Shown piece by piece: positions 1 to 64,000 of a stretch of 64,000 bases of DNA. The stretch is from Thermoleptolyngbya sichuanensis A183 (GTDB lineage: Bacteria; Cyanobacteriota; Cyanobacteriia; Elainellales; Elainellaceae). Positions within the stretch are counted from its first letter, which is position 1. Every line of letters begins with the position of its first letter. The notes beneath the pieces were generated by a model, which had not been told where the DNA came from, did no database searches, and saw only the letters and a list, made by a program, of their open reading frames with translations. The stretch covers positions 2,976,001 to 3,040,000 of the forward strand of contig NZ_CP053661.1 of the NCBI RefSeq assembly GCF_013177315.1, written 5' to 3'. Position numbers and translations under genes: made by a program.

Positions 1-110
1 TTTGGATTCTGGATTTTAGATTTTGGATGTTAGGGGGCGATCGCTCTCATTCCTGCCCCCAAACCTGCCCAAAATCGGCAATCCCAAATCCAAAGCCAAA
101 TCCAAAATCC
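1..110. repeat. AAAATCC-type heptamer repeat downstream of the GH57 gene
   Basis: This edge segment carries scattered copies of the heptamer AAAATCC / GGATTTT and one GCGATCGC palindrome. It has no coding potential that I can support. The same heptamer recurs near 9140-9170, 11455-11495 and inside the cobyrinate synthase gene near 15840-15870. Short tandemly repeated heptamers of this kind are known from cyanobacterial genomes. Confidence 0.6.
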
Positions 111-1601
111 TCATCCACCCAACACGCCCTGCCCCCGCCGAAAAATCTCCCGCGCATGATCCGTCCAGGTGCCCTGGCCCCAATAGCGAAAGCAGCTCGT
201 TTGCAGCAGCAGGTTATAAAGCAGCGCTTGCTGATAGTCGGGCTGGCGCGTGATGCCGGGGTCTTGCTGCACCAGCGGGTCATACTTCTGGTGAAAGGCG
301 GCGCTGAGTTGGTTCATCGGCTCCAGCACGTTTTCATAGCCCGCCACCCAGCTCAGGTCGTTTGTCCAAGAGGCTCCGTCCATGTGGAATTGGGGATCGG
401 TGGCCTGGATTTGGGCGATCGCCTCCTGCACCTTCTCCGGCATTGCGTCCTGCGGATCGACCTGCTGCCAAATCTTGTGCTGCTGCACCGCCTGAATCTC
501 AGGATAGTCCGCCGGGTTCACGCCCGCCGCCTCGATTAGCTCAAGGTATTCCGTGCCATTCAGCCCGACCGTACCGCTGCTATGTCCATCTCGAATTTGA
601 TACCAAACGGGATGAAAATCGCGTGGAAACTCATTCATCATCACGCCACCATTTTCCCCATCGGCAATCTGCGTCACGCAGCAGGGTACCGACACGCCGC
701 CAATTTCCTGCCGCCTGCGCCCCTTCGCCTCGTGATAGGGCTGCATCTGCGCCACCAGTTTCGTGTCCGACCCCTGAGTTTTGATTAGCACCGTCATCCG
801 CACCGTCTCGCCGTGAGAATTTCGCGCCACCAGCGTATTGGGAATATACTTCTGGTCTTGCATCAGGCTCGACCCATCTAGCCGCTCCACCGAATGCTCC
901 TGCACCAGCAGCCAGCGATAGCCGCACTCCTTCAGTGCCTTCAGGTATTCATACAGCGTGTCGGGATGGTTGGGCAGGTGCATCTCCGGCGGTGAAAAGC
1001 CCTTTACTCGGCGCAGCGCCTCATAGCCAAATAGCGCCGCGAAATACTGCTGCCATGCCTGGATATGCAGCTTCAGGTCGGGAATCGGCGTAGAGGGAAC
1101 CACCGCATGGCTCCACATCGTCCCCAGCCATTCCACGTAGGGGTGATAGTGCGGGTCGCAGGTGATGCGCCGCAGGTTGCCCAGCACGTCTTCCCGCCCC
1201 ATCTGCACCAGCCCCCAGAGCAGGTTGCCGGAATAATCCAGCATGATGCGCGGCTGACAGCCGTTGCCTACTAGTTCGGGGATAAACTCGCCCATGCGCC
1301 CATAGCACCAGGCAAACACGCCCGCATTGTGGTTATCCCCTTCGCCCGGATGCTCGAACATATACTGCAAATTGCTGATCAGCGCCCCGTCCCAGCCTGC
1401 AGGAATAGTGGGCTGGTGCATATGCAGGGCGCAGGCAAATCCGCTGGTGATGTGTTCCAGCCGCAGGGCAGTGTAGGGCAACCAGATGGGGTCGCTGTGA
1501 TTCACCACGGTGCTGATTTCCGCCTCCCAGCCGCAGATGTTGGGCAAGCCGTAGTGGGTGGTGGGAGGCAGGGCGGGCAGGTTGGCAACGGCGATCGTCA
1601 T
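111..1601 (-). CDS. Glycoside hydrolase family 57-type protein
   Basis: The 496-residue protein looks like the cyanobacterial GH57 group of alpha-glucan-acting enzymes. It has an HMHQP motif near residues 60-64, the usual first conserved GH57 block with the H-Q-P triplet, and a later PEMHLPNH segment where the family carries a conserved acidic block. No signal peptide is visible, so a cytoplasmic role on glycogen or another glucan is likely. The precise substrate cannot be read from the sequence. The ATG at 1601 is the natural start, because the N-terminal residues lead directly into the conserved region. The gene stands alone, and the next gene upstream is about 100 bp away on the same strand. 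Confidence 0.8.
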   Translation of the reverse strand: MTIAVANLPALPPTTHYGLPNICGWEAEISTVVNHSDPIWLPYTALRLEHITSGFACALHMHQPTIPAGWDGALISNLQYMFEHPGEGDNHNAGVFAWCYGRMGEFIPELVGNGCQPRIMLDYSGNLLWGLVQMGREDVLGNLRRITCDPHYHPYVEWLGTMWSHAVVPSTPIPDLKLHIQAWQQYFAALFGYEALRRVKGFSPPEMHLPNHPDTLYEYLKALKECGYRWLLVQEHSVERLDGSSLMQDQKYIPNTLVARNSHGETVRMTVLIKTQGSDTKLVAQMQPYHEAKGRRRQEIGGVSVPCCVTQIADGENGGVMMNEFPRDFHPVWYQIRDGHSSGTVGLNGTEYLELIEAAGVNPADYPEIQAVQQHKIWQQVDPQDAMPEKVQEAIAQIQATDPQFHMDGASWTNDLSWVAGYENVLEPMNQLSAAFHQKYDPLVQQDPGITRQPDYQQALLYNLLLQTSCFRYWGQGTWTDHAREIFRRGQGVLGG

Positions 1602-1707
1602 GGCGCAGTTCCTTGGGTGAGACTGCTCCTACGATAGTTCCAGCCGCCGGGGTTTGCGGAGTCTGTCGGCTTGTTTAAAGAATCCAGGTTGCTAAAGCCC
1701 CAGGTGC

Positions 1708-2532
1708 TTACAGGTCTTCTGGGTTGATGCCCATCTCACGCAGTTTGGCGGCCAGGCGATCAGCCCGCTGCCGTTCTTGTTCCGCCCGTTGTCGTTCTTG
1801 TTCCGCCCGTTGTCGTTCTTGTTCTGCCCGGTGTCGCTCTTGTTCTGCCCGGTGTCGCTCTTGTTCTGCCCGCTCGTCGCCGTTCAGCAGCAAGTTGCCC
1901 TCACAATCCCACCAGCGCAGCCAGGGCAAATCTTGATTCAGGTATTGTCCCTGCCAGATGCCAAGTTCCACGCCGATGGGGTCAATCGGGAAATGCCCGC
2001 GCTCGTTGGGCGTGCAGCGCTGATAGTGGTTGCCGACTAGCTCGTAGACCTCCACCGAAGCTTTGTCTACTTCATAAATGGCGTAGAAGGGGACGCGAAT
2101 CGCCTGTTCATAGACCCAGAATTTTCCCGCTTTGGACTCTGGGCTAGCCAGGGGCGAGGTGGTGTCGCGCTCCTCGGAACCGTCCCCGGAGACGAACTCA
2201 ATCACAATTAGCGGCGCAATGATTTCTTGCCACAGGACGTAGGAGCGTCGCCGCTGACCGTCGAGCAGGGGCGGCACGTTGGGCACATAGAACCAGTCGG
2301 GGGCTTCGGCTCCGCGCTCCGGAGGGTCGGTCAGCCGCCAATAGATACCGCAGTCTTGCCCGATGGCGTATTGCCCGTCAGGATGCAGTGCGTCTAGAAC
2401 GGGACGGATGGAATCGGTGAGCAGCAAGCTTTGGGGATGCTCCTGAAAATTCTTCACGAACGTGCCGTCGGTTTCGGGCAGTTGGGTGTGGTCGGGAAGC
2501 GATAGGGCGGGCTGGGAAGGGGCGATCGCCAT
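1708..2532 (-). CDS. Uma2 family (DUF820) protein with a C-terminal heptad-repeat tail
   Basis: The 274-residue protein has the PD-(D/E)XK-like Uma2 core common in many copies in cyanobacteria, including the IVIEFVSGDGSEERD segment and the later KFWVYEQ-IRVPFYAIYEVD segment. The cellular role of the family is not known; a nuclease activity is only predicted by fold. After the core, the C terminus has five near-identical seven-residue units of the type AEQERQR, a charged coiled coil, followed by the common Uma2 end RLAAKLREMGINPE. I chose the ATG at 2532 over the TTG at 2556 because the core begins soon after it. The tail is encoded by a 21-bp minisatellite. Confidence 0.8.
   Translation of the reverse strand: MAIAPSQPALSLPDHTQLPETDGTFVKNFQEHPQSLLLTDSIRPVLDALHPDGQYAIGQDCGIYWRLTDPPERGAEAPDWFYVPNVPPLLDGQRRRSYVLWQEIIAPLIVIEFVSGDGSEERDTTSPLASPESKAGKFWVYEQAIRVPFYAIYEVDKASVEVYELVGNHYQRCTPNERGHFPIDPIGVELGIWQGQYLNQDLPWLRWWDCEGNLLLNGDERAEQERHRAEQERHRAEQERQRAEQERQRAEQERQRADRLAAKLREMGINPEDL
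1762..1866. repeat. 21-bp tandem repeat, five units, in frame inside the Uma2 gene
   Basis: Five consecutive 21-bp units encode five heptads (A-E-Q-E-R-x-R) of the coiled-coil tail. The unit length keeps the reading frame and matches two coiled-coil turns, so copy-number change would lengthen or shorten the helix without breaking the gene. Confidence 0.85.
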
Positions 2533-2646
2533 AGCGTGGCTCCAGAACACTAACAAGGTACAGACTGAAGGTGCAACTGAAGGTGCAGACTTGAGGAAAG
2601 CCGATGCTTCGTTTCAAACGTATTAATGTTCTACCGGTTAACGTTC

Positions 2647-2753
2647 TAAGTAGATAGACCAGATTAAAAAAACAGATCCTGAACCCTGCGCCGCCCGCGC
2701 AGCGGGCGGCGCAAGGTCTTTGGGTTTTATATTCATTAATGTCCACCTACTTA
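2647..2753 (+). repeat. MITE-1 copy 1 (TAAGTAG family)
   Basis: This is a 107-bp palindromic element. The ends are TAAGTAGATAGACC and GTCCACCTACTTA, and the middle is a strong GC-rich hairpin (GCCGCCCG / CGGGCGGC) with loop CGCAG. Related copies lie at 10204-10297, 20603-20708 and 56871-56977. An 18-bp direct repeat beginning TACCGGTTAACG occurs at 2632 and again at 2752, exactly 120 bp apart, so it brackets the element. No protein is encoded, so movement would depend on a transposase supplied elsewhere. Confidence 0.85.
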
Positions 2754-2841
2754 CCGGTTAACGTTCTAACGAATGTTCCAAGTGTATCGGTTTAACAGAG
2801 TTTGATGGTAGTTTCACCTGCTCACCAAAGCCAGAATAAAA

Positions 2842-2876
2842 GGGCCAACGATCGCCCGCTGGCAGATCATTGGCCC
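2842..2876 (-). terminator. Probable terminator of the hypothetical gene at 2997-3623
   Basis: The arms GGGCCAACGATC and GATCATTGGCCC form a stem with one mismatch and an 11-nt loop. On the minus strand the stem is followed by a TTTTATT run. It lies about 120 bp beyond the stop codon of the minus-strand gene at 2997-3623. Confidence 0.5.
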
Positions 2877-2946
2877 GTCGGCAATCCTGTCAAACAGGAG
2901 TGCGTCTTGAGCGTCTCCTGCGGCTGTGGGAAGTCCTTTGCCTAAA

Positions 2947-2990
2947 TGCAGTTACTTGGACTAAGTGCAGTTACCTGGACTAAGTACAGT
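2947..2990. repeat. 19-bp tandem repeat at the 3' edge of the hypothetical gene
   Basis: Two 19-bp units beginning TGCAGTTAC, plus a third partial unit, end a few bases before the stop codon of the gene at 2997-3623. The unit is private to this site. It belongs to the general pattern of short tandem repeats at gene edges in this window. Confidence 0.75.
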
Positions 2991-2996
2991 TCTACG

Positions 2997-3623
2997 TCAA
3001 GGGTTTGCTGAGTTTTCTGGAACCCTGTCTTGCCAGCGATCTAGAAATTGCATGAGCAGATGGCTTGCTGACTTGAGAATCGGGATTCGACGTGGCAGGG
3101 TACTCCAACTGACTTCTCCACGAAATAGACAATTCCGATAGCGACACGTGAGCAGCAGCAAGGCAACCAGAATGCGAGACGCGCTTTGGGTTCCTTGATT
3201 CTCCAGCACGCTTTTCACAAGCAAGGCTTCTTCGTAGCTGTGAAAATAGATTTCTCGAAATCGCCAGTTTGCAGCCCCATCGCTGTTGAGATATTGCGTT
3301 CGATAGGTTGCCAGGCAATCGTGGTAATCCACAGACCGCCGCTCCTCTTGTAGCTGGTATTGCTGCACGACTTCTTCGAGTTTGCTGAGGGAAATCGTTT
3401 TTTCGCAAACTAAAGTCTCGAACAAGTCTAGGACGAAGTGGAAATAGACAACTCTGCTAATGTCCTCTCGCGAGATGGGCGATCGAGCAGAGAAAAACTG
3501 ATACACCCACGCTGTTGTGCTATGACCAGCAATCCACCTCGAAGCATCGGCAGAATTGCTGTCAGAAGCGTCAGCCATGGAGTGAGATGAGGATTCTAGG
3601 TTGCGATCGGAAAGCTGCATCAT
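2997..3623 (-). CDS. Hypothetical protein
   Basis: I do not recognise this 208-residue protein. It is mostly helical in appearance, with a polar serine-rich N terminus, a hydrophobic helical segment around YFHFVLDLFETLV, and an arginine-rich C-terminal part. No signal peptide, catalytic motif or clear membrane segment is visible. I chose the ATG at 3623 because GGAG lies about 8 nt upstream; the frame remains open further upstream through lysine-rich sequence that looks non-coding. It is a monocistronic minus-strand gene, divergent from psb28, with a probable terminator at 2842-2876. Confidence 0.6.
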   Translation of the reverse strand: MMQLSDRNLESSSHSMADASDSNSADASRWIAGHSTTAWVYQFFSARSPISREDISRVVYFHFVLDLFETLVCEKTISLSKLEEVVQQYQLQEERRSVDYHDCLATYRTQYLNSDGAANWRFREIYFHSYEEALLVKSVLENQGTQSASRILVALLLLTCRYRNCLFRGEVSWSTLPRRIPILKSASHLLMQFLDRWQDRVPENSANP

Positions 3624-3922
3624 ACGTTCAGACTCCTTGTTTTGTTTTTTGGGTAAGGTTAGCGATCTCACAGGACTTGTGCGCTAGCAATGAGTTTTCA
3701 GGATTTTGGACAGTTTTTTGTAGGCTGCCCCTACGAAAAATTGCCTCCCTGCATAAATCCTGAAGTTCTTTGTTTGGTGAGTTCCCTGACTGAAGTACAG
3801 ATGCACAAGTACAGATGCACAAGTACAGATGCACGCGATTAGAAGGGTTGCTGCTTTAGTGGGCTGCTACCGTGCGAAGATGGAATATTAGGCCGACGGT
3901 AACAGTTTGTAAAGGAGAGGTT
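3624..3922. other. Divergent intergenic region upstream of psb28, with a 14-bp tandem repeat
   Basis: No gene is seen here. It should hold the promoters of the hypothetical gene and psb28. From 3794 to 3833 there are nearly three tandem units of AGTACAGATGCACA, about 90 bp ahead of the psb28 start. The psb28 ribosome binding site is AAAGGAG, 7 bp before its ATG. Confidence 0.6.
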
Positions 3923-4258
3923 ATGGCTGAAATCCAGTTTTCTAGGGGGATCACAGAAGAGGTCGTTCCCGATGTGCGGATGACCCGTTCTAAGGACGGC
4001 ACTAACGGGACAGCTACTTTCTACTTTGAGAACCCCAAAGCCCTGAGTGTGGAGAGCACCGAAGATATTACAGGGATGTACCTGCTCGACGAGGAAGGTG
4101 AGTTAGTCACCCGTGAGGTCAAGGCAAAGTTTATCAATGGTCAGCCAGCAGCACTTGAGGCGGTCTACGTGATTAAGAGCGTAGACGAGTGGAACCGATT
4201 TATGCGGTTCATGGAGCGTTACGCTGAAGAGCATGGACTCGGATTCACTAAGTCCTAG
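3923..4258 (+). CDS. psb28: Photosystem II assembly protein Psb28
   Basis: The 111-residue protein matches the whole Psb28 family pattern: MAEIQFSRG at the N terminus, the [10 protein letters not shown] and [12 protein letters not shown] segments, and the C-terminal [17 protein letters not shown] block. Psb28 binds photosystem II assembly intermediates lacking the oxygen-evolving complex, at the cytoplasmic side of the thylakoid near CP47, and protects them during assembly and repair. It has no membrane segment. The ATG at 3923 is preceded by AAAGGAG, which rules out the longer frame starting at 3872. The gene appears to be transcribed alone. A 140-bp MITE lies just downstream. Confidence 0.96.
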
Positions 4259-4283
4259 GCTTTACAGAACTTTGGGGACTCTT

Positions 4284-4423
4284 AGAGCTAATTTATGAAG
4301 CAAATCTTAAGAAGCCTGAAACTCTTGGCATGTGTGGCTTTGAGGTCATGTTTGCCCAGGAAAAGCGGTTTCTCGGAAATCCTTGATTAACAAGGCTTTC
4401 AGGCTCCTTTACAAATTAGCTCT
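4284..4423 (+). repeat. MITE-2 copy 1 (AGAGCTAATTT family)
   Basis: This is a 140-bp element with imperfect inverted ends AGAGCTAATTTATGAAG and, as the reverse complement of the other end, AGAGCTAATTTGTAAAG. Almost identical 140-bp copies lie at 10052-10191 and 48046-48185. It creates an artefactual upstream TTG start (4383) in the moaB frame that should be ignored. Confidence 0.88.
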
Positions 4424-4433
4424 TAAAGCGTCT

Positions 4434-4961
4434 ATGAATTATGCAGCGCTTCCCCACCCAGATACAGAACAGCCGTCAGTTGGCTGTGCCGTAATTACGG
4501 TGAGCGATACGCGCACGCCGGAAACTGACCGCAGCGGCCAACTGACGAGCGATCGCCTCCAGTCCAGCGGACACCGCGTCTTGGCTTACGAAATCTTGCC
4601 GGATGAACCCGACCAAATCCGCGCCAGAGTTTTGGAACTGTGCGATCGCCCGGATATTTCCGCTATCCTCCTCAACGGCGGCACGGGCATTGCTCCCCGC
4701 GATACGACCTATGATGCGATTGAAAGCCTACTGGACAAGACGCTCCCTGGCTTTGGCGAAGTCTTTCGCTGGCTGAGTTATCAAGAAATCGGGTCGCGGG
4801 CGATCGCCTCTCGCGCCACCGCCGGACTGCGCGGCACCACGCTGATTTTTTCTCTCCCTGGCTCTAGCAATGCGGTTCGCCTTGCAATGGACGCGCTAAT
4901 CTTGCCGGAGTTGGTGCATTTGACCCAACAGGCGCAGGGAACTAGAAATCTCTCTGGCTAA
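4434..4961 (+). CDS. moaB: Molybdenum cofactor biosynthesis protein B (MoaB/MogA family)
   Basis: The 175-residue protein has the MoaB/Mog fold signature: VGCAVITVSDTR near residues 16-27, NGGTGIAPRD at 81-90, and a later GSRAIASRATAG plus SLPGSSNAVR. These form the molybdopterin-binding site used to adenylylate or bind molybdopterin in molybdenum cofactor synthesis in the cytoplasm. MoaB and MogA cannot be separated safely by eye, but the length and sequence favour MoaB. I chose the ATG at 4434; the upstream in-frame extension is encoded by MITE-2. A molybdenum-dependent sulfite-oxidase-like protein lies in the window at 55490, but far away. Confidence 0.9.
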   Translation: MNYAALPHPDTEQPSVGCAVITVSDTRTPETDRSGQLTSDRLQSSGHRVLAYEILPDEPDQIRARVLELCDRPDISAILLNGGTGIAPRDTTYDAIESLLDKTLPGFGEVFRWLSYQEIGSRAIASRATAGLRGTTLIFSLPGSSNAVRLAMDALILPELVHLTQQAQGTRNLSG

Positions 4962-4982
4962 GGTAATCCTACTCCGGGCATC

Positions 4983-6614
4983 TTAAGGTAGTCGGCAAGA
5001 CTTGCGCGTGCGATCGCCCTCTGGGTCTTGCCAGGACAGCGCGAAGTGGCTGATGGCGTTGATCTGAGGCGCAGACTGGCGGATGGACTGCATCTGGGTT
5101 TCGAGCGGTGGGCGGTTGCTGACCGAGCGTCCCCAAGTGCCCGCCAGCACGGGCATCACTCGCGTCCCTGCGGGTGCGCCCGCCAGCACGCGCTGCACCT
5201 GCCGCACAATGCAGTCAGCCCGGCCGCAGGTGGCATAGGACATGGGATGCCATTCCAAATTGCTTGGGAAGCGCTCCCAAAACTGCAAGCGCGAGTCGTA
5301 GCCCCCTGCGCCCACGGTCTGGTTGCCCTCTGGGAAGAACACCACGCCCGCAGGAATGCCGACCTGCTGGGCAGGTGTAGTGCCTGCGGTCAGAAAATCG
5401 AGTACGCCCTGAAAGGCGTGAGCTACGCTGAGTTGCCAGAGTTCTGTTTGCAGGGAGGGACGGGCCTGGTCGGGCGTGAGGGAGGCATAGAGCGGGTCGG
5501 GCGATCGCCCCTGCCAGAGCGGTTGTCCATCCAGCGGGTAGGCGGTGGCAATGTCCTGGATATCCTGCGCTGTGACGTAGCCCCGCTGCAAAAAGCGACG
5601 AATCAGGTCTTGCCCGCTGGGATTTAGCGCCCGCTGCAACAACGCCTGCTGCGAAGCAGGGCTGTAGACCCACAAATCTTGCACCCGCCCTGCAACGGAC
5701 GCATTGCCGTTGCCCTTGGGATAGCGAATGTAGTCAAACAACATGCCGTCTGGTCGACGGCGGGCGATCGCCTGCGCCAGGTTATAGAACTCCAGCTTGG
5801 CCTGGGGATTGTAGGGGTCGATGAACACCTCTTCCGACACCACCTCGCCAAGACTGTTAATCCCCGTTGCGCCATTAAAGGTCATGCTGTTTTGCCCGCG
5901 TCCGTTGCGGGCCAGAATTTGCTCTGCACCGGGGCGCTGGGCATAGGTATGGCCAAAATTCATGCTAAACATCCAGGCGTAGACCTGTAGCCCCCGCTCG
6001 CGCCCCTTGGCGATCGCCTCTGCCAGCAAATCTCGATTTTCAAACCCCGGCGTGCGAACCACCGACGGCCAGGGCGTATTATTTTCCGCACGCGGCAATA
6101 GCACCTGCCCGCCGCCAAAGACTTCTACATAAACCTGGTTATAGCCCCGGTTCACAATCTGATCCATGAGGTACTCAATGGCCCCCGGCCGCGCATCGCA
6201 CGGATAGAGCCGCAGCCACACCGCCTGATTTTTCAGCCAGCTTTCGCGCCGACAGCGCCGCAGGCGATCGCCATGCTGCTCGATCAGGTTGCGATAGCGA
6301 TTGCCCGCATTGCGATCGCCCTGCAACGCCCCCACCAAGAACGTCTGCTTTTGAGTAATGTCTTCGGCAGAAAAATTACAGTAGGGCTGGATTTGCGCCT
6401 CTGCCACGCGGCTGCCCGCCAGCCCCCACTGGCTCCCAGTCAGCAGCACCGCCACCAGAAGCTTCGCCACGCCTCGCCACCGAAGCCCAGCCAAGATCTG
6501 TAGCAAACCCGTCTGCCGCAAACCTGTTTGTCGCAATCTCACCTGTTGCAACCCTGTCTGTTGCAAACCTGTCTCTCGCAAAACCGTCATGAGCAAACCT
6601 AATCTCTGCATCAT
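4983..6614 (-). CDS. GH10-like (DUF187) family glycosyl hydrolase, secreted
   Basis: The 543-residue protein has the glycosyl-hydrolase-like family 10 (DUF187) barrel: WLRLYPCDARPGAIEYLMDQ, VYVEVFGGGQ, LQVYAWMFSMNFGH, FIDPYNPQAK and DGMLFDYIRYPKGN, with the late block LEWHPMSYATCG. Such proteins are predicted to act on cell-wall or extracellular glycans; the substrate is unproven. A hydrophobic segment around LLVAVLLTGSQWGLAG followed by AEAQ looks like a signal peptide. Before it lies a strange N-terminal stretch of five-residue units (TGLQQ type) made by a 15-bp repeat. The start is uncertain: GTG 6626, ATG 6614, ATG 6611 and ATG 6590 are all possible. Confidence 0.8.
   Translation of the reverse strand: MMQRLGLLMTVLRETGLQQTGLQQVRLRQTGLRQTGLLQILAGLRWRGVAKLLVAVLLTGSQWGLAGSRVAEAQIQPYCNFSAEDITQKQTFLVGALQGDRNAGNRYRNLIEQHGDRLRRCRRESWLKNQAVWLRLYPCDARPGAIEYLMDQIVNRGYNQVYVEVFGGGQVLLPRAENNTPWPSVVRTPGFENRDLLAEAIAKGRERGLQVYAWMFSMNFGHTYAQRPGAEQILARNGRGQNSMTFNGATGINSLGEVVSEEVFIDPYNPQAKLEFYNLAQAIARRRPDGMLFDYIRYPKGNGNASVAGRVQDLWVYSPASQQALLQRALNPSGQDLIRRFLQRGYVTAQDIQDIATAYPLDGQPLWQGRSPDPLYASLTPDQARPSLQTELWQLSVAHAFQGVLDFLTAGTTPAQQVGIPAGVVFFPEGNQTVGAGGYDSRLQFWERFPSNLEWHPMSYATCGRADCIVRQVQRVLAGAPAGTRVMPVLAGTWGRSVSNRPPLETQMQSIRQSAPQINAISHFALSWQDPEGDRTRKSCRLP
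6499..6588. repeat. 15-bp tandem repeat, six units, in the GH10-like gene
   Basis: Six diverged 15-bp units of the type TGTTGCAAACCTGTC lie at the 5' end of the gene and encode TGLQQ-like pentapeptides just ahead of the signal-peptide core. It may be real coding sequence or a non-coding repeat that happens to be open, with the true start being downstream. Confidence 0.75.
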
Positions 6615-6756
6615 CAGCGGAGTCACATCCAGACCTGAACCAGCCTGGGGACTCCGCCTTGTTGTCCTATGTTTTGATCAGTAGAAGCTTTGCCAAACAG
6701 CACGCGCCTCAAAACAGCGCTGCTGTCTGCACCCAAATCAGAAATCCGACCTAGGA

Positions 6757-7248
6757 TTACCATCCCCAGGAGCCGGGCCCTCCTTTGAACGGGCCGACAA
6801 TATCCTGCGTAATCCAGCCGCCGTAGAAATCACCCGGCTGAGCCTGCACCTGCTCACCATCGACATAGCAAGCGTCCATTCTACTCGGATAAAACGCAAC
6901 GTGATCCTTGATTTCGGCATAGGCGCTAACCGGGTTGGCATAAAACCAGGCCGCGTTTTCCGCCGTGCGATCGCCCACGGTGACGGTATAGTAGCCCGCC
7001 TGCCCCTTCCATTCGCAAAAGCTAGAGCGCGGAGTCGGCGTTAGATAGTCCATACGAATATCCTCCGGCGGGATATAGTACACAGGCGGATGGCTCGTTT
7101 CCAAGATCCGCTTCGCCCGCTGCGTGTCGGCGATCGCCACCCCATTAAACACCACCTGCACCCGCTTTGACGTTGCCTCTAGCCGAGGTGGACGGGGATA
7201 ATCCCATACCGACTCCTGTCCTGGCCCTGGCACAATGCGATCGCGCAT
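6757..7248 (-). CDS. DUF427 domain protein
   Basis: The 163-residue protein matches the DUF427 (nucleotidyltransferase-like beta barrel) family: ETSHPPVYYIPPEDI, SFCEWKGQAGYYTV, AAWFYANP and HVAFYPSRMDACYVDGE. The biochemical function is unknown. No signal peptide or membrane segment is visible, so it is probably cytoplasmic. I chose the ATG at 7248 over the TTG at 7278 because a GGGCAGAG sequence sits upstream of it. It is divergent from the sulfatase-like gene, and the space between them contains a purine/pyrimidine heptamer repeat. Confidence 0.85.
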   Translation of the reverse strand: MRDRIVPGPGQESVWDYPRPPRLEATSKRVQVVFNGVAIADTQRAKRILETSHPPVYYIPPEDIRMDYLTPTPRSSFCEWKGQAGYYTVTVGDRTAENAAWFYANPVSAYAEIKDHVAFYPSRMDACYVDGEQVQAQPGDFYGGWITQDIVGPFKGGPGSWGW

Positions 7249-7306
7249 ATCGCTCTGCCCCTTGCAATGGTTACTCAAACTGGTTGCCCCTTAGTTTAGT
7301 GCAGGG

Positions 7307-7410
7307 TTGAAGGGAAGAACGAAGAACGAAGAAGGAAGAGAGAAGAAGGAAGAGGTTTTATTTTTCGTTTTTCATTTTTCGTTCTTCATTTTTCATTTTT
7401 CCCTCCCTCT
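7307..7410. repeat. GAAGAAC / TTTTTCG short-repeat block
   Basis: About 50 bp of purine-rich units (GAAGAAC, GAAGAAG) is followed by about 50 bp of T-rich units (TTTTTCGTTCTTC). The two halves are partly inverted complements and could form a long hairpin. The same arrangement appears at 19340-19455, 35690-35760 (one side only) and 58915-58980. It lies in the divergent gap between DUF427 and the sulfatase-fold gene. Confidence 0.7.
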
Positions 7411-7482
7411 CCCGCACGACCCCAATCCGGCAACCCTCCCTTATGATCTAAGGGGTAAATGCTCAACGCTGGGAGTTGGCTC

Positions 7483-9090
7483 ATGTCCACGGCGCGGCCC
7501 GACATTGTGTTTATTGTGCTGGATACGCAGCGGCGCGATCGCCTCTCGTGTTATGGCTACCCGCTGCCGACCTCGCCCCATCTAGACGCATTTGCCGCAA
7601 CGTCTACCCGCTTTCACCATGCGGTGTCTGCGGCGCAATGGACCGTTCCCTCCCACGCCACCCTGTTCACCGGACTCTACCCCTCGGCGCATGGCGTGTT
7701 GCAGTCCTACTCGCGGCTGCCCGATCACATTCCCACGCTGGCAGAGCGGCTGAGCGCAGGCGGCTATTATACGGCGGGCTTTTGCAACAATCCGCTGGTG
7801 GGCGTGATCAACAACGGACTGCGGCGCGGCTTCTACAGCTTTTTGAACTACAGCGGCCTGCTCACCTCGCGGCCCAACCAGGCCGGCATTCCGTCTGGGC
7901 TGGTGGGCAAATATCGGCAGTTTTTTAAGCGATCGCTCGCCAACTTGCTGAACCGGGTGCAGGACTCCTTTGCGAGGTCGGAGCTGATGCTAGCGCTGTC
8001 CTTTACGCCGCTGATGGTTCCCCTCTGGCAAACGGCGCTGAGCTTTAAGGGCAACACGCGCAAATCCCTGGACGACGCGGCCCAACTGCTGATCGACCGC
8101 AAAGGACTTGATAGCGATCAGCCCATTTTCAGCTTTTTGAACCTGATGGGCACGCACATGCCCTACCACCCGCCCCGGCAGTATGTGGAGCGGTTTGCGC
8201 CAAACGTCCTGCGCGACAAGGCGGCGCAGCATTACCTGAAGCAGTTTAATGGCGACATCTACGGCTGGCTGGCTCCCCTAGCGGAGGTGCTAGACGAGCG
8301 CCAGAAAGCCACGCTGGACGGCATGTACGACGCGGAGGTGGCCTATCAAGACGAGCTGCTGGGCGCGTTTTTCCGCAGGCTGGCGGAGAGCGGGCGACTG
8401 GACAACACCCTGGTCATCGTGTGTTCCGACCACGGCGAACACCTGGGCGAAAAGCAGTTCATCGGCCACTCCATCACGCTCTACAACGAGCTAATTCAAG
8501 TGCCGCTGATGATTCACGACCCTAGTGGCAATTTGCCCAAGGGCACGGTGCGCGAGGATGTAGTTTCTACTCGTCGTCTGTTCCACACGGTGCTGACCAG
8601 TGCTGGACTGGCCAACGAAATGGAGGAAACCCTGACCCTGGCGCACCCCCCTGGCAGCGAGGGCGATCGCCGCGTGTTTGCCGAAGCGATTCCGCCGCAA
8701 AACGTGGTAAACCTGCTCTACAAGCGGCAGCCAGAACTGGTGCTGGCCCGCGCCTGCGATCAGCCGCGCCGCGCCGTCTGGATTGGCAACCACAAGCTGA
8801 TCGAAACGGGGGGCGATTCTGGGACAGATGGCTTCGCGAATCGCCTAGAGCTGTACGACTTTCAGCAAGACCCCACCGAAGCCCTCAACCTCAGCGACAT
8901 TCTGCCGGAAAACGTGGAGGTTCTCCAGGAGTGCTTGCAGCAGTTTGTTGGGGAATTTGTCGGGGAATACGCAGGCGAGGGCGTGGAGTATGGCGATCGC
9001 GCTGGTGCGACGGAACAGCATCGTGCCCCCGGCTTCGACGATCCCGAAGTTCAGCGCCGCCTGCGCGACTTGGGCTATTTGGAAGACTAG
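7483..9090 (+). CDS. Sulfatase-fold (alkaline phosphatase superfamily) hydrolase
   Basis: The 535-residue protein has the sulfatase fold: a metal site at IVLDTQRRDRLSCYGY (Asp14 region), the active-site block WTVPSHATLFTGLYP near residues 53-67, and a second metal block CSDHGEHLGE. True sulfatases need Cys or Ser followed by x-P-x-R at the active site. Here Thr54-Val-Pro-Ser-His takes that place, so formylglycine cannot form. It is better regarded as a phosphohydrolase or phosphotransferase-like member of uncertain substrate. No signal peptide is visible. The ATG at 7483 has GGGAG 7 bp upstream; ATG 7459 is an alternative. The C terminus carries a GEFVGEYAGEG repeat. Confidence 0.82.
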   Translation: MSTARPDIVFIVLDTQRRDRLSCYGYPLPTSPHLDAFAATSTRFHHAVSAAQWTVPSHATLFTGLYPSAHGVLQSYSRLPDHIPTLAERLSAGGYYTAGFCNNPLVGVINNGLRRGFYSFLNYSGLLTSRPNQAGIPSGLVGKYRQFFKRSLANLLNRVQDSFARSELMLALSFTPLMVPLWQTALSFKGNTRKSLDDAAQLLIDRKGLDSDQPIFSFLNLMGTHMPYHPPRQYVERFAPNVLRDKAAQHYLKQFNGDIYGWLAPLAEVLDERQKATLDGMYDAEVAYQDELLGAFFRRLAESGRLDNTLVIVCSDHGEHLGEKQFIGHSITLYNELIQVPLMIHDPSGNLPKGTVREDVVSTRRLFHTVLTSAGLANEMEETLTLAHPPGSEGDRRVFAEAIPPQNVVNLLYKRQPELVLARACDQPRRAVWIGNHKLIETGGDSGTDGFANRLELYDFQQDPTEALNLSDILPENVEVLQECLQQFVGEFVGEYAGEGVEYGDRAGATEQHRAPGFDDPEVQRRLRDLGYLED

Positions 9091-9172
9091 GATGCAGAGG
9101 TTAAGAGATGGGGCTAAGGCCCATCCAGACCACCCTCGCCAAAATCCAAAATCTCCAATCCAAAATCAAACG

Positions 9173-9260
9173 GGACTTACGCAGTTGGACGATTTCTCGC
9201 AAGCGCAGCCCGTGAGAAATCGTCCAAAACCCAGAAAACTTATCGCAAGTGCGTGAGTCC
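9173..9260 (+). repeat. MITE-6 copy 1 (GGACTTACGCA family)
   Basis: This 88-bp element has inverted ends GGACTTACGCAGTTGG and, as the reverse complement of the right end, GGACTCACGCACTTG. Inside are nearly palindromic arms GGACGATTTCTCGC / GTGAGAAATCGTCC. A second copy lies inverted at 43143-43232. Confidence 0.75.
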
Positions 9261-9334
9261 TGATCCAATCAGGCTTTGCCCAGATTTACCAAAAAGATTT
9301 ACCAAAATATTACGGGTCAACTCAGGAGACTAGC

Positions 9335-10018
9335 ATGTATGTCCTGATCGGGGGTGCGGGTGTGATCGGTATCAGTCTGGCGCAAACGCTCGTAGAACTG
9401 GGGCACACCGTGGCGCTGGTGGATATTGACCCCAACGCCTGCCGCTATGCGCGAGAACAGATCGGCGCAATGGCGTTTGAGGGCAGCGCCGTGAGTACCG
9501 AAGTGCTGCTGGAAGCAGGCATTCGCAAAGCCGATGCGATCGCCGCTGTGCTAAGAGAAGACGCGCTCAACCTGGCAATGGTGACGCTGGCCAAGCACTA
9601 CGGCGTGCCACAGATTGTCGTGCGGATGCGCCATCGCGACTTTGCCGAACCTTACCGCATCGCGGGCGCAACCACCGTCGTCAACGCCATCGACCTGGCC
9701 GTATCCACCATGGCCAACGCCATCGAATATCCCCAGGTCGAGTCCATCATGCACTTCGACCAAGGGCAAATCGAAATCCTCAAGCTCCATATTCCAGGGA
9801 GTTGCCGCGTTGTCGGCCGCAGCCTCGCTGAGATTGCCCAAGATCCCCGCTTTCCTCGTGATTCCCTGATCATCGGCTATCAGCCCCACCATCATGAAAA
9901 CTTGGTCATTCCCAAGGGCAGCACGGTGCTGGAGGCGGGTTCCACAATTCTCATGGCCACCAAGCCCGGCTCCATTCATCAGGCGGTGGATTTCATCGAA
10001 GGCTGCCCCACAGATTAA
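9335..10018 (+). CDS. TrkA/KtrA-type potassium uptake regulator (RCK protein)
   Basis: The 227-residue protein starts with a Rossmann NAD-binding domain (MYVLIGGAGVIG, with VDIDPNACRYAR ending the second strand) typical of RCK_N/TrkA_N. A second domain from about residue 140 (ILKLHIPGSCRVVGRSLAEI) is the RCK_C/TrkA_C ligand-binding domain. Such proteins sit on the cytoplasmic face of Trk/Ktr or channel pores and gate K+ flow in response to nucleotides. No membrane subunit is adjacent, so the partner lies elsewhere. CAGGAG lies 7 bp before the ATG. A tandem 13-bp repeat (AGATTTACCAAAA) precedes the gene at 9282-9306. Confidence 0.9.
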   Translation: MYVLIGGAGVIGISLAQTLVELGHTVALVDIDPNACRYAREQIGAMAFEGSAVSTEVLLEAGIRKADAIAAVLREDALNLAMVTLAKHYGVPQIVVRMRHRDFAEPYRIAGATTVVNAIDLAVSTMANAIEYPQVESIMHFDQGQIEILKLHIPGSCRVVGRSLAEIAQDPRFPRDSLIIGYQPHHHENLVIPKGSTVLEAGSTILMATKPGSIHQAVDFIEGCPTD

Positions 10019-10051
10019 TTTCTGGCTTTCAAGAGTTAGCAACCTGTATTA

Positions 10052-10191
10052 AGAGCTAATTTATGAAGCAAATCTTAAGAAGCCTGAAACTCTTGGCATG
10101 TGTGGCTTTGAGGTCATGCTTGCCCAGGAAAAGCGGTTTCTCGGAAATCCTTGATTAACAAGGCTTTCAGGCTCCTTTACAAATTAGCTCT
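10052..10191 (+). repeat. MITE-2 copy 2 (AGAGCTAATTT family)
   Basis: This 140-bp copy differs from the copies at 4284 and 48046 by only a few bases. It lies about 35 bp beyond the TrkA-type gene and is the first of three mobile elements stacked head to tail up to 11427. Confidence 0.88.
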
Positions 10192-10203
10192 AAAACTCGG
10201 CGA

Positions 10204-10297
10204 TAAGTAGATAGACCAGATTCAAAAACAGATCCTGAACCCTGCGCGGGCGGCGCAGGGTCTTTGGATTTTATATTTATTAATGTCTACCTACTTA
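10204..10297 (+). repeat. MITE-1 copy 2, short hairpin form
   Basis: This is a 94-bp copy of the TAAGTAG family. The ends are intact (TAAGTAGATAGACC / GTCTACCTACTTA), but the central GC hairpin is shortened. The IS630 element starts at the next base after it. Confidence 0.85.
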
Positions 10298-10346
10298 TAT
10301 CAACTCTCTAAATACCCGCTACACATAGAGCATCGACAATCCAATC

Positions 10347-10910
10347 CTACTGAGTCAGCGATCGCAGCGACTCCGCCGAAAGGCGACAAACCCACTGGCT
10401 GATGGCGTGCTGGAGTTGGCAAACATCATCAAAGTGAACCCAAGCTAGCTCCCGCTTGAGTTCCCGCCAGACCCGCTCAATGGGATTGACCTCAGGGCAA
10501 TAAGGCGGCTGAAACACCAAGATGACATTGTCCGGTATCGTCAGGGTCTGAGCCGTATGGGCTGCGGCATTATCCACCTGAATCAGATGTAAATCATCGG
10601 GGAACTGAGCCGCAAAGCTGTGCAAAAACGCCTCAAAACAGGAACTGTCGAGATGAGAAAACTCGACTATCCACGATGCACCGCTCAGCGGTTCCACTAG
10701 ACCGTACAGCCACCGATACACAAAGTCCCATTGAACTGAACCAATCGGCTGCACCCCAAAGCCCGTCAACTTGCGATGTTGAACCGTCAGCAGTCCGACG
10801 CGGCTCTCATCGCTGCACCAATAGCGGATTCGCCCCCCGTAGCGTTGTCTCAAGGCTGGCGGAATCGACTGGCTTATCTGGGCTGCAAGGTTTGCTGAAC
10901 GGACTCGCAC
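10347..10910 (-). CDS. IS630 transposase, catalytic part (ORF B)
   Basis: This 187-residue part carries the DDE catalytic domain. The first Asp is in YWCSDESRVGL, the second in LIQVDNAAAHTA, and the Glu is in NPIERVWRELKRE. It overlaps ORF A by 37 bp and lies in the -1 frame relative to it, so the active enzyme is probably made as an A-B fusion by frameshifting. The frame is intact to its stop, so the element may be active. Confidence 0.88.
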   Translation of the reverse strand: MRVRSANLAAQISQSIPPALRQRYGGRIRYWCSDESRVGLLTVQHRKLTGFGVQPIGSVQWDFVYRWLYGLVEPLSGASWIVEFSHLDSSCFEAFLHSFAAQFPDDLHLIQVDNAAAHTAQTLTIPDNVILVFQPPYCPEVNPIERVWRELKRELAWVHFDDVCQLQHAISQWVCRLSAESLRSLTQ

Positions 10911-11374
10911 GCCCCAGGAGTCTGCTTCTTTGACACCGGACGGGGCACTTTGAGCTTCGCTTTGAGCCGATAGCGCACCGTCTTATGCACCGTCTTGTAG
11001 GGGACGGGTTGACCATGCACCGCTGCGAGCCACTGCTGCACTGCTCCATAACTGCTAAAGCCTTCTGGATCTTGCAGTTCCCGTTCCAAAGATGCCAGGA
11101 CTTCACCGCTAATCGCTCGCGGTCGTCCACTGCGAGATGCCACCTTCACCAACGCTTCGAGTCCACTCTGTCGATACTGGCTCAGCCAACGAGACACGGT
11201 CGTGCGATGGCAACCGCTCAGTTGGGCTAACTGCTCAACGCTCTTCGCTTGTCCGGTTTTTAACCACCACAACACCTGTACTTTACGGCGCTGTGATGAC
11301 CGTTGCTGTTGTTCCAAGACGGCTTTTAGTTCTTCTGCTGTTTCAGCGATATCGATTTTGAGGACTCCACTCAT
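10874..11374 (-). CDS. IS630 transposase, DNA-binding part (ORF A)
   Basis: This 166-residue N-terminal part has a helix-turn-helix region (SVEQLAQLSGCHRTTVSRWL) followed by the SGRPRAIS linker and a second winged-helix segment, the usual IS630 end-binding module. It ends in QTPGACESVQQTLQPR, where a -1 shift somewhere upstream of the stop would continue into ORF B. A canonical A6G slippery run is not present; the nearest purine-rich stretch is TCAAAGAAG. Confidence 0.85.
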   Translation of the reverse strand: MSGVLKIDIAETAEELKAVLEQQQRSSQRRKVQVLWWLKTGQAKSVEQLAQLSGCHRTTVSRWLSQYRQSGLEALVKVASRSGRPRAISGEVLASLERELQDPEGFSSYGAVQQWLAAVHGQPVPYKTVHKTVRYRLKAKLKVPRPVSKKQTPGACESVQQTLQPR

Positions 11375-11502
11375 GGCGGCTCGCTCTAACGTCTTCTTAC
11401 ATGTAGCAGATCTTTGGAGATTTGATATTAGCTAAACGAGCAGCCCAAAATCGGCAACCCAAAATCTAAAATCCAAAATCCAAAATCCAAAATCCAACAC
11501 CC

Positions 11503-12297
11503 TCACCACAAAAATTCCTCGCGGCGCATGGGCGCATCGGTCTGTCGCTCTGTCGGCTGTTCCAGCACGTAGGGATTGGGCGGCTCACCGGGCATCAAAT
11601 AGCGCTCACCCCAGCCGCCGTTTAGGTCTTCGGGGCGACGGACGGGCGGAGTGGTGCGGTCGGCAGGCAGGGCAACAGGCTGCGCTTGATGCACCTGGAT
11701 ATAGTGCTGCCCGTCCGCGGCGGTGTAGAGATGTTTGCCGCTGATGGTCAGCTTTTTATTGCGAAGCTGCTGTTCTAGCGCGGGCAGTTGCTCGACTTTG
11801 CCGACCGGGTTCAGCGTTGCCAAAAAGATCACGTCTTGGCTGGGTTCCAAATTCAGCCGGAGGGCAGCTTGCTCAAATTGCCACGATTCCTGATAGCGAC
11901 CATCCTCCGCAACCTGCCACAAGTTAAGCCGGGCCTGCCATTGGCCATTGGTCACGGTTGCCGTCTGATAGGCCAGGATGGAATAACTGGGCTTCGCGTT
12001 GGAGGAAACGCCAGACTGTCGCGCTGGCTCCAGATAGCGAACAGCGGCGATCGCCAATCGAGCATTATCAGGAAGATTGGTTGTACCAGCGATCGCGTAC
12101 ACACCGGAACCCTCTGACGACACGCTGAGTTGCAGATCAATATCACTTCGAGAACCCAGCGAAAACCGTCCTGGCTGACAGAAGCGAGACAGGAGCAAGA
12201 CCGCTGCCAACACCGCACCAGCCTGTAGGAAATGTCGGGCAGTGCGATAGTCTAGCGAACGTAATCGATCCCGTAGCGGTGATATAGAAAGTAACAT
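11503..12297 (-). CDS. Membrane-anchored hypothetical protein
   Basis: I do not recognise this 264-residue protein. A single hydrophobic segment near residues 25-38 (LQAGAVLAAVLLLSRF) follows a positively charged N terminus, so it is probably anchored with the rest outside the cytoplasm. The following region (DIDLQLSVSSEGSGVYAIAG) looks like beta-sandwich sequence. The C terminus is proline- and charge-rich. The gene precedes the pentapeptide gene's 3' end on the same strand in the order pentapeptide then this gene, with about 125 bp between them, so they could be co-transcribed. Confidence 0.65.
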   Translation of the reverse strand: MLLSISPLRDRLRSLDYRTARHFLQAGAVLAAVLLLSRFCQPGRFSLGSRSDIDLQLSVSSEGSGVYAIAGTTNLPDNARLAIAAVRYLEPARQSGVSSNAKPSYSILAYQTATVTNGQWQARLNLWQVAEDGRYQESWQFEQAALRLNLEPSQDVIFLATLNPVGKVEQLPALEQQLRNKKLTISGKHLYTAADGQHYIQVHQAQPVALPADRTTPPVRRPEDLNGGWGERYLMPGEPPNPYVLEQPTERQTDAPMRREEFLW

Positions 12298-12366
12298 AAC
12301 AACTCAGCGAAACGGAATGAGGCTAGAACCTGCTTGATTGGAGTTTTGGCAAGGTTAATAGAGAAT

Positions 12367-12426
12367 TAATCGGGTATTTACTAATTGGGTATTTACTAAT
12401 CGGGTATTTACTAATCGGGTATTTAA
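12367..12426. repeat. 15-bp tandem repeat, four units, at the pentapeptide gene stop
   Basis: Four units of TAATCGGGTATTTAC (one with a single change) run up to and overlap the stop codon at 12423. This is one of the clearest gene-edge minisatellites in the window. Confidence 0.88.
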
Positions 12427-13151
12427 TAGGGCACAGTACCCTGATAGGTGCTGCCGTTGGGCATAATGGCAAACTCTAGCTGGGCGTTGCTGAGGTTTGC
12501 GCCCTGTAGATTGGCATCCAGGAAGTTGGCATAGCGCAGATCGGAATCGCTTAGATCGGCGATCGCCAGATTTGCCCGACTCAGCAATGCGCCGTAGAGG
12601 CTGGTTTGCCTTAGGTTCGCCCGTTCCATTTGGCTATCTGTCAGGTTGGCGGCCCGCATCTCGGCTCCGGTCAGCGTTGCCTGCTGCAAGTCTGCTTTTT
12701 CTAAGGTGGCGTGCATCATCTGAGCGTTCCGAAAGTTGGTGCGATTCAGCACCGCGCCTTGCAAATCTGCACCCTGAAGATTGGCACTTTGTAGACTAGC
12801 ATCGGTCAGATTGGATCGGGTTAGCTGGGCATTAATTAACTTGGTGTTGTCAAACTTAGCGGCCGTCAGGTTTGCCTCTCGCAGGTCAACCCGGCTCAGG
12901 TCGAGTCCGCTCAAATCCACCCCACTCAGGTTGCAGCGGGGACACTTGCGCGTTTGCTTCAGGCGTTCTAGATTGCCGCTTTGCAGCCGCTGAGACAGAG
13001 AACCTGTGAGAGAACCTGTTTCGGAAGCAACTATTCTAGACGGCTCCGGACGAGCAAAGCCTGTCAGGAATGCTCGGAGTCCAGGAATACCCAGCATGGC
13101 GGCTACAGACCCCAGAACCACGATGATGAACAGGCTAAATCTCTTATCCAT
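12423..13151 (-). CDS. Pentapeptide repeat protein, membrane anchored
   Basis: The 242-residue protein starts with a hydrophobic segment (LFIIVVLGSVAAMLGIPGLRAF) and then, from about residue 75, has some 30 tandem A(D/N)LXX pentapeptides, for example ANLTAAKFDNTKLINAQL. Such repeats fold into a right-handed quadrilateral beta helix. Cyanobacteria carry many of these, most of unknown function. A CPRC motif directly before the repeats (TRKCPRCNLSGVDLSG) is a common cyanobacterial variant. The protein is probably membrane-attached with the helix outside or in the lumen. Start ATG 13151. Confidence 0.9.
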   Translation of the reverse strand: MDKRFSLFIIVVLGSVAAMLGIPGLRAFLTGFARPEPSRIVASETGSLTGSLSQRLQSGNLERLKQTRKCPRCNLSGVDLSGLDLSRVDLREANLTAAKFDNTKLINAQLTRSNLTDASLQSANLQGADLQGAVLNRTNFRNAQMMHATLEKADLQQATLTGAEMRAANLTDSQMERANLRQTSLYGALLSRANLAIADLSDSDLRYANFLDANLQGANLSNAQLEFAIMPNGSTYQGTVPY

Positions 13152-13573
13152 AAGGCTAGAACTTGGGGGGCGATCGCCAATGTCTCAGAACAAAGCTTGT
13201 GGATTCAGACTCTATCTTGCCTCTTGGAGGCAAGCAGATCGAATTAGAAAATCATCAAGTATTTTTCAGCAAAAATGACAGCTTTTGACAACCTTTATCA
13301 ACCTTTTCAATTCGATTGATTCAGATCCGGAGAGTGAGCCGATTGCAAATCAACTGTTTCGAGCGAGCAGTTTTTTACAGCGCAACCGGAAGATTTAAAT
13401 CAAGACTTGATAAAGATAAAGCGGCTGATCATCTAGTTTTTATATGGCTATTTTTCTTGTAAAGATCAGCCAACTAGGCAATTGATAACAGCCATTGCGC
13501 TGAGTGGATTACTATACTATGCCTAGTCAGGCTGCGATGTTGCAGCAATCTGCTACTGCTTCCTCTCTAGCTT
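13152..13573. other. Intergenic region, no gene seen
   Basis: About 420 bp of AT-richer sequence lies between the pentapeptide gene and MITE-3 copy 1. It must hold the pentapeptide gene promoter. I see no RNA gene and no convincing reading frame in it. Confidence 0.5.
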
Positions 13574-13740
13574 TAGAGGATGTTTGAAAAGTCCTACTGT
13601 TTGTAGCAAAGCGTGTAAGATTCCCCTAAATCCCCCTTAAAAAGGGGGACTTTAAGGCGGTTTCTCCCCTTTTTAAGGGGAGCTAGGGGGATCTCTAAGT
13701 GCTTAACATTACAGGCGATACCTTTTCAAACACCCTCTTA
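13574..13740 (+). repeat. MITE-3 copy 1 (TAGAGGATGTTTGAAAAG family)
   Basis: The ends are TAGAGGATGTTTGAAAAG and CTTTTCAAACACCCTCTTA, inverted with two or three differences. The middle has the CCCCCTTAAAAAGGGGGAC palindrome common in cyanobacteria. A longer copy lies at 28981-29204, beside gap1. Confidence 0.82.
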
Positions 13741-13857
13741 GAGCCGAGGCGATGTCGTCAAATCAGCAAAATCAAATTTGCGGCATCAAATCAGCAACAT
13801 TGCTGAGAAGGCAAAGTGAAAAATATCTGTCGAGAATTTTCTCTAACGTGTACTAAG

Positions 13858-14175
13858 ATGAGCCAGTCTCCCATCAAAACAATCTTGATTCCCTCATTGC
13901 TCACGGCTGGGGTTGTCTTTGGATTGTCTGTCACGGCTGTAACGAACTACAACACCCTGCCCTCATCCGAAATGCCCCAAGAACTAGCCTTAAAGGAGCA
14001 ATATCGAAATATTGCTGTGCGAAATATTGGGCTTTGCATTTTGGGAAGTGCGCTATCGGGTTTGCTGGTGGCAGGCGGCATACGAAGCATCCAGAATTCT
14101 CACAAGAAGGCAAAGCAAAAACAGGATTCTATGTCTGGTTTAATCGCGGAGTTTCTATCAACTCGTCCAGAATAG
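13858..14175 (+). CDS. Small two-TM hypothetical membrane protein
   Basis: I do not recognise this 105-residue protein. It has two hydrophobic segments, at about residues 8-24 (ILIPSLLTAGVVFGLSV) and 57-72 (IGLCILGSALSGLLVAGG), joined by a polar loop, with a lysine-rich C-terminal tail. I chose the ATG at 13858; a GTG at 13816 would add 14 residues. Its stop codon lies inside the first unit of a 16-bp tandem repeat. Confidence 0.55.
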   Translation: MSQSPIKTILIPSLLTAGVVFGLSVTAVTNYNTLPSSEMPQELALKEQYRNIAVRNIGLCILGSALSGLLVAGGIRSIQNSHKKAKQKQDSMSGLIAEFLSTRPE

Positions 14176-14211
14176 TTCTCGTCCAGAATAGTTCTTGTCC
14201 AGAATAGTTGA
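14164..14211. repeat. 16-bp tandem repeat, three units, ahead of the GntR gene
   Basis: Three units of CGTCCAGAATAGTTCT span the stop of the preceding gene and end 90 bp before the GntR-family start. It could be an accidental duplication or a set of regulator half-sites. It does not resemble the usual GntR operator palindrome. Confidence 0.8.
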
Positions 14212-14301
14212 CGCGCTGCGCCAATTTTTTTGTGGACTGTTCTTGCATAGATTGGCTGGTTTCGTAGACTGGTTGCATACCAAGTCTACCCAGCCGATAG
14301 C

Positions 14302-15015
14302 ATGTCCACTCCGCTGCATCTTGCAATTTCTGAACAACTCCGTTGCCAAATTCTCGGCGGCGACTATCCGCCAGGAGAACAACTGCCCAGCGAATACCAA
14401 CTGGTGGAGCGGTTTGGGGTGAGCCGAACGACGATTCGACAGGCGATCGCCAATCTCATCAGCCAGGGCCTCGTCGTCTCTCGCCAGGGTAAGGGCGTGT
14501 TTGTTACGGAGCGGCGCAAGGTCACCTACTCCCTGTCTAGCCCGATGGTGTTTTTGGAAGCGGACATGGCGCAGCAAGGCATTTCGCTTTTGGCGAAGCG
14601 GCTGGAGTCTGGTCTGGTCGAGGTTCCCGTCGTCGCTCAGCACTTGTTTGAAACGCCCACTGCCTATTTTCAAAAGAAACTGCTGGAGATTAACGGCGCA
14701 CCCGGAGCGCTGGACTTGACCTATGTGCCGCCGCCGTTTGAAACATTTTTTGCGGTCGATTCAGCCCATCAAATGACGTTTCCGGTGCTGGAGCAGCACG
14801 GCATTGCGATCGCCCGCATAGAAGCCATCCTAGAATGCACCTATGCCAATCCAGAAGAGAGCCTGCATTTAGAGGTTCCGCTGGGACATCCGCTGATTGT
14901 CTATCGCCACACCGCCTTTACCACGGGCGATCGCCCCGTTGCCTACGGGGAAACCATTTCACGGGGCGATCGCTTTTGCTATTCCCTGGAAATTCGCCGG
15001 GGGGAATCATTCTAA
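14302..15015 (+). CDS. GntR/HutC-family transcriptional regulator with UTRA domain
   Basis: The 237-residue protein has an N-terminal winged helix-turn-helix of the GntR type (GGDYPPGEQLPSEYQLVERFGVSRTTIRQAI, near residues 19-48). From about residue 80 it has a UTRA ligand-binding domain (LLEINGAPGALDLTYVPP, and later YGETISRGDRF). Members bind small metabolites and repress nearby catabolic or transport operons. The effector is not predictable here. It lies upstream of the cobyrinate synthase gene on the same strand, 90 bp away, which may be coincidental. Confidence 0.9.
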   Translation: MSTPLHLAISEQLRCQILGGDYPPGEQLPSEYQLVERFGVSRTTIRQAIANLISQGLVVSRQGKGVFVTERRKVTYSLSSPMVFLEADMAQQGISLLAKRLESGLVEVPVVAQHLFETPTAYFQKKLLEINGAPGALDLTYVPPPFETFFAVDSAHQMTFPVLEQHGIAIARIEAILECTYANPEESLHLEVPLGHPLIVYRHTAFTTGDRPVAYGETISRGDRFCYSLEIRRGESF

Positions 15016-15105
15016 AGCATTTATCAAGGATGCAAAGGCGCACGTCCTCGATGCAATCCGTCGAACGCTAAAATGACGCTGTAGTGACGTGGCTGGGATG
15101 CAACA

Positions 15106-16500
15106 ATGGCGCTGGTGGTGGCAGGAGAACGCAGCGGTGTAGGCAAGACGACGGTAACGATGGCGCTGCTGGCGGCATTGACCCGATGGGGCGATCGCGT
15201 CCAGTCGTTCAAGGTGGGGCCAGACTACATCGACCCCATGTTCCATCAGTTTATTACGGGTCGCGCCTGCCGCAATCTCGATCCACTGCTGACCTCCGAA
15301 ACCTATGTGCAGCAGTGCTTTACCTCTGCAAGTCAGGACGCAGAATTTGCCCTAGTCGAAGGGGTGATGGGGCTATTCGACGGGGCCAGCGGCCGCGAAG
15401 ACGTAGCCAGCACGGCCCAGGTGGCCCGGCTGCTGAACCTGCCCGTGCTGCTGCTGCTGGATTGTGCCCGAATGTCGCGTTCGGTGGCGGCGATCGCCCA
15501 CGGATATCGCAGCTTTGACCCGCGTTTATCCATCGCGGGCGTAGTGCTAAATCGGGTAGGCAGCGATCGCCATCTAACCTTGCTCAAAGAGGCACTGGAG
15601 CCGCTGGACTTGCCCATCCTCGGCGTGCTGCGTCGCCAAGACGAAATCGCCCTCCCCGATCGCCATTTGGGACTCGTGCCCACAGACGAACTGCCGGAGC
15701 TAAGACCCTTGTGCGATCGCCTCGCGTCCCTAGCAGAAACCAGCTTCGACTGGAACCTGCTGCGCCCCTTACTCAGAATTGGCAAACTTGGCAAACTTGG
15801 CAAAATCGAAACGCCGCCCCCACCAATACCCACCGCCGATGCCAAAATCCAAAATCCAAAATCCAAAATCCGCCTGGCCGTTGCCCGCGATCGCGCCTTC
15901 AGCTTCTACTATGCCGATAACCTGGAACTGCTGGAGCGGCTGGGCGCTGAACTGGTGTTCTGGAGTCCACTGCAAGATGCAGCTTTGCCAGAGGGCGTAG
16001 GCGGGCTATACTTCGGCGGCGGCTTCCCGGAAGTGTTTGCCGCAGAACTGGCAGCCAACCCAGCGGCACGGGCAGCCGTGGGAGCCGCCATTCGGGCAGG
16101 GCTGCCGACCTATGCGGAGTGCGGCGGGTTAATGTACCTCAGCCAAAACATTGTGGATTTTGACGGAAACGCCTGGGAGATGGCGGGCGTTTTGCCAACA
16201 GAAGCGGTCATGGGCAAGCGGCTGATGCTCGGCTATCGACGGGCGATCGCCCAGCAAGACACCTTCCTCTATCGCCAGGGCGAAACGCTTTGGGGGCACG
16301 AGTTTCACCGATCGCACCTGACTCACTCCTCCGAAACCCCGCTCTATCACCTGCAACCCTACGACCCCCAAAGCCCTGCCATTCCCGAAGGCTGGCAGTC
16401 GCCCACCCTGCACGCCTCTTATCTGCACGTCCACTGGGGAGCGCGGCCGGAGCTAGCAGCCCAGTTTGTCGCAGCGTGTGGCAACCATCCGGCTACCTGA
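15106..16500 (+). CDS. cobB/cbiA: Cobyrinate a,c-diamide synthase
   Basis: The 464-residue enzyme amidates the a and c side chains of cobyrinate (or hydrogenobyrinate) in corrin synthesis, using ATP and glutamine. The N-terminal dethiobiotin-synthetase-like ATPase domain has the P-loop GERSGVGKTT at residues 7-16 and the KVGPDYIDPMF block. The C-terminal class I glutamine amidotransferase domain has the YAECGGLMYL nucleophile Cys and a late HVHWG. The domain linker holds two repeat-derived insertions, GKLGKLGK and a heptamer-derived IQNPKSKI, which are unusual for the family. No other B12 gene is adjacent. Confidence 0.93.
   Translation: MALVVAGERSGVGKTTVTMALLAALTRWGDRVQSFKVGPDYIDPMFHQFITGRACRNLDPLLTSETYVQQCFTSASQDAEFALVEGVMGLFDGASGREDVASTAQVARLLNLPVLLLLDCARMSRSVAAIAHGYRSFDPRLSIAGVVLNRVGSDRHLTLLKEALEPLDLPILGVLRRQDEIALPDRHLGLVPTDELPELRPLCDRLASLAETSFDWNLLRPLLRIGKLGKLGKIETPPPPIPTADAKIQNPKSKIRLAVARDRAFSFYYADNLELLERLGAELVFWSPLQDAALPEGVGGLYFGGGFPEVFAAELAANPAARAAVGAAIRAGLPTYAECGGLMYLSQNIVDFDGNAWEMAGVLPTEAVMGKRLMLGYRRAIAQQDTFLYRQGETLWGHEFHRSHLTHSSETPLYHLQPYDPQSPAIPEGWQSPTLHASYLHVHWGARPELAAQFVAACGNHPAT
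15776..15872. repeat. In-frame repeats in the cobB interdomain linker
   Basis: Two different repeats lie in one linker. The first is a 9-bp repeat (TTGGCAAAC) with about three units near 15778-15803. The second is the genome-wide heptamer CAAAATC in four tandem copies near 15843-15870. Both keep the reading frame open. Confidence 0.85.
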
Positions 16501-16590
16501 AGCCGCCTAGGCTAGATGCTTGGGCCAAGCCAAAGGTGCGACCTCTGCTGCACCAAGCCGTTGGCTGATTGCGTCTGACAAATCTCCAAG

Positions 16591-17388
16591 CTATCTGCTG
16601 CGAGTTTGCAGACTCATGTCCTCACGACTCAGCGTACTCACAACTTGCAACAGTGCCAGAACTGCAAATGGCGGAATTGTCTTTGCATAACGTTTCCACA
16701 AACGTCCTGGCTCTTGAATTAAACGATAGAGCCATTCAAATCCCAATTGCCTGACGATTTCCGGTGCCCACTTTTGCACCCCTGCATAGACAGGAAATGC
16801 CCCACCCAGCCCAATCATCACCGCATTCACTTTGTCTTTGTGATCGCTGATCCATTGCTCCTGTTTTGGGCAGCCCAGCGACACCATCACGATGCCTGCG
16901 CCGCTCTCGTTGATTAGCCGCGTAATGTTCTCATCTTCCTGAGGAGTAAGCGGGCGAAAGGGCAACGGTTCCATGCCTGCAATCTCCAGATTTGGAAATT
17001 CGTGGCGCAGCCGTTGGCGCATTTTTTGTAAGGTGTTTGCATCGGAGCCCAGGAAAAAGATGCTGACGTTTCGAGAGGGCGATCGCCCACAAAGCCCCAA
17101 GATAATATCCATGCCAGCCACTCTGTCTTGCCGATAGCGCCCCATCCAACTCATCAACCAAACAAGCGGCATTCCATCCGGCGTTACCATATCGCTGCCC
17201 GACAAAATAGCGCCAAACTCTTTGTTCCAGGTTGCTTCCATCAGCATATGCACATTGGCAACGCAGACGGTCTTACTCAAGCGCTGCGCGGCCCATTCCA
17301 GCATCCAATCTATCTGTTCATAAAAGCTAAGAGCTGTAACTGGAAACCCAATCACATTCTGAGTTGGAGGCTTGCTCTGGGACATCAT
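16591..17388 (-). CDS. WecG/TagA/CpsF family glycosyltransferase
   Basis: The 265-residue protein belongs to glycosyltransferase family 26 (WecG/TagA/CpsF), which adds N-acetylmannosaminuronic acid, N-acetylmannosamine or a similar sugar to a lipid-linked acceptor at the cytoplasmic membrane. Diagnostic segments are TVCVANVHMLMEA, SDMVTPDGMPLVW, FFLGSD, VSLGCPKQEQWI and GLGGAFPVYAGVQKWAPEIVRQLGFEWLYRL, split over residues 40-240. It probably works in exopolysaccharide or O-antigen assembly, in keeping with the GDP-fucose and export genes to its right. Confidence 0.92.
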   Translation of the reverse strand: MMSQSKPPTQNVIGFPVTALSFYEQIDWMLEWAAQRLSKTVCVANVHMLMEATWNKEFGAILSGSDMVTPDGMPLVWLMSWMGRYRQDRVAGMDIILGLCGRSPSRNVSIFFLGSDANTLQKMRQRLRHEFPNLEIAGMEPLPFRPLTPQEDENITRLINESGAGIVMVSLGCPKQEQWISDHKDKVNAVMIGLGGAFPVYAGVQKWAPEIVRQLGFEWLYRLIQEPGRLWKRYAKTIPPFAVLALLQVVSTLSREDMSLQTRSR

Positions 17389-18384
17389 AAGTTAACACTT
17401 CGGGATAAACTGAACTTCGTGAATTGATGTGGAGATGCTCACTATTCAGTTGCAGTAATTCCCTGATCCGATTGAGCGCTTAAAAGGCGCTTTGCATTCA
17501 ACCAAAGCTCAATGAACCTATCAAAATGAAATGGGAAATCTTCCCCTATCTAATAACCCTCAGTAGAGTGGTAGAAGAGCGAAGAGAGCAGTAGATGAAA
17601 ATAAGTCATGAGGCGCTACTGGAAAAGCAGCAGTTGCCTACTCATAACTTCATGTAGTTTCGTGCGCGATAAAGCGCTCATTGTAGGTTCAAGGCCTGGC
17701 TGATGCTCAATGATCAACTTTCGCCAGTAGCGCTGCGAATGAAATTACTGGAAGCTCTACAGATGCTTGACCGGCAATCCCAAAATCACAAATCTAAAAT
17801 CGAGAATTGATATAGGCCCCTTAATGGCTGTCAGATGCAGCAGGCATTGAAAAAGCAGCCAAAGCTTGATGTAGAGATAGATGCTTTATAGGGCAGATGC
17901 TTTATAAGGTAAATGCTGGCGGCGCTTTTACGTTAGGTTCAAAACCGCTCAAAAAATCTCAAGCTTTCTGAATAGGGCGATCGCACGATCGACAACCTTG
18001 CTAGCACAACACCTGAAACGGTTTACAAGAGAGATGAAGCGGTAGATACAGGCAGATCCCAAGATTAGGAAACTGGATAGATAACCCCAGTGAACGAAAC
18101 CAGCGGAGATGACCCTGCTCTTGTAAAGATAGCTTGGTAGATACTTCCGTAATTCTACAGAAAAAAGCTCGAAGTTTCACCTGACTCCGCTATTTTTACA
18201 CAATTTACATTACGCAAATATCCTGAAAGGGATCGCAGTATCCAGTGCCCGTTGGATAGACTCTGATTACGTCGGATTGTTCCCGTGTCAATCTTTCGCG
18301 ACTGCTTTAGACTGTTCTAGCGATAGACCTCAAGCTACAGACCTCAAGCTAAACTTTACCGAATCTTAATCAACCTTTATCCAG
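17389..18384. other. 1-kb intergenic region without a recognisable gene
   Basis: No convincing reading frame or RNA gene is visible between the WecG-type gene and fcl. It has short direct repeats: AGATGCTTTAT twice near 17880-17905 and AGACCTCAAGCTA twice at 18325-18351. A HIP1-related GCGATCGCACGATCG lies near 17978. It must hold the promoter of the WecG-type gene. A small RNA cannot be excluded. Confidence 0.4.
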
Positions 18385-19338
18385 CTAACCTGTAATCCTA
18401 CTGGCATGATTTCGATACCAGTGGATCGTGTTCCGTAGTCCCTCCCTAAACTCCACCTCTGCGGTAAAGCCAAACTTATCCTTAGCCCGCTGCGTATCGA
18501 GACACCTGCGGGGCTGCCCATTGGGCTTATCAGTCTCCCAAACCAGTTCCCCGTCATAGTCCATCAGTTCACAAATCAGCGTAATCAGATCCTTGATAGA
18601 AATCTCATAGCCCGTCCCCAAATTCACAGGCTCCGGCTCCGCATAGAACTGCGTCCCCATCACAATCCCCCGCGCCGCATCGGTGGAATAGAGAAACTCC
18701 CGCGTCGGCGAACCATCCCCCCACACCGGAATCGTCCTCTCCCCGCGCAACTGCGCCTCATGCACCTTGCGAATCAGCGCCGGAATCACATGAGAACTGC
18801 GCGGGTCAAAATTATCCTCCGGTCCATACAGATTCACCGGCAGCAGGTAAATGCCATCAAACCCATACTGCTGACGATACGCCTGAAGCTGCACCAACAG
18901 CGCCTTCTTCGCCACCCCATAGGGAGCATTGGTCTCCTCCGGGTAGCCATTCCACAGGTCATCTTCCTTGAACGGCACAGGCGTGAACTTGGGATAGGCG
19001 CAAATCGTGCCCACACAGGTAAACTTCTTCACCCCCGCTTCATAGGCAGCATGAATCAGTTGCGCCCCCATCATCAGGTTGTCGTAGAACAGTTCCGCAG
19101 GCTTTTCCCGATTCAGCCCGATGCCGCCGACATGGGCTGCGAGATGAATCACAATGTCTTGCTGGTCAACGGCGCGACGGCACGCCTCCATCTGCGTCAG
19201 GTCATAGTCGCGAGAGCGGGGCACCGTAATCTTGGCGGGGTCGGCACCCGCGTGGATGAGTTGGTTCACCACCTGCTTGCCGAGGAATCCGGCACCGCCC
19301 GTGACGAGAATTCGTTGGTTGGAGAAGGAGAGGGGCAT
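18385..19338 (-). CDS. fcl: GDP-L-fucose synthase
   Basis: The 317-residue short-chain dehydrogenase has the N-terminal NAD(P) motif GGAGFLG, the [16 protein letters not shown] block typical of GDP-fucose synthases, and the catalytic Tyr-Lys pair in [11 protein letters not shown]. It epimerises and reduces GDP-4-keto-6-deoxymannose to GDP-L-fucose with NADPH. It lies directly downstream of gmd on the same strand, so the two are almost certainly co-transcribed. The 120-bp spacer is a heptamer repeat block. The end AGGAGAGGGGCAT gives a strong ribosome binding site in reverse. Confidence 0.95.
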
Positions 19339-19339
19339 A

Positions 19340-19455
19340 GGGGAAAGAGGGAAGAGGGAAGAGGGAAGAGGGAAGAGGGAAGAGGGAAGAGGGAAGAGGG
19401 AAGAGCGGGTTTTCGTTTTTCGTTTTTCGTTTTTCGTTTTTCCCTCTTCGTTCTT
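19340..19455. repeat. GGGAAGA / CGTTTTT heptamer block between gmd and fcl
   Basis: About ten tandem units of GGGAAGA (19342-19405) are followed by four units of CGTTTTT and a short CTTCG tail. It fills nearly all the spacer between two genes of one operon. The two halves are partly complementary and could form a hairpin in the mRNA. Confidence 0.88.
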
Positions 19456-19458
19456 TCC

Positions 19459-20541
19459 CTAGGGCGTTGCGCTTGTGCCTGCGGCTTGCCGGATGGTGGC
19501 GTGGTCGAGGACGGTCTGGGCGCTGTTGCCGTTGAGGGGGATGAGACCCAGGGCTTTGAGGTCGGCTTCGACCATCAGGTAGACCAACTGCTCGAAGCTG
19601 ACGCTGGGCTGCCAGCCGAGTTGGGTCTTGGCTTTGGTGGGGTCGCCAATCAGCAGGTCAACTTCGGCGGGGCGCAGGTAGCGTTCGTCGAACTCGACGT
19701 AGTCTTGCCAGTTGAGGTTGACGTAACCAAAGGCGAGTTCCAGGAATTCTCTCACTTCGTGGGTTTCGCCAGTGGCAACGACATAGTCGTCGGGCTGGTC
19801 TTGTTGCAGCATTAGCCACATGGCTTGCACGTAGTCTTTGGCGTAGCCCCAGTCCCGTTTGGCATCTAGGTTGCCCATGTAGAGTTTCTTTTGCTGACCG
19901 GCGACGATGCGGGCGACGGCGCGGGTGATTTTGCGGGTGACAAAGGTTTCGCCCCGGCGGGGAGATTCGTGGTTGAACAGGATGCCGTTGCAGGCGAACA
20001 GACCGTAGGATTCGCGGTAGTTAACGGTTTGCCAGTGGGCGTAGACTTTGGCGCAGGCGTAGGGGCTGCGCGGGTAGAAGGGGGTGCTTTCGCTTTGGGG
20101 CACGGCTTGCACTTTGCCGTACATTTCGGAGGAGCCTGCTTGGTAGAAGCGGACTTCGTTGCCGGTGCGCTGCTGGTAGTCCCGCAGGGCTTCTAGGAGC
20201 CGCAGGGTGCCCATGCCGACGGCATCGGCGGTGTATTCGGGGGCATCGAAGCTGACGCGCACGTGGGATTGTGCGCCTAGGTTGTAGATTTCGTGGGGCT
20301 GCACGTGTTCGAGGATGCGCCGCAGGGTGGTGCCGTCGGTCAGGTCGCCGTAGTGCAGAAACAGGCGGGCGTTTTCGTTGTGGGGGTCTTCGTAGATATG
20401 GTCGATGCGGTCGGTGTTGAAGGTGGAGGTGCGGCGGATGATGCCGTGGACTTCGTATCCCTTCTCTAGGAGCATCTCGCTCAGGTATGACCCGTCTTGT
20501 CCTGTGATGCCTGTGATCAGTGCGTGCTTTTTGTAGGTCAT
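19459..20541 (-). CDS. gmd: GDP-mannose 4,6-dehydratase
   Basis: The 360-residue enzyme converts GDP-D-mannose to GDP-4-keto-6-deoxy-D-mannose, the substrate of the downstream fcl product. It has the NADP-binding start [17 protein letters not shown], the [11 protein letters not shown] block, the catalytic YxxxK in [12 protein letters not shown], and the [16 protein letters not shown] segment typical of GMD. Length and motifs are normal. The start ATG at 20541 opens the gmd-fcl operon. A MITE lies 60 bp upstream. Confidence 0.96.
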
Positions 20542-20602
20542 GAATGGCCTCGTATTGTTAGCAGTAAGACTGGCATTCTGCTTCTATGTGCATTTCTTCT
20601 GA

Positions 20603-20708
20603 TAAGTAGGTAGACCAGATTAAAAAACAGATCCTGAACCCTGCGCCGCCCGCTGCGCGGGCGGCGCAGGGTCTTTGGGATTTATATTTATTAATGTCTA
20701 CCTACTTA
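20603..20708 (+). repeat. MITE-1 copy 3
   Basis: This 106-bp copy has ends TAAGTAGGTAGACC / GTCTACCTACTTA, the best-matched inverted repeats of the family. The hairpin loop is CTGCG, the reverse complement of the loop in copies 1 and 4 when all are put in the same orientation. It lies in the gmd upstream region. Confidence 0.87.
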
Positions 20709-21210
20709 GAAGCTCAATTTCAGTGGGTGGCGATCGCCCTTGGTTCTGTTCCGCTTCTACTCCTACCTTCCAAATTATTGTTCTTGAACTATGTAACTAT
20801 CAATCCACTAAGGATTCATTAAGGTATCCATCTGCCGGATGGCTATCTATGAAATAACTCTGGGAAACAACTCTGGTCAATCCAGTGCCCAAATTCTATG
20901 ATTTGAAGTCGGTCAAGTAATCTTTCTTAAAAACGATCGGAAATCCGGATAAAATATCTTTAAATTCAAGTGATTGATCAGGAAAACCTGGTTTTATTCA
21001 ACAAGTAAAAATCTGCGGAATAGGAACTAATTTGCCCAGATATTTCAAGATAACAACGTGTAGAAATACACGATTTTAGCCAGAATAATCCGATTAAATT
21101 CATTGGATTAAATTTATTGGCTGTGGTTGAAATCGCCATTTGAAATGAGATTCGTCAACGAAATTTTTCACTTCAAATAGCGATCGCCTCTACGCACCTT
21201 TTCCAAACCA
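20709..21210. other. AT-rich intergenic region upstream of the SLBB gene end
   Basis: About 500 bp of AT-rich sequence lies between MITE-1 copy 3 and the end of the SLBB gene. No gene is seen. The gmd promoter probably lies between its start and the MITE, or is carried in this stretch. Confidence 0.4.
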
Positions 21211-22653
21211 CTAAAGGCCAAACAATCGCAGAATATTCACAATCGGAAAAATCTGCCCAATGGGTGTTGTAATCGTTCCCAAGGTGTCTGAGAAGCTGGC
21301 CAATCCCGATCGCCCAACCACAATCACATCGTTACCTCGCAAGGCTGGATTATCCGCATCATTCAATGCATTGGCAAAGTCGATTTCAATCGTGCGTTCT
21401 GCCACCGTTCCATCAGGATTCAATCGGATCAGCTTCACCGAATCGCGCCGAGCCCGACGATTGTTAAAACCACCCGCCGCCAAAATCGCCTGATTGAGTG
21501 GCGTATTCGGGGGAACTTCCACAATTCCAGGCTGGTTCACCTCGCCCACCACGTAGACCTGAATCGACGCGGGCGAGAAGGTTGCGGCTGCAAGTTCCGT
21601 TGCCTCAGCCGGATCGAGCGCAGTCGCAACCGGAATATAGACCGTATCGCCGTTTTGCAAAACTGTATCCTGATTCACATTGCCCGTTTGCAGCAGATCC
21701 CAGAGATCGACATCCAGCGTTTGCACACGACCACTAGCGGTTTGTCGGCGCACTTGGATCTGTCGGACATTCGCCGTTTCGGTAATGCCACCTGCCACCT
21801 GAATCGCGCGAGTCACTGTGGGAATCAGCGCTTCAGCATTATTGCCGCCCGTGCCAAGCGCTAGAGTATGCGTGCCCGGCCGCTTCACCTCACCCACCAC
21901 CACAATGTCAATCGGGCGGCGCGTTGCGGCATACAGATTGGCTCCTGCCAAGCGGCGAGTTTCCGCCAGATTCAGCGTGCTTGCCGCTGGGATCTGAATC
22001 GTGTCGCCGTCTCGGAGGGTAATGTCTTGGGTCAGGTCGCCCTCTTGCAACAACTCCCAGAGGTTCACAGTAATCAGTTGTGTCGTGCTTTGGGTCGGGC
22101 TGAGGCGCTGGGTGCGGCGAATTTGAATTTGGCGGACATTGGCAGAGGAGGTAACTCCCCCTGCATTTTGCAGAGCAGTCGTCAGCGTTGGCAACCTAGC
22201 GGTAGTAAGCGTTTGCCCCCCCTGATCGCCCGATATGTTGAAGGTGTAAGATCCGGGGCGATCGATTTCTCCAGCGACGCTATAGCGAATCGGGCGGGGA
22301 GACAGCAGGCTGAGGGTGACAATCGGACGGCGATAAAACGGCGCATAGCGGGCAGAAATTGCCGCTGCGGCCTGCTGAAGCGTCAGTCCTTCTACAAACA
22401 CAGACCCGGCCAGGGGCAAGTTGAGCGTGCCGTCTACCAAAACTTGCTGGGGGCCAGTGTATTCTGGCACTCGAAAGAGGGTGACCTGAATGCGATCGCT
22501 CGGCCCCAGGGTATAAGCATCCTCAACAAACACAGACTGGGAAACAGAAATTGGCGCTGCGGGCTGCAACTGGCTATGGGCAGGCAAGGCAACACCGCTC
22601 AACACGATCAGCGCACTTGCAACGGAGGCAGTGTGTTTTTGGAAGTTAGACAT
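21211..22653 (-). CDS. Polysaccharide export protein with three SLBB-type domains (Wza-like)
   Basis: The 480-residue protein has a signal peptide (SALIVLSGVALPAHSQ, residues 13-28), a Poly_export domain (YTLGPSDRIQVTLF, then GTLNLPLAG and LTLQQAAAAISARY), and three SLBB repeats each opening with a G-E-x-x-x-P-G motif: VAGEIDRPGSY, VVGEVKRPGTH and VVGEVNQPGIV. It is a periplasmic or outer-membrane part of a Wza-type exopolysaccharide channel. The C terminus ends in a hydrophobic segment. I chose the ATG at 22653 because the signal peptide follows; the longer frame to 22806 is arginine-rich and unlikely. A paralogue lies at 51919. Confidence 0.9.
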   Translation of the reverse strand: MSNFQKHTASVASALIVLSGVALPAHSQLQPAAPISVSQSVFVEDAYTLGPSDRIQVTLFRVPEYTGPQQVLVDGTLNLPLAGSVFVEGLTLQQAAAAISARYAPFYRRPIVTLSLLSPRPIRYSVAGEIDRPGSYTFNISGDQGGQTLTTARLPTLTTALQNAGGVTSSANVRQIQIRRTQRLSPTQSTTQLITVNLWELLQEGDLTQDITLRDGDTIQIPAASTLNLAETRRLAGANLYAATRRPIDIVVVGEVKRPGTHTLALGTGGNNAEALIPTVTRAIQVAGGITETANVRQIQVRRQTASGRVQTLDVDLWDLLQTGNVNQDTVLQNGDTVYIPVATALDPAEATELAAATFSPASIQVYVVGEVNQPGIVEVPPNTPLNQAILAAGGFNNRRARRDSVKLIRLNPDGTVAERTIEIDFANALNDADNPALRGNDVIVVGRSGLASFSDTLGTITTPIGQIFPIVNILRLFGL

Positions 22654-22837
22654 TGCGGTAAAACGTCCGGAAGATTGGCAGAAAAGACACCAGCGTTTAC
22701 GGAAGTTATCCGAAAAAACCGTAAGGGGGGCACGCTTTCTTCTGCTATTTACACTGCCAAGGACTCGCAACCGGATTAATACGCGAAGTTCATGAAGGGA
22801 ATACAACGACTAATATCCCAATGAGGCCCAGTGCTGG

Positions 22838-23307
22838 CTAACTGACAAAACTAATCGACGGCATAGCAGTACGTGCGTATTCTGAACTCGATTCGGTCGG
22901 TGCGCCGCTCATGCTGTTTGCGAGAGTCCATCGGGGGTTGAGGATCGCAGCTATGGCTGAAACGGACATGATGAATGAGTTGTCAACCATTTTCTAAAGC
23001 TGCTTTTACCCAATCCCAACCAATCCGAAAGTAGCTATTGCCGCGAAACCAATGAGGGTCAACCCAACGACGTTTACCCGTTGCGACCACCTCGATCCCT
23101 TGGGCAGTGGCATAAAGGGTCGCGACCGCCAAGAGAAACCAGAGGCGAGAGAGGGCGCAGACAGGGCGAGGTGTCCAAACTCAGGTACAGACACGCTTCA
23201 GCCCAATCCGCTAACACTGCCTGAATCAACGGCTTGTACAAGCGATAAACGTTCAGACGACTGTTGTGTAGCCAGCGGCTTTTAAGTAACCTTTGTCAGT
23301 CAACCAG
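22838..23307. mobile_element. IS remnant A with GGTTGACTGACAAA-type ends
   Basis: The left end GGCTAACTGACAAAACTAAT and the right end, whose reverse complement starts GGTTGACTGACAAAGG, are inverted repeats. They resemble the ends of the IS4-type element at 26333. Only about 470 bp remains and no transposase frame is complete. Remnant B at 56846-57118 shares both ends, including ACTAATCGACGGCATA on the left. Confidence 0.65.
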
Positions 23308-23677
23308 GGTGAAAGACCGTCTGGTAAGGCGACTGCAATCAGAGATATCCATTATCGTGGATGACCAAAAAGCCTGGTTTGCTCCCTATCTGGGCGGTGT
23401 TGACCGTAAATCAGGGGACTATTACCGCAAATTGGCACAAAACCTGAAACGAACGTTGGTGTTCAATAATGGCTTGTCGCTCATTGGCTTGCTGCAATCG
23501 TGTCTAGATTATGCACTTAATGACACCACGAAAATCGGCGGTATGTTTGAAGCCTTGAAAACTCAGTTGCGGTTTCAGAGCGGACGCAAAGTTCTGGAAA
23601 CCGTCAGGGAGCATCCCACTTTCGCGAAAACAGTGCGAAGGGTGAGAATGGGAGGGTAGCCCCAGGGATGACTCACC

Positions 23678-23887
23678 ATGACACCTGAAGACCAAAAGCG
23701 ATTGGAAACTTGTACAGCAGAGATCGCCGAGATTTTGTATCGCAATAGCAACCGAGAGGGGCTCGATAGTCTAGAAGGCATCGAGCAGACTGTACGACGG
23801 CAAATGCTAGAGGAGGTGAGCCCTCGAGTTGCCCTTTTTTTGTCAACCAGAAAGCCTACCCCGCCCGAGGCCGGGTTCGCCGATTGA
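23678..23887 (+). CDS. ISKra4 transposase, N-terminal frame
   Basis: This 69-residue frame starts at an ATG in MTPEDQKRLETCTAEIAEIL and is the short first frame of many ISKra4 elements. It contains the run CTTTTTTTG at 23834-23842. After the run, the -1 frame reads without a stop into the catalytic part. The in-frame end AGFAD is therefore probably not the main product. Its stop overlaps the TTG at 23884. Confidence 0.75.
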   Translation: MTPEDQKRLETCTAEIAEILYRNSNREGLDSLEGIEQTVRRQMLEEVSPRVALFLSTRKPTPPEAGFAD

Positions 23888-24741
23888 AGAGTTTGGTAGG
23901 GGTCCTTGAGATTCGTCAAAGTCAGGCAGAACGGTTAGGCGTAAAGGCTTACAGCCGTCTCAGTGGTGGCCTAGAGAAAGCCAACCTACGCTTAAGTGCC
24001 AACGAATCGTTTCAAGATGCAGAGGATGACATCGTAGCCCTGACCGGGATGCGGGTCGGGCACTCGACCCAACAACGTCTGGTGGGGCGTCAGTCGTTCG
24101 AGTCTGCCGAGGCTAAACAAGGCGTCAGTGAGGTCAGCATTGATGGCGGCAAAGTCCGTCTGCGTGACCTGCTAGAGTCCGATAGCCCGTGGCGAGACTA
24201 CAAAGCGGTGCGGGTGGAGGGGATTTATTACAACGCCTTCTTCCAAGACAATGACAGCTTGATTGATTATCTCAGCGCTCAACGCTTGCTCTCCCCACTG
24301 GTCTGTCTGGGCGATGGTCACGCTGGGGTGTGGAATCTGTTTGCTCAACTCACCACCGTTGAGACCCGTTGGGAAATCCTCGATTGGTACCATCTCAAAG
24401 AAAACCTCTACAAAGTCGGTGGGTCGCTCAAGCGCTTAGCAGCGGCGGAAATGCTGTTATGGCAAGGTCAAGTGGAAGCCGCCAGGGCCCTCTTTGCCGA
24501 CTGTCGGCGCAAGCAAGCCCGCAATTTTGAAGCCTATCTGAGCACCCATCGCTCTCGCATCGTGAATTATGGGTTCTACCAGGCTGAGCAACTCTGTTCT
24601 ATTGGATCAGGAGCCGTAGAATCGGCTGTCAAACAGATTGGGCGACGCCTCCAAATTTCGGGTGCTCGCTGGAATACGGCCTCCGTTAATGCCATGTTGA
24701 GTCTGCGCTGTGCCTACCTCAATGGACAGCTCGCCAGTTGA
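23884..24741 (+). CDS. ISKra4 transposase, catalytic frame
   Basis: The DDE-type catalytic domain shows EVSIDGGKVRLRD (first Asp), LVCLGDGHAGVWNL (second Asp), and a late GSGAVESAVKQIGRRL (Glu), a typical ISKra4 arrangement. HLKENLYK lies between the last two. The frame is open upstream to the T7 run at 23835, so the real product is probably a -1 frameshift fusion with the preceding 69-residue frame. It is intact and possibly active. Confidence 0.85.
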   Translation: MKSLVGVLEIRQSQAERLGVKAYSRLSGGLEKANLRLSANESFQDAEDDIVALTGMRVGHSTQQRLVGRQSFESAEAKQGVSEVSIDGGKVRLRDLLESDSPWRDYKAVRVEGIYYNAFFQDNDSLIDYLSAQRLLSPLVCLGDGHAGVWNLFAQLTTVETRWEILDWYHLKENLYKVGGSLKRLAAAEMLLWQGQVEAARALFADCRRKQARNFEAYLSTHRSRIVNYGFYQAEQLCSIGSGAVESAVKQIGRRLQISGARWNTASVNAMLSLRCAYLNGQLAS

Positions 24742-25036
24742 CTGTTTCATCGAAAGTGGGATGCTCCTAACCGTCACCCGCATCAACGACTTTCGGAACA
24801 CCTACATTGCCCATCAGGAACAAGAGCTAACCGATAAAAATCTGGCTGAACAAGAACTCAAAATCTGGCTTGAGACGTTGCACATAATTGGGAAGTAAGC
24901 GAAATGGGTTTATTTTTTATCAAGAAATATAATAAGTCGCTGGCGTAGCCTCTCCGCAAAAAACTTAAGTCCTACACCAACAGAGTTGATATGACTCAGT
25001 TGTGTAGAAGCAAGAAGATACAGCCTCACAGCGCTC

Positions 25037-26035
25037 TCATAGCGCTTTAGACGACAGACTCATGCAGGCCTCTCCCTGGCAGGGATTGACTTCAACGATG
25101 ACGTGAGAGAGCGCGGGGATATGTTTCAGCAGGTTTTTGTAATGCTCTGGTGGCTGCGGCTCGTGGGTGACTAGCGCAACGGTGGCAGCCAGATGAGCCG
25201 GGCTGACGTTCCACACATGCAAATCAACCACCCGATTGTCGGCATCGGCTTCGATGGCGCTGATCAGGTCTAGCCGAACCGTGCGATCGGTTGCGCCGTC
25301 TAGCAAGATGGCCCCCGTTTCTCGGATCAGACTATTGGCCCATCGAGCAATCACCACTGCGCCGACCACGCCCATGATTGGATCGAGCCAAGTCCAGCCT
25401 CCCAATTTGCCTGCTAGAAGGGCGGCGATCGCCAGCGTCGAGGTCAGCGCATCTGCCAGGACGTGAACATAGGCAGCCCGCAGGTTGTGGTCGGTATGGG
25501 ACGAGTGCGCCGTCTCGTGCGGAAGATGCAGCTGGTGAGAAGGAGCCGCAGGGTCGTGGGAATAGCTATGAGAAGGATCGTGGGAATCTTGCAACAGCAC
25601 AGCGCTGACCAAATTCACCCCCAACCCCAGCAGCGCCACCCAGAGGGCTTCATTAAACTGAATCTGCTGGGGCTGAAATAGCCGATATCCCGACTCGATC
25701 GCCATCAGCAGCGCTACCACCGCCAGGGCGATCGCACTCGTAAACCCACCCAGCACGCTAACCTTCCCCGTGCCAAAGGTGTATTGGGGATTGTTGGCCT
25801 GTTTCCGGGCGTATTGGTATGCGAAGACCGTAATTCCAAATGCTGCAACATGGGTTGCCATGTGCCACCCATCGGCCAGCAGCGACATCGAGCCAAACAG
25901 GGTTCCCGCTGCAATCTCAGCAACCATCGTGACAGCAGTCAGAACCAGCACAATTTGGGTCTTGCGTTCTGCCCGATCCTGACGGATCAAAAAGTCGTGT
26001 GGGTGTTGCCAGGGTTCCAGGGTGTGAATGTGCAT
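25037..26035 (-). CDS. dmeF: CDF-family cation efflux protein, DmeF-like (Co/Ni)
   Basis: The 332-residue protein is a cation diffusion facilitator with about six membrane segments. It has the SLLADGWHMATH metal site in helix 2 and the paired site AYVHVLADALTS in helix 5. The HxxxD forms and a histidine-rich loop (HDPSHSYSHDPAAPSH) are typical of the DmeF branch, which exports Co(II) and Ni(II). The C-terminal cytoplasmic domain has VVDLHVWNVSPAH. The start is taken at ATG 26035; a GTG at 26044 is possible. It lies between mobile elements and has no visible RcnR/DmeR regulator beside it. Confidence 0.88.
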   Translation of the reverse strand: MHIHTLEPWQHPHDFLIRQDRAERKTQIVLVLTAVTMVAEIAAGTLFGSMSLLADGWHMATHVAAFGITVFAYQYARKQANNPQYTFGTGKVSVLGGFTSAIALAVVALLMAIESGYRLFQPQQIQFNEALWVALLGLGVNLVSAVLLQDSHDPSHSYSHDPAAPSHQLHLPHETAHSSHTDHNLRAAYVHVLADALTSTLAIAALLAGKLGGWTWLDPIMGVVGAVVIARWANSLIRETGAILLDGATDRTVRLDLISAIEADADNRVVDLHVWNVSPAHLAATVALVTHEPQPPEHYKNLLKHIPALSHVIVEVNPCQGEACMSLSSKAL

Positions 26036-26134
26036 AGCGCTCACCAGAGCAAGCTGAGTCTCTATAGCTTACGACCAAGTTTGACTTTAGCCTATCAATT
26101 TCCTGTTGCTCACAGATTGCTCCAGATGACCCAA

Positions 26135-26199
26135 ATCGCCCTAGGCATTGTTCTAAGTTTTAAAACTTTCTAGGTCGTTGATTGCCCGGAGTCGATCCC
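26135..26199. repeat. MITE-4 fragment, truncated by the outer IS4-type element
   Basis: From a CTAG onward this sequence runs through GTTTTAAAACTTTCTAGGTC to GAGTCGATCC and matches, with few changes, the reverse complement of the right part of the complete element at 51331-51472. It stops where the outer IS begins at about 26199. The other half is not found at the far side of the IS. Confidence 0.65.
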
Positions 26200-26332
26200 C
26201 TGACTGCCTGACACATCTTTTTATGCGGACTGCCCGGGTGTCGGCTGGCAGCACAAGGATTGAATTCTAGAAAACCAAATGCGGTCATAATAGTGGGCTT
26301 CAGCTTTTTTAGAGGCAAAACAGGGTTCAGGG

Positions 26333-27621
26333 CTGCTTGACTGACAAAACTAAGAAGCTGGAATACGGCTGAGGACAGTGAATTCACGCTTTAGGGAGTC
26401 ATCGTGTTGTCGCCTTGATGCGATGGCAGGTTGAGGGTCAGGTGAACAGGAGAGGAACTGATAAACGTGAATCTTCCACTGGTGAGTGATAGCCAGCCGA
26501 ATCCAATTCCAGCCCAGCTTGAGATAACTCATGCCGCGCTTCCAGTGAGCATCGACTTGGCGACGCTTGCCGGATGCGACCACTTGCCCCCCTTGGAGAA
26601 CTAAGAACAGCATCGTCAAGGCGATTACCCCACACAACTGGGAAAGGGCAACCTCGTCTCTGAGTCTGGAGGCTTCGAGATTAAACCCGTTGGACTTCAA
26701 ATCCAAAAACGACTCCTCCACCTGAAATCTCAGTCGATATTGGGCAAACGTCTGCAAGTTCGTCGGCTCATCACTCACAATTGTCCAATTCTCCCTGCTG
26801 AGTTTGTCGTGGGCAAAGGCAAGGTAAACATTGTCGTAGGGCTTTGTTCTACCCACCGACACTGCAGGCGTAAAGTAAGCTTGTCCTGGTTGCAATTGAA
26901 CCGACGATACCTGGCGCCACTGCCCTTGGTGCTGAAATTGGAAGGAGCGTTTGATGCGGATGCGGAAATGCCAACCCAGATTCTCCCGGAGGTATTTCAT
27001 CAACTTGCCATCGGCAAACCCTCGGTCTGCCAAAAGGACAATCGCGACACCTTCGGGCATCAGCCGTTGCGCTTGCCGCAGTACCCGTTGAATCGTCCAC
27101 AACCTGACGGTGCTGCTTGATTGCGCCACCACTTTCCAAGCGACCGGAACCGTTCTTCCTCGGTACACCACTGCGACCCAGACGATGCAGAAACAATTCC
27201 ATACGACCGTTGTATCGAGGCTTAAGTAGAGTCGTTGGGTCTGCCAGTTGGACAGAGCCTGCCCAATCAGCGCATGATGAGCGGACGCGACATTGATCCG
27301 CCGATTCGACAACCAGCGGCGAAACCGGCGTTGGTGGGATTGAGCCATTTGAGCGCGACTCCTCACATACACCCCAAATCCATTGAGATGAACGTTTTGG
27401 CTTCCAATCATGCCAATGATCATCCAGCACAGTGTTTGCAGATGGCGAGCATCCTGCCACTGAATGTCGCATTGACGCAGAAAATCATTCAACGCATCAT
27501 AAAGACGGGAAGTCGGTGACATTGATTTGACTGGTTTGTGTGGTTACTTCTCAGCCTAAATCATGCTCTGCTTCCCGCATGGCTTTCGTTCCAGCTTTAA
27601 CCTGTTTTGTCAGTCAAGCAG
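26333..27621 (-). mobile_element. Inner IS4-type element with 10-bp target duplication
   Basis: The inverted ends are CTGCTTGACTGACAAAAC on both sides. The 10-bp direct repeat GGGTTCAGGG lies at 26323-26332 and 27622-27631. The element is 1,289 bp with one transposase gene. It is inserted in the 3' part of the transposase gene of the outer element. Confidence 0.92.
26350..27522 (-). CDS. IS4-type transposase (inner element)
   Basis: The 390-residue transposase has the first Asp in LYLSLDTTVVWN, the second in IVLLADRGFADG and the Y-R-E-K signature in YRLRFQVEESFLDLKS, near residue 270. These are IS4-family hallmarks. The N-terminal part with SQNVHLNGFGVYV and the R-R-rich segment QRRFRRWLSNRRI is likely the DNA-binding region. 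Frame and ends are complete, so the element may be active. Confidence 0.88.
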   Translation of the reverse strand: MSPTSRLYDALNDFLRQCDIQWQDARHLQTLCWMIIGMIGSQNVHLNGFGVYVRSRAQMAQSHQRRFRRWLSNRRINVASAHHALIGQALSNWQTQRLYLSLDTTVVWNCFCIVWVAVVYRGRTVPVAWKVVAQSSSTVRLWTIQRVLRQAQRLMPEGVAIVLLADRGFADGKLMKYLRENLGWHFRIRIKRSFQFQHQGQWRQVSSVQLQPGQAYFTPAVSVGRTKPYDNVYLAFAHDKLSRENWTIVSDEPTNLQTFAQYRLRFQVEESFLDLKSNGFNLEASRLRDEVALSQLCGVIALTMLFLVLQGGQVVASGKRRQVDAHWKRGMSYLKLGWNWIRLAITHQWKIHVYQFLSCSPDPQPAIASRRQHDDSLKREFTVLSRIPAS

Positions 27622-28980
27622 GGGTTCAGGGTCAACGGTAAATAGGGCAATCGGCTGAAGCAGTGTTCGCCCTTTATTGACGGCACCCTTGAGCCAGCGC
27701 AAACCTATGTTGAGATAGCTAATCCCTCGCCTCCAGTGCGGGTCAACCTGGCAGCGTAGCCCATCGAGTTGCACCGCCATGCCCTGGGTCGTGCCATCAA
27801 GGATAGCGATCGCCGCGACCAGATAGAGGCGTTCGAGAGCCGGAGCGGAGCGGATGCCGGAAGCTTCTAACTCAAAGACACCAGATTTAGAATCGAGGAA
27901 AAGCTCCTCGACTCGAAAGCGGAGAGCATATTGCCACAGGGTATTGAGGGAGGGAGACTCATCAGTGATGACCGCCCAGGGTTCCTCGACGCCTTTGACA
28001 TGAGCCAGCACCAAATTGCAGCGCCAGCGCCCCTCGCTCCAGATTCCCACCCCTTCATAGAGTCGAGCTTCACCTTTGGGAGGCCACAGATAGCCTACCT
28101 TAACAGGATGACGGCGCGGACCCTGCACCACTACGTCACTGGGCAAGCGTAAACAATAGTGCCAGCGACTTTGGCTTAGCCACTCCAGCAGGTCATGGTT
28201 AGCAAACCCGCGGTCGGCTAACACCATCACATCGGGGTACGACTGCAACAGCCGATGGGCTAACCGCAGCATGGGGAGGTATCGCTTCGTGCTGACGGTG
28301 GCACTGGGATGCTCCAAAACCCGCCACAGCAGCGGCACCGCTCGTCCGCAACAGGTAACCGTCAGGTGAATCCTGCAGTAGCGATTCCACAACACCGTCG
28401 TATCGAGCGCCAGGTAAAGCCGCCGACCTTGCCAGCGATGGATGGCGGCTAGCACCAGCGGCACGTACAGACTTTTGACCCGCACCCGGCGATTGCCTAG
28501 GAAGCGCTGCCACCGGCGTTCAGTGCTTTGCGCCTGACGGGCCCGACTGGGCACATAGGCTTCCCACTGCGGCAGGCTCAACCGACCGCTGCACACCAGG
28601 GCCGTCACCATCCACGCCAGCGCTTTGAGGTGGCGCAGGTCGCGGGCATTACTGGATTGACGCAATAACGACAGCACTTGATCATAGAGGCAGGTGGTGG
28701 CTGGCATGATACAGACCCTGAGATGACGCAAATTTCAGCGTCTCATGTCAGCTCACCTTTTCCCTCTGTTGACGAGGTCTCAACTCTTTCAACCACTTGT
28801 GTCAGGCAGTCAGGAGTAAAACTGTCAGATACTTAATTTACAGAGTACTTAGTATCTTCAATAATTCCTCAATAATTTTTGTAGAAGCCCCACATAGCAG
28901 AGCTTCTACAAAAAATCTAAACCTCATCTCAACAGGGTTGATATTAGGACAAGGCGGCAGTAAAGCTGCACACTGGGTCT

Positions 28981-29201
28981 TAGAGGATGTTTGAAAAGTC
29001 CTACTATTTGGAGCAAAGCGTGCAAGATCCCCCTAAATCCCCCTTAAAAAGGGGGACTTTAAGGCGGTTTCCCCCCTCAAGATCCCCCTAGATCCCCCTT
29101 AAAAAGGGGGACTTTAAGGCGGTTTCCCCCCTTTTTAAGGTGGGCCAAGGGGGGATCTCTGAGTGCTTGACATTACAGGCGATACCTTTTCAAACACCCT
29201 C

Positions 29202-29204
<3 letters not shown>
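28981..29204 (+). repeat. MITE-3 copy 2, with internal 55-bp duplication, ending in the gap1 stop codon
   Basis: The ends TAGAGGATGTTTGAAAAG and CTTTTCAAACACCCTCTTA match copy 1. A 55-bp unit beginning CAAGATCC is tandemly repeated (29023 and 29078), making this copy longer. The last three bases (TTA, 29202-29204) are the complement of the TAA stop of gap1. Confidence 0.82.
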
Positions 29205-30612
<1,408 letters not shown>

Positions 30613-32196
30613 ATGTTGATTGGAACCGCTGCCACTGCGACCCGTGATGTGCCGGAGCTGATTCCGGTGCTGATTATTTTGCTGCTGGTGGCGACGGCGG
30701 TGGCGCTGCTGTCGCGGCGGTTTCGGCTGCCCTACGTGACGGGGCTGGTGATTGCGGGGCTGGCGATCGCCGAACTGTTGCCCCGGCGAGTTGGCCTCAA
30801 CACCTCGCTGATCCTGAACCTGTTTTTGCCCATTCTGCTGTTTGAATCTGCCATCAACACTGACATTAGCCGCCTCCGCAGCACTCTGAGGCCAATTCTG
30901 CTGCTGGCGGGGCCAGGTGTGGTGCTGGCTTCAGGTATCACTGCGCTGGTGCTGAAGTTTGGGCTGGGTCTGGGGTGGATTCCGGCGCTGCTGGCGGGGG
31001 TGATCTTGGCGATTACTGATACGGTGTCGGTCATTGCCGTGTTCAAAGAAGTTGCTGTGCCGGGTCGCCTTTCGACCATTGTGGAAGGCGAGAGCTTGTT
31101 TAACGACGGCATTGCCCTGGTGCTGTTTGGGCTGATTTTGCAGGCGCATCTGACGGGTTCGGTGACGCTGACGGAAGGCGTGCAGCGATTTGTGGTGGTG
31201 ATTGCGGGCGGGGCGCTGCTGGGGCTGGTGTTGGGCTATCTCTGTGCAGGCTTTTTTACTCAGTCGGATGATCCCCTCAGCGGCATTTTGCTGACGGTGG
31301 CGCTGGCGCTGGGGGCGTATCAGCTTGGGGAGTTGCTGCGGGTGTCGGGCGTGGTTGCGGTGGTGGTGTCTGGATTAATCGTGGGAAATGCGGGGCTATC
31401 GCGGCGATTTTCTGCCTCCAGCCGCATCACGCTATATAACTTCTGGAATTACGCTGCTTTTGGGGTTAATACGTTTATTTTTCTGCTGATTGGTCTGGAG
31501 CTGGAGTTATTTACGCTGTGGCGCAATTTGCCGGCCGTGCTGCTGGCGATCGCCGCGTATCAGGTGGGGCGGCTGCTGTCGGTCTATCCGCTATTGGCGC
31601 TGCTGCGGCCCTTCGATCGCCCAATTCCCCTACGCTGGCAGCATGTGATGTTTTTGGGCAACATCAAAGGCTCGCTGTCGATGGCGCTGGCGCTGAGCCT
31701 GCCTGCTAGCCTAGCGGAACGCGGTGATCTGATTGCGCTGGTCTATGGAGCCGTGCTGCTGTCGTTGGTGGGGCAGGGCCTCAGCTTGCCGTGGCTGGTG
31801 AAGCAGCTAAAGCTATCGCCCCTGTCGGAAACCCGCCGCCAAACCGAGGAATTGCAGGCGCAACTGATCGCCGCCAAAGCTGCCCAGGACGAGCTAGAAA
31901 GCCTGCTGAAGACGGGCGTATTGCCCAAGGCGGTATATGAGGAACTGCGATCGCGCTATCAAGTCCAGGTGGCCCGCGCCGAAAAATTGCTGCGCGATCG
32001 CTACAACCAGCGGGCGGACTCTGGCGCAATCGACGCGGGCGATCGCCCCAAACTCGATGCCATCCGCCGCCATCTGCTGCTTTCGGAAAAAAGCGCCCTG
32101 CAAGAGGCCCTGCGAAAGCGGGTGATTTCTGAGGCGATCGCCCGCGAACAGCTTCAGCAAATCGACGAACAACTCTTGCTTTTGGAGGACGAATAA
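30613..32196 (+). CDS. Sodium/proton antiporter of the CPA1 (NhaP) type
   Basis: The 527-residue protein has about twelve hydrophobic segments and CPA1 motifs: LFLPILLFESAINTD, AGVILAITDTVSVIAVFKE and VEGESLFNDGIALVLF, the last two forming the ion-binding core. From about residue 395 a charged cytoplasmic tail of some 130 residues, helical and coiled-coil-like, follows. It exchanges Na+ for H+ across the cytoplasmic or thylakoid membrane for pH and salt balance. I chose the ATG at 30613, because the longer frame to 30514 adds only polar residues before the first membrane helix. Confidence 0.9.
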   Translation: MLIGTAATATRDVPELIPVLIILLLVATAVALLSRRFRLPYVTGLVIAGLAIAELLPRRVGLNTSLILNLFLPILLFESAINTDISRLRSTLRPILLLAGPGVVLASGITALVLKFGLGLGWIPALLAGVILAITDTVSVIAVFKEVAVPGRLSTIVEGESLFNDGIALVLFGLILQAHLTGSVTLTEGVQRFVVVIAGGALLGLVLGYLCAGFFTQSDDPLSGILLTVALALGAYQLGELLRVSGVVAVVVSGLIVGNAGLSRRFSASSRITLYNFWNYAAFGVNTFIFLLIGLELELFTLWRNLPAVLLAIAAYQVGRLLSVYPLLALLRPFDRPIPLRWQHVMFLGNIKGSLSMALALSLPASLAERGDLIALVYGAVLLSLVGQGLSLPWLVKQLKLSPLSETRRQTEELQAQLIAAKAAQDELESLLKTGVLPKAVYEELRSRYQVQVARAEKLLRDRYNQRADSGAIDAGDRPKLDAIRRHLLLSEKSALQEALRKRVISEAIAREQLQQIDEQLLLLEDE

Positions 32197-32546
32197 GAAT
32201 GAGTAAGATCAAACAGGTGCAGGTTCGTTTTTCGGCGATCGCCCTTCATCTGGCAGCACCCGTACCTTTGGGCGATCGCCCCCCAGATACCTTTTGGGAC
32301 GTTGCACACTGACCAAGGTCTGTCGCTACTAAACCTTTGCGGCTGACCCGAAAGCTGTTGGGAGTGTGCGGCTTGACCCCAATCTCGAAGGACTGAACCT
32401 TCGCAATTGGGGGCGTTGGCGTAAGCCCTGCGGAGCAGCCATCGCCTACCCACCGATAAGCTGACAGAACCAAGGGCGAAGTTTGTGGCCAGGGACGAAG
32501 TTTGTGATTGCATACCCACCAATCCCGCATCTGCCTGATTGCCTTG
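32197..32546. other. Intergenic region between antiporter and recJ, no supported gene
   Basis: A 37-codon frame at 32199-32312 starts 2 bp after the antiporter stop, but it consists largely of HIP1-derived sequence and is not convincing. The rest has short inverted repeats and GCGATCGCC palindromes only. The two flanking genes converge here. Confidence 0.4.
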
Positions 32547-35500
32547 CTACGAGCCGCCGTAGATCGATTGCAATAGCCCCGATTTAGCCGACTTTCCCAA
32601 AATCTTTTGCTGCAATCCGTTCAACTGCCAGGGATAGAGCGATCGCCCCTTCCCAAATGCCCCCAAACTCAATTGCCCCACCTGCGCCAGCAGACTCGCA
32701 GCAGCAGTAGAGTCACGCTGCATCCAGCCCGCCACCGGATGCTCCCAGGTTTGCAGAAACTCCGTAACCTGATAGCGGGCATCCGCTGCGGCTTCGTCGT
32801 CGGGGTTGCCTGCTAAGACGTAGAGATCCGCAGCGGCGGGTTCCAGCGGCATCTTCAGCGCGGATTCTCGAATGGCTTGCCAAGTGGGCGCAAGGAGCAT
32901 CGCCAAAATATGAAGGGCGTTGGGCGTTTTGAACTCCTCTGGATCGAGCGAAAGGTCGCCAAGCTGCGTGTCGCCTGTCTGCTCTAGCCAGTATTCACCC
33001 AGCGCCGTGATAAACGGCTCGACGACCTCCCGCAGCACGACCGCACAGAGCGATCGCCCAACGGCTGCATAATCGGCAGCAGCATAATCGGCAGCAGCAT
33101 AATCCGCAGCAGCATAATCCGCTGCGGCAGCGTCCGTTTCTCCCCCAGACTCGCCCATCAGCCGCTGAGCCGTTTGTAAGTCCTGCTGGCTTTGGGGATT
33201 GAGGCAATACCAGACTTTCTTGCCAAGGTGCGCTTTGATATTTTTGGGAAATGCAGGTTTGGGGAAAGCAGGTTTAGGAAAGACTGGGGCGCTGGGCGTT
33301 GGGCTTGCAGAACTCGCCTGCTGATTCGGTAACGCAGATTCCAATGCAAATTCTGCCGAGACAGCATTCTGCATGGTGTTGATTTGGGCTTGCGGTTGCG
33401 GGATGGTGGCTGGTCGGCGCGTTTGATTTTCGGCGTGATCCGGTTCTGCCTGGGTCTGGGAGCGCGGAGTCTGCGGCTGTTCGGCGGAGAGACAGTCTAG
33501 CTGCTGCTGCAAATGGGCAAGCTGCTGGGTGAGCGCGCTGATATGCTGGTCTTTTTCAGCTAGGAGTCGATCTTTTTTTTTAAGCAGATCGGTTTTTTCC
33601 GCGATTTCCAGCGCGTTGAGGGCGGCACGAATCAGGTTGAAATAGTGCGGCTGGGAGACATCCACAGGTTGAGCCTCGGCGCGGCTCTCGCCCAAAAATC
33701 CCCAGGTTTCTCTGGGGCGAGTGGCCAAAAGCTGCCCGTCGGGGTTGTAGATGTGCAGTTCGCGCTGACCCTCGACGGTGGTGATATGGCAGGTGTAGGT
33801 GCGGTTGTTGAAGGGGAAGGGGAGTCCGGGCAGGGAAACGGGGGAGGGGGAGCTTTGGGGAGATGAATCGCTGGCGGGTTCGGGCGGGTCGGGCGGGGGG
33901 TCGGGCAGATCGGGGATAGGAACACCACCGGGAAGGCGGATGCCGATGAGTTCAAGTTCCACGTTCATCTGACCGTTCCACTCGTTGAGGCGGAGGCGAT
34001 AGGCGATGTCGATGGGGCTGGGCAGGGGGCAATATTCACCCCAGCGCCAGGCGATCGCCTTTATGCCGTACTCATCGTCGTCCTGAGCCACGACGACCCG
34101 CAGATGAGAGCGGTCTTTGCCAATCACCTGCTGTTCCACAATACGGACATTGGGAGTCCAGAAGACGGGGTCGGGGTTGCCAATGCCGCAGGGGTGGAGT
34201 TGGTCGATTTGCTGATACAGGTCGAGGGTGAGGTCGTGCAGGTTTGCCTGGGCATCGACTTCGATCAGCGGGCGCAGGTGCTGGGGTTGCAGGTGCATGT
34301 TGGCGAAGATTCGCAGGCGCGATCGCATTTCTTCCAGGTTCTCTGTGGCCAGGGAAAAGCCGCCCGCCGCTCGGTGTCCGCCAAACTTGTCGAGGATATC
34401 GGCGCAGCATTGCAGCGCATCGAACACGTTAAATTCGGGAATGCCCCGCGCTGAGCCGCGAATCCGCGTCGGGTCGCCTTCTTCGTACGTGCCGATGAAC
34501 ACGGGCACGCCGTAGCGCTCCACCAGCCGCGATGCGACGATGCCAATCACGCCGTGGTGCCAGCCGTCCTTCACCAGCAGCAGCACGCGGTCGTTTTGCA
34601 GATTGGGCGCGTAGGTTTCGGCAAGGGCGATCGCCTCCTGTTCGATCAATTCGCACAACCGCTGCCGCAGTTGGTTTACCTCTTCGCACTGCATTGCCCG
34701 CTCTAGCGCCACGCCCGGATCGTCCGTCGTTAGCAGGTCAATCACTATATTTGGGTCGGCAATGCGCCCCACGGCGTTGATCCGCGGCCCCAGACGAAAC
34801 CCAATGGCTTCCGGCTTCAGCGCGTCCTGCTCTGGATTCACGCCCGCCACCTGGATCAAAGCCTGTACGCCTGCCAGTTGCGACTTGGGCAGCCGCCGCA
34901 GTCCCCGTTGCAGCCAGCGCCGATTTACCCCCGTCAGGGGAGCTAGGTCGGCGATCGTGCCCAGGGTGAATAGCTCTAGCAGCGGCCCGGTGAGATCCTG
35001 GGTTTGCCCCAGTGCTTGCGCCAGCGAAATGGCCAGAATGTAGGCTACGCCCACGCCTGCCAGCCCTCGATAGGGCGAGCTTTCGGCAATTAATTTGGGA
35101 TTTAGGATGGCGTGGGCGGGGGGCAGTTCGGGTGGAATGTCGTGGTGGTCGGTGACGATGACGTGCATCCCCAGATCGCGGGCAAAGCCGATGGGCCCCG
35201 CCGCCGCGATGCCGTTGTCTACGGTCAAGATCACCCGCACACCTTGGGCGTGAAAGTCTTCCACGATGCGGTGGTTGATGCCGTAGCCCTCTGTCATGCG
35301 GCTGGGAATTTCTGACTGGACACGCCCACCGAGCGATCGCAGCGCCCGCAGCAACAGCGCCGTGCTGGTCATGCCGTCGGCATCGTAGTCGCCGCAGATG
35401 GCGATTCGCTGCTGTCGGGCGATCGCCGTTTGCAAAATGCTCACCGCCTCTGCCAGGTCAGGAAACTCATCCATCGGGGAGGCTAGCTGCATCAACTCAG

Positions 35501-35687
35501 GATTGAGAAATACTCGCGCCTGGTCGGGCGTGTCGATATCTCGATTTAGCAAGACCTGCCCCAGCACAGGGCTGAGATCGGCCGCTGCTGCCAGCCGCGC
35601 CGCCCGCTCCGGATCGGCATCCGCAATGTGCCAGCGCTGGCTGGGAATGCGGCGAGAGCGGGAAGGGGGTGGGGAGGGGGAGGACAC
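32547..35687 (-). CDS. recJ: Single-stranded-DNA exonuclease RecJ with a long C-terminal extension
   Basis: RecJ degrades single-stranded DNA 5' to 3' in repair and recombination. The core is clear: GDYDADGMTSTALLLRAL (motif I), VTVDNGIAA-type and VIVTDHHDIP (DHH), HHGVIGIVASRL and GGHRAAGGFSL (DHHA1), then an OB-like domain ending at LELIGIRLPG. About 400 further residues follow: a proline-rich linker, a small beta domain, a coiled coil (KTDLLKKKDRLLAEKDQ), a low-complexity part with four AAADY units, and a helical end. The start is unresolved: GTG 35687, a rare ATT at 35648 beside the first conserved residues (PSQRWHI), or GTG 35912 through repeat sequence. Confidence 0.85.
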   Translation of the reverse strand: MSSPSPPPSRSRRIPSQRWHIADADPERAARLAAAADLSPVLGQVLLNRDIDTPDQARVFLNPELMQLASPMDEFPDLAEAVSILQTAIARQQRIAICGDYDADGMTSTALLLRALRSLGGRVQSEIPSRMTEGYGINHRIVEDFHAQGVRVILTVDNGIAAAGPIGFARDLGMHVIVTDHHDIPPELPPAHAILNPKLIAESSPYRGLAGVGVAYILAISLAQALGQTQDLTGPLLELFTLGTIADLAPLTGVNRRWLQRGLRRLPKSQLAGVQALIQVAGVNPEQDALKPEAIGFRLGPRINAVGRIADPNIVIDLLTTDDPGVALERAMQCEEVNQLRQRLCELIEQEAIALAETYAPNLQNDRVLLLVKDGWHHGVIGIVASRLVERYGVPVFIGTYEEGDPTRIRGSARGIPEFNVFDALQCCADILDKFGGHRAAGGFSLATENLEEMRSRLRIFANMHLQPQHLRPLIEVDAQANLHDLTLDLYQQIDQLHPCGIGNPDPVFWTPNVRIVEQQVIGKDRSHLRVVVAQDDDEYGIKAIAWRWGEYCPLPSPIDIAYRLRLNEWNGQMNVELELIGIRLPGGVPIPDLPDPPPDPPEPASDSSPQSSPSPVSLPGLPFPFNNRTYTCHITTVEGQRELHIYNPDGQLLATRPRETWGFLGESRAEAQPVDVSQPHYFNLIRAALNALEIAEKTDLLKKKDRLLAEKDQHISALTQQLAHLQQQLDCLSAEQPQTPRSQTQAEPDHAENQTRRPATIPQPQAQINTMQNAVSAEFALESALPNQQASSASPTPSAPVFPKPAFPKPAFPKNIKAHLGKKVWYCLNPQSQQDLQTAQRLMGESGGETDAAAADYAAADYAAADYAAADYAAVGRSLCAVVLREVVEPFITALGEYWLEQTGDTQLGDLSLDPEEFKTPNALHILAMLLAPTWQAIRESALKMPLEPAAADLYVLAGNPDDEAAADARYQVTEFLQTWEHPVAGWMQRDSTAAASLLAQVGQLSLGAFGKGRSLYPWQLNGLQQKILGKSAKSGLLQSIYGGS
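33066..33130. repeat. 15-bp tandem repeat, four units, in recJ
   Basis: Four 15-bp units (GCAGCAGCATAATCG type) encode four AAADY pentapeptides in the C-terminal extension of RecJ. The frame is kept. Confidence 0.87.
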
Positions 35688-35689
35688 GG

Positions 35690-35765
35690 GGGGAAGAGGG
35701 AAGGGGGAAGAATGAAGAGGGAAGGGGGAAGAACGAAGAACGAAGAGGGAAGGGGGAATTGCGGG
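35690..35765. repeat. GGGAAGA-type heptamer block at the recJ 5' end
   Basis: Tandem purine-rich heptamers and GGGGGAAGAA units lie just upstream of the conserved start of RecJ. If translated they give a serine-proline-phenylalanine low-complexity peptide. This makes the recJ start hard to place. Confidence 0.7.
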
Positions 35766-35989
35766 GGGCGATCGCTCTCTATGATCCTTGTCTTTTCCCA
35801 AGGGTACAACTCTGCGCCTTGAAATGGACTGATTTTTGATTCTGGGAGGTTGACTGGGGCACGGAAGGGGGCGTGCGGGGGCGATCGCATCTTTCTGCGC
35901 CCCGAAGCCCACTGCGTCCCGAAGCCCAAGGGTGATAATAGGAAGAGAATGGTTGATCAGCTCTGTTTTTCCTCATCTCCCCCAGTCTC

Positions 35990-36613
35990 TTGCAGTCTCA
36001 AACTCCTTCCCTCCCCCTTATCCTCGGTGTTACGGGCGCGTCCGGGCTGATCTATGCCGTGCGATCGCTGAAGTTTTTGCTGCGGGCGGACTATGCCGTC
36101 GAACTGGTCGCGTCCAAATCAACCTACATGGTGTGGCAGGCAGAACTGGGCATTCGGATGCCTGCGGAGCCTGCCCAGCAGGAGGAGTTTTGGCGGCAGC
36201 AGGCGGGCGTGGCACAGGGGGGAAAATTGCGCTGTCATCCCTGGGGCGATGTGGGGGCTAATATTGCCAGCGGCTCCTTTCGCACAGCGGGGATGCTGGT
36301 GATGCCGTGCAGCATGAGTACCGTGGGCAAGCTGGCGGCGGGCCTCAGTTCTGACCTGCTGGAGCGGGCCGCAGACGTGCAGCTAAAAGAAGGGCGCAAG
36401 CTGGTGATCGTACCCCGCGAAACGCCCTTTAGCCTGATTCATTTGCGGAATTTGACGACGCTGGCGGAAGCCGGAGCGCGGATTGTGCCAGCGATTCCGG
36501 CCTGGTATCACCACCCGCAGACGGTGGAAGATCTGGTGGATTTTGTCGTAGCGCGAGCGCTGGATCAGTTCGATATCGACTGTGTGCCGCTCAAGCGCTG
36601 GGAGGGACATTAG
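35990..36613 (+). CDS. ubiX: Flavin prenyltransferase UbiX
   Basis: The 207-residue protein has the UbiX pattern: LILGVTGASGLIYAVR at residues 10-25, the VMPCSMSTVGKLAAGLSSDLLERAADV block, and KEGRKLVIVPRETPFS. UbiX joins dimethylallyl phosphate to FMN to make prenylated FMN, the cofactor of UbiD-type decarboxylases. It is soluble. The start is a TTG at 35990, as no ATG or GTG is available before the conserved residues. It is divergent from recJ. Confidence 0.93.
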   Translation: MQSQTPSLPLILGVTGASGLIYAVRSLKFLLRADYAVELVASKSTYMVWQAELGIRMPAEPAQQEEFWRQQAGVAQGGKLRCHPWGDVGANIASGSFRTAGMLVMPCSMSTVGKLAAGLSSDLLERAADVQLKEGRKLVIVPRETPFSLIHLRNLTTLAEAGARIVPAIPAWYHHPQTVEDLVDFVVARALDQFDIDCVPLKRWEGH

Positions 36614-36654
36614 CGGAGCGGGATTGGCTGCTATAGAACCCCGTAGGCTTAGCG

Positions 36655-36993
36655 CTATGCGGGCTGGGGCAGGTGCGCGTCCAAAAAGCCCTCAATCCGC
36701 TGCTTGTTGACCACACCCTCGATCGCCTCCACGGGCTGTCCTTCTCGGAACAGAATCAGGGCAGGCACGCCTTCTACCTTGTAGCGGGCGACTGCTTCAG
36801 GGTTGGCATCGACTTCCATTTTGACAATTTTGAGGCGATCGCCATACTGACTGGCAACAGACTCCATCATCGGCGACATCAGGCGACACGGCCCACACCA
36901 CGGGGCCCAAAAATACACCAGCACGGGCTGGTCGGTTTGCAGAACGGTCGTTTCAAACTCGGAGTCAGAAATGACCACCACGCTGCTACTCAT
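36655..36993 (-). CDS. trxA: Thioredoxin
   Basis: The 112-residue protein has the WCGPC active site at residues 32-36 in VYFWAPWCGPCRLMSPM, the cis-proline in VEGVPALILF and a normal length. It reduces disulfides of target enzymes in the cytoplasm. It belongs to one of the cyanobacterial minor thioredoxin types; which one is not clear by eye. I chose the ATG at 36993 because it starts the conserved fold; the longer frame to 37047 adds 18 basic residues. Confidence 0.92.
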   Translation of the reverse strand: MSSSVVVISDSEFETTVLQTDQPVLVYFWAPWCGPCRLMSPMMESVASQYGDRLKIVKMEVDANPEAVARYKVEGVPALILFREGQPVEAIEGVVNKQRIEGFLDAHLPQPA

Positions 36994-37125
36994 AAAACGT
37001 TTAATCAGCTTGCTAAAGTGCTTGGGTTGATGCCGCACAAAGGGCACCTATCCATCGTGCCACACGCCGGGGAGAACCTTGGCAGCATCGCGAAACTCGC
37101 AAAACCCAGCCGAAGTTGCTGCTAA

Positions 37126-37169
37126 AAAGCGAGATGCGCCCGAAGAATCCTCCTGCATCATCTCGCTTT
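37126..37169 (-). terminator. Terminator-like hairpin downstream of vipp1
   Basis: The 11-bp perfect stem AAAGCGAGATG / CATCTCGCTTT has a 22-nt loop. On the minus strand the stem is followed by a TTTTT run. It lies 56 bp past the vipp1 stop and before trxA, so it should separate the two minus-strand genes. Confidence 0.6.
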
Positions 37170-37224
37170 GAAGTTTGTCCACCTTATATTGAAAGTGCTA
37201 ATCGAAAGCGCTGAACCCAGTCGG

Positions 37225-37995
37225 TTAGAGCTGGTCGAGCTGGGTCTTCAGTTGCTCTAGCTCGGCATCTACCGAAGCATCGGTTGTGGTAGTGCTGGGG
37301 GCAGAGGCGGGCAGTTGGCTCTGAGCGGGCGACGCGCCGCCGATTAGCTGTGCCTTCATGGCTTCCAGTTCAGCATCCACATCCGTACTCGACTCTAGCT
37401 GGGCAAATTGCATTTCCAGGTCGGTTCCTGCTAGCTCGGCCGCAGCCTGAGAGCGGGCTTCCATTTGCAGCACCTTCTCTTCCATGCGCTCAAATGCGCC
37501 CATTGCCGTGCTGGTGCCCAACTTGCCGACGGTGTTTTGCAGTTGCTCGTTGGCCTTGGCGGCGCTGGCGCGGGCCTTGAGCATGTCTTTCTTGGTTTTG
37601 GCTTCGGCAATCTTGCCTTCTAGGGCAATCAGGTTGCGCTTGAGGGTGTCCACTGTAGCGCTCTGCTGGTCAAGCTGGGTCTTCAGCGCAGCAGAGGTGT
37701 CAAGCTGCACCTTCTTGCGGTTTAGTGCTTCGCGGGCAAGGCTTTCGTCGCCCTTTTGCAGGGCCAATTGGGCTCGCTGCTGCCAGTTGTTGGCTTCGGT
37801 CTGCGCCTGGTTATACTGCTGCTGCATCCGCTTTTGGCTGGCGATCGCGCTAGCCACCGCCTGACGCATTTGGATCAGGTCTTCCTGCATGTCGATCAGC
37901 GCCTGATCCAGAATCTTTTCGGGGTCTTCGGCAGAGCTAACGGCGGCGTTGAGGTTGGCCCGCACCACCCGGCTTACACGATCAAACAGTCCCAT
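37225..37995 (-). CDS. vipp1: VIPP1/IM30 (PspA family) membrane-remodelling protein
   Basis: The 256-residue protein starts MGLFDRVSRVVRANLN, the amphipathic membrane-binding helix of PspA/VIPP1. It continues with the long coiled coil (EDPEKILDQALIDMQEDL onward) and ends with an extra helix (VDAELEQLKTQLDQL) after a flexible Ser/Thr/Pro linker. That C-terminal extension separates VIPP1 from bacterial PspA. VIPP1 forms ESCRT-III-like rings and rods that maintain and build thylakoid membrane. The ATG at 37995 is clear; the frame extends 10 residues further without support. A terminator-like hairpin follows. Confidence 0.95.
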   Translation of the reverse strand: MGLFDRVSRVVRANLNAAVSSAEDPEKILDQALIDMQEDLIQMRQAVASAIASQKRMQQQYNQAQTEANNWQQRAQLALQKGDESLAREALNRKKVQLDTSAALKTQLDQQSATVDTLKRNLIALEGKIAEAKTKKDMLKARASAAKANEQLQNTVGKLGTSTAMGAFERMEEKVLQMEARSQAAAELAGTDLEMQFAQLESSTDVDAELEAMKAQLIGGASPAQSQLPASAPSTTTTDASVDAELEQLKTQLDQL

Positions 37996-38315
37996 GAGAA
38001 TCTTTTCCCTTTGCGGCAGTTCCACCTTATTTTAGGCATTACTCCAGCGCAGATGACAGGGTAAAAACTTGCTTGGGGGAAATCAGCGGGTATAAGAAAT
38101 GCTTAAATTTGGTTTTCTAGAGTCTTTGGGTCAAAAGATTTAGTGCAATATCGGGATATTAGCGTGGTTATAGGGTCTGGGCATCTACTGATTCAAGTCC
38201 GTTCGCTGCAAGGTCTGAACCAGGCGGTTTTGCTTTTCCCTTTTAAAATTTGCTCTTTTCAGAATCGCGTCGTTGAACTTCTCCACAAAATTTTCTACAA
38301 CCTCCCATAACCTCT

Positions 38316-39209
38316 ATGTATAGAATTTACGCTGTAGATGCTGCTGATCCAAAGTCTTTCAGGCGTGACGAGCGATCGCCCCACGCTTCGGATAACCTTC
38401 TATCTGCGCTTCCAAGCCCTGCCCTTCGATCTGGCGTGCTAGGGGTACTGCTGGGTTCTGTGGGGGCGATCGCCCTTGTCCTTGGCGCAGGTGTGTCACC
38501 CGCCACATCCTTCAGCTTCAACTCGCGCCAGTCTGCCTATGACCTCAGCTTTAGCCAGCCCGACTTTGCCGATGCGCTTGCGTCCTACCGCATTACCTAC
38601 ACCACCGATGCCGAGCGGGGCGACCTGATTACGCTCGACACCCAGCTAAAAACCAGCGTCCAAAATTTCGTCGGCTTGCCGTCTGGCAGCAATAGCATCG
38701 CCAGCGTCACTCAGAGCGGCAATGTGTTTACCCATTTCATCGTGTCGAACGGCGGCCCGGGCGGATTTGAAATCCGCTACGACACGCCCGTTGCCACCGC
38801 GCCAGGGGGAAACTTTAGCGAAAGCTGGCTGGTGCGCTCCTTCGACGGGGAGGCTTGGGATTTGGAGTTTCTAGGCGGCGGCTCCAATACGGGGCTGATT
38901 CCGCCGGACTATGAACTGGCGATCGCCCTTCCGGGCAACTGGTCAACCCAGGGCAGCAACCCCGGCCAGCTAGAGTTTCGGGGCATCGGATCTGGCTATA
39001 CTATCCTGGACAATTTTTCCTACAACCCCGCCACCAACCTCACGACGTTTAAGGCAGTGAACCATCGCTGGGACGGTTCTTCGCCCGACCTCAATTTTGT
39101 GCTGCACGGGCGATCGCCCCAATCCACTCCTGAACCCGGCGTGCTGATGGGCTTAGCCGCTTTGCTCGGCGCAATTTTTCACTGGCGGCACCTGCGACCA
39201 TCGAGCTAG
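38316..39209 (+). CDS. PEP-CTERM sorting domain protein
   Basis: The 297-residue protein has a hydrophobic export segment near residues 42-60 (LGVLLGSVGAIALVLGAG). A beta-rich mature region follows, and the C terminus is STPEPGVLMGLAALLGAIFHWRHLRPSS split as PEP, hydrophobic helix and basic tail. This is a PEP-CTERM signal, processed by an exosortase-type enzyme in many exopolysaccharide producers. The start could be the ATG at 38316 or a later one nearer the export segment. The mature domain is not recognised. It fits with envelope and polysaccharide genes elsewhere in the window. Confidence 0.82.
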   Translation: MYRIYAVDAADPKSFRRDERSPHASDNLLSALPSPALRSGVLGVLLGSVGAIALVLGAGVSPATSFSFNSRQSAYDLSFSQPDFADALASYRITYTTDAERGDLITLDTQLKTSVQNFVGLPSGSNSIASVTQSGNVFTHFIVSNGGPGGFEIRYDTPVATAPGGNFSESWLVRSFDGEAWDLEFLGGGSNTGLIPPDYELAIALPGNWSTQGSNPGQLEFRGIGSGYTILDNFSYNPATNLTTFKAVNHRWDGSSPDLNFVLHGRSPQSTPEPGVLMGLAALLGAIFHWRHLRPSS

Positions 39210-39731
39210 CCCAGGGTGAAACCCTGACCTCAGCCAACCACACGCAACCCGACAGGGCGAGGGCCTGTAGCTAGCACTGTGACTAGATCTGTAGCTAGCA
39301 CTGTAACTGGCTCTGCAACTAGCACTGTAACTGGCTCTGCAACTATAAGTTGTCCGAACTTCAGAAATTAAGTTAAATTTAGTTAAGATTCGTTCTCAGA
39401 AATAGAAGTTCCCTGAAGCACTCTGGTTGTCTTCTCTGTCTAGACATACTGGACGTTTGCATTGGGTGAACCCTAATTTCCTGATAGTGGTTGACGGGTG
39501 TTGACTTGTTCTTACAAGTTCTAGCTATAAGCATTGGCTGAATGAATTGGTTTAACGTAAAGTTGTCGAAAGTTGTCTGACGCAGGCTCATTCTCTGCCC
39601 GGTCGTTCAACGCTGTCAGTCCTTTTCTGAGTCTTCGAGTCTTCGCAGCTTCGAGTCTTAAGCTCTTGAGTCTTTAAGTTCGAGCCTTTAGTCCAAGTCT
39701 TTAGTTGCAGTTTTTAGAGGCACCTGGCGTT
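39210..39731. other. Intergenic region upstream of ftsH2 with degenerate tandem repeats
   Basis: No gene is seen. From 39267 to 39345 there are about five diverged units of the type CTGTAACTGGCTCTGCAACTA. From 39630 to 39690 there are short units of the type CGAGTCTT/TTGAGTCTT. The ftsH2 promoter must lie here. Confidence 0.6.
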
Positions 39732-41618
39732 ATGAAACTTTCCTGGAGAGTCATCCTCCTTTGGACATTGCCAGCCCTGGTGGTCGGCTTTTTCTTTTGG
39801 CAGGGTGCATTTACCACCTCCCCGATGGACATGGGGCGAAACACCGCCAGCACCCGCATGACCTACGGCCGCTTTCTGGAATACCTGGATGCGGGCCGTG
39901 TGACCAGCGTGGATTTGTATGAGGGCGGTCGTACGGCTATTGTAGAAGCCGTTGATCCAGAGTTGGATAATCGGATTCAGCGACTGCGGGTTGATCTGCC
40001 AGGCAATGCGCCAGAGTTGGTCTCTAGGTTGAGAACTGACCACATCAGTTTTGATGTGCATCCGCCCCGCAACGATGCGGCGATTTGGGGACTGCTCGGC
40101 AATTTGCTGTTCCCCATTCTGCTGATTGGTGGGCTGTTCCTGCTGTTCCGTCGCTCTAGCAACGTGCCCGGTGGGCCGGGGCAGGCGATGAACTTCGGCA
40201 AGTCTCGTGCCCGCTTCATGATGGAAGCCAAAACGGGCGTGATGTTCGACGACGTAGCGGGCATCGAAGAGGCCAAGGAAGAACTGCAAGAAGTGGTGAC
40301 CTTCCTGAAAAAGCCGGAACGCTTTACCGCTGTGGGGGCGAAGATTCCCAAGGGCGTGCTGCTGGTGGGGCCGCCGGGAACCGGGAAGACTTTGCTGGCC
40401 AAGGCGATCGCCGGAGAAGCAGGCGTTCCCTTCTTCAGCATTTCTGGCTCAGAATTTGTGGAAATGTTTGTGGGGGTGGGTGCATCCCGCGTCCGCGACC
40501 TGTTCAAAAAAGCCAAGGAAAACGCGCCCTGCATCATCTTTATCGACGAGATCGACGCAGTGGGTCGGCAGCGCGGCGCGGGCATCGGCGGCGGCAACGA
40601 CGAGCGGGAGCAAACCCTGAACCAGTTGCTCACTGAGATGGATGGCTTTGAGGGCAACACGGGCATCATCATCATCGCCGCCACAAACCGTCCTGACGTG
40701 CTGGATTCTGCGCTGCTGCGACCTGGCCGCTTTGACCGACAGGTGGAGGTGTCGCCGCCGGATATCAAAGGTCGCCTAGAGGTGCTGCAAGTCCACGCCC
40801 GCAACAAGAAGCTGGCGAAGGAAGTGTCTCTGGAGGCGATCGCCCGCCGCACGCCAGGGTTCTCTGGGGCCGACCTGGCAAACCTGCTGAACGAAGCCGC
40901 CATCCTCACTGCCCGCCGCCGCAAGGATGAAATCACCATGCTGGAAATCGACGATGCCGTCGATCGCGTGGTGGCTGGTATGGAGGGAACTCCGTTGGTC
41001 GATAGCAAGAGCAAGCGCCTGATTGCCTACCACGAAATTGGCCATGCCATCGTTGGCACGCTGGTCAAGGATCACGACCCGGTGCAGAAAGTGACGCTGA
41101 TCCCTCGCGGACAGGCTCAGGGCTTGACCTGGTTTACGCCCAGCGAAGACCAGGCGCTCATCTCTCGTTCGCAAATCCTGGCCCGCATCATGGGTGCCCT
41201 AGGCGGACGCGCTGCGGAACAGGTCATTTTTGGCGATGCCGAAGTCACCACAGGCGCAGGCAATGACTTGCAACAGGTGACAGGCATGGCGCGGCAAATG
41301 GTGACGCGCTTTGGTATGTCGGATCTGGGCCCGGTGTCTCTGGAGAGCCAGCAGGGTGAGGTCTTCCTGGGGCGCGACTGGATGACCCGCTCAGAATACT
41401 CCGAAGAGATCGCGGCTCGGATTGATGCCCAGGTTCGCTCTATCGTGGAACATTGCTACGAGGAAACTTGCCGTATCGTTCGAGACAATCGCGTGGTGAT
41501 CGATCGCTTGGTCGATTTGCTGATTGAAAAGGAAACGATTGACGGAGACGAGTTCCGCCGCATCGTGGCTGAGTATGTAGACGTGCCGGAGAAGGAGTCC
41601 TACGTGCCTCAGCTATAG
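39732..41618 (+). CDS. ftsH: ATP-dependent zinc metalloprotease FtsH2
   Basis: The 628-residue protein has an N-terminal membrane helix (residues 7-24), a lumenal domain, a second helix near 122-140, the AAA Walker A GPPGTGKT at 213-220, Walker B IIFIDEID near 268-275, and the zinc site HEIGH at 434-438. The overall sequence, including MKLSWR at the start and the [12 protein letters not shown] block, matches Slr0228/FtsH2 of Synechocystis, which removes damaged D1 during photosystem II repair. The ATG at 39732 is chosen by match to that N terminus. A strong terminator follows. Confidence 0.96.
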
Positions 41619-41673
41619 GGCAGTCTGTGAAGCGTGTTTAGCGTGTTTAGATAGCTCTGCTTCAGTTCTTACT

Positions 41674-41709
41674 AAAAAAGCTGCTGTGGTTTCACAGCAG
41701 CTTTTTTTA
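41674..41709 (+). terminator. Rho-independent terminator of ftsH2
   Basis: The stem AAAGCTGCTGTG / CACAGCAGCTTT has a 4-nt GTTT loop and is followed by TTTT. An A-run on the other side means it may act in both directions. It lies 56 bp past the ftsH2 stop. Confidence 0.92.
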
Positions 41710-41770
41710 GTGATTTGATTTTTGCAGTGATTTTTGCAGTGGATTTTTGCAGTGGATTTTTGCAGTGATT
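41709..41770. repeat. 14-15-bp tandem repeat after the ftsH2 terminator
   Basis: Four units of the type GATTTTTGCAGTG follow the terminator directly. The unit contains part of the terminator T-run plus GCAG, so it may have arisen by slippage from it. Confidence 0.8.
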
Positions 41771-41889
41771 GCCTCCGAATCGCTTAGGTAACCCGAATTC
41801 CCTATACGGCCTTTGGGGAACCGTGGTCTACGAAACAGCCCAAAGCCTGACCAAAGGCTTCAGTTGACGAGTATATCCCACTTTTGTAA

Positions 41890-41982
41890 CCCTCACCCTA
41901 AATCGCTCTCCCAGAGCGGGAGAGGGACTTTGAATCCGGCTCCCCTTCTCCCGTTTTGGGAGAAGCGGTTGGGGGATGAGGG
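41890..41982 (+). repeat. MITE-5 copy 1 (CCCTCACCCTAAATC family)
   Basis: This 93-bp palindrome-rich element runs from CCCTCACCC to GGATGAGGG, with inner arms CTCTCCCAGAGCGGGAGAG and CTTCTCCCGTTTTGGGAGAAG. It is the familiar cyanobacterial GGGAGAGGG type. The second copy (51255-51497) is interrupted by MITE-4. Confidence 0.8.
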
Positions 41983-42082
41983 CGAACTTGCAGAACTGGG
42001 ATGCCCCCCAGTTGACCGTCCATCTGCGTAAGTCTTATGCCAATTCCACAAATTATTTTATTCAGGGGAGCTATTCAGGGAA

Positions 42083-43108
42083 TCAGGCGGGCGTGGCGAC
42101 TTTCTGCGGCAGCTTCACCTCGTCCTTGAGCGGGTTGCCCTGCTCAAAATCGCTGATGCTGGTGATGGTGGTGGTGGTGATGTCGTTTAAGGCTTCGCGG
42201 GTAAAGAAGGCCTGGTGTGCTGTAACGACAACGTTCGGGAAGGACTGCAAAAGCTGGAATGTGTCGTCTTGAATCACGGTGTCGGAGAGGTCGCGGAAAA
42301 ATAGCTCCTCCTCTTCTTCGTAGACATCGATGCCCAGGTAGCCGATTTTGCCTGATTTAATGCCTGCGATCGCCGCTTTGGTGTCAATCAGCTTGCCTCG
42401 GCTGGTGTTGATCAGCATGACACCATCTTTCATTTGGGCGATCGTGGTGGCATTAATCAGGTGATGATTTTCAGGGGTCAGCGGGCAGTGCAACGAGATA
42501 ATGTCCGACTGAGCCAGCAGATCTGGCAGATCCACATAGCGGGCATCTTCTAGCGCCTCAAACTTGGGACTGGGGTAGGGGTCGTAACCTAGCAGGTGGC
42601 AGCCGAAGCCGTGCATAATCTGGGCAAAAATTACGCCGATTTTGCCCGTACCTACTACGCCAACTGTTTTGCCGTGTAGATCGAAGCCCAGTAGCCCGTT
42701 AAGCGAAAAATTGTCGTCTCGGACGCGGCTATAGGCTCGGTATAGCTTGCGATTGAGCATTTGAATTAGCCCGGCCGCATGTTCTGCTACGGAGTAGGGG
42801 GAGTAGGCAACGACCCGCACGACTTTCATGTCTAACTCGGCGGCCACTTCCAAATCGACGTTGTTATATCCTGTACAGCGCAGAGCGACGAGGCAGGTTC
42901 CTCCGTTTGCCAAGGCGCGGAGTGTGTCAGCACTGACATCATCGTTCACAAACACGCAGACTGCGGGGAATCCAGCCGCAAGAAGCGCCGTTTTGGGTTC
43001 CAGACGAACATCAAAATAAACGAGTTCGTGGGGCGATCCAGCAGCGGCATTGGCAGCGTCCAAAAACTTGCGATCGTAAGGTTCGGTACTAAAAACAGCA
43101 ACCTTCAT
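42083..43108 (-). CDS. ddh: D-lactate dehydrogenase / 2-hydroxyacid dehydrogenase
   Basis: The 341-residue enzyme has the D-2-hydroxyacid dehydrogenase plan: the substrate-domain start VAVFSTEPYDRKFL, NAD motif GVVGTGKIG, the catalytic Arg in NTSRGKLIDT, Glu in the DVYEEEEELFF region and His in VVVTAHQAFFT. It resembles LdhA-type enzymes that reduce pyruvate to D-lactate with NADH, and cyanobacterial Ddh, which accepts NADPH. It is cytoplasmic. A copy of MITE-6 lies just upstream of the start. Confidence 0.93.
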   Translation of the reverse strand: MKVAVFSTEPYDRKFLDAANAAAGSPHELVYFDVRLEPKTALLAAGFPAVCVFVNDDVSADTLRALANGGTCLVALRCTGYNNVDLEVAAELDMKVVRVVAYSPYSVAEHAAGLIQMLNRKLYRAYSRVRDDNFSLNGLLGFDLHGKTVGVVGTGKIGVIFAQIMHGFGCHLLGYDPYPSPKFEALEDARYVDLPDLLAQSDIISLHCPLTPENHHLINATTIAQMKDGVMLINTSRGKLIDTKAAIAGIKSGKIGYLGIDVYEEEEELFFRDLSDTVIQDDTFQLLQSFPNVVVTAHQAFFTREALNDITTTTITSISDFEQGNPLKDEVKLPQKVATPA

Positions 43109-43142
43109 GCAGTTTCTCCAAAAAGCTGAAGTTTATGCGATC

Positions 43143-43232
43143 AGGACTTACACACTTGCGATAGGCTTCCTGGATTTTGGACAATTTCTCGCGGGCTGCG
43201 CCCGCGAGAAATTGTCCAACTGCGTAAGTCCT
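43143..43232 (-). repeat. MITE-6 copy 2 (GGACTTACGCA family)
   Basis: This 90-bp inverted copy relative to 9173-9260 has ends AGGACTTACACACTTGCG and, reversed, AGGACTTACGCAGTTGG. The inner arms GGACAATTTCTCGCGGGC / GCCCGCGAGAAATTGTCC form a perfect long palindrome. It lies 35 bp upstream of the ddh start. Confidence 0.82.
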
Positions 43233-43423
43233 AGCGATGTGCAGGCACGGTCAGTTTCCTAAATTTTGAAGACTATGATATCGGCAAACCCGCAAACTCC
43301 GGGCTATTCTGCGATACATTGGCAGCTAGATGGGCTTGTGAAGCTAGGGGTTTGAACCCAGGCTTTTCCTGAATGTAGGCTCGATGTCAGAATGCCATCA
43401 GCCCTTGTGCAACTGCCATCAAG

Positions 43424-43479
43424 TCCTGTACCAGACATCCTGTGCCAGACATCCTGTGCCAGACATCCTGTGCCAGACA
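43424..43479. repeat. 14-bp tandem repeat, four units, upstream of the S9 peptidase gene
   Basis: Four units of TCCTGTGCCAGACA (the first with one change) end about 50 bp ahead of the peptidase start. They make the frame open upstream, which falsely extends the N terminus. Confidence 0.88.
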
Positions 43480-43532
43480 TCGAATGTGAGAACTCCCTTT
43501 GCTCCGCAGACGTTAGCAGGAAACCCGTGATC

Positions 43533-45488
43533 ATGCCGCAGATTGCCCCCTTTGGCTCCTGGAAATCGCCTATTACCTCAGACTTGATTGTGGCGGGAAG
43601 CTTGCGCTTGGGGGAGGTGCGGCTGGATGGCGGCGATGTGTACTGGAGTGAGGGGCGGCCGTCGGAGGGCGGGCGGAACGTGGTGGTGCGGCGATCGCCC
43701 TCCAATGCTCTAGATGCTTCCACGCTGGATCTCACTCCTCTACCGTTTAACGTTCGGACTCGCGTGCATGAGTATGGCGGCGGTGCGTACATCGTGCAGG
43801 ATGGCATTGTATATTTCTCGAACTTTGCGGATCAGCGCTTGTATCAAATAAGTCCGGGTGAAGCGCCGCAGCCAATTACGCCCGAATGTGCATTTCGCTA
43901 TGCCGATGCCGTGTGCGATCGCGTGCGAAATCGCCTCATCTGTGTGCGCGAAGATTATTCCCAAAATGATCACGAACCTGTGAATACGATCGTGTCTGTC
44001 AGCCTCTCATCCACAGATGGAGGGCTAGATGCAGGAACGGTGCTGGTGTCGGGCAGCGACTTCTACGCCTTTCCCCGGCTGAGTCCTGACGGCTCGCGGC
44101 TGTGCTGGATCGAGTGGAACCATCCGAATATGCCGTGGGACGGCACGACACTGTGGGTTGCGGAGGTTAATGCAGACGGTTGTTTGGGAGAACCGCAGAA
44201 GATTGTTGGCGGCGAGGCGGAGTCGATTTTTCAGCCCGCTTGGTCGCCGAATGGAGAATTGTACTTTGTGAGCGATCGCACGAACTGGTGGAACCTCTAC
44301 CGCTGGAACGTTGCCACTGCCACACCAGAGCCGCTCTGTCTCAAGTCTGCCGAGTTTGGGCTGCCGCTGTGGGTGTTTGGCATGTCTACCTACGGCTTTG
44401 AGTCGGCAGAGTCGCTGATTTGCACCTACAGCGAAGACGGCATTTCTAAACTGGCGCGGCTGCACACGCGCACGCTGGAACTCACCGAGATTCCCACCCC
44501 CTACACCAGCATTGGCGGCCTTCAGGTGGCGGGTTCCTCGGTGGTGTTTGGCGCGGGTTCGCCGACCACACCGGGGGCGATCGCCCATCTCGACCTGTCT
44601 ACGGGGCAAATCACGGAACTGCGACGCTCTAGCACGCTGGAAATTGATCCTGGCTACATTTCTGTACCGCAGGCAATCGAGTTTCCCACGACCCACGGCC
44701 TCACTGCCTACGGCTTTTTCTATCCGCCCCAAAATCAGGATTTCATCGCACCCGCCGGGGAAAAACCGCCGCTGTTGGTGAAAATTCACGGCGGGCCCAC
44801 CGCTGCCACCAGCGCCACCTTCAGCCCCAGCATCCAATACTGGACAAGCCGGGGCATCGCCATATTGGACGTGAACTATGGCGGCAGCACGGGCTACGGG
44901 CGCGAGTATCGCGAACGGCTGAAGGGCAACTGGGGCATTGTGGACGTAGACGATTGCGTGAATGGCGCGAAGTATCTGGCAGACCAGGGCTGGGTGGATG
45001 GCGATCGCCTCTGCATCGACGGCGGCAGCGCGGGCGGCTATACCACGCTGGCGGCGCTGGCGTTTCGTGATGTGTTCAAAGCTGGGGCCAGCTACTACGG
45101 CGTAAGCGATCTAGAGGCGCTGGCAAAGGACACCCACAAGTTTGAATCGCGCTATCTGGACGGGCTGATTGGCCCCTACCCTGCCCGCCGAGATTTGTAT
45201 ATCGAGCGATCGCCCATCTATGCCATCGATCGGCTCAACTGCCCCCTCATCTTTTTCCAGGGCGATGAAGACAAAATCGTGCCGCCCAATCAGGCGGAGA
45301 TGATGGTCAACGCGCTGCAAGAAAAGGGACTGCCCGTCGCCTACGTGCTGTTTCAGGGCGAACAACACGGCTTCCGCAAAGCAGAGAACATTAAACGGGC
45401 GCTGGACAGTGAACTCTATTTCTATGCGCGAGTGTTTGGTTTTCCGCTGGCAGAGGAGATGGAAGCAGTGGCGATCGCCAACCTCTAA
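43533..45488 (+). CDS. S9 family (prolyl oligopeptidase-like) serine peptidase
   Basis: The 651-residue protein has an N-terminal beta-propeller (PD40-like strands such as [16 protein letters not shown] and [15 protein letters not shown]) and a C-terminal alpha/beta-hydrolase domain. The nucleophile Ser is in [13 protein letters not shown], the Asp in [12 protein letters not shown] and the His in EQHGFRK. It is of the dipeptidyl or acylaminoacyl peptidase type and cleaves small peptides. There is no signal peptide, so it is probably cytoplasmic. I chose the ATG at 43533; sequence before it is the 14-bp repeat. Confidence 0.92.
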
Positions 45489-45912
45489 GCCTCTAAGCCT
45501 CTAAGTCCGCAAGCCTACGCAAGGGGCAAGTTCGCAAGATCCGTCAAGCTCGATTGGCTTCATAGATTGGCTCTATAGATTGGTTCTACAGATTGGTTCT
45601 ACAGATTGGCTCTAATTTCAAATGACTTCGCATGAATTCACGTAGCCCAGACGTTCAAGACAGGTTTTCGATCGGGTGACTGTACAGCTTGCCTTCAAAA
45701 CCTATGTAATTTCACGAGTTACCTGCTCATAAAAATAAGAAAATCATGAACCTATCTCTGTAAATTTGTCAAAAATCTCACATGAAGTTCTCTGTAAATG
45801 TCCTGTTAGCCCGCTGCTTTACTTGATCTTCACTTCAGATCCTCGAAATTTTACGAGCATTCCTGGGAGTCTGCTTAAAAATAGGCTTAGAGAGTTTACA
45901 CAGGGTAACCCT
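45489..45912. other. Intergenic region upstream of rfbF with two tandem repeats
   Basis: Immediately after the peptidase stop lie three units of CCTCTAAG (45483-45507). From 45550 to 45613 lie about five units of the type AGATTGGCTCTAT/C. No gene is seen. The rest is AT-rich and probably holds the promoter of the sugar cluster. Confidence 0.65.
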
Positions 45913-46686
45913 ATGAAGGCAGTCATCTTAGCTGGAGGATTGGGGACTCGCTTGAGCGAGGAGACATCTATCAAGCCAAAGCCGATGGTGGAAGTAGGCG
46001 GACAGCCAATTCTCTGGCACATCATGAAGATCTACTCTGCCCACGGCATCAACGACTTCATTATTTGTTGCGGTTATAAGGGTTACGTCATCAAAGAATA
46101 CTTCGCAAATTATTTTCTGCGGATGTCGGATGTCACATTTGACATGCGATTTAACCAGATGAACATTCACTCCGGCTATGCCGAACCCTGGCGCGTCACG
46201 CTGGTAGATACGGGCGAAAACTCGATGACCGGGGGCCGTCTACGTCGCGTTCGAGAGCATATTGGGAATGAAACCTTCTGCTTCACCTACGGCGACGGCG
46301 TGAGTGATGTCAACATCACCGAATTAGTGGAATTTCACAAGCAGCAATCGACGCTGGCAACGCTGACAGCAGTGCAGCCCCAGGGTCGTTTTGGGGCGAT
46401 CGCCCTCGGCGAAGAGCAGACCAAAATCACCCAGTTTCACGAAAAGCCTGTGGGCGACGGAGCCTGGATCAACGGCGGCTATTTCGTGCTGGAGCCAGAG
46501 GTCATCGACTACGTTGAAGACGACTTGACTGTGTGGGAACAGGAGCCGCTACAAAAGCTGGCGCACATGGGTCAACTCTCTGCCTACAAGCACGCAGGCT
46601 TCTGGCAACCCATGGATACCCTCAAGGATAAGAACTACCTGGACGAACTCTGGAAAAAAGGAAAAGCCCCTTGGAAGACCTGGTAG
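45913..46686 (+). CDS. rfbF: Glucose-1-phosphate cytidylyltransferase
   Basis: The 257-residue enzyme makes CDP-glucose from CTP and glucose 1-phosphate. It starts [18 protein letters not shown], the nucleotidyl-transferase P-loop-like block, followed by [31 protein letters not shown] (metal Asp) and [18 protein letters not shown]. These identify RfbF rather than RmlA. It opens a block of sugar genes on the plus strand. Unusually, no CDP-glucose 4,6-dehydratase (RfbG) is next to it. I chose ATG 45913 with an AGGG ribosome binding site. Confidence 0.94.
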
Positions 46687-46808
46687 GGGTGCTTTGGGTT
46701 GGGTTTCTAAACCAACACTGCTGTGACTTGACGCAACGCGCGAACCGCGTCGAACCTTGTTCGGCGGGTTCTCAAGCGACGAATAGCCAATCCTAAGGAC
46801 GGAGATTC

Positions 46809-48029
46809 ATGTACGATTTTGCAATTATTGGCGGTGGCATCGTTGGTTTATCCACAGCAATGGCGCTGGGTCGTCGCTACCCAGATGCCAAGATTGTCCT
46901 GTTTGAGAAAGAAAGCCGGTGGGCCTTTCACCAAACGGGCAACAACAGCGGCGTGATTCACTCCGGCGTTTATTACAAACCGGGCAGCTTCAAGGCAAAG
47001 TTTTGCCGCGACGGCTGCCAGTCGATGGTGGCGTTTTGCCGCGAACATGACATCCCCCACGAGGTCTGCGGCAAGGTAATCGTGGCAACCGAGGAGCATG
47101 AGCTACCGCTGCTGGAAAATCTCTATCAGCGGGGTCTGCAAAACGGCATCCAGGTCGCCCGAATTTCGGCTGAAGAAGTGCGAGAGATTGAGCCGCATGT
47201 GAATTGTCTGGCTGGGGTGCGTGTATTTTCGACGGGCATTGCCGACTACAAGCAGGTCTGCCAGAAGTATGCAGAACTGGTGCGGGCCCAAGGCGGTGAG
47301 CTATATCTGAATACTAAGGTAGAGCGCATCGTTGACCTGACCAATGGAAAGGCAGTGGAAACCAACAACGGAACGTTTGAGGCGAAGCTGCTGGTGAACT
47401 GTGCTGGCCTGCACAGCGATCGCGTCGCCAAGATGGGCGGGGTCGATCCCGAAGCCAAGATTGTGCCCTTTCGGGGAGAATATTACGAACTCACGCCCGA
47501 AAAGCGCTATCTGGTAAAGGGGCTGATTTATCCCGTGCCCAACCCGGCGTTTCCGTTTCTAGGGGTTCACTTTACCCGCATGATCGACGGCAGCGTCCAC
47601 GCCGGCCCAAACGCCGTGCTGAGTCTCAAGCGCGAGGGCTATAAGAAAACCGATTTTGACCTCAAGGATTTTGCTGAGGTGATGACCTACCCCGGCTTTT
47701 GGAAGCTGGCGGCAAAGCACGCTGACGAGGGCATCCAGGAAATCATCCGTTCATTTAGCAAGGCAGCCTTTGTGCGGAGCTTGCAGCGGCTCATCCCCGA
47801 AGTGCAGTCTGAGGATCTGGTGCCGACCCACGCGGGCGTGCGGGCCCAAGCGTTGATGAACGATGGCAAGCTCGTGGACGACTTCTTGATTGTGAAGGGG
47901 AAAAACTCCATCCACGTCTGCAATGCGCCGTCTCCGGCGGCGACCTCCTCGCTGGAGATTGGCAAGGCCGTCACCGAGCAGATTGCCGAACAGTTTTCGC
48001 CTGCCACGTCCCCTGTGCAAGCGGTCTAA
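46809..48029 (+). CDS. LhgO-like FAD-dependent oxidoreductase
   Basis: The 406-residue flavoprotein starts with the Rossmann FAD motif IIGGGIVGLSTAMAL. It has the QTGNNSGVIHSGVYYKPGS block diagnostic of L-2-hydroxyglutarate oxidase/dehydrogenase LhgO, and the later PSPAATSSLEIGKAV. LhgO oxidises L-2-hydroxyglutarate to 2-oxoglutarate. Its place between rfbF and an epimerase suggests oxidation of a sugar or 2-hydroxyacid intermediate instead; this is inference from position. A GGACGGAGA ribosome binding site precedes the ATG. Confidence 0.85.
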   Translation: MYDFAIIGGGIVGLSTAMALGRRYPDAKIVLFEKESRWAFHQTGNNSGVIHSGVYYKPGSFKAKFCRDGCQSMVAFCREHDIPHEVCGKVIVATEEHELPLLENLYQRGLQNGIQVARISAEEVREIEPHVNCLAGVRVFSTGIADYKQVCQKYAELVRAQGGELYLNTKVERIVDLTNGKAVETNNGTFEAKLLVNCAGLHSDRVAKMGGVDPEAKIVPFRGEYYELTPEKRYLVKGLIYPVPNPAFPFLGVHFTRMIDGSVHAGPNAVLSLKREGYKKTDFDLKDFAEVMTYPGFWKLAAKHADEGIQEIIRSFSKAAFVRSLQRLIPEVQSEDLVPTHAGVRAQALMNDGKLVDDFLIVKGKNSIHVCNAPSPAATSSLEIGKAVTEQIAEQFSPATSPVQAV

Positions 48030-48045
48030 GGGCGATCGCCCCCTA

Positions 48046-48185
48046 AGAGCTAATTTATGAAGCAAATCTTAAGAAGCCTGAAACTCTTGGCATGTGTGGC
48101 TTTGAGGTCATGTTTGCCCAGGAAAAGCGGTTTCTCGGAAATCCTTGATTAACAAGGCTTTCAGGCTCCTTTACAAATTAGCTCT
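48046..48185 (+). repeat. MITE-2 copy 3 (AGAGCTAATTT family)
   Basis: This 140-bp copy is almost identical to those at 4284 and 10052. It sits inside the sugar cluster, between the LhgO-like gene and the epimerase gene, and may affect read-through. Confidence 0.88.
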
Positions 48186-48295
48186 AAAATCCCCCTTTTG
48201 TTCACACCTTCTCGTCCCTTCTGAGCAGCCCAAGCCAGTCTCGGAACATCTGGCATATCAGCGTTTACAGTACACACAACACAGGAATCCACAGC

Positions 48296-49318
48296 ATGAA
48301 AGTATTGGTCACTGGAACCGAAGGATATCTGGGCAGCCTTTTAGCACCGCTGTTGATGGATCGCGGCTTTGACGTGATTGGCGTAGACACAGGTTTTTAT
48401 AAAGTCGGCTGGCTTTATAACGGCACAGATAAAACTGCGAAAACCTTAAACAAGGATATCCGCCACATTACGCTGGAAGACCTAGAAGGCGTAGAAGCCG
48501 TGGTTCACATGGCGGAACTGTCCAATGACCCCACGGGCCAGCTTTCCCCCAACATTACCTACGACATTAACCACAAGGGGTCTGTCCGCTTGGCAGAACT
48601 GGCCAAGCAGGCAGGGGTGCGCCGTTTTGTGTATATGTCCTCTTGCAGCGTATACGGAGTTGCCTCTACGGATGTCGTGTCGGAGGAAACCCCGGTCAAC
48701 CCCCAAACGGCCTACGCTGAATGCAAAACGCTCGTGGAGCGTGATGTCAAGCCGATGGCCGACGACAACTTCTCGCCCACCTTCATGCGAAACGCGACTG
48801 CGTTTGGTGCGTCGCCCCGGATGCGCTTTGACATCGTGCTAAACAACCTGTCGGGTCTGGCTTGGACGACCAAAGAGATCAGAATGACCAGCGACGGTAC
48901 GCCCTGGCGTCCGCTCGTCCACGCCCTTGACATCGCCAAGTCCATCATCTGCACGCTGGAAGCGCCGCGTGACATTGTTCATAATCAGGTCTTCAACGTG
49001 GGCGACACGGCGAATAACTATCAGGTCAAGCAGATTGCCGAGATCGTGGCAGAAACGTTCCCCGGCTGCCAGCTCAGCTTTGGCGACAACGGCTCAGACA
49101 ACCGCAGCTATCGCGTGTCGTTTGAAAAGATCAACACCCAGCTTCCTGGTTTCAAATGCGAGTGGGATGCGCGTCGGGGTGCTGAGCAGCTTCGCAAGGT
49201 GTTTAGCCAGATCGACATGACGAAAGAGGTGTTTGAGGCTCGCGGCTTCACGCGCCTGAAGCAGCTTGAATACCTGATTCGCACGCAGCAAATCGACAAG
49301 GATTTCTTCTGGAGCTAG
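48296..49318 (+). CDS. NAD-dependent nucleotide-sugar epimerase/dehydratase
   Basis: The 340-residue extended SDR protein has the NAD motif VLVTGTEGYLGSLL (GxxGxxG form) and the SSCSVYGVAS active-site Ser. The usual Tyr-x-x-x-Lys is represented by TAYAECKTLVE. Such enzymes epimerise, dehydrate or reduce nucleotide sugars. The substrate is not known. It is 2 bp upstream of the rfbC-like gene, so the two are translationally close and in one operon. Confidence 0.88.
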   Translation: MKVLVTGTEGYLGSLLAPLLMDRGFDVIGVDTGFYKVGWLYNGTDKTAKTLNKDIRHITLEDLEGVEAVVHMAELSNDPTGQLSPNITYDINHKGSVRLAELAKQAGVRRFVYMSSCSVYGVASTDVVSEETPVNPQTAYAECKTLVERDVKPMADDNFSPTFMRNATAFGASPRMRFDIVLNNLSGLAWTTKEIRMTSDGTPWRPLVHALDIAKSIICTLEAPRDIVHNQVFNVGDTANNYQVKQIAEIVAETFPGCQLSFGDNGSDNRSYRVSFEKINTQLPGFKCEWDARRGAEQLRKVFSQIDMTKEVFEARGFTRLKQLEYLIRTQQIDKDFFWS

Positions 49319-49320
49319 TC

Positions 49321-49866
49321 ATGATTTTTACCGAAACCAAACTTAAGGGCGCGTTCATCATCGACCTGGACTATCGCGAAGATCATCGCGGCGCGTTTGC
49401 TCGCACCTTCTGTGCCAAGGAATTTGAGGCGCATGGGCTGAAGCCGACGGTGGCGCAATGCAACCTGTCGTTTAACCACAAGGCAGGCACTCTGCGCGGA
49501 ATGCACTATCAGATTCCCCCGGCTGCGGAAACCAAGCTGGTTCGCTGCACGCGGGGCGCAATCTACGACGTGATTATCGATATGCGGCCCGATTCGCCGA
49601 CCTACAGGCAGCATATCGGCGTGGAGTTGACGGCTGAAAATCGCCGTGCCCTGTACATACCAGAGATGTTTGCCCACGGCTATCAAGCCCTGACGGATGG
49701 GGCAGAGGTGGTGTACCAGGTTGGTGAATTCTACACCCCTGGCTATGAGCGCGGCCTCCGCTATGACGACCCAGCCTTTGGCATTGAGTGGCCGATGGAG
49801 GTGACCGTCATTTCTGAGAAGGACGCTGCTTGGGCGCTGTTTGAGAACGTTGCAGTAGGAGTATAG
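49321..49866 (+). CDS. dTDP-4-dehydrorhamnose 3,5-epimerase-like cupin
   Basis: The 181-residue protein matches the RmlC/RfbC family: DYREDHRGAFARTFCAKEFE, FNHKAGTLRGMHYQ (catalytic His in the LRGMHYQ segment), and EMFAHGYQALTDGAEVVYQVGEFY. RmlC-type enzymes epimerise C3 and C5 of 4-keto-6-deoxy sugars. Because no RmlA/B/D genes are adjacent and rfbF is, the substrate may be a CDP-4-keto sugar. The next gene starts 2 bp later. Confidence 0.9.
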   Translation: MIFTETKLKGAFIIDLDYREDHRGAFARTFCAKEFEAHGLKPTVAQCNLSFNHKAGTLRGMHYQIPPAAETKLVRCTRGAIYDVIIDMRPDSPTYRQHIGVELTAENRRALYIPEMFAHGYQALTDGAEVVYQVGEFYTPGYERGLRYDDPAFGIEWPMEVTVISEKDAAWALFENVAVGV

Positions 49867-49868
49867 AA

Positions 49869-51227
49869 ATGCTGTATATCATAGACACCGCATTAAAGAC
49901 TCGCCAGGAAGCGGGCAACCCGATTCGGGTGGCGATGGTGGGCGCGGGCTTCATGGGGCGCGGCATCGCCAATCAGATTGTGAATTCCGTTCCGGGTATG
50001 GAGCTGGTGGCAATTTTCAACCGCAGCGTAGAGGGTGCAGTTCGCGCCTACAGCGAAGCGGGTTTGGACAATATCCGCACGGTGAAGACGCTGGGTGAAC
50101 TGGAAGATGCGATCGTCCAGGGGGTTCCCGCCGCAACGGATGACGCAATGCTGCTGTGTCGCGCCGAAAGCATTGATGCCATTATCGAGGTGACGGGCGC
50201 GATCGAGTTTGGCGCGCAGGTGGTGCTAGAGGCGATCGCCCACAAAAAGCACGTCGTGCTGATGAACGCCGAGCTAGACGCAACCATCGGCCCCATCCTC
50301 AAGGTCTATGCCGATCGGGCAGGCGTGGTGCTGTCGGCCTGCGATGGCGACCAGCCCGGCGTGCAAATGAACCTCTACCGCTTCGTCAAGAGCATCGGCC
50401 TCACCCCCTTGCTCTGCGGCAACATCAAGGGCCTGCAAGACCCCTACCGCAACCCCACCACCCAAGAAGGCTTTGCCAAGCAGTGGGGGCAAAAAGCCCA
50501 TATGGTCACCAGCTTCGCCGACGGTACCAAGATTTCCTTTGAGCAGGCGATCGTTGCTAATGCCACAGGCATGACCGTTGCCAAACGCGGCATGTATGGC
50601 TACGACTTTAACCGCAATGCCGACGCGCTGGTTGAGCAGTTCAACCTGAAATACACCGGCCACATCGACGACTGCACCAAGCTGTATGACGTGGACGAGC
50701 TAAAGTCTCTGGGTGGCATTGTGGATTACGTTGTGGGCGTGCGTCCGGGCCCTGGCGTGTTTGTCTTCGGGACTCATGACGACCCGAAACAAAAGCACTA
50801 TCTCAACCTGTACAAGCTTGGTGAAGGGCCGCTCTACAGCTTCTACACACCGTACCACCTCTGCCACTTTGAAGTGCCGCTGTCCGTTGCCCGCGTGGTG
50901 CTGTTCCAGGATGCGGTTCTCGCTCCTGCGGCGGGCCCCAAGGTGGATGTCGTTGCAACTGCCAAAATTGACCTGAAGGCCGGCGAAACCCTGGACGGCA
51001 TCGGCTACTACATGACCTACGGCCAGTGCGAAACGGCGGAAATTACGCAGGCGCAGCGCCTACTGCCGATGGGCTTGGCAGAAGGGTGTCGTCTGAAGCG
51101 CGATATCCCCCGCGATCAGGTGCTGACCTACGATGATGTGGAACTTCCAGCCGGTCGCCTGTGCGACAAACTGCGGGCTGAGCAAGATGCCTACTTTGCC
51201 CCAGCCAAGGTTCCGGTATTGATTTAA
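49869..51227 (+). CDS. SAF-domain NAD(P)-dependent oxidoreductase (COG4091-like)
   Basis: The 452-residue protein starts with a Rossmann motif VAMVGAGFMGRGIANQI of the homoserine-dehydrogenase type. It has a central catalytic region (SACDGDQPGVQMNLYRF, ANATGMTVAKRGMYG), and from about residue 370 a SAF domain (KIDLKAGETLDGIGYYMTYG). This family is annotated as predicted homoserine dehydrogenase, but is often found in sugar gene clusters. It is the last enzyme of this cluster, 2 bp after the epimerase gene, so it probably acts on the same sugar. Confidence 0.85.
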   Translation: MLYIIDTALKTRQEAGNPIRVAMVGAGFMGRGIANQIVNSVPGMELVAIFNRSVEGAVRAYSEAGLDNIRTVKTLGELEDAIVQGVPAATDDAMLLCRAESIDAIIEVTGAIEFGAQVVLEAIAHKKHVVLMNAELDATIGPILKVYADRAGVVLSACDGDQPGVQMNLYRFVKSIGLTPLLCGNIKGLQDPYRNPTTQEGFAKQWGQKAHMVTSFADGTKISFEQAIVANATGMTVAKRGMYGYDFNRNADALVEQFNLKYTGHIDDCTKLYDVDELKSLGGIVDYVVGVRPGPGVFVFGTHDDPKQKHYLNLYKLGEGPLYSFYTPYHLCHFEVPLSVARVVLFQDAVLAPAAGPKVDVVATAKIDLKAGETLDGIGYYMTYGQCETAEITQAQRLLPMGLAEGCRLKRDIPRDQVLTYDDVELPAGRLCDKLRAEQDAYFAPAKVPVLI

Positions 51228-51254
51228 GCAACGCGATGTGCAACTTTCAATCTG

Positions 51255-51497
51255 CCCTCATCCCCCAACCCCTTCTCCCAAGTCGGGAGAAGGGGAGCAA
51301 GAGAGGCTTGAAGTTCCTGTCCCACTCTAGTGCGTGTTTTAAAATCCTTTGATCCCCCCTTAGCCCCTCTTAACAAGGGGGGAACCGAGCCGGGCCACTC
51401 CGGAAGTCCCCCTTTTGAAGGAAGGGGATCGACTCAGGGCAATCAATGACCTAGAAAGTTTTAAAACAGTGCCTAGGAGAGGAATTTAGGGTGAGGG
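51255..51497. repeat. MITE-5 copy 2, interrupted by MITE-4
   Basis: The outer parts 51255-51330 and 51473-51497, joined, match the element at 41890-41982 in reverse orientation (CCCTCATCCCCCAACC to TTTAGGGTGAGGG). The interruption is the 142-bp MITE-4 with a CTAG duplication. Confidence 0.8.
51331..51472 (+). repeat. MITE-4, complete copy with CTAG target duplication
   Basis: The ends TGCGTGTTTTAAAA and, reversed, GGCACTGTTTTAAAA are imperfect inverted repeats. The tetranucleotide CTAG lies on both sides (51327-51330 and 51473-51476). The element is 142 bp. A truncated copy is at 26135-26199. Confidence 0.85.
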
Positions 51498-51918
51498 AAT
51501 TGGCCAAGTTGCACATCTTCTTGCCCATCTCCCAGTGAGTCCTGACAGTCCTTGGCATTCAAGGTTTTTCCAGGCTTGGTTTTCAGGTTTCTTTTAGGTT
51601 TCATTGGGGTTGGGCAACTCCGCTTGGGCAGCCCAACCTCGATTTTTATTTCTAATTGCCGGCTTGAGCGATTCAGGCGTTGCGATTTTGCTTTCCAAAA
51701 AGGACTGCTATATTAATCCTGCAATATTGCTTTCCATATTGATACTCAACGATACTAATCGTCAGTTTTAGATTCAGGTTTAGATACCGAGTCGTTTTCC
51801 CTGAAATTGGGCGATCGCCCCCCTTGCTCCCCTGCTATTTCTCCCCTGCTTTTACTGCCCGTCATCCTGCCCACCCCTGACAACGCACAGTCAGGTTCAC
51901 CCTGAGGTCTGGTTGGAG
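51498..51918. other. Intergenic region upstream of the second SLBB gene
   Basis: About 420 bp with no gene seen. The sequence GCTTTCCAAAAAGG / GCTTTCCATATTGATAC near 51690-51740 has short direct repeats (CAATATTGCTTTCC-type). A promoter for the export gene is likely here. Confidence 0.4.
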
Positions 51919-53142
51919 ATGCTGTTTTCTTATCCTGAAACGTCGTTTGCCCCCAGTCAGCCCAAGCGACCCCAGCAAGCCCCTCGTCGGATTGTGCGGG
52001 CGATCGCCTTTGGGCTGGTGATGCTCTACACTGCCCCCGTTCTGGCGCAGACCGCCATTCCATCTTCTAATGCCAGCGCCAATGTCCAGCCTGCCGCACC
52101 GATGCCGCCGGAGGGCCGCCCACTGCCGCCCAACTACGAGTCCGATTATGTCCTGGGTGCAGGCGACGCAGTGCAAATTGACATTTTCAACGTGCCTAAC
52201 CTGAGCGGCGAAAATGCCCGCTACTCGGTGCTGGTAGACGGTTCGCTGAACCTGCCGTGGATTGGCAAAGTCAATGTGCGGGGACTGACGCTGCAAGAGG
52301 CATCAGATGCGATCGCCAGCCGCTATGCCGAGTTTATTCGGGAGCCGATTGTGACGGTGACGCTGCTCACACCGCGCCCCATGCGAGTGGCGATCGTCGG
52401 CGAAGTGAACCGTCCAGGAGCCTATACAACAGGACAAAGCGTGGGAACAGGCCCAGCCGGACAGACCACGCTAGAAACCCGTGGCGAAGCCAGAGCGGGA
52501 GAACTTCGCACGGTTATTGAAGCAATTCAGACCGCAGGCGGCATTACGCAGCTTGCAGACGTGCGAAATGTGGAAGTTCGTCGCCCGCGCCTGAATGGCA
52601 CCGAAGAGGTTATTTTGGTTGATTTGTGGGCGTTCTTGCAGTCTGGCAACTTGCAGCAAAATGTGACCCTGCGGGATGGCGATACGGTGATCGTGCCCAC
52701 GGCAACGGCTTTGAATCCTGATGAAAGCCAACGTCTCGCTGCTGCTAGCTTCTCTCCCGACACGATTAGCGTCAATGTGGTGGGTGAAGTGGTTCGGCCG
52801 GGCACGGTTTCTGTTAGCCCAAACACATCTCTCAATCAGGCAATCCTGGCGGCGGGCGGGTTTGATGATGTTCGGGCTTCCAAGGGCCGGGTCACGCTGA
52901 TCCGGCTAAATCCGGATGGAACTGTGGCTCGACGCGAAATTCCGGTAGACCTATCGGCTAACCTGAATGACGAAACCAACCCGATCCTGCGAAGCAATGA
53001 CATTGTGGTGGTTAGTCCTTCGGGTCGGGCTAGGACGACCGATGTTCTGGGGGTAATTGGTGGGGCGGTTGGTGCGGTGCTGAACCCGATTGGCGCATTG
53101 TTCAATATTTTTCGCACGGTGGATGATATTAACCGCGATTAG
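51919..53142 (+). CDS. Polysaccharide export protein with two SLBB domains (Wza-like)
   Basis: The 407-residue protein has a signal peptide-like segment (IVRAIAFGLVMLYTAPVLAQ, ending near residue 45), a Poly_export domain (YVLGAGDAVQIDIFNV, GSLNLPWIG), and two SLBB domains opening VAIVGEVNRPGAY and VNVVGEVVRPGTV. It is a paralogue of the protein at 21211, sharing the LNLP, GDTV-P-ATALNP and NQAILAAGGF blocks, but has two SLBB domains, not three. It should form part of a Wza-type export channel. Start is at ATG 51919; TTG 51913 is possible. A hairpin follows. Confidence 0.9.
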   Translation: MLFSYPETSFAPSQPKRPQQAPRRIVRAIAFGLVMLYTAPVLAQTAIPSSNASANVQPAAPMPPEGRPLPPNYESDYVLGAGDAVQIDIFNVPNLSGENARYSVLVDGSLNLPWIGKVNVRGLTLQEASDAIASRYAEFIREPIVTVTLLTPRPMRVAIVGEVNRPGAYTTGQSVGTGPAGQTTLETRGEARAGELRTVIEAIQTAGGITQLADVRNVEVRRPRLNGTEEVILVDLWAFLQSGNLQQNVTLRDGDTVIVPTATALNPDESQRLAAASFSPDTISVNVVGEVVRPGTVSVSPNTSLNQAILAAGGFDDVRASKGRVTLIRLNPDGTVARREIPVDLSANLNDETNPILRSNDIVVVSPSGRARTTDVLGVIGGAVGAVLNPIGALFNIFRTVDDINRD

Positions 53143-53193
53143 GGCTGCCAGCGGGATAGCAGCCAGATCGAATATGCCTTTCGACGAACTAGA

Positions 53194-53235
53194 AAACCCT
53201 CCGTCTCCTGCACAATGGCGGGGTTCGGAGGGTTT
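53194..53235 (+). terminator. Possible terminator of the second SLBB gene
   Basis: The 10-bp perfect arms AAACCCTCCG and CGGAGGGTTT are separated by 22 nt and followed by TTT only through the stem end. It lies about 50 bp after the stop. The T-run is short, so the strength is uncertain. Confidence 0.5.
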
Positions 53236-54410
53236 CTGAGAGCTTGCATAGCATAAAGCGTGTTTTGTGGCTAAAGCATTTTGTGGCTAAAGCTAGGAAG
53301 CCTGTGGGGCAAGGATTACGGCTGCGATCGCTGCACTACCATCAGCAGCAAGTACACTGCCAGCAGGTAAAAAGCAGCCAGGATGGGAATCGTGAGCGGA
53401 ATACCGAAGGAAGCCATGGCGAACCATTCCATTAAACATTACGGTTTACAGGAAAAATATAGGGAAAGGGTCGAAAGACCCATAAGCAAATCAAATCTGA
53501 GCAAAACAAGTCACTGCGCTGCCGCAAGTAAGTCTTGCATCCAGCCAGTGAACCGTAACCAAACCGACCGTAACCCAACCAGAAGCGACACCTTACCAAA
53601 TACCACCGAGGGCGATCGCCCAAAAGCAATTGCCTCTGGCTTGGCAGACATCACTCGTCCACGTCTGGAGTCGAATGCCGCAACCTACAAGCCTGGTAAA
53701 CTCCAGACCGATGGGCGATGCATCTGGCTCGTCAAACGAAGTATTGAAAAAAACGAAGCATTGAGAGCAAGCCGAAGCTAGCTCCTTGACCCAGATGGTC
53801 AATATCTGAATCAGAATCCAAGACGCTGGTAGCGAATACCCCATGATCAGATCTGGGACAACATTTGATACAAAAATGCCGTCCCATTCACAGGATCACT
53901 AAGGTCATATACCCTGAACTCAGCAGCACCGGAAGCGGCGACCAAAACTCTTGGCGAGAACAGAAGACACAAAGACCTCCAGAAAGACCCGTGGCTTAAC
54001 GTTCTCGTACCAGAGCTTTGAAGACAGCGATCGCCGACTGCTGCACCAACCTCCCAAAAGCAATCTACCAGGTAAGGGGGCACCGGGTAGACACGCTCAT
54101 AAGCTGCTAGGCAAGTAGCAATCCCAGAGCCGCCCTTTAGTTAGCACTTCTAGAAAAAACTTCCAGAGGAAGGTTCTCAAAAGGAAGGTTCTTAAAATAT
54201 TTAATTGTTGGATACCTTGTAGCTATAAGAATAACATATCAGTCAAGTTCATGAGAGAATGTTTACAAAACTGTAATAATCCTGAAAGGCTTATCAGTTC
54301 AGTGAACTCTGGCATTTCTATCAAGAATTTCATCCCACAGATGGGAGGGGGTAGCTTAGAATAAAGGCAAATATGTAAAATTTCGTAACTAAGTATATCG
54401 CTGCGTCTCC
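53236..54410. other. 1.2-kb intergenic region with a tiny possible gene and short repeats
   Basis: This large gap between the SLBB gene and sds has no long reading frame that I trust. It holds TTTTGTGGCTAAAGC twice (about 53262-53291), an AGGAAGGTTCT repeat twice (54165-54195) and a possible 33-codon minus-strand gene (53316-53417). The last 200 bp are AT-rich and must include the sds promoter. Confidence 0.5.
53316..53417 (-). CDS. Possible 33-residue single-pass membrane protein
   Basis: The frame runs from ATG 53417 to TAA 53316. After MASFGIPL it has one continuous hydrophobic stretch of about 20 residues (PILAAFYLLAVYLLLMVV) and ends QRSQP. Size and layout resemble the tiny subunits of cyanobacterial photosystems, cytochrome b6f or NDH-1, but I cannot match it to a known one. 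GGAA lies about 9 nt upstream of the start. It could be a chance frame. Confidence 0.4.
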   Translation of the reverse strand: MASFGIPLTIPILAAFYLLAVYLLLMVVQRSQP

Positions 54411-55379
54411 ATGACCTCAGTCACCTCTCTCTTTGCACCTGTCGATGCCGATCTCTGTCAACTGACGGACAACTTAAAGCAACTGGTCGGTGCTCGCCAT
54501 CCCATCCTCTACGCGGCAGCGGAGCACCTGTTTGGGGCGGGTGGAAAGCGTCTGAGACCAGCGATTGTGCTGCTCATTTCCAGAGCCACCAGCATCCCCG
54601 ACATCACGCCCCGACACCGCCGCTTAGCTGAGATCACCGAGATGATCCACACTGCCAGCCTGGTTCACGACGATGTTGTGGATGAGGCAGAACTGCGGCG
54701 GGGTGTGCCGACGGTTCACAGCAGCTTTGGCAATCGGGTAGCAGTGCTGGCGGGTGACTTTCTGTTTGCACAGTCCTCATGGTATCTGGCAAATTTGGAT
54801 AACCTGGAAGTAGTGAAGCTGCTGTCGCAGGTGATTATGGATCTTGCTGAAGGCGAGATTCAGCAGGGGCTAAATCGCTTTGACACTGGAACTAGCCTGG
54901 AAGCCTATCTCGACAAGAGCTATTACAAAACCGCGTCCCTTATTGCCAACAGTGCCAAGGCGGCAGGCGTGCTGAGTGATGCCTCATCAGAGACCTGTCA
55001 CCATCTGTATAGTTATGGTCGCCATATCGGTCTAGCTTTTCAAATCGTGGATGACCTGCTAGATTTTACGGGTTCTGCTGATGCCCTGGGCAAGCCTGCG
55101 GGTTCCGATTTGCGAAGCGGCAACCTGACCGCTCCAGCGCTCTATGCCCTTGAGGAAAAACCTTATCTGGAAGTGCTAATCGAGCGGGAGTTTGCCCAAG
55201 AAGGCGATCTGGAACAGGCGCTAGCGCTGATTGAAGACAGTCGGGGATTAGAGCGATCGCGCGAGTTAGCCAACCACCATGCTCAGCTTGCCGTGCAGCA
55301 CATTAGCATTTTGCCCGCTTCGGAGTCCCGTCAGGCGTTGATTCAATTGGCTGACTACGTGCTAAGCCGTAGCCATTGA
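54411..55379 (+). CDS. sds: Solanesyl (polyprenyl) diphosphate synthase
   Basis: The 322-residue prenyltransferase has GAGGKRLRPAIVLL, the first aspartate-rich motif in LVHDDVVDEAELRRG and the second in FQIVDDLLDFTG. Long-chain trans-polyprenyl synthases of this type make the C45 side chain of plastoquinone. It also has GDFLFAQSSWYLANL, consistent with the cyanobacterial Sds group. It is cytoplasmic. The gene is monocistronic with an AT-rich leader. Confidence 0.94.
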   Translation: MTSVTSLFAPVDADLCQLTDNLKQLVGARHPILYAAAEHLFGAGGKRLRPAIVLLISRATSIPDITPRHRRLAEITEMIHTASLVHDDVVDEAELRRGVPTVHSSFGNRVAVLAGDFLFAQSSWYLANLDNLEVVKLLSQVIMDLAEGEIQQGLNRFDTGTSLEAYLDKSYYKTASLIANSAKAAGVLSDASSETCHHLYSYGRHIGLAFQIVDDLLDFTGSADALGKPAGSDLRSGNLTAPALYALEEKPYLEVLIEREFAQEGDLEQALALIEDSRGLERSRELANHHAQLAVQHISILPASESRQALIQLADYVLSRSH

Positions 55380-55489
55380 GTCATCGCCTAGAACGTAATC
55401 GCCAAGGGCGATCGCCCAACTGCCGAGCTTCGGCTAATTAGGCACTTGTGCTGTTAACTAGGCACTCGTGCTGTCAAGTGCTGTGCAGA

Positions 55490-56083
55490 TTAGTCGCTGT
55501 ACCGCTCCTCTGCCCAGGGTTCCCCCCGGCGGTGATACCCGTTTCTTTCCCAAAAACCTAACTCTTCGTGGTCTAAAAATTCCAGCCCGTTGATCCACTT
55601 CGCACTCTTCCAGGCGTAGAGGTGCGGCACCACCAGCCGAACTGGGCCGCCGTGTGGGGCAGGCAGAGGCTCGCCCGCCAGCGTGTGGGCCAGGAAGTTC
55701 TCTTCTCGTAAAAAGTCAGCTAGCTCCAGATTCGTGGTGTAGCCACCATAGCTGTGCTGCATGACGTGGGTAGCGCTGGGATTAAGCTTGACTTGCCGCA
55801 TCAGATCAGTCACCTTGACTCCTGTCCACTGGACATCCAGCTTTGACCAGGTTGTGACGCAGTGAAAATCAGCCGTGAATTCCGTCTGCGGCAGGCTCAA
55901 AAGATCTGCATAGGTCAGCGTCAGCGGTTCAGCGAGTCCCCAAATCTTTAGCTCCCAAACATCGCTGGAAATGTCGGGGGTTGCTCCGTAGGTCAGGACT
56001 GGGAAACCGCTAGCGAGGTGTTGCCCAGGCGGAACTCGATCCCGTTGCTCTGGTGCGGGGGGCCTAAAAAACTTGCCTAGCAT
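55490..56083 (-). CDS. Sulfite-oxidase-like molybdopterin protein
   Basis: The 197-residue protein has the oxidoreductase molybdopterin-binding domain seen in sulfite oxidase and YedY/MsrP. The metal-ligand Cys lies in FHCVTTWSKLDVQWTGV, and APHGGPVRLVVPHLYAWKSAKWI forms the cofactor pocket. It is a short stand-alone domain without a Tat signal, so it is probably cytoplasmic. The substrate is unknown. It would depend on the molybdenum cofactor pathway that MoaB serves. A tandem 17-bp repeat (TAGGCACTTGTGCTGTT type) lies just after the stop. Confidence 0.88.
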   Translation of the reverse strand: MLGKFFRPPAPEQRDRVPPGQHLASGFPVLTYGATPDISSDVWELKIWGLAEPLTLTYADLLSLPQTEFTADFHCVTTWSKLDVQWTGVKVTDLMRQVKLNPSATHVMQHSYGGYTTNLELADFLREENFLAHTLAGEPLPAPHGGPVRLVVPHLYAWKSAKWINGLEFLDHEELGFWERNGYHRRGEPWAEERYSD

Positions 56084-56245
56084 AGAGTCCGCTTAGGTGG
56101 GTTTTAGTTGGGTTATAGATTCACACCAATAGGGGCGATCGCCTCTTCCTAAATTATTGCACTGAAGCATGATGCGCTGACAGCATGAACCATGCTCAGG
56201 GATGCTAATGCAGGGTCAGACGATCTGCCACCATCCGTCTCGTTT

Positions 56246-56413
56246 CTACTCTTCTTCTTCCGGTTGGGGATAGACAAAGCCTGTGGAGCGGCCAGTCAAC
56301 ACCGACTTGCCCAGAGACAGCGCACGCTGAGCTTGCAGAGCGGCCTTGCGCTTCCAGGTGGCTTTGCGCTGATCGCGCTTTGATTTGGAGGTTTTCTTCT
56401 TAGGAACTGCCAT
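56246..56413 (-). CDS. rpmF: 50S ribosomal protein L32
   Basis: The 55-residue protein starts [20 protein letters not shown] and continues with the basic helix [21 protein letters not shown], split here at the Lys, ending in an acidic tail (PEEEE). This matches bacterial L32 of the cyanobacterial kind, which lacks the four zinc-binding cysteines. It is part of the large ribosomal subunit near the peptidyl transferase centre. The gene is short and stands alone; the tRNA-Val gene begins 134 bp upstream on the other strand. Confidence 0.95.
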
Positions 56414-56547
56414 AGCTGCCGACGGTTCAGATTTTTACAACCTTTCTATGGTAGTGCAAAAGCCCCTGAGTTGAGCAGGGGTGCGAGTAAATCGGTATTT
56501 TGAAAAGTTTGTGGATTTAAGAAGCTTGTGCTACATTAAAAGACTGC

Positions 56548-56619
<72 letters not shown>

Positions 56620-56845
56620 TAAATTAGGAAAACCCTAAAAAGCCCATTCTATCAAGCTCTGCAAGCTTAGTGCGGGTCGGTTTTTGGCGTAGGGTGTTTG
56701 AATAGTACAACTGTAGGGCTTGGTTATTGAGAGCCAACTTCAGAGATGTTTTGACTATCAGGGGCTAGTACACAGGTTCGCTTCGCCGTACACCACACCC
56801 AAGGTAGTCCACCCATGTACACCACAAGATCTGGCGAAGCCCGGC

Positions 56846-57118
56846 TGACTGACAAAACTAATCGACGGCATAAGCTAGGTGGACATTAATAAATATAAAA
56901 CCCAAAGACCCTGCGCCGCCCGCTGCGCGGGCGGCGCAGGGTTCAGGATCTGTTTTTTAATCTGGTCTATCTACTTAGAGAGAGGAGTTCACAACATTTG
57001 CGCTTTTGAGTGGTATCTAAGCTTAGAACGCTGGCTCTCCTCTCTCCTCAGTTCTCCGAAACTACCCCACCACAAGCTGGTCAGCAGCTTTTAAGAAACT
57101 TTTGTCAGTCAACCGGGG
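56846..57118. mobile_element. IS remnant B, containing MITE-1 copy 4
   Basis: The left end GGCTGACTGACAAAACTAAT continues CGACGGCATA, exactly as in remnant A at 22838. The right end, reversed, starts CCGGTTGACTGACAAAAG. MITE-1 copy 4 is inserted at the TA of GGCATA. Without the MITE about 165 bp remains, so this is a deletion derivative with no transposase. Confidence 0.65.
56871..56977 (-). repeat. MITE-1 copy 4, inverted
   Basis: This 107-bp copy lies in reverse orientation to the other three. The outer left end has an extra C (TAAGCTAGGTGGAC). The hairpin arms are perfect. It sits in IS remnant B. Confidence 0.85.
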
Positions 57119-57299
57119 TATCGGGTAAGGGTACGATACTCAGAGCTTAGCAATATCGGTAAAGACTAAAACCAAGCACTTATACTCATCGCAAAAGCAG
57201 AATGCACTCGATGACAGGTGCGATGACAGATGCAGTGACAGCGGCGTTGGGTGATAACTGGAGTTGATACTGTGTGGAGCGCGAGCAGCTTCTATCCGG

Positions 57300-58835
57300 C
57301 TATTCCAGAATGCCCATGCCTTCGAGGTGTCGAAAGAGGCTGGCATCGAGGTAATTAATCCGGGCCAGGGGAGCTAGGGCGGCGAGGACTTGTTGGCCGT
57401 AGCTGCGGTAGTTTACACGGGTGTCGAGCAGAGCAACCACACCCTGGGACTCGCGGGCAGGGGCGATCGCCCGTTGCAGTTCGCTCAGCGCTTCGGGCAA
57501 TAGATAGAGCCGAAACCAATCCTGGCGCTGCTGTTTGTAGTAGGCGACGCGGCCAGACACCAGCGGCTCCTCTAGCGACGGAATGGGCAGCGTGGTGATG
57601 ACCAGCAGGCTGGGCGCGGGCAAGACGGCCTGCTGCTCTCGCCAAAACTCCCAGCCACATACCAGAATGCCGCGCTCATCCAGACAGGTTTTTTCCACCT
57701 GCACGCGGGAGCCATACTCCGCCGCCAGTTGCGACCCAAGCTGCGATCGCAGCGGCACATCCCCCACTAGCACCACTGTTAATCCCTGCTGTGCTACGTT
57801 CGCCGCCAGCATGGCCCGCAGTTCGCTCATCAGCGCGGGCTGAAACTGGGGCGTGTTGGGCAGGGGAAAGCGATCGGGCAGGTAGAGATGAATAAGCTCG
57901 TGCTGGCGATCGGGCGAAAACTTGAGACAGGTAACATCCTCCAGCCCAATGCGCTGCCGATAGATTTCCGCGTCGGTTTCCTGATCCACCGCGCCGCCCA
58001 CCAGCACCACGGGCTGCTGTATCCACACGGGGCGCAGGAGTTCTGCTAGGTCTGCGGGCGCACAGGCGATCGCAAACTGACCCAGCCGACGGTTTACATC
58101 TGCCCAGATCATCTGCCCCGGCTGCGGATAGTGCTGCCAAAACTGCCGCCAGACATCGGGCAGGGCAGCGGTTTCCTCGGCAAGCCGCTGTGCCAGTTCG
58201 CTCAATACCGCTAGCTCGGCTGCATCTAGCAGATAGCAATCGTAGGGATTTGCCGGATGCTGAAACAACTGGCGGGTGAGCCGCACCCGCATATCTCTAA
58301 TTTGCTCCGTTTGGCTAGGACAGGCCAGCATCAGCGCGTCCCAGTCGGCAGGACGGAGCGTAACGGTTAACTCTTGGCGGGCCCAGCACTCCAGATCATC
58401 TGCACCGTCAAAGATGGTTGGCACTGCGGGCGGAAAGCGGCCTTCATTTCGCAGGCGATCTGCCAGCCAGGATTGGGGCGTAGTCAGCAGCAAACCCTGA
58501 AACCCGTCTTGCGGGAGGCGATCGCCCGTCCGAATTGCCTTTGTTGCCGGAATCCACTGGCGCAACCGGGGAATCTCCACCATCAGCAGGCGCTGCTGCA
58601 CTGCCTCCGGAGCCACCAGCACCGTCGCCTCAGGCCACAGCAGCGCGGGCATCAAATAGCTCAGCCGATAGCGCCCATGATAGCCCGACGGCGCACCCGC
58701 CTGCACCAGCGCACTGCGCCCTAGCCGCAGGGCCCGCGCCACCAGCCGCGCCATCGTCAAATGATGGGGCCAGTAGGGTTCGCCTTGCGCCCGCAAAAAC
58801 GCCCGTAGCTGTTGATGAACCTCGACCTCGATCAC
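57300..58835 (-). CDS. Degenerate DinG/XPD-like helicase homologue
   Basis: The 511-residue protein follows the layout of a DinG-type superfamily 2 helicase, but the ATPase motifs are lost. The Walker A position (residues 45-58) reads QAGAPSGYHGRY, without GK(T/S). The DEAH position (near 141-147) reads IFDGADD. Motif VI near the C terminus reads ELQRAIAPARESQGVVALLDTRV, without the Q-x-x-G-R-x-x-R arginines. The C-terminal part from VSGRVAYYKQQRQDWF still looks DinG-like. It probably cannot hydrolyse ATP and may have a structural or regulatory role. The start is GTG 58835. Assignment to DinG is by pattern and moderately sure. Confidence 0.65.
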   Translation of the reverse strand: MIEVEVHQQLRAFLRAQGEPYWPHHLTMARLVARALRLGRSALVQAGAPSGYHGRYRLSYLMPALLWPEATVLVAPEAVQQRLLMVEIPRLRQWIPATKAIRTGDRLPQDGFQGLLLTTPQSWLADRLRNEGRFPPAVPTIFDGADDLECWARQELTVTLRPADWDALMLACPSQTEQIRDMRVRLTRQLFQHPANPYDCYLLDAAELAVLSELAQRLAEETAALPDVWRQFWQHYPQPGQMIWADVNRRLGQFAIACAPADLAELLRPVWIQQPVVLVGGAVDQETDAEIYRQRIGLEDVTCLKFSPDRQHELIHLYLPDRFPLPNTPQFQPALMSELRAMLAANVAQQGLTVVLVGDVPLRSQLGSQLAAEYGSRVQVEKTCLDERGILVCGWEFWREQQAVLPAPSLLVITTLPIPSLEEPLVSGRVAYYKQQRQDWFRLYLLPEALSELQRAIAPARESQGVVALLDTRVNYRSYGQQVLAALAPLARINYLDASLFRHLEGMGILE

Positions 58836-58914
58836 GCGCTGGTTTCATTCTCCGGTGGACTGTCCTTCATTGTGACATACTCGCTTGGTGGTGTTGGGGG
58901 GAGCGAGGGAGGGG

Positions 58915-58985
58915 AGAAGAATGAAGAATGAAGAACGAAGAGTGAAGAGGCTTCGTTTTTCGTTTTTCGTTTTTTCCGTCCCATC
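58915..58985. repeat. GAAGAATGAA / CGTTTTT short-repeat block upstream of tyrA
   Basis: Purine-rich units (GAAGAATGAAGAACGAAGAG) are followed by CGTTTTTCGTTTTTCG units. It has the same design as at 7307-7410 and 19340-19455. It lies in the divergent region between the DinG-like gene and tyrA. Confidence 0.75.
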
Positions 58986-59038
58986 CCCTCTCCGGTAAAA
59001 TAACGGGACTGCACGATAAACCAGGCGGAGCGCGGGCT

Positions 59039-59878
59039 GTGAAGATTGGCATTATTGGGCTGGGGCTGATTGGTGGGTCGCTGGCGCTGGACTGGCGATC
59101 GCTCGGCCACACGATTTTGGGCATGAGCCGTCGGGCGGAAACCTGTGAGCGGGCGATCGCCCTGGGCGTGGTGGATCGGGCGAGTCCTGACCTGGCGCTG
59201 ATGGCAGAAGCAGCGGTGGTGGTGCTGTGTACGCCGCTGGGGGCGATGGAGGCGACGGTGGAGGCGCTGCTGCCACACTTGCAGCCCGATGCCATCTTGA
59301 CCGATGTGGGATCGGTGAAGCAGCCGATTGTAGGGGCGATCGCCCCACGCTGGCCCCACTTTGTCGGTGGACATCCGATGGCGGGCACGGCCGAAAGCGG
59401 GCTGGAGGCTGCCCAGCGCCATTTATTTGTCGATCGCCCCTACGTGCTGACCCCCATCGACAGCACCCAACCCGCCGATTTGGAAACGGTTGCGGAATTA
59501 GTGCGATCGCTCCAGGCGCGGCTATACCAGTGCCCGCCCGCCGCCCACGATCGCGCCGTTGCCCTGATTTCCCATCTGCCTGTGATGGTCAGCGCAGGGC
59601 TGATTGCAACCTGCTTCGCGGAACCCGATGCAGAGGTGCTGCAACTGGCGCAATGCCTTGCCAGCTCTGGCTTTGCGGACACCAGTCGCGTCGGCGGCGG
59701 CAACCCCGAACTGGGGGTGATGATGGCGCAATACAACCAGACGGCGCTGCTGCACGGGCTGCATCAATACCGCGATCGCCTCGACCAAATGATTCACCAC
59801 GTCGAAACCCAAAACTGGCCCGCCCTGGAAGCGCTGCTCCAGCAAACGCAGCAGGCCCGCCCCCAGTTTCTCCGCTAG
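59039..59878 (+). CDS. tyrA: Prephenate/arogenate dehydrogenase
   Basis: The 279-residue enzyme has the NAD(P) motif IGIIGLGLIGGSLALD at residues 3-18, the VVVLCTPLGAME segment, and the catalytic His in FVGGHPMAGTAESG. It also has a second His in LISHLPVMVSA. It oxidatively decarboxylates prephenate or arogenate in tyrosine synthesis; cyanobacterial enzymes usually prefer arogenate and NADP. The start is GTG 59039, since the Rossmann strand begins at the next residue. Confidence 0.94.
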   Translation: MKIGIIGLGLIGGSLALDWRSLGHTILGMSRRAETCERAIALGVVDRASPDLALMAEAAVVVLCTPLGAMEATVEALLPHLQPDAILTDVGSVKQPIVGAIAPRWPHFVGGHPMAGTAESGLEAAQRHLFVDRPYVLTPIDSTQPADLETVAELVRSLQARLYQCPPAAHDRAVALISHLPVMVSAGLIATCFAEPDAEVLQLAQCLASSGFADTSRVGGGNPELGVMMAQYNQTALLHGLHQYRDRLDQMIHHVETQNWPALEALLQQTQQARPQFLR

Positions 59879-59954
59879 CCTGCTGTTTAGTCTTCGCCCT
59901 TGGGACGATGCTATTGAGGCGACGGCGCTTCTCTGCCGCATCCAGATTGCAGCC

Positions 59955-60500
59955 TCAAGATTGCAGAAGGGCGATCGCCGCTTCACACCAGGCGAGCCAG
60001 CCCTGCTCATAGTGCAGCCCATTCAGCAGCGTTAAATAGACGTATTTCGACTGGGCCGAGAGGGTGTCGGGATGCTGGAAATAACTCTGCTGAATTTCCT
60101 GATAGATGGCGAGGCGCTGCTGGTGCTGCTGGCGCTGGGTTTCTAGCTTGCGAATCATGGCTTCGGGCGGCACTAGATGACCCGCATAGAGCTTCACCAG
60201 CAGGTCGTCTTTCATGGGCATGGGGTCGTCGGGTTCGGCGATCCACTCGCGCAACGCCTGCTGCCCCGCCTCGGTGACGGAGTAAATCCGCTTGTCGGGG
60301 CGGTGGTCTTGCGGCACAGTTTCCGCTTGCAGCCAGCCTTTTTCTTCTAGTCGCCCCAGTTCCCGATAAATCTGCTGAAAGCTGGCCGTCCAGAAGAAGC
60401 CGACAGAACTTTCGACCGACTGGTCAAACCGTTTTGCCAGGTCATAGCCGCTGCATGGCTTGTGGAGCAGGGCCGCGAGAATTGCATGGGCGATCGCCAT
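59955..60500 (-). CDS. PadR-family transcriptional regulator
   Basis: The 181-residue protein has the PadR winged helix: MAIAHAILAALLHKPCSGYDLAKRF, then QQIYRELGRLEEKGWL and the wing RIYSVTEAGQQALREWI. The C-terminal part is the PadR_C coiled dimerisation helix (Vir_act_alpha_C). PadR proteins repress nearby genes and respond to small phenolics or drugs. It is divergent from the DUF4188 gene, and two palindromes lie between the two starts. Confidence 0.93.
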   Translation of the reverse strand: MAIAHAILAALLHKPCSGYDLAKRFDQSVESSVGFFWTASFQQIYRELGRLEEKGWLQAETVPQDHRPDKRIYSVTEAGQQALREWIAEPDDPMPMKDDLLVKLYAGHLVPPEAMIRKLETQRQQHQQRLAIYQEIQQSYFQHPDTLSAQSKYVYLTLLNGLHYEQGWLAWCEAAIALLQS

Positions 60501-60526
60501 CGGGATGTCTTAACCCAATCCTTGAC

Positions 60527-60546
60527 ATATTCAACAATGCGAATAT
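60527..60546. promoter_or_regulatory. Palindrome ATATTC-N8-GAATAT between padR and the DUF4188 gene
   Basis: The inverted repeat lies 27 bp from the padR start. PadR proteins often bind ATAT-containing dyads of this kind (ATGT-N8-ACAT and related). It is a plausible autoregulatory operator. Confidence 0.55.
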
Positions 60547-60559
60547 ACCATACTGACTA

Positions 60560-60577
60560 TACTCAATTTATTGAGTA
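60560..60577. promoter_or_regulatory. Perfect palindrome TACTCAA-N4-TTGAGTA
   Basis: The 7-bp perfect arms are separated by TTTA and lie about 30 bp before the DUF4188 start. A sequence ATATACCATACTGACTAT lies just before it. It may be the operator at the DUF4188 promoter. Confidence 0.6.
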
Positions 60578-60607
60578 ATCTACTTTTTGAATTTCTGGAG
60601 TCTGGTG

Positions 60608-61147
60608 ATGAACCCACTACCTTCCCGGCCCGATTCAGCTCAAAGCTCTGCTCAAACGGCTCATTCTCTAGTCAGGCCTGGTCGCTATACCGCGCAGATC
60701 GACACCGAGTTTGTCGTGTTTCTAATTGGGATGCGCGTGAATCAGCCGTGGGCATTTGGCAAATGGCTGCCCGTTGCCCAGGCGATGGGGCCGATGATCA
60801 AAACGCTGACGGAACATCCCGAAAAGGGCTTTTTGGGTGCAGAGAGCTTCTTTCGGCTCTTTCCCCTGGGCATCATGATGATGTCCTACTGGCGATCGTT
60901 TGAAGACCTGGAGCGCTTTGCCCGCAGTCCGTCTGAACCGCACCTCCCGGCCTGGCAGGCGTTTAACAAGGCCGTGGGCAGCGATGGCAGCGTTGGCATC
61001 TGGCACGAAACCTACTTAATTCAGCCGGGGCAATACGAAGCGATCTACGGCAATATGCCCGTCTTTGGGCTGGCGGCGGCGACGGAGCATGTGCCTGTGG
61101 GTCGGCGGGGCGAGGGGGCGCGGGAGCGGGTGAGGTCAGCGGGGTGA
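60608..61147 (+). CDS. DUF4188 domain protein
   Basis: The 179-residue protein matches DUF4188 (monooxygenase-like ferredoxin fold): RPGRYTAQIDTEFVVFLIGMRVN, LGAESFFRLFPLGIMMMSYW and VGIWHETYLI. The family is often found next to a PadR or similar regulator and is related in fold to heme-degrading or antibiotic-type monooxygenases, but its function is unproven. I chose the ATG at 60608 with CTGGAG upstream. Divergent control by the adjacent PadR protein is likely. Confidence 0.87.
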   Translation: MNPLPSRPDSAQSSAQTAHSLVRPGRYTAQIDTEFVVFLIGMRVNQPWAFGKWLPVAQAMGPMIKTLTEHPEKGFLGAESFFRLFPLGIMMMSYWRSFEDLERFARSPSEPHLPAWQAFNKAVGSDGSVGIWHETYLIQPGQYEAIYGNMPVFGLAAATEHVPVGRRGEGARERVRSAG

Positions 61148-61220
61148 TGCGATGATGCGATGATGGAATGAAGGAAAGAGCGACCTTTCTCTTCCGCCCC
61201 GCCTCATCTCTTTCAAACCC

Positions 61221-62114
61221 ATGCTCACCTCCACCCAAGAACTGCTGGAAACAGCGCGGCGCAATGCCTACGCCATTGGTGCATTTAACGTCTATAACCT
61301 AGAGGGCGTGAAGGCGGTGGTGGAGGCGGCGGAGGCGTTGCAGAGTCCGGCAATGCTGCAACTGCATCCGAGTGCGCTGAAGTATGGGCGATCGCCCTTA
61401 GTGGCGCTCTGTCTGGAAGCGGCGCGGGCTGCATCGGTTCCTATTTCGGTGCATCTCGACCACAGCACCTCCGCAGCCGATATTCAGGACGCGCTGACGG
61501 CGGGGATGCGCTCGATCATGGCGGACGGGTCGCCGCTGCCCTATGCCGAAAATCTGGCTTTTACCCGCGACATGACGGCCTTGGCGCATCGCTATGGCGC
61601 AGTGGTCGAGGCGGAAATCGGGCGGATTAGCGGCATCGAAGACGGGCTGACCATTGCGGAAAAGGAAGCCAAAATGACCGACCCAGATCAAGCGGTGGAA
61701 TTTGTCGCGGCGACGGGGGTAGACGCGCTAGCCGTGACCATCGGCAACGTCCACGGGGAATATAAAAGCCCGCCCCGGCTCGATTTTGATCGGCTGGCGA
61801 GAATCCGGCAGCGGCTCTCGATTCCGCTGGTGCTGCACGGCGCATCGGGCTTGCCCGCAGAGATGATTAGCCGTTCGATTCAGCTTGGCGTGTGCAAGTT
61901 TAACGTCAATACTGAGGTGCGGCAGGCGTATATGGCGACGCTGGCGGGACAGGTCTGCGGTGACGATGAGCAAGACTTGCTGGATGTTACGCAAGAGGCG
62001 ATCGCCGCCATGCGATCGGTCATTATGGAAAAGATCCGTCTGTTTGGCTCCGACGGCAAAGCTCACCAGCACCAGACCCCCTACGCCGCCATGCTGCTGC
62101 ACGCCCAGACCTGA
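61221..62114 (+). CDS. Class II fructose/tagatose-bisphosphate aldolase family protein
   Basis: The 297-residue enzyme has the class II aldolase plan: AFNVYNLEGVKAVVEAAE, the catalytic Asp and zinc His in VHLDHSTS (Asp80, His81), EAEIGRISG, NVHGEYKSPPRLD and VLHGASGLPAEM. It is shorter than the main Calvin-cycle FbaA and resembles the GatY/KbaY/ketose-bisphosphate aldolase group. It should cleave a ketose 1,6-bisphosphate in the cytoplasm; the exact sugar is uncertain. The next gene, an ABC ATPase, is 67 bp downstream and may be in the same operon. Confidence 0.9.
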   Translation: MLTSTQELLETARRNAYAIGAFNVYNLEGVKAVVEAAEALQSPAMLQLHPSALKYGRSPLVALCLEAARAASVPISVHLDHSTSAADIQDALTAGMRSIMADGSPLPYAENLAFTRDMTALAHRYGAVVEAEIGRISGIEDGLTIAEKEAKMTDPDQAVEFVAATGVDALAVTIGNVHGEYKSPPRLDFDRLARIRQRLSIPLVLHGASGLPAEMISRSIQLGVCKFNVNTEVRQAYMATLAGQVCGDDEQDLLDVTQEAIAAMRSVIMEKIRLFGSDGKAHQHQTPYAAMLLHAQT

Positions 62115-62181
62115 TTCCTGCCTGATCTCTGACGCTGATCCTCGCTCTCTAAGCCCTGATCTTAAGCCCTGATCTCTCCCC

Positions 62182-62838
62182 ATGCTCCATCTGCGCGACG
62201 TTAGCTATCATCCTGCCGCCACGCCCAGCCCGATTTTAAAGGACATCAGCCTGGACATGGCTCCGCAGCAGTTGGGGCTGATCGTCGGGCCGAGCGGCTC
62301 TGGCAAAAGCACGCTGCTGGAAATCCTCAGCGGGCTGGCCAAGAAAACGTCGGGCACGATTCGCTGGCGCGATCAGGACTTGAACCCGGAATATCTGCGG
62401 GAGCTGGCGGGGCTGGTGTTTCAGTTTCCAGAGCGGCACTTTTGCGGCAGCACAATTTTGGAAGAACTGCGGCTGGGCCATCCCGAACTGAGCCGCGATC
62501 GCCTCCATCACGCGCTCCAAGAAGTGGGTCTGGATCATCTCTCTCTGGGCACATCACCCCGCGACCTCAGCGGGGGCCAGCAGCGGCGACTGGCGCTGGC
62601 CGTGCAGTTGATTCGCCAGCCCTTTTTGCTGCTGCTAGACGAACCCACCGCTGGGCTGGACTGGTCGATGCGGCAGCAGTTGGTCAGCGTGTTGGCGCGG
62701 CTCAAGCAAGACTGGTGTCTGCTGGTGGTGTCCCACGATGCCAGCGAACTGGCGGCGATCGCCGACCGCTGCTGGACGCTGCACCACGGCCAACTCCAGT
62801 CCGTCGAGCCGTCCCTCTTCATCACTGCCAGCGCCTAG
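62182..62838 (+). CDS. ABC transporter ATP-binding protein
   Basis: The 218-residue ATPase has Walker A GPSGSGKS at residues 36-43, the Q-loop in GLVFQFPERHFCG, the signature LSGGQQRRLAL, Walker B LLLLDEPTAGLD, and the switch His in VVSHD. The FQFPERHF form of the Q-loop resembles energy-coupling-factor (CbiO/EcfA) ATPases. No membrane partner is adjacent. In cyanobacteria, stand-alone relatives of this kind are common next to rsmG. The downstream gene rsmG starts 23 bp after its stop. Confidence 0.92.
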   Translation: MLHLRDVSYHPAATPSPILKDISLDMAPQQLGLIVGPSGSGKSTLLEILSGLAKKTSGTIRWRDQDLNPEYLRELAGLVFQFPERHFCGSTILEELRLGHPELSRDRLHHALQEVGLDHLSLGTSPRDLSGGQQRRLALAVQLIRQPFLLLLDEPTAGLDWSMRQQLVSVLARLKQDWCLLVVSHDASELAAIADRCWTLHHGQLQSVEPSLFITASA

Positions 62839-62861
62839 CCGCCGCCGATACCTCCTTCAGC

Positions 62862-63662
62862 ATGAGCCACGCTGCGTCATTCCCCACGCTCCCCACCCTG
62901 CCCGAACTGTGGCAGACCACCCTCGGCTGGCAGCCCACCCCCGCCCAGCAAGAGCAGTTTCAGCAGCTTTATACCTACATCCTGGACGGCAACCAGCGCC
63001 TCAACCTGACCCGCATCACCGACCCTGAAGAGTTTTGGGAAAAGCATCTGTGGGACTCGATGAGTGGACTGGTGGGGGTTCGGGAGTGGGGGCTGGGAGT
63101 TAGCGATTGTGAGAGGCGCGGCACGTTGGAAAATCCTCCAGCCCTCCCGTCCTCCCTGCGGCTGATCGACATCGGCACTGGCGCAGGCTTTCCTGGTATT
63201 CCTGCTGCGCTGACCCTGCCCCAGGCCCAGGTGACGCTGCTGGATTCGACGCGCAAGAAGCTGGCGTTTTTGGAAACGGTGCTGGTGCAGGTGGGGGTGC
63301 AAAATGCCCAGACCCTTTGCGATCGCGCTGAATCGGTGGGGCAAGCTCTGCAACACCGCGAACAGTATGATGGGGCGCTGCTGCGGGCGGTGGCTCCGGC
63401 GGCAGTCTGTGCCGAATATGCGCTGCCGCTGCTGAAGCTGGGCGGGGTGGCGGTGCTGTATCGCGGGCAGTGGGGCGAGGCGGAAACTGCTGCGCTGAGG
63501 CCGGTTCTGAAACTTCTGGGGGGGAACCTGGAGGCGATCGCACCCTTCACCACGCCGATCAGCCGTGCCGCCCGCCACTGTCTGTATTTGCGAAAAACCG
63601 CGCCTACCCCGGCGGAGTTTCCCCGTCCGGTTGGGGTTCCCAGCCAGAAGCCCCTGGAGTAG
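62862..63662 (+). CDS. rsmG: 16S rRNA (guanine-527-N7)-methyltransferase RsmG
   Basis: The 266-residue enzyme has the RsmG motif RLIDIGTGAGFPGIPAAL (SAM-binding), the N-terminal LNLTRITDPEEFWEKHLWDS, and a late AVAPAAVCAEYALPLL. It methylates G527 of 16S rRNA. Between LWDSMSG and RLIDIGTG there is an insertion of about 25 residues not usual in the family. The start ATG is at 62862, shown by the family N terminus; the frame extends far upstream inside the ABC gene without meaning. Confidence 0.93.
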   Translation: MSHAASFPTLPTLPELWQTTLGWQPTPAQQEQFQQLYTYILDGNQRLNLTRITDPEEFWEKHLWDSMSGLVGVREWGLGVSDCERRGTLENPPALPSSLRLIDIGTGAGFPGIPAALTLPQAQVTLLDSTRKKLAFLETVLVQVGVQNAQTLCDRAESVGQALQHREQYDGALLRAVAPAAVCAEYALPLLKLGGVAVLYRGQWGEAETAALRPVLKLLGGNLEAIAPFTTPISRAARHCLYLRKTAPTPAEFPRPVGVPSQKPLE

Positions 63663-63667
63663 CGCTG

Positions 63668-63706
63668 GATCGGCGGTTCGGATCGGCGGTTCGGATCGGC
63701 GGTTAG
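63668..63706. repeat. 13-bp tandem repeat after rsmG
   Basis: Three units of GGATCGGCGGTTC lie between the rsmG stop and the stop of the converging GGDEF gene. It fills almost the whole gap. Confidence 0.85.
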
Positions 63707-64000
63707 GAATCTGGAGTCGCCACTACGATGCGATCGCGCCCAGACTGCTTGGCTCGATAGAGCGCCTGATCAGCAGCGGCAATCAGTTGGTCGGGTTCCT
63801 CGTCGAGTTGGGGAATCAGCGTGGCAATGCCCTGGCTCAGCGTGACAATGGGCGCAGCGGACGAGGCGGCATGGGGCAGCGCCAGCGCTTTGATACTTGC
63901 CTGAATTTCCTGGGCGACCTGCTGCGCTCCCTCGCGGACGGTGTTGGGCAAGATCACTGCAAATTCTTCGCCGCCGTAGCGGGCTACCAGATCTACGGCG
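63703..64000 (-). CDS. Diguanylate cyclase (GGDEF domain) protein, cut by the window end
   Basis: Only the last ~98 codons are inside the window. The frame reads through the right edge and contains ARYGGEEFAVILPN, the active-site GGEEF of a diguanylate cyclase, then the usual ADQALYRAKQSGRDR and a short end. The intact GGEEF suggests it makes cyclic di-GMP. Sensor domains would lie beyond the window. Confidence 0.9.
   Translation of the reverse strand, partial: AVDLVARYGGEEFAVILPNTVREGAQQVAQEIQASIKALALPHAASSAAPIVTLSQGIATLIPQLDEEPDQLIAAADQALYRAKQSGRDRIVVATPDS

Follow-up and report, generated by a model that had tools for sequence, protein, structure and literature searches.

The locus and its predicted fold

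The window (the whole stretch of DNA analysed, 64,000 nucleotides from Thermoleptolyngbya sichuanensis A183) contains a minus-strand open reading frame of 511 codons, which starts with GTG at 58835 and stops with TAG at 57302-57300. We refer to its product as an sDinG-type protein, after the short-type DinG group described with a representative from Nostoc sp. PCC 7120 (Cheng 2025, PMC11981726, section 3.9). The features discussed below are:

57300..58835, minus strand: gene of the sDinG-type pseudohelicase, 511 aa, with GTG as start and TAG as stop codon, a Helicase_C_2 match and an AlphaFold2 model of DinG/XPD fold
58722..58772, minus strand: stretch WPHHLTMARLVARALRL, residues 22-38, family-specific, helix before the former P-loop
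58668..58703, minus strand: segment QAGAPSGYHGRY in place of the Walker A P-loop, residues 45-56, modelled with a short helix (48-53)
58395..58415, minus strand: former motif II, IFDGADD, residues 141-147, catalytic E replaced by G
57495..57521, minus strand: DWFRLYLLP, residues 439-447, strongly conserved
57447..57482, minus strand: former motif VI, ELQRAIAPARES, residues 452-463, GR absent in 55/55 aligned members
59039..59878, plus strand: prephenate dehydrogenase-type gene, divergent neighbour, named from a Pfam run on its homologue in locus L085

Domain searches recover little of this protein. In Pfam, the protein matches Helicase_C_2 alone, and of this domain only the C-terminal part (27.8 bits against a cut-off of 25.3); this single match could make annotators label the protein a helicase. 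The same domain is found in 42/42 orthologues, two of which also match DEAD faintly (best E 0.013). The NCBIfam models for YoaA and DinG remain sub-threshold, the best being YoaA (E 5.3e-23), where 81.6 bits compare with an equivalog cut-off of 680. In the literature, the HolC-binding YoaA is characterised by a C-terminal α7 that includes R619/T620 and by a HolC homologue in the genome (PMC11981726, PMC8378479).

The AlphaFold2 model built with 42 orthologues reaches a pLDDT of 91.8 and a pTM of 0.87, with pLDDT below 50 for residues 506-511. Its best PDB match is S. aureus DinG (8zef; Z 33.8, 485 residues aligned, rmsd 3.4), and Foldseek against the PDB places 6fws on top (E 6.4e-22), the best 42 rows being DinG, CasDinG, XPD and TFIIH-type chains with Hna at rank 40. 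A PDB search with the single sequence gave no match; with the orthologue profile, the DinG of 6fwr was found (E 4e-6). The far diverged member L085, which comes from a 1.7 Mb genome and shares just 20-29% identity with each of the 23 remaining rows in alignment A2, yields a model with a pLDDT of 89.3 that again matches DinG/XPD best. The window protein is predicted to have the two-motor fold of DinG/XPD, in which the insert is reduced and the Fe-S segment missing. The model aligns with DinG along its length, and the domain borders (MD1, MD2, Arch) are taken from this alignment.

Several features flank the gene. Directly 5' of the start codon (58836-58880) lies an extended -10-like element, TGTCACAAT; a similar upstream element occurs in only 9/41 sequences, the window among them, and does not qualify as a conserved promoter in this set. 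The gap between the divergent genes (58900-58990) carries short repeats of two kinds, GAATGAA/GAACGAA and TTTTTCG. Past the 3' end of the gene, a tRNA-Val(CAC) is located at 56548-56619, and no ORF of at least 80 aa is listed between 56083 and 57300. The sequence GCGATCGC, known as HIP1, occurs 108 times in the window (1-64000) compared with 2 expected.

Lost catalytic motifs and conserved positions

When hhalign compares the 42-row orthologue alignment with the intact DinG of the phylum, represented by 11 proteins of other classes, the two align over 500 columns (probability 100, E 1.5e-59, 26% identity). Together with the predicted fold, which extends to the far diverged member, this bears out the earlier note, which had called the protein DinG/XPD-like. 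In this alignment residues ~45-57 pair with AGTGSGKS, 143-146 with DEAH and 455-461 with QGFGRLIR, and the window protein has no catalytic residues at the P-loop, DEAH and motif VI positions, the catalytic Glu and the arginine finger being among those missing. The strings QAGAPSGYHGRY, IFDGADD and ELQRAIAPARES, from which the earlier note had concluded that Walker A, DEAH and motif VI are lost, are thus found at the homologous places. Its description of motif VI as arginine-poor is loose, as two arginines are retained in this stretch; the G-R of QxxGRxxR is indeed gone. Motif III (TSAT) is also lost, and it varies among sDinG-type members.

The loss is shared by the family. Among the 33 loci from GTDB contigs, alignment A1 omits two near copies (L013, L019), L017, whose ORF is cut at 423 aa, and four loci that are partial or interrupted (L025, L031, L032, L034); motif counts refer to 55 members, i.e., 60 rows minus 5 duplicates. 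A full P-loop (G-K-S/T) at the homologous columns and the GR of motif VI each occur in 0/55. At the P-loop columns (residues 47-58) the letters are variable and the segment is anywhere from 8 to 16 residues long, which means that a nucleotide loop is not being preserved. The nearest remnants are a G-K without S/T in L060 and a K-S without G in L033, and the sole formal Walker A pattern in the family lies in the first residues of L082, outside the homologous place. At motif II, D143 is present in 43/55 members, E in 7/55 and H in none; DEAH is never found, and D and E occur together only in L056 and L060, both of which read DEAD. Apart from these DEAD letters in two members, a partial exception, the orthologues have lost the motifs as the window protein has. 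The ORF of L055 (genome G127, 590 aa) contains three DEGD units, probably an insertion.

The long segment that carries the Fe-S cysteines of intact DinG is likewise absent from the sDinG-type alignment. The cysteines that intact DinG conserves are not matched by conserved ones in the family, whose most conserved cysteines are C200 (83%) and C303 (74%); one member has three cysteines in the region of residues 95-140. This absence alone does not imply a lack of helicase activity, because S. aureus DinG is described as an active helicase without Fe-S (PMC12345164). Compared with an active DinG/XPD enzyme, the window protein has the two-motor fold, whereas Walker A, DEAH, QxxGRxxR and the Fe-S cysteines are absent. 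Intact DinG of the phylum (L035-L045) shows homology over the full length and shares the DWF..LP and DxR...YG positions; in contrast to the window family, it has AGxGxGKS, DEAH and QGxGRLIR in 11/11 and conserved cysteines. E. coli YoaA and DinG, of which DinG has the same fold and YoaA is the better sequence match (92.5 vs 29 bits), differ from the window protein in being Fe-S helicases that have these motifs (PMC8378479, PMC4636137).

These properties closely resemble the published group. In section 3.9 of Cheng 2025 (PMC11981726), sDinG consists of MD1, MD2 and a compact Arch only, without an FeS or pFeS domain; the ATP-binding residues are missing, and in the Nostoc model an extra helix between β1 and α3 fills the ATP site. 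Set beside this description of the Nostoc representative, the window protein is also cyanobacterial and consists only of MD1, MD2 and Arch without FeS, and the ATP-binding residues are absent both from it and from the 55-member alignment. Near the old ATP site the window model comprises a strand (42-45), a helix (48-53) and a helix (57-66), i.e., helix 48-53 is predicted at a place like that of the Nostoc helix. It is very improbable that the protein has remained an ATPase by means of a nucleotide site that escapes recognition. The DEAD letters of two members and the frequent D143 would fit such an activity; the variable P-loop segment without G-K-S/T, the absent motif VI GR, the changed motif III and the helix after β1, by which the ATP site is taken up in the Nostoc model as published (PMC11981726), speak against it. 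An sDinG-type protein would probably neither hydrolyse ATP nor translocate.

Other positions are conserved instead. Within WPHHLTMARLVARALRL, W22, H24, R30, R34 and R37 are almost invariant, each being present in 54 or 55 of the 55 members. In DWFRLYLLP, residues D439, W440, F441, L446 and P447 are common to intact DinG of the phylum. Altogether, 44 columns are conserved at 90% in both the sDinG-type family and intact DinG, with the same residue in 32/44, and many of the columns with a shared residue lie in the C-terminal motor (P417, P424, K434, D439-W440-F441, L446-P447, D471, R473, Y479-G480). A further 34 columns are conserved in the sDinG-type family only, including H7, H24, R30, R34, R37, R377, R442 and R461. 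These family-only columns are mildly rich in arginine (7/34), a weak enrichment in an unplanned test (hypergeometric P 0.022).

Distribution, selection and descent

The orthologue profile finds matches in 196/386 genomes of the phylum, 183 of them in the class of the window (its own genome included) and 13 elsewhere. The gene is therefore present in 183/186 genomes of Cyanobacteriia, a count which takes the 170 unlisted misses as other classes from the order of listing. Genus g31 (family f19), with genomes of 1.6-1.7 Mb, is no exception, as each of its 16 listed genomes carries the gene. Each class genome has one match except 14/16 of these f19/g31 genomes, for which two are counted; in one of the latter (G105, locus L085) one 482-aa ORF is seen. 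Among GTDB contigs, a search that reaches close relatives only, 33/33 named relatives are cyanobacterial and 41-80% identical in the best segment. The suggestion of the earlier note that the protein is perhaps peculiar to cyanobacteria fits these results, as the 11 relatives from other classes are intact DinG.

This distribution differs from that of sDinG as published, which is reported from the three orders Nostocales, Chroococcidiopsidales and Pleurocapsales by a search with E. coli DinG as query (E 1e-5, one strain per order; Cheng 2025, PMC11981726). The restriction to three orders may be because E. coli DinG scores just 29 bits with the family profile. From the class-wide distribution we infer that the window gene is orthologous to the Nostoc sDinG gene. 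The sDinG kind itself has thus been in print since 2025 (PMC11981726); its near-universality in the class, its likely origin from the DinG of the phylum itself and its gene neighbours are new here.

The gene is under purifying selection. In 7/10 close pairs (>70% identity) dN/dS is 0.10-0.17 (Nei-Gojobori), the other three pairs having saturated dS, and codon use is similar to that of five neighbouring genes (RSCU r 0.91; GC3 0.70 vs 0.58-0.75). Mean column identity in the orthologue alignment is only 40%, yet many columns are invariant. The intact frame, the neighbour-like codon use and the low dN/dS agree with the statement of the earlier note that this is not a decaying pseudogene. Interrupted frames do occur in two metagenome contigs (L017, L032), the listed matches in G296, G042 and G030 cross one TAA each, and three genomes are without the gene. 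That the gene is a decaying relic without function is nevertheless scarcely credible: the selection data contradict it, and the presence in nearly the whole class, small genomes included, and the invariant columns argue against it as well.

A whole-genome search of the window's genome (E 0.001) gave no second PF13307 match, and no intact DinG was seen in it or in the 64 class genomes searched with PF13307. A hidden canonical DinG was considered for the extra PF13307 matches in 5/64 of these genomes and rejected for the three that were run against Pfam, L047, L050 and L061, which are ResIII/DEAD proteins; the other two matches are those in G054 C2 (1093 aa) and G011 (1044 aa). Among the 13 genomes of other classes, by comparison, DinG from 11 (L035-L045) is intact with an AGxGxGKS P-loop, DEAH and QGxGRLIR in 11/11; the twelfth (L046) has a partial frame with QGMGRLIR, and G029 is left out of the motif count.

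The sDinG-type profile scores the 11 intact DinG proteins with 139-172 bits, E. coli YoaA with 92.5 and E. coli DinG, in a form truncated at the last residues, with 29. It is nearer to the phylum's intact DinG than to either E. coli protein, which fits descent from the phylum's own enzyme. Judged by these profile scores, the gene likely descends vertically from the YoaA/DinG-type enzyme of the phylum. An IMG/VR pattern search for phage copies gave 34 candidate stretches with 0 relatives, and the 15 matches in plasmid records (from Paenibacillus, Escherichia, Proteus, Klebsiella and Salmonella) are all below 60% identity, none covering 80% of the query.

The three class genomes without the gene (G191, G280, G344) belong to f35/g88, the only genus listed without it in the class sample; no PF13307 match over cut-off stands in its place, which makes these genomes an obvious contrast for the role of the gene. 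A 498-aa match in G280 (L077) is a ResIII/Helicase_C protein and so no family member. We considered f35 as a Gloeobacter-like basal lineage, with the gene gained after that split, and rejected this because KaiB is present in all three genomes; Gloeobacter is not known to have KaiB. Neither a RecA tree (29/30 rows used) nor an RpoB tree separates out the position of f35, and in the latter three of five outgroup rows group with G175 (91/91) and not with f35. We read the missing gene as a loss within one genus; it may also reflect an early absence that precedes the gain.

Gene neighbours and possible role

The commonest neighbour is a DUF2839 gene, which lies downstream on the same strand in 22/52 loci; a DUF1815 homologue is found downstream in 17/52 and a divergent prephenate dehydrogenase homologue upstream within 5 kb in 15/52, many loci being too short to show these genes. 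Among class genomes with both positions, counted from printed coordinates (for G105, the family position is that of its PF13307 match), the start of DUF2839 lies on the same strand and no more than 300 bases downstream of the gene in 30/61. It is not adjacent in the remaining 31/61, including the window's own genome (DUF2839 at G000:C1:5463472), and it is retained in all three f35 genomes without the sDinG-type gene. Neither observation supports DUF2839 as an obligate partner. In L089, DUF1815 stands beside DUF2839. In three f19 loci (L085, L088, L089), recA is near, slightly farther out and on the opposite strand, a proximity that counts in favour of a role in replication or repair. The order in L085 is ndhN, ldpA, HAD hydrolase and recA; DUF2839 and the family gene come next, both on the other strand, and prephenate dehydrogenase follows. 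Taken together, the neighbours do not clearly point to repair.

This neighbourhood bears on an alternative that we consider unlikely, namely that the fold has been taken over for a structural task that does not involve nucleic acids. Examples would be a task at the membrane, together with the DUF2839 protein, or one in the control of a neighbouring pathway. The close downstream position of DUF2839, by eye a small membrane protein, in about half of the genomes and the recurrent DUF1815 and prephenate dehydrogenase homologues are consistent with it, while the non-adjacency in the other genomes and the persistence of DUF2839 where the gene is missing weaken it.

Another alternative starts from RecC and AddB, which are precedents for a dead half in a two-motor machine. 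The sDinG-type protein could similarly be a substrate-reading or regulatory subunit of an active cyanobacterial helicase or nuclease. We regard this as somewhat less probable still. Retention of the two-domain motor fold, strong conservation without an active site and the family-specific set of conserved positions are all compatible with such a subunit; no helicase or nuclease is present among the recurrent neighbours that were named, most rarer clusters being outside the naming.

According to the sDinG section of Cheng 2025, no function has been studied; a DNA complex is modelled there only partially, on MD2, and the DNA-binding residues of MD1 are missing (PMC11981726). We found no reported function for an sDinG-type protein in the literature and, among the matches listed, no further relevant paper under the name sDinG. 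A precedent for a role that needs no ATP is the pseudohelicase PriA of Deinococcus radiodurans, for which loss of ATPase activity, DNA binding and contact with DnaB are reported (PMC4504706). Both are bacterial helicase-fold proteins kept though the ATPase is lost, in the window protein by prediction. The window protein differs from PriA in belonging to the XPD/DinG family and in being known here from sequence and model alone.

Almost every cyanobacterium examined keeps this dead motor, suggesting a function that is probably not that of a motor. Judged from fold, conservation and precedent, its job is most likely that of an ATP-independent binding scaffold in replication or repair. The full proposal, to which we give a little less than an even chance, is that the window gene encodes a cyanobacterial sDinG, a catalytically dead relative of YoaA/DinG that serves as an ATP-independent clamp or adaptor in one of these processes. 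Such a protein would have kept the C-terminal motor domain (DWFRxYLLP ... DxR...RSYG), would have gained the conserved Arg/His-rich N-terminal helix and might hold single-stranded nucleic acid and/or a partner protein, an adaptor role as proposed for Deinococcus PriA (PMC4504706). A broader version, which we consider possible and rather doubtful, is that the dead helicase is a core gene of Cyanobacteriia that replaced the DinG/YoaA kept by some other classes. It would then serve, free of ATP, as an adaptor at forks or on nucleic acids, one that is retained down to the smallest genomes. If true, this would be the takeover of a repair helicase by a pseudoenzyme across a whole class.

The class-wide, near-universal retention of a motor that should be unable to run goes beyond the description in section 3.9 of Cheng 2025 (PMC11981726), and a protein that nearly all genomes of the class contain, and for which we found no function reported, leaves a gap in what is known of the core biology of cyanobacteria. 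If its role is in replication or repair, it would represent a member of the XPD family wholly turned into a scaffold, and would bear on why no intact DinG is seen in the class genomes searched.
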